From assembly GCA_903904545.1 (NCBI GenBank), contig CAIVDB010000135.1, positions 1 to 14,469 on the forward strand: DNA of 14,469 nt, read 5' to 3'. Made by a program: the position numbers and the translations under genes. Source of the stretch: an uncultured bacterium. GTDB lineage: Bacteria > Patescibacteria > JAEDAM01 > Absconditabacterales > Absconditicoccaceae. Shown here one piece after another: positions 1-14,469 of the stretch; within the stretch, counting starts at the first letter, position 1, and each line of letters starts with the position of its first letter. Under the pieces are notes generated by a model, which was given only the letters and a program-made list of their open reading frames with translations, made no database searches and was not told the DNA's origin.

Positions 1-51
1 AAAGTTAAATTAAATTTATTATAATTTCATTGACCACAAACCTATTTCATA

Positions 52-90
52 AAATCTCCCTGTCGATATACGATGTGGAGATTTTTTTAA
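52..90. terminator. Rho-independent terminator, probably of a gene left of the window
   Basis: An 8-bp stem, AAATCTCC at 52-59 with GGAGATTT at 77-84, encloses a 17-base loop and is followed by a T run at 82-88. The A run before the stem could let it act in both directions. It separates the first gene from whatever lies to the left. Confidence 0.7.
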
Positions 91-93
91 TTT

Positions 94-114
94 ACTTACG
101 ACTCACTACTTACT
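94..114. repeat. Heptamer tandem repeat, array 1 (3 units)
   Basis: Three consecutive 7-base units, ACTTACG, ACTCACT and ACTTACT, followed by a degenerate fourth. This is the weakest of the five period-7 arrays in the window. It lies between the left terminator and the promoter of the first gene. Confidence 0.5.
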
Positions 115-133
115 ATTTTATATTCTCTTTTAT

Positions 134-161
134 TTGACAACGACATACCAAAATGTATAGT
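134..161 (+). promoter_or_regulatory. Sigma-70-type promoter, predicted leaderless start
   Basis: TTGACA at 134-139, a 16-base spacer, and TATAGT at 156-161. Transcription would start about 7 bases downstream, at 168-169, which is the ATG of the surface-protein gene. The transcript would therefore have no 5' leader and no Shine-Dalgarno site. The same TTGACA-N16-TATAGT layout recurs at the right edge of the window. Confidence 0.65.
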
Positions 162-168
162 GCTTAGT

Positions 169-3069
169 ATGAATATCTGGAGAAAAATAGCACTCTACAG
201 TTTGTGATCTGCTTGCATTTTTGTAAGTAGTTTTTCTGCATCTCAAGCAACATTTCTCGAAGAGATGGATACAATGGGGATAGATACCACTGCCCTTCAG
301 GGACAAAAAGGCGTTTCTCGTTATGAAATCACAAGACTTCTCAATGCAAGTGAATGTAAAGATTGTCTCCATCCTGCACAGACAAGCATAGATAAATATA
401 CATTATTATTTCGGACTACCTTTGCTGCGACACCGGGCAAAGATTTTGGAGATATTTCTTATTTACAAGCACTCGCAGAAGAAAATAATTATTATTATTG
501 TGTCGCCTATGTAGGAGATCAAAACTATATGAGAGGATATCCCAAAAGCACGAGTCCTATTTGTGCAGGAAGATTCTGTGGACAACAACTCACTACCAAA
601 GCAGAATTTATCCAGATCATTGTAAATCTCCTCTCGAAATATTTATATGAAGGGACACAGATGCCATGGAAGGCAGCAAATCAACGAATACAAAAACTAA
701 AAATAGACAGTTATGAAGCCAAATCTTTTACCACAGAAGAAAAGAAAATCATTAATGAGGAATCCAAAAGGTGTGATAAAGACGTTTGTTATCTCACTAC
801 TGCAAATCATATGCAACTGTATCTCAAATATTGTATGTTCAATCTCTCAAGTTGTGGCATGCAAGTATTTGAATGATTAAAACAATGATATTGGCCAGTA
901 GCCGAAGTAAATATGTTGTACAAACAAAATATCATTACGCTCAATGAAGACCTTCGAAAAAAGAGTTATGAGATAGTAGATGGCAAAACTGTTCTTGCAA
1001 TCCTAAGTAATGTATACAATAAGATTCAATGTAGCTTCAATGACGATTATGACTGTGATAGCATTATAAACAAAGATGATAACTGCCCAAACGATTACAA
1101 TCCTCACCAAAAAGACACAGATAAAGACAATGTCGGCGATGTATGTTCTCGTGATGTTGATGGAGACAAGATAAACAATCCGATAAATATTGTCGATGAC
1201 ACCAATCGTATCAATATCAGAGTATTGCAATGACGAACAGGACAATTAGATAATTGTTTGTATACTCAAAACACAAACCAAGAAGATAGTGATAACAATG
1301 GAATAGGAGACCTATGCGATCAAAACAATAAGGCATATGGGCTCAGTATTGCTATAGACAAAGTAGAGGGCATTGCACCACTCAAAATAGAATTTAAAGC
1401 AATAGGAGAAGGAATAAGCGAAAACATTCAACGAGATTTTGGAGATGGACAGCAAAGCAAAGGGATAAAAACTACGCATACGTTTCTTCTTCCAGGGACT
1501 TATCGCATACAGGCAGTCGAAAAGACAGGAAACCGAGTACTAAAAGCACAAAACATCATCATTGTAGGCGGACAAAGAGAGAAACAGACAGCACTACAAG
1601 CAAAAGCAAATAGTATAGGAAGCAAAGAAACCAAAGAGTTTATATTCAATGCGTCTGCAATTGGAGATGTAGATGCTATTGTTCGATCTTTCTCCGATAC
1701 AGATCAAAGTAAAAAAACACCTCAAGAAACAGTTCGTAAACTACTCCCTCCAGGACAATACACGGTCACGCTCAAAGCCAACAAAGGAAACGAAATTCAA
1801 GCAATCAGCATGTTTACTTTAGCAGTAGGGGAAAATAAGGGAAGTATGCTCAAGAGTAGTTTTCTCAATCCAGATACAAAACAGAAAACAGACTTTCAAA
1901 CAGAGATGTTCGGGTTTTCACAAGATGATATTGCATATGTTCAGTGGGATTTCGGAGACGGAACCTTGATAACCAACCAAGACCTGGCTACTTCGCACAC
2001 ATATACACAAGGAGGCAAAAGAGCTGTAGTCCAAAAAATACATTTCACCGATGGAACCCAATTAACAAACATTATTACACTCTATAGTATAGACAAGACA
2101 CTTCTTCGTTCATATGCACTCACGCTACACGCAGAAAAATTTGTAGGAAACGTAGGAGAAACCATATCTTTCATAAGCAAAATAGTAGGAGATAATGTAC
2201 TAGGAACCAGTACCTTTGTACAGAGATTTTCAAATGAAAAATCAGAAACAATAAACAAAGAAATAGCATTTCCTATCAAGAAACAATATTCATATACAGA
2301 AAGCAATCTCTACTATCCAGAAAGTGACCTCTTTATCAACCAATGCACGTATCTCAAAGCACAAGCAAGCATATATATCCAAGGAGAAGATAGTTGTCTT
2401 CAAGCAAAAAAAGATGGTAGCTTACTCAGAAAATACAGATGCGACAAAGACAAGGATAAGATCCCAGATGTCTGTGATGATGATATTGATGGAGATAGCA
2501 TCAAAAATACTATTGGAATCATCACTCACGAACAAACAAATTGTCTTATAGATAAAAACAATATTGATGAAGCGTTAATTCAAAATCAAAGCAGATGAAT
2601 ATGTTCACTAGACAATGCTCCTTTCGATGCCAATCCTCAACAAGAGGATCTCAATGGAGACTATATTGGTGACGCAAACACTATCCCTTTCACTATAGAA
2701 AAGACACAGAAAGATGCAGATGGCGATGGAATACCTGATGATAGTGATCTGTGTCCCTATATTCATGGCATGGGATCACCAAATGGATGTCCAGAAATAG
2801 ACGAAACTTGCTGAACAAATGCTACTGATGCTAGCGACCAAGCTCCAATACTTTCCTTAGAATGCAATCAATGCCCTTGCCAATATACCGATTTCATACA
2901 AAACTTAACGAATGGTGACCAGGTAAAAGCTGTACTTCGAGACAAAGAAAAAAAAAATACTCTACAATTATTCTCTTCCACGAATAGTCAATTTCTAATA
3001 AAGGATATTTTTATTAATCAAAAAAAGACTGATAATCAAATCAGTCTCTATCTTTTTCTTATAAAATAA
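169..3069 (+). CDS. Secreted PKD / thrombospondin type-3 repeat surface protein
   Basis: Predicted exported, calcium-binding surface protein of 966 residues with six in-frame UGA (Gly) codons at 205, 874, 886, 1231, 2596 and 2812. The N-terminus is a signal peptide (MNIWRKIALYSLGSA, ending near SASQA) that only appears when UGA at 205 is read. Residues 1-285 are Cys-rich and unrecognised. Residues about 290-395 carry Asp-rich thrombospondin type-3-like repeats (DxDxDxxxDxxDNCP). Residues about 393-465 and 563-640 are PKD domains with DFGDG; 468-560 and 643-725 are degenerate PKD-like units. More Asp repeats lie at about 758-788 and 850-878 (DADGDGIPDDSDLCP). I chose ATG at 169 because it gives the signal peptide and fits the promoter. 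The final codons run through a terminator hairpin after an A10 tract, so the true C-terminus may be frameshifted and shorter. The role may be adhesion or contact with a host cell, but this is inference. The domain calls are secure. Confidence 0.88.
3026..3058. terminator. Terminator hairpin, probably bidirectional
   Basis: An 8-bp stem AGACTGAT (3026-3033) / ATCAGTCT (3040-3047) with a 6-base loop, flanked by six As on the left and CTATCTTTTT on the right. It lies between two convergent genes and can serve both. It sits upstream of the annotated stop of the plus-strand gene at 3067-3069, which is unusual. Confidence 0.75.
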
Positions 3070-3080
3070 ACTCCGACACT

Positions 3081-3108
3081 AAGCATTACGCATTAAACAT
3101 TAAGCATT
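3081..3108. repeat. Heptamer tandem repeat, array 2 (4 units)
   Basis: Four consecutive 7-base units: AAGCATT, ACGCATT, AAACATT and AAGCATT. The last unit contributes two of the three bases of the ferredoxin stop codon (3107-3109). Confidence 0.75.
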
Positions 3109-3289
3109 ATTCTGCGATTGCATCTACAGGACATGCCTTCATTGCTTCAGTAAATGCAGCCTCTTCCTCTGGAGTTTCTGGTTGTTTACTCGCTAATGCT
3201 TTACCATCTACATCCAAAACAAACAAATCTGAATGAACATTAAAACATAAGCTACAAGTAATACACTTATCTTTATCGACTATAGACAT
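3107..3289 (-). CDS. Single-cluster [4Fe-4S] ferredoxin
   Basis: Sixty residues, small soluble electron carrier. Cluster ligands are visible as C9-x2-C12-x2-C15 and a distant C53 followed by Pro (CPVDAI), the usual pattern of one-cluster ferredoxins. The second cluster motif of 2[4Fe-4S] ferredoxins is absent. An acidic stretch (PETPEEEAAF) lies between the halves, as is common in the family. There are no UGA or CGA/CGG codons. It starts at ATG without a clear Shine-Dalgarno site and ends inside a heptamer array. It converges with the surface-protein gene and shares its terminator. Its redox partner cannot be told from the context. The family call is firm. Confidence 0.93.
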   Translation of the reverse strand: MSIVDKDKCITCSLCFNVHSDLFVLDVDGKALASKQPETPEEEAAFTEAMKACPVDAIAE

Positions 3290-3327
3290 ATTCTACCATT
3301 ACAAATTAAAAAGATAATTTTCCTACG

Positions 3328-3369
3328 CTATTCACTATTAACTATTCACTGTTAGTTATTAGTTATTCA
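3328..3369. repeat. Heptamer tandem repeat, array 3 (6 units)
   Basis: Six 7-base units in exact register: CTATTCA, CTATTAA, CTATTCA, CTGTTAG, TTATTAG, TTATTCA. The last unit holds the stop codon and final codons of the membrane-protein gene that ends at 3363. The units gradually change along the array. Confidence 0.75.
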
Positions 3370-3947
3370 TTCTCAAAAAGTCCATGCAAAGATTGTTTAT
3401 TATGTACTTCTCTGATTGCTTCTTCATCGACAACATTTACGATCTTAGTATGGTTACCATTTTCTTTAGCATGCTTGATCACAGACAACAAGGTAAGTAC
3501 GAGTCATAAAAGGAGAAAAAGTTGAACAAAATAATATGAACTAGTAACATTGATAGTCTGTGTTGTACTAGATACCACATTGATAGTATCTCCTATAGAC
3601 AAAAACGAAGTTGCAATAATCCAAAGAAAACCAAAGTTTACAAGAGCATCATTCTCTTTGAATCCGAAATACCCAATAACAAAGTTTTTAAATTGGAAAC
3701 TCATATTCCAAGCGAATAAGACAGCCACACAAGCCAGTACAATCAAAAATGTTTTGAAGAGATGGCCATTGAGCAACCAAATACTATGTGCAGAATCATT
3801 GACAGGAGTTATTCTAATAATAGGAAGGACAAGCAAAAGAAAGGCCAAAACAAAAAGATACAACACAAATACCTTCTGCTGCTTAGTAAATCTCGTAAAT
3901 CTGTGAAAAAATCTTAAGAAATGTTCTACAACATGATTTTTTTTCAT
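3363..3947 (-). CDS. Small polytopic membrane protein, unknown function
   Basis: 194 residues, not recognised. The N-terminus is basic and Phe/Arg-rich (HFLRFFHRFTRF), followed by four hydrophobic segments at about residues 27-44, 61-80, 102-120 and 136-156, and then a charged, probably cytoplasmic tail of about 40 residues. One UGA at 3504-3506 (minus strand) lies inside the last hydrophobic segment (LFLLL-G-LVLTLL). Under the standard code the protein would lose its tail at this point. Arginines are all AGA. The stop codon lies in heptamer array 3. It is 73 bases downstream of the two-helix membrane protein on the same strand, so it may belong to the same transcript. No catalytic motif is visible. 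Confidence 0.75.
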
Positions 3948-4020
3948 ACGAACAATGAAGAGAAAGTAAAACTACACTACAAAATGTAATCATTTACAAA
4001 AAGTTTGCAATATCAAATAA

Positions 4021-4458
4021 TTAAAGCTGATATCCATCTACAGCAGGCTCTTGAAGAGACGGGGTAGCGTCTGGATTATAATAAGGATTCCCACGAAATT
4101 GATTATCTTCTTGGCTTTGTTTGACTACATTTCCTAGCTTCAAAATATAGGTAATTACATCGCCAACTCTCACAAAAACGTGTTTAGCAGAATATGCTTC
4201 ATAAGAGGGAACATTTACTGCCCTCAATACAGTAGGAACAAAAAATAGAAGCACAACAGAAAGAAGCACTCCTATAATCATAAACCTGATACTATTCCAT
4301 CCCTTTTTTTTATTATCCTCCTTGGCACCAGAGAAGACAAAAAGGATAATAGCGCGTACAAAAGTATACATACATCATATGATAATAAGCAACACAACAC
4401 ATGCTAAGATGGTTAATATAGCGTTTTGAAATGTTGCTTGATTATACAATGCCGACAT
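4021..4458 (-). CDS. Two-helix membrane protein, possibly VirB2/TrbC-like pilin
   Basis: 145 residues. The start at 4458 (MSALYNQATF) requires reading UGA at 4375-4377 as Gly inside the first hydrophobic segment (VVLLIII-G-C); the shorter start at 4371 would cut the first helix in two. Two long hydrophobic segments, at about residues 12-42 and 60-82, flank a positively charged loop (GAKEDNKKKGWNSIR). A polar tail rich in Gln, Asn and Pro follows. Two helices joined by a short basic loop is the layout of VirB2/TrbC pilins, but there is no sequence match I can vouch for and no other type IV secretion gene is near. It lies 37 bases downstream of rpsP on the same strand and is probably co-transcribed. 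Treat it as a hypothetical membrane protein. Confidence 0.7.
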
Positions 4459-4495
4459 AGAAAATCATACGGAATAAAAAAGGACAAAAAAAAGA

Positions 4496-4795
4496 CTATT
4501 TTTTCTCTTCTTTCTTCGTTTTTGCCGTTCTTGTTCTTTCTACAAAGAATTTTTGGAAAAGAACATCCTTTGTTTGAGCAAACAACAACTTTGCAACTCT
4601 CTCTGAGAGTTGAGCTCCTTTTGCTATCCATTCTTTGATAGCGACAACATCTACTTCCAAAGTATGTTTCATAGGATCAAATCGTCAAAGAACGGATTGA
4701 TAACCAGATTTAGCTGGTTTAGTGTGCTCAGTAAGAACAACTCTATAGAAAGGAAGTTTAGTTCTTCCATGTCTAGATAATCTGATAGATAACAT
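4496..4795 (-). CDS. rpsP: 30S ribosomal protein bS16
   Basis: 99 residues, a full-length small-subunit protein. The N-terminus MLSIRLSRHGRTKLPFYRVV matches the family's IRLxRxGxKKxPFYxIVV signature. Next comes a gap to VLG-x-FDP, the usual (V/L)GxYxP turn, then the helix VDVVAIKEWIAKGAQLSERV and a Lys/Glu tail. The G of VLG is UGA (minus strand, 4685-4687), where the family has Gly. The next codon is CGA (4682-4684), at a position often aromatic in this family. All other arginines are AGA. There is no Shine-Dalgarno site before ATG. It lies between rpmG and the two-helix membrane protein on one strand. Confidence 0.96.
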
Positions 4796-4822
4796 GTACA
4801 ATAACATAACAGAATAAAAGGA

Positions 4823-4999
4823 TTATTTCATTTTTTCTCTAGAAGCATGTACTGTTCTCTTCTTATCTTTTTTACAGTACTTTTTAAGTTCTATTTTCCC
4901 TGTTGTTGTTTTATTGATACTGGTATGATATCCAGTAGTTCAACAATCTTTACACTGCATAGCAACAGTAATTCTTCATGTTTTCTTTTTTGCAGCCAT
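4823..4999 (-). CDS. rpmG: 50S ribosomal protein bL33
   Basis: 58 residues, full length. MAAKKKTGRITVAMQCKDCG matches the family, with the first zinc-type CxxC intact (C16, C19). The hallmark LKKYCKKDKKRTVH follows, where only one Cys of the second pair is kept (Y-C-K-K). UGA codons encode G7 and G20 (4976-4978 and 4940-4942). The second follows CKDC directly. Both would truncate an essential protein under the standard code. It lies downstream of tRNA-Met and its relic and 27 bases upstream of rpsP, so the tRNAs and ribosomal genes are probably one unit. There is no Shine-Dalgarno site. Confidence 0.96.
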
Positions 5000-5060
5000 A
5001 ATAATACCAAAATAATAAATTAAAAACGGATATGTGAGTGACGGGTAACACAATTAAGTT

Positions 5061-5150
5061 TAGCACCGGGGCAGATTTACCTGCCATAGGTAGGCTCGAA
5101 CCCAGCCTTGCGGGGCGGGCCGCCTGACCTCGCTATATACTTTATGGGCG
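5061..5150 (-). pseudogene. Broken copy of the tRNA-Met 3' half with inserted GC-rich palindromes
   Basis: On the minus strand this segment repeats the intact neighbouring tRNA piece by piece: CATAA of the anticodon loop, GCGAGGTC, GGCGG, TTCGAG, CTGCCC and GGTGCTA. These blocks are split by insertions: about 8 bases after CATAA, a GC-rich piece (5102-5118, CAGCCTTGCGGGGCGGG on the plus strand), and an imperfect palindrome (CCTGCCATAGGTAGG, 5080-5094). The direct repeat with the real gene spans 5056-5075 versus 5168-5186. No 5' half or acceptor partner is present, so it cannot fold as a tRNA. It lies in the leader of rpmG. Confidence 0.65.
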
Positions 5151-5172
5151 GATAATTTGATTGTAATAAGTT

Positions 5173-5246
5173 TAGCACCGGGCAGACTCGAACCGCCGAC
5201 CTCGCCCTTATGAGAGGCGCGCTCTAACCACCTGAGCTACGGTGCC
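5173..5246 (-). tRNA. tRNA-Met (CAU), elongator-like
   Basis: 74 bases with a complete cloverleaf: acceptor GGCACCG/CGGTGCT, D stem GCTC/GAGC, anticodon stem CGCCT/GGGCG with loop CTCATAA, and T arm GGCGG TTCGAGT CTGCC. The discriminator is A and CCA is not encoded. The anticodon is CAU. The initiator's three G-C pairs below the loop are absent, and the 5' half (GGC-CGTAGCTCAG-TGGTTAGAGC) closely resembles elongator tRNA-Met. A tRNA-Ile2, with C34 modified to lysidine, cannot be excluded from sequence alone. Confidence 0.93.
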
Positions 5247-5257
5247 ATAATCGAACT

Positions 5258-5341
5258 AATAGTGAATAATTAATAACTAAAAGTACTTAATGCTTAACTT
5301 TTAACTTTTAACTATTAGTTTTTAGTTTTTAGTTTTTAGTT
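5258..5341. repeat. Heptamer tandem repeat, array 4 (12 units)
   Basis: Twelve 7-base units in unbroken register, drifting from AATAGTG, AATAATT, AATAACT through CTTAATG, CTTAACT, TTTAACT (twice) and ATTAGTT to TTTAGTT (three times). This is the longest array and fills the space between tRNA-Met and tRNA-Ser. The drift along the array suggests stepwise growth and decay of units. Confidence 0.85.
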
Positions 5342-5361
5342 TTAAAGTTTGTAACTCAATT

Positions 5362-5448
5362 CGGTGAGGGCGGGATTCGAACCCGCGGGCCGATTACTCG
5401 GCCGACTCGTTAGCAGTGAGCTGACTTCGACCACTCATCCACCTCACC
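5362..5448 (-). tRNA. tRNA-Ser (GCU)
   Basis: 87 bases, a class II tRNA. The acceptor GGTGAGG/CCTCACC is fully paired, with discriminator G. The long variable arm is a perfect 6-bp stem (GGCCGA-GTAA-TCGGCC), and the T arm is GCGGG TTCGAAT CCCGC. The anticodon loop CTGCTAA gives GCU, which reads AGU/AGC serine codons. The base pair next to the loop is an A-C mismatch, which is mildly unusual. CCA is not encoded. Confidence 0.95.
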
Positions 5449-5489
5449 AAACACCAAAAAATAATACCAAAAAATTACAAGGTGGTCAG

Positions 5490-5517
5490 TGTATACGTAA
5501 TTGATGTTGAATTTCAA
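5490..5517 (-). promoter_or_regulatory. Promoter of the tRNA-Ser / tRNA-Met / rpmG / rpsP strand
   Basis: Reading on the minus strand: TTGAAA (5512-5517), a 16-base spacer, and TATACA (5490-5495). The start would fall near 5483, 35 bases before tRNA-Ser. The spacer length equals that of the two strongest promoters in the window. Confidence 0.5.
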
Positions 5518-5534
5518 GCATAAAACAATAAATT
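5507..5534 (+). promoter_or_regulatory. Weak candidate promoter for the 198-residue protein
   Basis: TTGAAT (5507-5512), 16 bases, TAAATT (5529-5534). It is divergent from, and overlapping, the tRNA promoter. The -10 match is poor. It would give a leader of about 60 bases. Confidence 0.3.
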
Positions 5535-5602
5535 CTCTTCAAATAAGGATAAAAAAGAAAAAACCACTAAAAAAAGTACTTTTTACTCTTTTGAGAAAGA
5601 AT

Positions 5603-6199
5603 ATGGCAAACGAAACAGGAGGAATAGGAATCGAAGATATGTGATGAGAAATCAGAGAAGACGCAAATAAGGTTACAGAGGAAGCAGTTAGACGTGTACA
5701 GGACAACCAAAAAAAAGCACAACAAGTAGCACAACAGATACAAGATGATAAAGATCTCAACGATAAATTTGCTCAATTTCTTATTTTTCTATTAAGAGCA
5801 ATAAACAACGAAAAACTGATCAAAACACTGTATGAAGCATTTTTCACAACAAAAAACCCAAAAACACAACTTACCTATATCAGAAAGAACATAAACACAA
5901 TAGTGATTGTAGGGATGTTTGCTCCCTTTTACCCAGAAAAAATCCAAGAATTTCAATTAGACGATTTTTTCAAAACCCTCCCCTATTTTACAGAGACAAA
6001 CACAGCCACAGGATATATCGAGTACCTCAAATCACTGTCAAAAAAACATCATGACAATATTCCTCTAGAAAAAGAAGCTCTCCTGGATTTTCTTGGAGAA
6101 ATACTCATAGAATATCATCTAATCAACACAAAGCAAATGAATAGCCAAGAGAAACAAGATCTCAAAGAAAGTCTACGTAAAACACTCTATAGCAAATAG
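5603..6199 (+). CDS. Hypothetical helical protein with tandem UGA glycines
   Basis: 198 residues, not recognised. It starts at ATG 5603 behind a purine-rich stretch (GAGAAAGAAT) that is at best a weak ribosome binding site. The first 12 residues are Gly-rich; then two adjacent UGA codons (5642 and 5645) give GG. A charged Gln/Lys/Glu helix at about residues 16-50 looks like a coiled coil (QDNQKKAQQVAQQIQDDKD). The rest is predicted mostly helical, with a moderately hydrophobic stretch near residue 55 (FAQFLIFLLRAI) and another near 100 (NTIVIVGMFAPF). Neither is clearly a membrane segment. There are no catalytic motifs. It lies upstream of the giant repeat protein on the same strand, but the latter has its own promoter. 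A structural or partner role is possible, but nothing proves it. Confidence 0.75.
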
Positions 6200-6252
6200 A
6201 AACATATTTTCAAACAAATGTCAATCCATTCTTTCTTAGAAAAAGACTTTTT

Positions 6253-6280
6253 TTGACATAAGGACTCTTTTGGATATAAT
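6253..6280 (+). promoter_or_regulatory. Strong sigma-70-type promoter of the giant repeat protein
   Basis: Perfect TTGACA (6253-6258) and perfect TATAAT (6275-6280) with a 16-base spacer. The start would be near 6287, leaving a leader of about 40 bases before ATG 6328 that contains no Shine-Dalgarno sequence. Confidence 0.8.
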
Positions 6281-6327
6281 TACTAGAGAAAAACAAATCA
6301 TCTAGTATTTATTCTTTGCATACTATC

Positions 6328-9300
6328 ATGCCAGAAAAGATAACGATTGATGCCCTAGAGGACTTCAAAGAACAGCAATTAATCGCAGACGATGTTCCTG
6401 TATTGCAGAACGAATCAGATTTTGATACAATATACCAAAAAACTATAGTAAATCATGGTATAGATTTTTTCAATGATAAGGAAAGTAAGATCATCAGCAA
6501 AAAGGACTGATCTTTTATCATTGCAAAACAACAGGAAGATGGAAGTTTAGTAGCGGCATTGATTATCCTAGACAAAAAAGAACTCAAACAGTTTATCAGC
6601 AAAGTTATCGATAAATATAATAGAGAAGCCTTATCAAAACTCTCTTCAGATGTTCAAAGACAAGTAGAGGTTACCTACGTTCCAGAAGGAAAAGATAAAA
6701 AGGCTGAAATACAAATCACGGTCAAAGAGCAACTTCATGAACTCAAAGAAGAAGTCATAGGACTCGCAGACATAGAAAAACTACTCAATACCTTAGATAA
6801 TCAAGAAAGATCAACAAGAAAAGAAATAGGAAAAGGACAATTCCATGAATTAAGAAAATTATTGGAGAAACAAGAACCAGAAACTCTTATTGCGCAACAA
6901 AATATAGAAATTTTCACAACACTTATCAATCAAGCAAAAGAGAAACACATTGATGTCATCAGAAAAGACATTGAACTCATCAAGAAAAATAAATTTACAC
7001 AAAATCATGCAGAATTTACAAGCATATCTAAGGCAAAATTAGCATATATCCATGCACAATTTTCTGAAATAGAAAGATATGTGCTCAATACCGACAATAT
7101 GCAAAAACCGTTTGATACCAGCATCTACAACATCGACACAGCACTCTACTCTATTGCAGACATCACTAAATTAGCCTCAGCAAGTAATAATCAAAATAGA
7201 GAGGTCAAAAACATCAATGGAATAGCATTCAATACTGCACTTTCCAAATTAGATCTTGAAGAAGCAGATGGATTTAGACAATATCTCAATGAAGTGTTGA
7301 GTGGAAAGATTGATCCAAAAAAACAACAATATCATCCTAAAAAGGCAGAATCATTCCAAAAAATGTTAGCAGAAATGCCAATGCTCAAATGATATGTAGA
7401 TATCAAAGAGACAAATCCAGAAAAAAAACAGAGAAAAGAAGAAAATAATGACGGAGTATATGGGAGAAGAGGAAGCTCTAAGAGCAAAGAACATGGACCA
7501 AATACATGATCTGAAAATAATAAAGAATATTCACAACTTTCTGAGGAGATTCCAGAAACAAACAGCAAAAGAGGACAAGACATCAAAAATATGGATCGAG
7601 AACAAACCTACAGTACCTATGGAGCAGAAGGGGGACTAAGAAAAGTATTAGACTACTCCAATGCGTCAGAAACACAAAAAGATGCACTTACTAAAATGAT
7701 TTACTTAGGAGTGCTTGGATTTGGTCTGTTCAAAGGGGGAAAACGATTCATCTCTGGATCAAAAGGCGCTGATGGGAAGGCTACCACATCATTTCTAGAA
7801 AGATTTGGGATGGTTGCATGAGGTTGGGTAGGCTCCATCTTAGGAACAGGAAAGAATCCTATAGAACTGATTGGAGGACTACTCAGTGGAGACATATCAG
7901 GATTCAAAAACATTGGGAAGTTACGAAACAAATCAGCAGAAAACGCAACAGAATATGCAAATACCAATGTAATGTATCCATTATACACGACTATGTTATG
8001 GGGACAAACAAAAATCAAGGATCTTAAACCACAAATAGATGCAAAAACGGGGAAGATGCTCAATTATGATCAAATGATGGCAAATATCACAGACAAGAAA
8101 GTCCAAAACACACTTCAGAAGGAAATAGGAAAAGACGACAAGAACAATATTGTCCCTACAGGATTGGCCCAATTGGGTATTAGACCTGATAGCATAGACA
8201 ATCTTGATCAGGAAAAAACTGTAGATGATATGTATCTCCTCTATATGACAAATATGCAAACAGCAGAGAGTTATAGAACAGAAAATGGACTAATCACTAC
8301 AAAACAAGGGGATGAAGAAATCAAAAAACTGGTTACCTCAGGAGAAGAACTCACAAAGAAAGATTTTGAAGCGCTCAATGAAAAATGAGGGATGTATACC
8401 AAAGAAGCAAAAGCAGAAACAGCAGAGGACAAAAGCAACAAGGCGAAACTCCATACACAGATAGATGCATTAGACCTTACAAGTGAAGAAAAAGAAAATG
8501 TAAAATTAGGAATAGATAATTTCTATAATCGATTACCTGCTGGGATCAACAAAAAACAAGTAGCAATCATCCAAGAAAATGGAATCACTTATCTCCAAAC
8601 ATGAGCTCAAAAACAAGAAAGGACAGCTATAGATGTATGAGCTAAAGCACTAAAAGGATTTTCTCATGCGTTTGGAAGTTATTTTGATCTGTTTGCCAGT
8701 GCTCATCTTACCAATAGAATGAAAGAAGTTTTTGGAGAAAAAGCAGCAAAATCCGAAAATCCATTCCATGTAGAAAAAGTTACTGGAAATATAGTATATG
8801 ACGACACATCGTTATGGGAATTCTACAAAAAAGATACTACGGCAGTTTCCGCAGGACGATTTACTTCCAAATTGGAAACCATTTCTCCTGTACTAGAAGC
8901 AAACAAAGACGATTATGTTGATTATCTCAATAGATCCAAGAATTGGAAAATAGCTAATTCACCTAGCGTTATTCCTGCTATTTGAGCCGCTATCTGAAGT
9001 GGAGTCGAAAAAGTAAAGAATGCGCTAAGAGGGAATCAAGAAAGAAGAGAGCGTACTCAAGAAGATTTTCACGGACTAGATGATAAGATCAACAGACTAT
9101 GTGGAAACGATACTGCCAAAGCAAAGGAAATCTCCAAGGCAATGAACGAGTTCTACAATCAGATGCCAAATGCAGATAGAACTATAGATATCCAAGGAAG
9201 TCGACCCGTCATAGAGTTTATGACGTATACTAATAGCACAAAAATCAATCTTGCTAATAAGTGATTAGATGGATTCACTCCATCAAGAATGACTAGTTAT

Positions 9301-10092
9301 CTAGAGCTTTTCAAAGCGGCGAATCTCACTAATTATATCAAGATGGTCTGCAATGAACAGAAATCCAAAAAAGCACTTCCTTTCTATGTGGGCAATCCTG
9401 GAAGAGATATCGTATTTGACAACAAATCCATCCGAGCACTCTCTTTGGATACAGAAGTTGTCTCTGCAGGACGAGGAGGATCACTCAATAAAATCTCTCC
9501 TACTTTAGAGAAATTCAAAGACGATTATGTAGATTATCTCAATAGAAATCGAGATAAATCAGGACTCTACGAAGAAGTAAAAGAAATCACTGAGGGGAAC
9601 AAAGAAAGACAAAGAGTACTTACAGAAGCACTCAATCTCTTCCATGAATCTATGCCAAATGGAGAAAGGAAGATAAACATCTGAGGAAGTCGAGAGAAAC
9701 TATCCATAAGAACCTATGGAATATCTACCGAGGTCAATATGGAGAAAAAAAGTCTTGCTGGAATACCTGGAAACAGTTTAGATGCCAATAGAGTAAAATT
9801 TACAGAAGCAAACTTCCCTACACATCTCGAACTGTTCAAGGCCACAAGTCTTACGAATAGAATCAGAAACATATATGGTCCTCAAGAAGGAACTGCAGCA
9901 CCATTCAATATTTCGATAGGAGGAGATGTTGAATTTGCTCATAGTTGACTCCTAAAACGTGACACAGAAGTTATATCATGAGGATTGGGTGGAGAACTCC
10001 ACGGGATATCTTCTACACTAGAAGACCACAAATCCGCCTACGTCAAATATCTCAACCAAATACGAGCAATAGATAGAAAACAATATGAATAG
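6328..10092 (+). CDS. Giant hypothetical protein with three C-terminal repeats
   Basis: 1254 residues, not recognised; 13 in-frame UGA codons (6508, 7390, 7507, 7819, 8386, 8602, 8638, 8983, 8995, 9262, 9682, 9946, 9979). Start is ATG 6328; TTG 6316 would add four residues. Residues 60-360 are long charged helices, probably coiled coil. Residues 360-450 are polar and low in complexity. Two Gly-rich hydrophobic stretches near 458-475 and 490-520 (GMVAGGWVGSILG) could insert in a membrane. Three diverged repeats lie at about 727-873, 935-1077 and 1098-1249. Each contains a FYNxMP-like start, xLFKAxxLTNxI, PFxV, DTxVVSAG and a closing KDDYVDYLNR. There is no signal peptide and no enzyme motif. 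A strong promoter and a clear terminator make it a single-gene unit. A large surface-, envelope- or cell-contact-related structural protein is possible, but this is a guess. Confidence 0.85.
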
Positions 10093-10149
10093 GACAAAAA
10101 AAAGACCGAAAAATAATTTCTCTTGCATATTCCAGGAGAAGTAAGTATA

Positions 10150-10188
10150 AACACTGAAAAGAAAAACCGAACACTTTCAGTGTTTTTT
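10150..10188 (+). terminator. Rho-independent terminator of the giant repeat protein
   Basis: A perfect 10-bp stem, AACACTGAAA (10150-10159) / TTTCAGTGTT (10175-10184), with a 15-base loop, followed by TTTT. It sits 57 bases after the stop codon and 17 bases before the next gene's ATG. Confidence 0.85.
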
Positions 10189-10205
10189 ACTGTCTACTCA
10201 GCAAA

Positions 10206-11204
10206 ATGACTATTTCCAGACAGCTCGATATTTACGGGAAAAAAGTCCTTCTTGCGGGATTCCGATCACACCAAAATATGTGAGATGAGCTTATCTTATT
10301 GGGAAACATCAAACTCCTCCAACAGCAAAAAAAGGAAATATACGTTATTGCCCACGATCCAAAATGAATCGAAGATTTTCTCAAACAATCAATAGACACA
10401 ACTGACATTACATTCCTTCAAGAGATGCCCAGAGGGATTAGAAGCATATGGAAGTATATAGTTTCTAAAAAATACAAACAAATAAAATCTTTTTTCACTA
10501 TTGATACGATTATTTTGGGAGGAGGAGAAATACTTACTGAAGAATCTCCTCATGCTTATTATTACCGGCTACGATCTATACGACCGGCACTCTTTTTAGG
10601 CAAGACATTGTACCTCATGGGAGGGATCCAAATACCCAAGAAACGATACAATAGACTCTTATGTAAACGAATTTTTCTCCACACAAAAAAAATATATTCT
10701 AGAGACAAAGAAGAGATTGAGAACATTCAAACATTCGGATACAAAGACGTAGATTTCTTTATGGATACAAGTTATTTCGCCTTAGATAATCGAAAAAAAT
10801 ACTATCATATCAGTTCGCAAAAATACATCATTATCAATATCAACAGTAAATGATTACACTATCTTCCAGAGCTTTGCAAAGAAATCATTGATTATGCCAA
10901 GGAAGGATATACAAGCACGTATATTTCGGTCTGCAAAGGGATAAGTGACGACGATTCCAAACACTTTAACGCAATCCAACAAATGCTTCCCAATATGTAC
11001 AAATCATTTCTTCAACAAAAGGATCGATCAGAAGATTTTATCTGATTCATCAAATACCTTGGAGGAGCACACAAGGTGATAAGTACTAGACTCCATCTCT
11101 TTTTGATTAGTGAGTTTATAGGGATCGAAACACAAGTATACCCCTATCAAAAAAAAATAAATAAAATGAAAAAGATTATAGATGAAATGAAAGATGAAAT
11201 TTAA
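10206..11204 (+). CDS. Polysaccharide pyruvyltransferase family protein (CsaB-like)
   Basis: 332 residues. Members of this family transfer pyruvate from PEP as a ketal onto cell-surface sugars, though some act differently. Visible signatures: an N-terminal GFxSHQNMGDELIL at about residues 18-31, with the G of GDE encoded by UGA at 10281; ILGGGEILTEESPHAY near residue 105; an MGGIQIPKK segment where many members have the GIGP loop; and the C-terminal STRLHLF near residue 293 that is diagnostic of the family. Four UGA codons (10281, 10365, 10851, 11043). Nine CGA/CGG codons cluster in a hydrophobic helix (YYYxLxSIxPALFLGK) and other places where Trp fits better than Arg, while the invariant R of TRLH is AGA. 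It overlaps the following GT2 gene by 11 bases, so the two are translationally coupled. Its substrate is probably a surface glycan. Confidence 0.87.
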
Positions 11205-12159
11205 TTTTTTCAAAAGACACATGCAAAAATTAGAATGTTCTGTCATCATACCTGTTTTCAATGAAAAAGAAGGAATCAAAGATTTTCTACAATCTATCTA
11301 TGAACAAACGAGACACCCTAATGAAATTATTGTCATCGATGGAGGGTCTACAGATGGCACCTACGAGTATCTTCAAACACAAGAAAAACAAGGAAAACTC
11401 AAAGCATATAAACATCCATCCAATATTGCTCAAGCAAGAAATTTTGCGATACAAAAAACAAAACACGAAATCATTTTATGTACTGATGCATGATGTAAAG
11501 TAGACAAACATCGATGTGAAGAAATTATGCACATATACGAAACCACACAAGAACTCGTTGTAGGAGGGAAATCCGAACTTTTAGGAGAAAATGCGTTCCA
11601 AAAGAAAGCAAAACTCCGTTTCATATCAGCAGACCCCAACTTTCATTTTATCTCTTCCAGAAACATTTCCTTTCACAAGAGAATTCGAGAAGAAGTAGAA
11701 TGATATCCAGAATACCTTACAAAACGATGAGAAGATACTTATTTCAACTACAAGATTGAACAAGCAGGATATAAGATTTTTTATTGTCCAACGGCGATAG
11801 TATCTCGGCATATGGGGAAAGATTACAAAGCATTTTACACTATGTATAGAAATTATACTCAAGGCGATGCTGAAGTATATATGATCCATCACATCATACA
11901 AAGTGGAAGTTACAAACAGGCAATTTTAGGGACTCTTGTTGGTGGGATCCTTCTTTCTTGTATACTCTACTTCCCAAGATATAGTGGAGAAATAGTTCTG
12001 GTTTCTCTTGTAGGGATTGGCTTATACAAACGTAGTCCTGGAGGATTTTGGTTTGATTTAAAATTTAGTATAGGGAAATTATTAGGCACAATCATAGGAT
12101 TCCGAAAAGGGATATATACAGGATATACAATCAAAAAGACAATTAAGAAAGCGAAGTAG
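11194..12159 (+). CDS. Family 2 glycosyltransferase with C-terminal membrane segments
   Basis: 321 residues. A GT-A fold inverting sugar transferase, probably acting at the inner face of the membrane in surface-glycan assembly. Motifs: SVIIPVFNE at 16-24, the nucleotide-binding IDGGSTDGT at about 48-56, CTDAG near 96-100 in place of the DxD, and GYPEYL...GEDTYF near 171-184 containing the catalytic-base region. Residues about 246-290 form two hydrophobic segments. UGA codons at 11491 (DAG), 11701 (EG-YPE) and 11728 (GEDT) all match conserved glycines. Four CGA/CGG codons (11512, 11686, 11725, 11806) lie where relatives commonly have Trp or another aromatic. The start at 11194 overlaps the previous gene; ATG 11221 is an alternative start lacking nine residues. 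The 3' end overlaps the flippase gene. Confidence 0.92.
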
Positions 12160-13441
12160 TCTGATTGTGATGAGCAAGTTTCATATATTTATTGAGATAT
12201 ATCTTATAACAAATCAATAAACACATTTCTGTCACGAGCAAAGAAATAACACACCCCACATATCCATACACAGGGATAAGGAAGATATTTAGTACTACGT
12301 TTACTATAGCAGCAAAGATTTGGGTCCACAGTCTCGTATACTCTTTGGAAAAAGTAGTCAATCATGTACCATAGACATAACTCACAGATTTAAGAACAAC
12401 CCAGAAGGAAAGGAGTTTAAACATAATCACTGTGCCCTGATATGCTTGGCCATAGACCGAAACAATTACCCATCATCAAACAAGAAAAGCTCAGACAATA
12501 AACAAAACGGACACTGCAAGATTGACAATCAAATATTTAGAAAGAAGTTGTTTAAAAATAGCGACATTTTTAGTTCCATCAACCATTTTTTTAAAAAAGG
12601 AAACAGAAAAAATATTGAGAATCATATAGATATAAAAGATCACACTATATGCCACAGAAAAAAGTCAGACCTCTTTTGCATCTCTAAAGAATCCAAGCAT
12701 CACAATATTGATATCTGTGTAAAAGAAGATAAAAATACCTGAAAGAAAAAAGGGAAGTGCCATCCTAAGTATTTTTTTCATAAACACAAAATTATAGGGA
12801 AATGTTCTAATCTGAAGTTTATACATCACATAAAAAAATGAGACAATGACATTGACGACTCCAGCGACAAGAAAACCAAGAAAAACCGACTGTAAAGTTC
12901 CATACAGAAAGATAAATACTCCAGCGCTGAGGAAAAATACAAGAGCATTCACCATCTTGAGAAGCGCTTCATGTTGCATATGCTCATAAGGACGGAAATA
13001 AACTCTTATATATTCACAGATATTATTGAGAATTGCATAAAGAAGATAAATCATGATAAGCGTACTATACACGCCAGATTTTCCAATAAGTGGAATAATA
13101 AAAAATGCAGCAAATAACGCAAGAAGTGCAAGACCAATCTTTATTAGCATTGCATTAGCAAAAAACACTTCTCTTTCTTCGATATGTTTACTCAATTCTC
13201 TATAGGTCAGATTTACTAATCAAAAGTCCACAGCTAAGACAAAAAATCCCGCAAAAGTAATAGAGAAATTACTGATTCCATAACTTTCCACTCATAAATA
13301 ACGAGCAATCCATAAAGTAATCAGAAAAGTACACACTTTGCTCACTACTTCAGACACAAGCAACCAAAAACTATTCTTGATGATAGTTTGTCTTACGCTA
13401 GTATTATGGAAAAAACGCTGTACTATCCAATTACCCCACAT
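12143..13441 (-). CDS. Wzx-type polysaccharide flippase (MATE/MOP superfamily)
   Basis: 432 residues, a polytopic membrane protein that would move lipid-linked glycan units across the cytoplasmic membrane. The N-terminus SFWLLVSEVVSKVCTFLITL with LWIARYLG is the standard opening of RfbX/Wzx-like proteins. About a dozen hydrophobic segments follow, with the mid-protein FRPYEHM and ALPFFLSGIFIFFYTDINIV and a C-terminal segment NVVLNIFLIPVYGYVGC, where the family has the LN...P..G..GAA signature. Seven UGA codons (low positions 13292, 13220, 12665, 12491, 12476, 12473, 12362), two of them adjacent, all read as Gly in hydrophobic turns. I chose ATG 13441; TTG 13474, preceded by GAGGG and overlapping the upstream gene, is a real alternative. 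The 3' end overlaps the opposing GT2 gene by 17 bases. Confidence 0.9.
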
Positions 13442-13463
13442 GCATAAAGAAGAAAAATAAAAT

Positions 13464-14363
13464 TTATCTACCAAAAGTCCCTCTAATGATTGCCTTAATG
13501 ATTTTCCATCTCGTCACCTCATGTCCATAGATACATACTTTCAGGATCAACCACAAAGGCTGTCCAAGGAATCCAAAACTATAAAATTGGAGTTTATTCC
13601 AAACATTTCCATACTTTTTCACAAAGAGCATTCTATGTTTTGCCTTCCTATACGCTGCATATTCATTACCCACCCATGCATGTTCCAAAAGAGTTTTATC
13701 TCTTTCCATATGATAAATTTTGAGATCACGCAAGACAATGATCGGATATCCTTGACGATGAATACGATACGTAAAATCTAAGTCTTCATAAACAAAATCT
13801 AGCTGTTCGTCAAACAAAATCTGCTGAAAAATATATGCAGGAGCAAACAAAGAATTTCCTGAGTACATTTGGATAGTATCTCGTTCTTTTTGGAGATGGA
13901 GTGGAATAGGTCTACTCAAAAAATAGTTAAAATGAGAAAATCCCTGATTTTGGATAGTTCAGGTTTTCCTGTACATCAAAGTAGGGGTAAGAACAAAGTC
14001 TTTATCTGATTTCTCTCTATATCTACCTCGTAAAGAAAGATTTTTCTCAAGATAATCGCTATCAAATTGCTCATCATCATCCATCAAAAGAATATACTCC
14101 CCTTTCGCCGCTTTGATTCAGTAATTTCTTAAGACACTTGCATTATTGTTGGGACGAAGTGAAGAATTGAGATTGGTAATAACATGGAAACGAGTATCTA
14201 TATTTTTCAAACCAGAATTTGTAATTCGTAATTCGTAATCCGCAATTGTTTTATCCACAACAAAAATAACTTCAAAATCCTCAAAAGTCTGTGCCTGTAA
14301 ACACGTAAGGATATTTTCCATATTCTGATCTCCTCTCGTGGGGATAACAACACTAATCTTCAT
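13464..14363 (-). CDS. Family 2 glycosyltransferase
   Basis: 299 residues, a GT-A sugar transferase. MKISVVIPTRGD opens the nucleotide-binding domain. ASVLRNYGIKAAKGEYILLMDDDE (quoted here only as its end, LMDDDE, at 93-98) holds the metal-binding DxD. EDLDFTYRIHRQGY near residue 200 is the ED-x-D-x-x-x-R acceptor-site motif, followed by IYHMERDKT. UGA codons at 14118-14120 (NYG) and 13959-13961 (TG) are read as Gly; the first is at the usual N-x-G-x-x-x-A-x-G position. Residues 38-50 (KTIADYELxITNS) are encoded by a heptamer repeat array that appears inserted in frame. It runs just ahead of the flippase on the same strand, so both probably serve one glycan pathway with the opposing gene pair. 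It has no clear Shine-Dalgarno site. Confidence 0.92.
14216..14250. repeat. Heptamer tandem repeat, array 5, inside a coding sequence
   Basis: Five 7-base units: AATTTGT, AATTCGT, AATTCGT, AATCCGC, AATTGTT. Because 7 and 3 share no factor, three units give seven codons, so an array of this unit on the minus strand reads as a heptapeptide repeat (YELxITN) without stops. It lies early in the GT2 gene. Confidence 0.75.
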
Positions 14364-14389
14364 GAATCATATAAGAGATAAACACTATC

Positions 14390-14417
14390 ACTGTATAGAT
14401 AAGTACGATATTTTCAA
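14390..14417 (-). promoter_or_regulatory. Candidate promoter of the minus-strand GT2 / flippase pair
   Basis: On the minus strand: TTGAAA (14412-14417), 16 bases, TACAGT (14390-14395). The start would be near 14383, about 20 bases before ATG 14363. The -10 is a partial match, so this is tentative. Confidence 0.35.
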
Positions 14418-14440
14418 TGATTTATTTTTCTTAAAAAAGA

Positions 14441-14468
14441 TTGACATTATAATGTAAAAAGATATAGT
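14441..14468 (+). promoter_or_regulatory. Sigma-70-type promoter leading out of the window
   Basis: TTGACA (14441-14446), a 16-base spacer and TATAGT (14463-14468), identical in elements and spacing to the promoter at 134-161. It should drive a gene starting just past the right edge, divergent from the GT2/flippase pair. Confidence 0.65.
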
Positions 14469-14469
14469 A

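What the first reader, a model, noticed from the sequence alone, without database searches (positions are those of the whole stretch)
1432..11808. CGA and CGG appear to be read as tryptophan, on top of UGA = glycine
Seen directly: in the first PKD domain the codon before DFGDG is CGA (1432); in the other clear PKD domain the same position is TGG (1945). A degenerate PKD unit again has CGA there (1684). In the giant protein, repeat 1 has DDTSL-TGG (8815) where repeat 2 has DNKSI-CGA (9433). After VSAG, repeats 1 and 2 have CGA (8857, 9472) while repeat 3 has TTG (Leu, 9985). In the plus-strand GT2 enzyme CGA/CGG fall at 11512, 11686 and 11806, where relatives commonly have Trp or another aromatic. 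In the pyruvyltransferase a hydrophobic helix holds three of these codons. Recognisable conserved arginines (bS16 RLxRxGR, TRLH, bL33) use AGA. From memory, a CGA/CGG to Trp change was proposed by a computational screen in some Absconditabacterales; this window fits that clade and suggests the ordinary code-25 translation is still wrong for it.
Basis: partly seen in the sequence, partly recalled or inferred. Interest (0 to 1): 0.85.

Follow-up and report, generated by a model that had tools for sequence, protein, structure and literature searches.

The report
Arginine codons CGA/CGG read as tryptophan
In this uncultured bacterium two codons that mean arginine in almost every other organism appear to be read as tryptophan; the change was already predicted for its group in 2021, and here the recycled codons seem to have become the commonest way to write tryptophan, so database proteins from the group carry the wrong amino acid at these places.

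Summary
By bS16 the window lies in the order of RAAC1_SR1. Its 12 ORFs hold 33 CGA and 3 CGG against 26 TGG. At those 36 codons, aligned genes of relatives in the order carry TGG in 168 cells and an unambiguous Arg codon in 5; at the window's own Arg codons the figures are 4 and 604. In four genes over 48 genomes plus the window, CGA sits in Trp columns 388 times and Arg columns 3; CGG 74 and 3. In the order, tRNAs with anticodons UCG and CCG look Trp-type (G73, no A20) in 21 of 22 and 23 of 23 distinct complete sequences; 9 of 9 distinct UCG sequences from other orders of the class have A73. Shulgina and Eddy (2021) predicted exactly this code for Absconditabacteria, with rare, not yet rebounded codons (CGA below 37 per 10,000). 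Here CGA is 75 per 10,000 and CGA+CGG are 36 of 62 presumed Trp codons; they reach half in 17 of 41 sampled stretches. That advanced takeover is what I did not find in print. The window's own tRNAs could not be seen.

The parts
169..3069 (+). PKD / thrombospondin type 3 surface protein; 7 CGA + 1 CGG (412, 685, 955, 1234, 1432, 1534, 1684, 2938), 4 TGG
   Evidence: columns 412 (TGG 22, CGR 7), 685 (21, 9), 1432 (15, 15), 1684 (20, 8, Ile 2) over 29-30 genomes; PKD profiles gain about 14 bits with Trp
4496..4795 (-). bS16; CGA at 4684, 7 AGA at conserved Arg
   Evidence: column of 4684 has TGG 10, Ser 9, CGR 2 in 21 genomes
6328..10092 (+). giant repeat protein; 11 CGA, 4 TGG
   Evidence: 9472 TGG 6, CGR 3; 9202 CGR 5, Gly 6, TGG 1; most other columns variable or empty
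10206..11204 (+). polysaccharide pyruvyltransferase; 7 CGA + 1 CGG, 1 TGG
   Evidence: columns 10263, 10566, 11025 hold only CGA, CGG or TGG in the genomes aligned (29-30)
11221..12159 (+). GT2 glycosyltransferase; CGA 11512, 11686, 11725, 12103 and CGG 11806
   Evidence: TGG or CGR at the first three and 11806 in the two relatives with DNA; Trp/Arg mixtures in 38 database proteins
13464..14363 (-). GT2 glycosyltransferase; CGA 14228, 14030, 13883, 4 TGG
   Evidence: 14030 CGR 15, Tyr 5, TGG 4; the other two columns variable
5172..5247 (-). tRNA-Met (CAU), one of the only two tRNAs in the window; no UCG or CCG tRNA here
5361..5449 (-). tRNA-Ser (GCU), the other tRNA in the window

Best explanation
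The window comes from an uncultured member of Absconditabacterales (SR1) that reads UGA as glycine and both CGA and CGG as tryptophan. Most likely one tryptophanyl-tRNA synthetase charges three tRNAs: the ordinary one (anticodon CCA, reads UGG), one with CCG (reads CGG) and one with UCG (reads CGA and, by wobble, CGG). Arginine keeps AGA/AGG (tRNAs UCU, CCU) and CGU/CGC (tRNA GCG). In this lineage the recycled codons have spread until they outnumber UGG. Shown by sequence: interchange of CGA/CGG with TGG and hardly ever with Arg codons; Trp-type marks on UCG and CCG tRNAs of relatives; one TrpRS match over the cut-off in 45 of 49 genomes. Inferred: the window's own tRNAs, the charging itself, the wobble, and that reading is complete rather than mixed.
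For: Window genes: relatives' codons at its 36 CGA/CGG are TGG 168, Arg 5; at its 94 Arg codons Arg 604, TGG 4. Order: ValRS of 44 genomes, CGA in Trp columns 196 and Arg columns 0, CGG 33 and 0, AGA 5 and 486; four genes, CGA 388 and 3, CGG 74 and 3, with 256 of 649 CGA and 47 of 124 CGG cells in mixed or other columns. tRNAs: UCG Trp-type in 21 of 22, CCG in 23 of 23 distinct complete order sequences; UCG of other orders A73 in 9 of 9. RAAC1 holds GCG, UCU and CCU tRNAs for Arg. PKD profiles gain about 14 bits with Trp. Published prediction for the clade.
Against: The pyruvyltransferase profile scores 3.3 bits lower and PF10111 0.6 bits lower with Trp. Six CGR cells lie in Arg-majority columns; five share one column where two other genomes have TGG, one (G018) stands alone. 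One Arg-type UCG tRNA in an order genome (L105). 13 of 49 genomes had no match to the UCG pattern and 6 of 49 none to the CCG pattern. G003, G032 and G033 gave no decisive cell. The window's own tRNAs are unseen.
Confidence: 0.96

Rival explanations
1. CGA and CGG keep their standard meaning, arginine; table 25 is complete and the aromatic neighbours are coincidence.
For: Pyruvyltransferase profile 3.3 bits better with Arg; databases translate so.
Against: TGG 168 against Arg 5 at the window's CGR columns; CGA 388 Trp columns against 3 Arg; Trp-type UCG and CCG tRNAs.
Confidence: 0.01
2. Mixed decoding: CGA/CGG give mostly Trp and some Arg, as a transition state.
For: Sequence comparison cannot exclude it; one Arg-type UCG tRNA in one genome (L105).
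Against: No CGR in Arg columns of ValRS in 44 genomes; heavy use of the codons at conserved Trp positions; the one Arg-type copy carries encoded CCA and resembles outgroup tRNAs, so it may be a foreign contig (not tested).
Confidence: 0.03
3. The codons stand for another aromatic residue, Phe or Tyr.
For: Some columns hold mainly Phe or also Tyr (9433 Phe 10; 14030 Tyr 5); G013 has CGA in three Phe/Tyr columns of the PKD protein.
Against: In the conserved columns the partner codon is TGG; tRNA marks are Trp-type.
Confidence: 0.003

Closest known systems
Absconditabacteria code of Shulgina and Eddy 2021 (eLife 10:e71402, PMC8629427)
   Same: Same clade, same codons, same new amino acid, on top of UGA = Gly; same explanation by Trp-type UCG and CCG tRNAs with Arg kept by a GCG tRNA (section 11).
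   Different: They had six species and rare codons (CGA below 37 per 10,000 in all, not yet rebounded). In this window CGA is 75 per 10,000 and more frequent than UGG, and 24 of 40 sampled order genomes also exceed 37 (whole longest ORFs, not Pfam-aligned columns as theirs).
CGG = Trp in Anaerococcus and in a clade of Bacilli (same paper)
   Same: Arg codon of the CGN box taken over by Trp.
   Different: Only CGG changes there; CGA stays Arg through inosine tRNA; other phylum.
AGG = Met in uncultivated Bacilli (same paper)
   Same: A reassigned Arg codon that has become the dominant codon of its new amino acid.
   Different: Other codon, amino acid and phylum. The paper contrasts it with CGA/CGG as the more advanced case; that contrast does not hold for part of this order.
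NCBI table 25 (SR1 and Gracilibacteria)
   Same: UGA = Gly.
   Different: Leaves CGA/CGG as Arg, which the alignments contradict.

Membership tests
Absconditabacteria code (UGA=Gly, CGA/CGG=Trp) | Organism belongs to the clade | tested here: met
   bS16 search of 145 genomes of RAAC1's class: 136 match, and the 21 order members of the sample rank above every other genome; named hits Absconditabacterales / Absconditicoccaceae. Order name for the handles is recalled.
Absconditabacteria code (UGA=Gly, CGA/CGG=Trp) | UGA is a sense codon (Gly) | tested here: met
   42 in-frame TGA in the 12 ORFs; RAAC1 has a UCA tRNA ending in U73. The Gly meaning was not tested column by column.
Absconditabacteria code (UGA=Gly, CGA/CGG=Trp) | CGA stands in conserved Trp columns | tested here: met
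Absconditabacteria code (UGA=Gly, CGA/CGG=Trp) | CGG stands in conserved Trp columns | tested here: met
   Order: 74 Trp, 3 Arg. Window has only three CGG: 412, 10566 and 11806, all in TGG/CGR columns, the last with two relatives only
Absconditabacteria code (UGA=Gly, CGA/CGG=Trp) | UCG and CCG tRNAs with Trp identity marks | tested here: inconclusive
   Met in relatives (21 of 22 and 23 of 23); not visible for the window's own genome
Absconditabacteria code (UGA=Gly, CGA/CGG=Trp) | Low G+C and Arg written mainly as AGA | tested here: met
   G+C 0.35; AGA 94 of 124 AGR+CGY codons
Absconditabacteria code (UGA=Gly, CGA/CGG=Trp) | Trp found in protein at CGA/CGG | not testable with these tools
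   Needs mass spectrometry; section 11 of the 2021 paper also says only experiment can establish it
NCBI table 25 as written | CGA and CGG mean Arg | tested here: not met

The most novel reading that the evidence does not exclude
In a large part of the order, this window's lineage included, the takeover has gone through: CGA/CGG are no longer rare relics but the main way to write tryptophan, with UGG the minority codon. At pooled conserved Trp columns of three genes CGR is the majority in 21 of 48 rows (47 genomes and the window), up to 22 of 22 in one genome (G009) that prefers CGG; in whole stretches 17 of 41 rows reach half. The order would then show the stages of a sense-codon capture, from almost none to near replacement, side by side.
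Probability: 0.8. Interest if true: 0.55.

Novelty: already known. Interest (0 to 1): 0.42.

Why it matters
Sense-codon changes in bacteria are few, and this one rested on a computational inference from six species with rare codons. The present counts support it strongly at the sequence level, set it off from the sampled other orders of the class (A73, mostly A20 UCG tRNAs there) and show genomes at many stages of takeover, which makes the order a natural series for testing how a sense codon is captured. In practice proteins of the clade translated by table 25 have Arg where Trp belongs, often at the most conserved positions, which harms homology searches, structure prediction and expression of these proteins.

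Tried and rejected
Rejected idea: that Trp moved to CGA/CGG to escape misreading of UGG by the UGA-reading glycine tRNA. It predicts more CGR where UGA is used more. Spearman is -0.05 (p 0.74) over 41 stretches and -0.30 (p 0.07) over 38 rows with conserved-column shares. G+C does not predict the CGR share either (0.06, p 0.70).

Left open: the origin of the UCG and CCG tRNAs. With the anticodon masked, both are on average 0.69 identical to the nearest Trp-CCA tRNA and 0.61 (UCG) or 0.63 (CCG) to Arg-GCG; in RAAC1 the UCG tRNA is nearest to Trp (0.70) but the CCG tRNA to a Gln tRNA (0.73). A simple recent copy of tRNA-Trp is not shown.

Did not work, or limits: the single-protein genome scan found nothing. 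One search used wrong frames for the PKD and ferredoxin genes, so its counts for them and its totals are not used; one search replaces it. Relatives of the GT2 gene at 11221 were found in two fetched genomes only, at a cut-off of 1e-40. In one search overlapping loci were counted more than once; one search counts each genome once. The pattern matches include other tRNAs, and lack of a match in a partial genome is not loss. In one search, L350 (other order, A73, D-loop unlike Arg) and L231 (CCG tRNA cut by the stretch end) are no evidence either way. A20 was found by script in 5 of the 9 other-order UCG sequences and by eye in 3 more; that A20 marks Arg tRNAs is recalled, while G73 and no A20 for Trp is in the 2021 paper (passage). 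Codon counts rest on longest ORFs; 3.0% Trp in G030 suggests some wrong ORFs there. A pattern for the Trp-type UCG tRNA found nothing in viral contigs, so nothing is said about phages. No structure was predicted.

Papers: PMC8629427 section 11 whole and passages; passages only of PMC13092985 and PMC10746230; the rest as search listings. Searches for reports of the takeover: in an open-access library only; nothing listed there reports it.
Full report
What was checked. The 14,469-base window was read on both strands under table 25. Twelve ORFs (169-3069+, 3107-3289-, 3363-3947-, 4021-4458-, 4496-4795-, 4823-4999-, 5603-6199+, 6328-10092+, 10206-11204+, 11221-12159+, 12143-13480-, 13464-14363-) hold 4,374 codons: CGA 33, CGG 3, TGG 26, AGA 94, AGG 8, CGT 20, CGC 2, TGA 42. 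No genome is held for the window and ARAGORN finds only a Met and a Ser tRNA in it, so relatives had to serve.

Where it comes from. Named hits of the pyruvyltransferase and bS16 include Candidatus Absconditabacterales and Absconditicoccaceae, and an alignment-based scan reached RAAC1_SR1_1 (L016, CP006913.1). In a sample of 145 genomes of RAAC1's class the window's bS16 matches 136; the 21 genomes of RAAC1's order in that sample take the 21 best places. Kin of the giant protein and of the pyruvyltransferase lie side by side in several relatives (for example G005, G008, G009).

Codon meaning in the window's own genes. Relatives' DNA was aligned to six window proteins with CGA/CGG masked as X, at most one codon per genome and column. 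At the 36 CGA/CGG codons the relatives have TGG 168 times, an Arg codon (AGA, AGG, CGT, CGC) 5 times, CGA/CGG 167 times and other residues 327 times. At the window's 94 Arg codons in these genes they have Arg 604, TGG 4, CGA/CGG 12, other 934. Seven columns with 29-30 genomes each hold TGG and CGR almost alone (412, 685, 1432, 1684, 10263, 10566, 11025); four GT2 columns (11512, 11686, 11725, 11806) do so with two relatives only. Seven of the 36 columns hold neither TGG nor Arg, and many others are mostly other residues. In the pyruvyltransferase three columns hold only CGA, CGG or TGG over 30 genomes (gaps aside), while the Arg columns 79, 166 and 295 hold no CGA or CGG. Database proteins show the same as Trp/Arg mixtures: residue 20 R64/W46, 121 R73/W46, 274 R59/W59 of 119 sequences. 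Profile scores are mixed: with Trp instead of Arg, PKD_4 57.8 to 71.5, PKD 42.4 to 56.7, PF00535 77.8 to 80.2, PF13641 24.5 to 28.1 bits, but PS_pyruv_trans 53.6 to 50.3 and PF10111 30.2 to 29.6.

Codon meaning across the order. ValRS from 44 genomes: CGA at Trp-majority columns 196, at Arg-majority columns 0; CGG 33 and 0; AGA 5 and 486; each cell judged on the other genomes' codons, CGR left out. With the pyruvyltransferase, the minus-strand GT2 and the PKD protein added (48 genomes and the window): CGA 388 Trp, 3 Arg, 171 mixed, 85 other, 2 too few; CGG 74, 3, 32, 15, 0. Of the six Arg cells five share one GT2 column in which two further genomes have TGG; one (G018) stands alone. G003, G032 and G033 gave no decisive cell, G013 one.

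Decoding machinery of relatives. RAAC1 has tRNAs UCG, CCG and CCA, and for Arg GCG, UCU and CCU. By the marks used in the 2021 paper for Trp (G73, not A20; passage) the UCG tRNA is Trp-type in 21 of 22 distinct complete order sequences, CCG in 23 of 23, CCA in 24 of 24. The exception, L105 in G032, has A73, A20 and encoded CCA, unlike its kin; it may be a foreign contig, which was not tested. Nine distinct UCG sequences from ten genomes of other orders of the class all have A73, with A20 in five by script and three more by eye. TrpRS: 45 of 49 genomes have one match over the cut-off, one (G024) has two, three have none, so a second, dedicated synthetase is not the rule.

How far the takeover has gone. 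In stretches of 6-20 kb from 40 genomes and the window, CGA+CGG make 4% to 69% of CGA+CGG+TGG (window 61% in its longest ORFs, 36 of 62 over its 12 ORFs), at least half in 17 of 41 rows; CGA alone exceeds TGG in 10. CGA is above 37 per 10,000 in 24 of the 40 genomes and in the window. At conserved Trp columns of three genes CGR is the majority in 21 of 48 rows. RAAC1 gives 35 per 10,000 in this count, within the 2021 bound of 37, so the higher values elsewhere are unlikely to come from method alone, though the 2021 figures are for Pfam-aligned columns and mine for whole ORFs.

Judgement. The reassignment was predicted for Absconditabacteria by Shulgina and Eddy (2021), with Trp-consistent tRNAs, and is taken up in a 2026 paper (PMC13092985, passages). 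The window is therefore an instance of a known code. New here, as far as the six searches named under Tried and rejected show, are the size of the support, the contrast with sampled other orders of the class, and the advanced takeover. None of the passages I read reports Trp in protein at these codons.

Noticed in passing
window 5061-5160, beside tRNA-Met 5172-5247 (minus strand): By eye, a broken partial copy of the neighbouring tRNA-Met 3' half (agtttagcaccggg...ctcgaacc) with extra sequence inside; looks like a degenerate tandem duplicate.
   Followed up: no
window 14221-14241, inside the minus-strand GT2 gene: By eye, a short direct repeat (attcgtaattcgtaat) runs through the coding sequence and supplies the CGA at 14228, whose column is variable in relatives; this CGA is weak evidence for any meaning.
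   Followed up: partly
L105 (G032:C58): Arg-type UCG tRNA (A73, A20, encoded CCA) in one order genome, against 21 Trp-type ones: a foreign contig or a real leftover.
   Followed up: no
ValRS loci L193-L222 and the matches: Two kinds of ValRS in the order: about 800 residues matched in one piece, or about 1000 residues matched in two pieces broken near profile position 430-440, i.e. with a large insert.
   Followed up: no
window 169-3069 and L385-L414: The PKD / thrombospondin-3 surface protein has a match in 47 of 49 genomes of the order: a near-universal surface protein of the group without known function.
   Followed up: no
G009 (L007, L145, L218, L229): This genome uses CGG 16 and CGA 6 times and TGG never at 22 pooled conserved Trp columns, though TGG is 17 of 46 in a 20-kb stretch.
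   Followed up: partly
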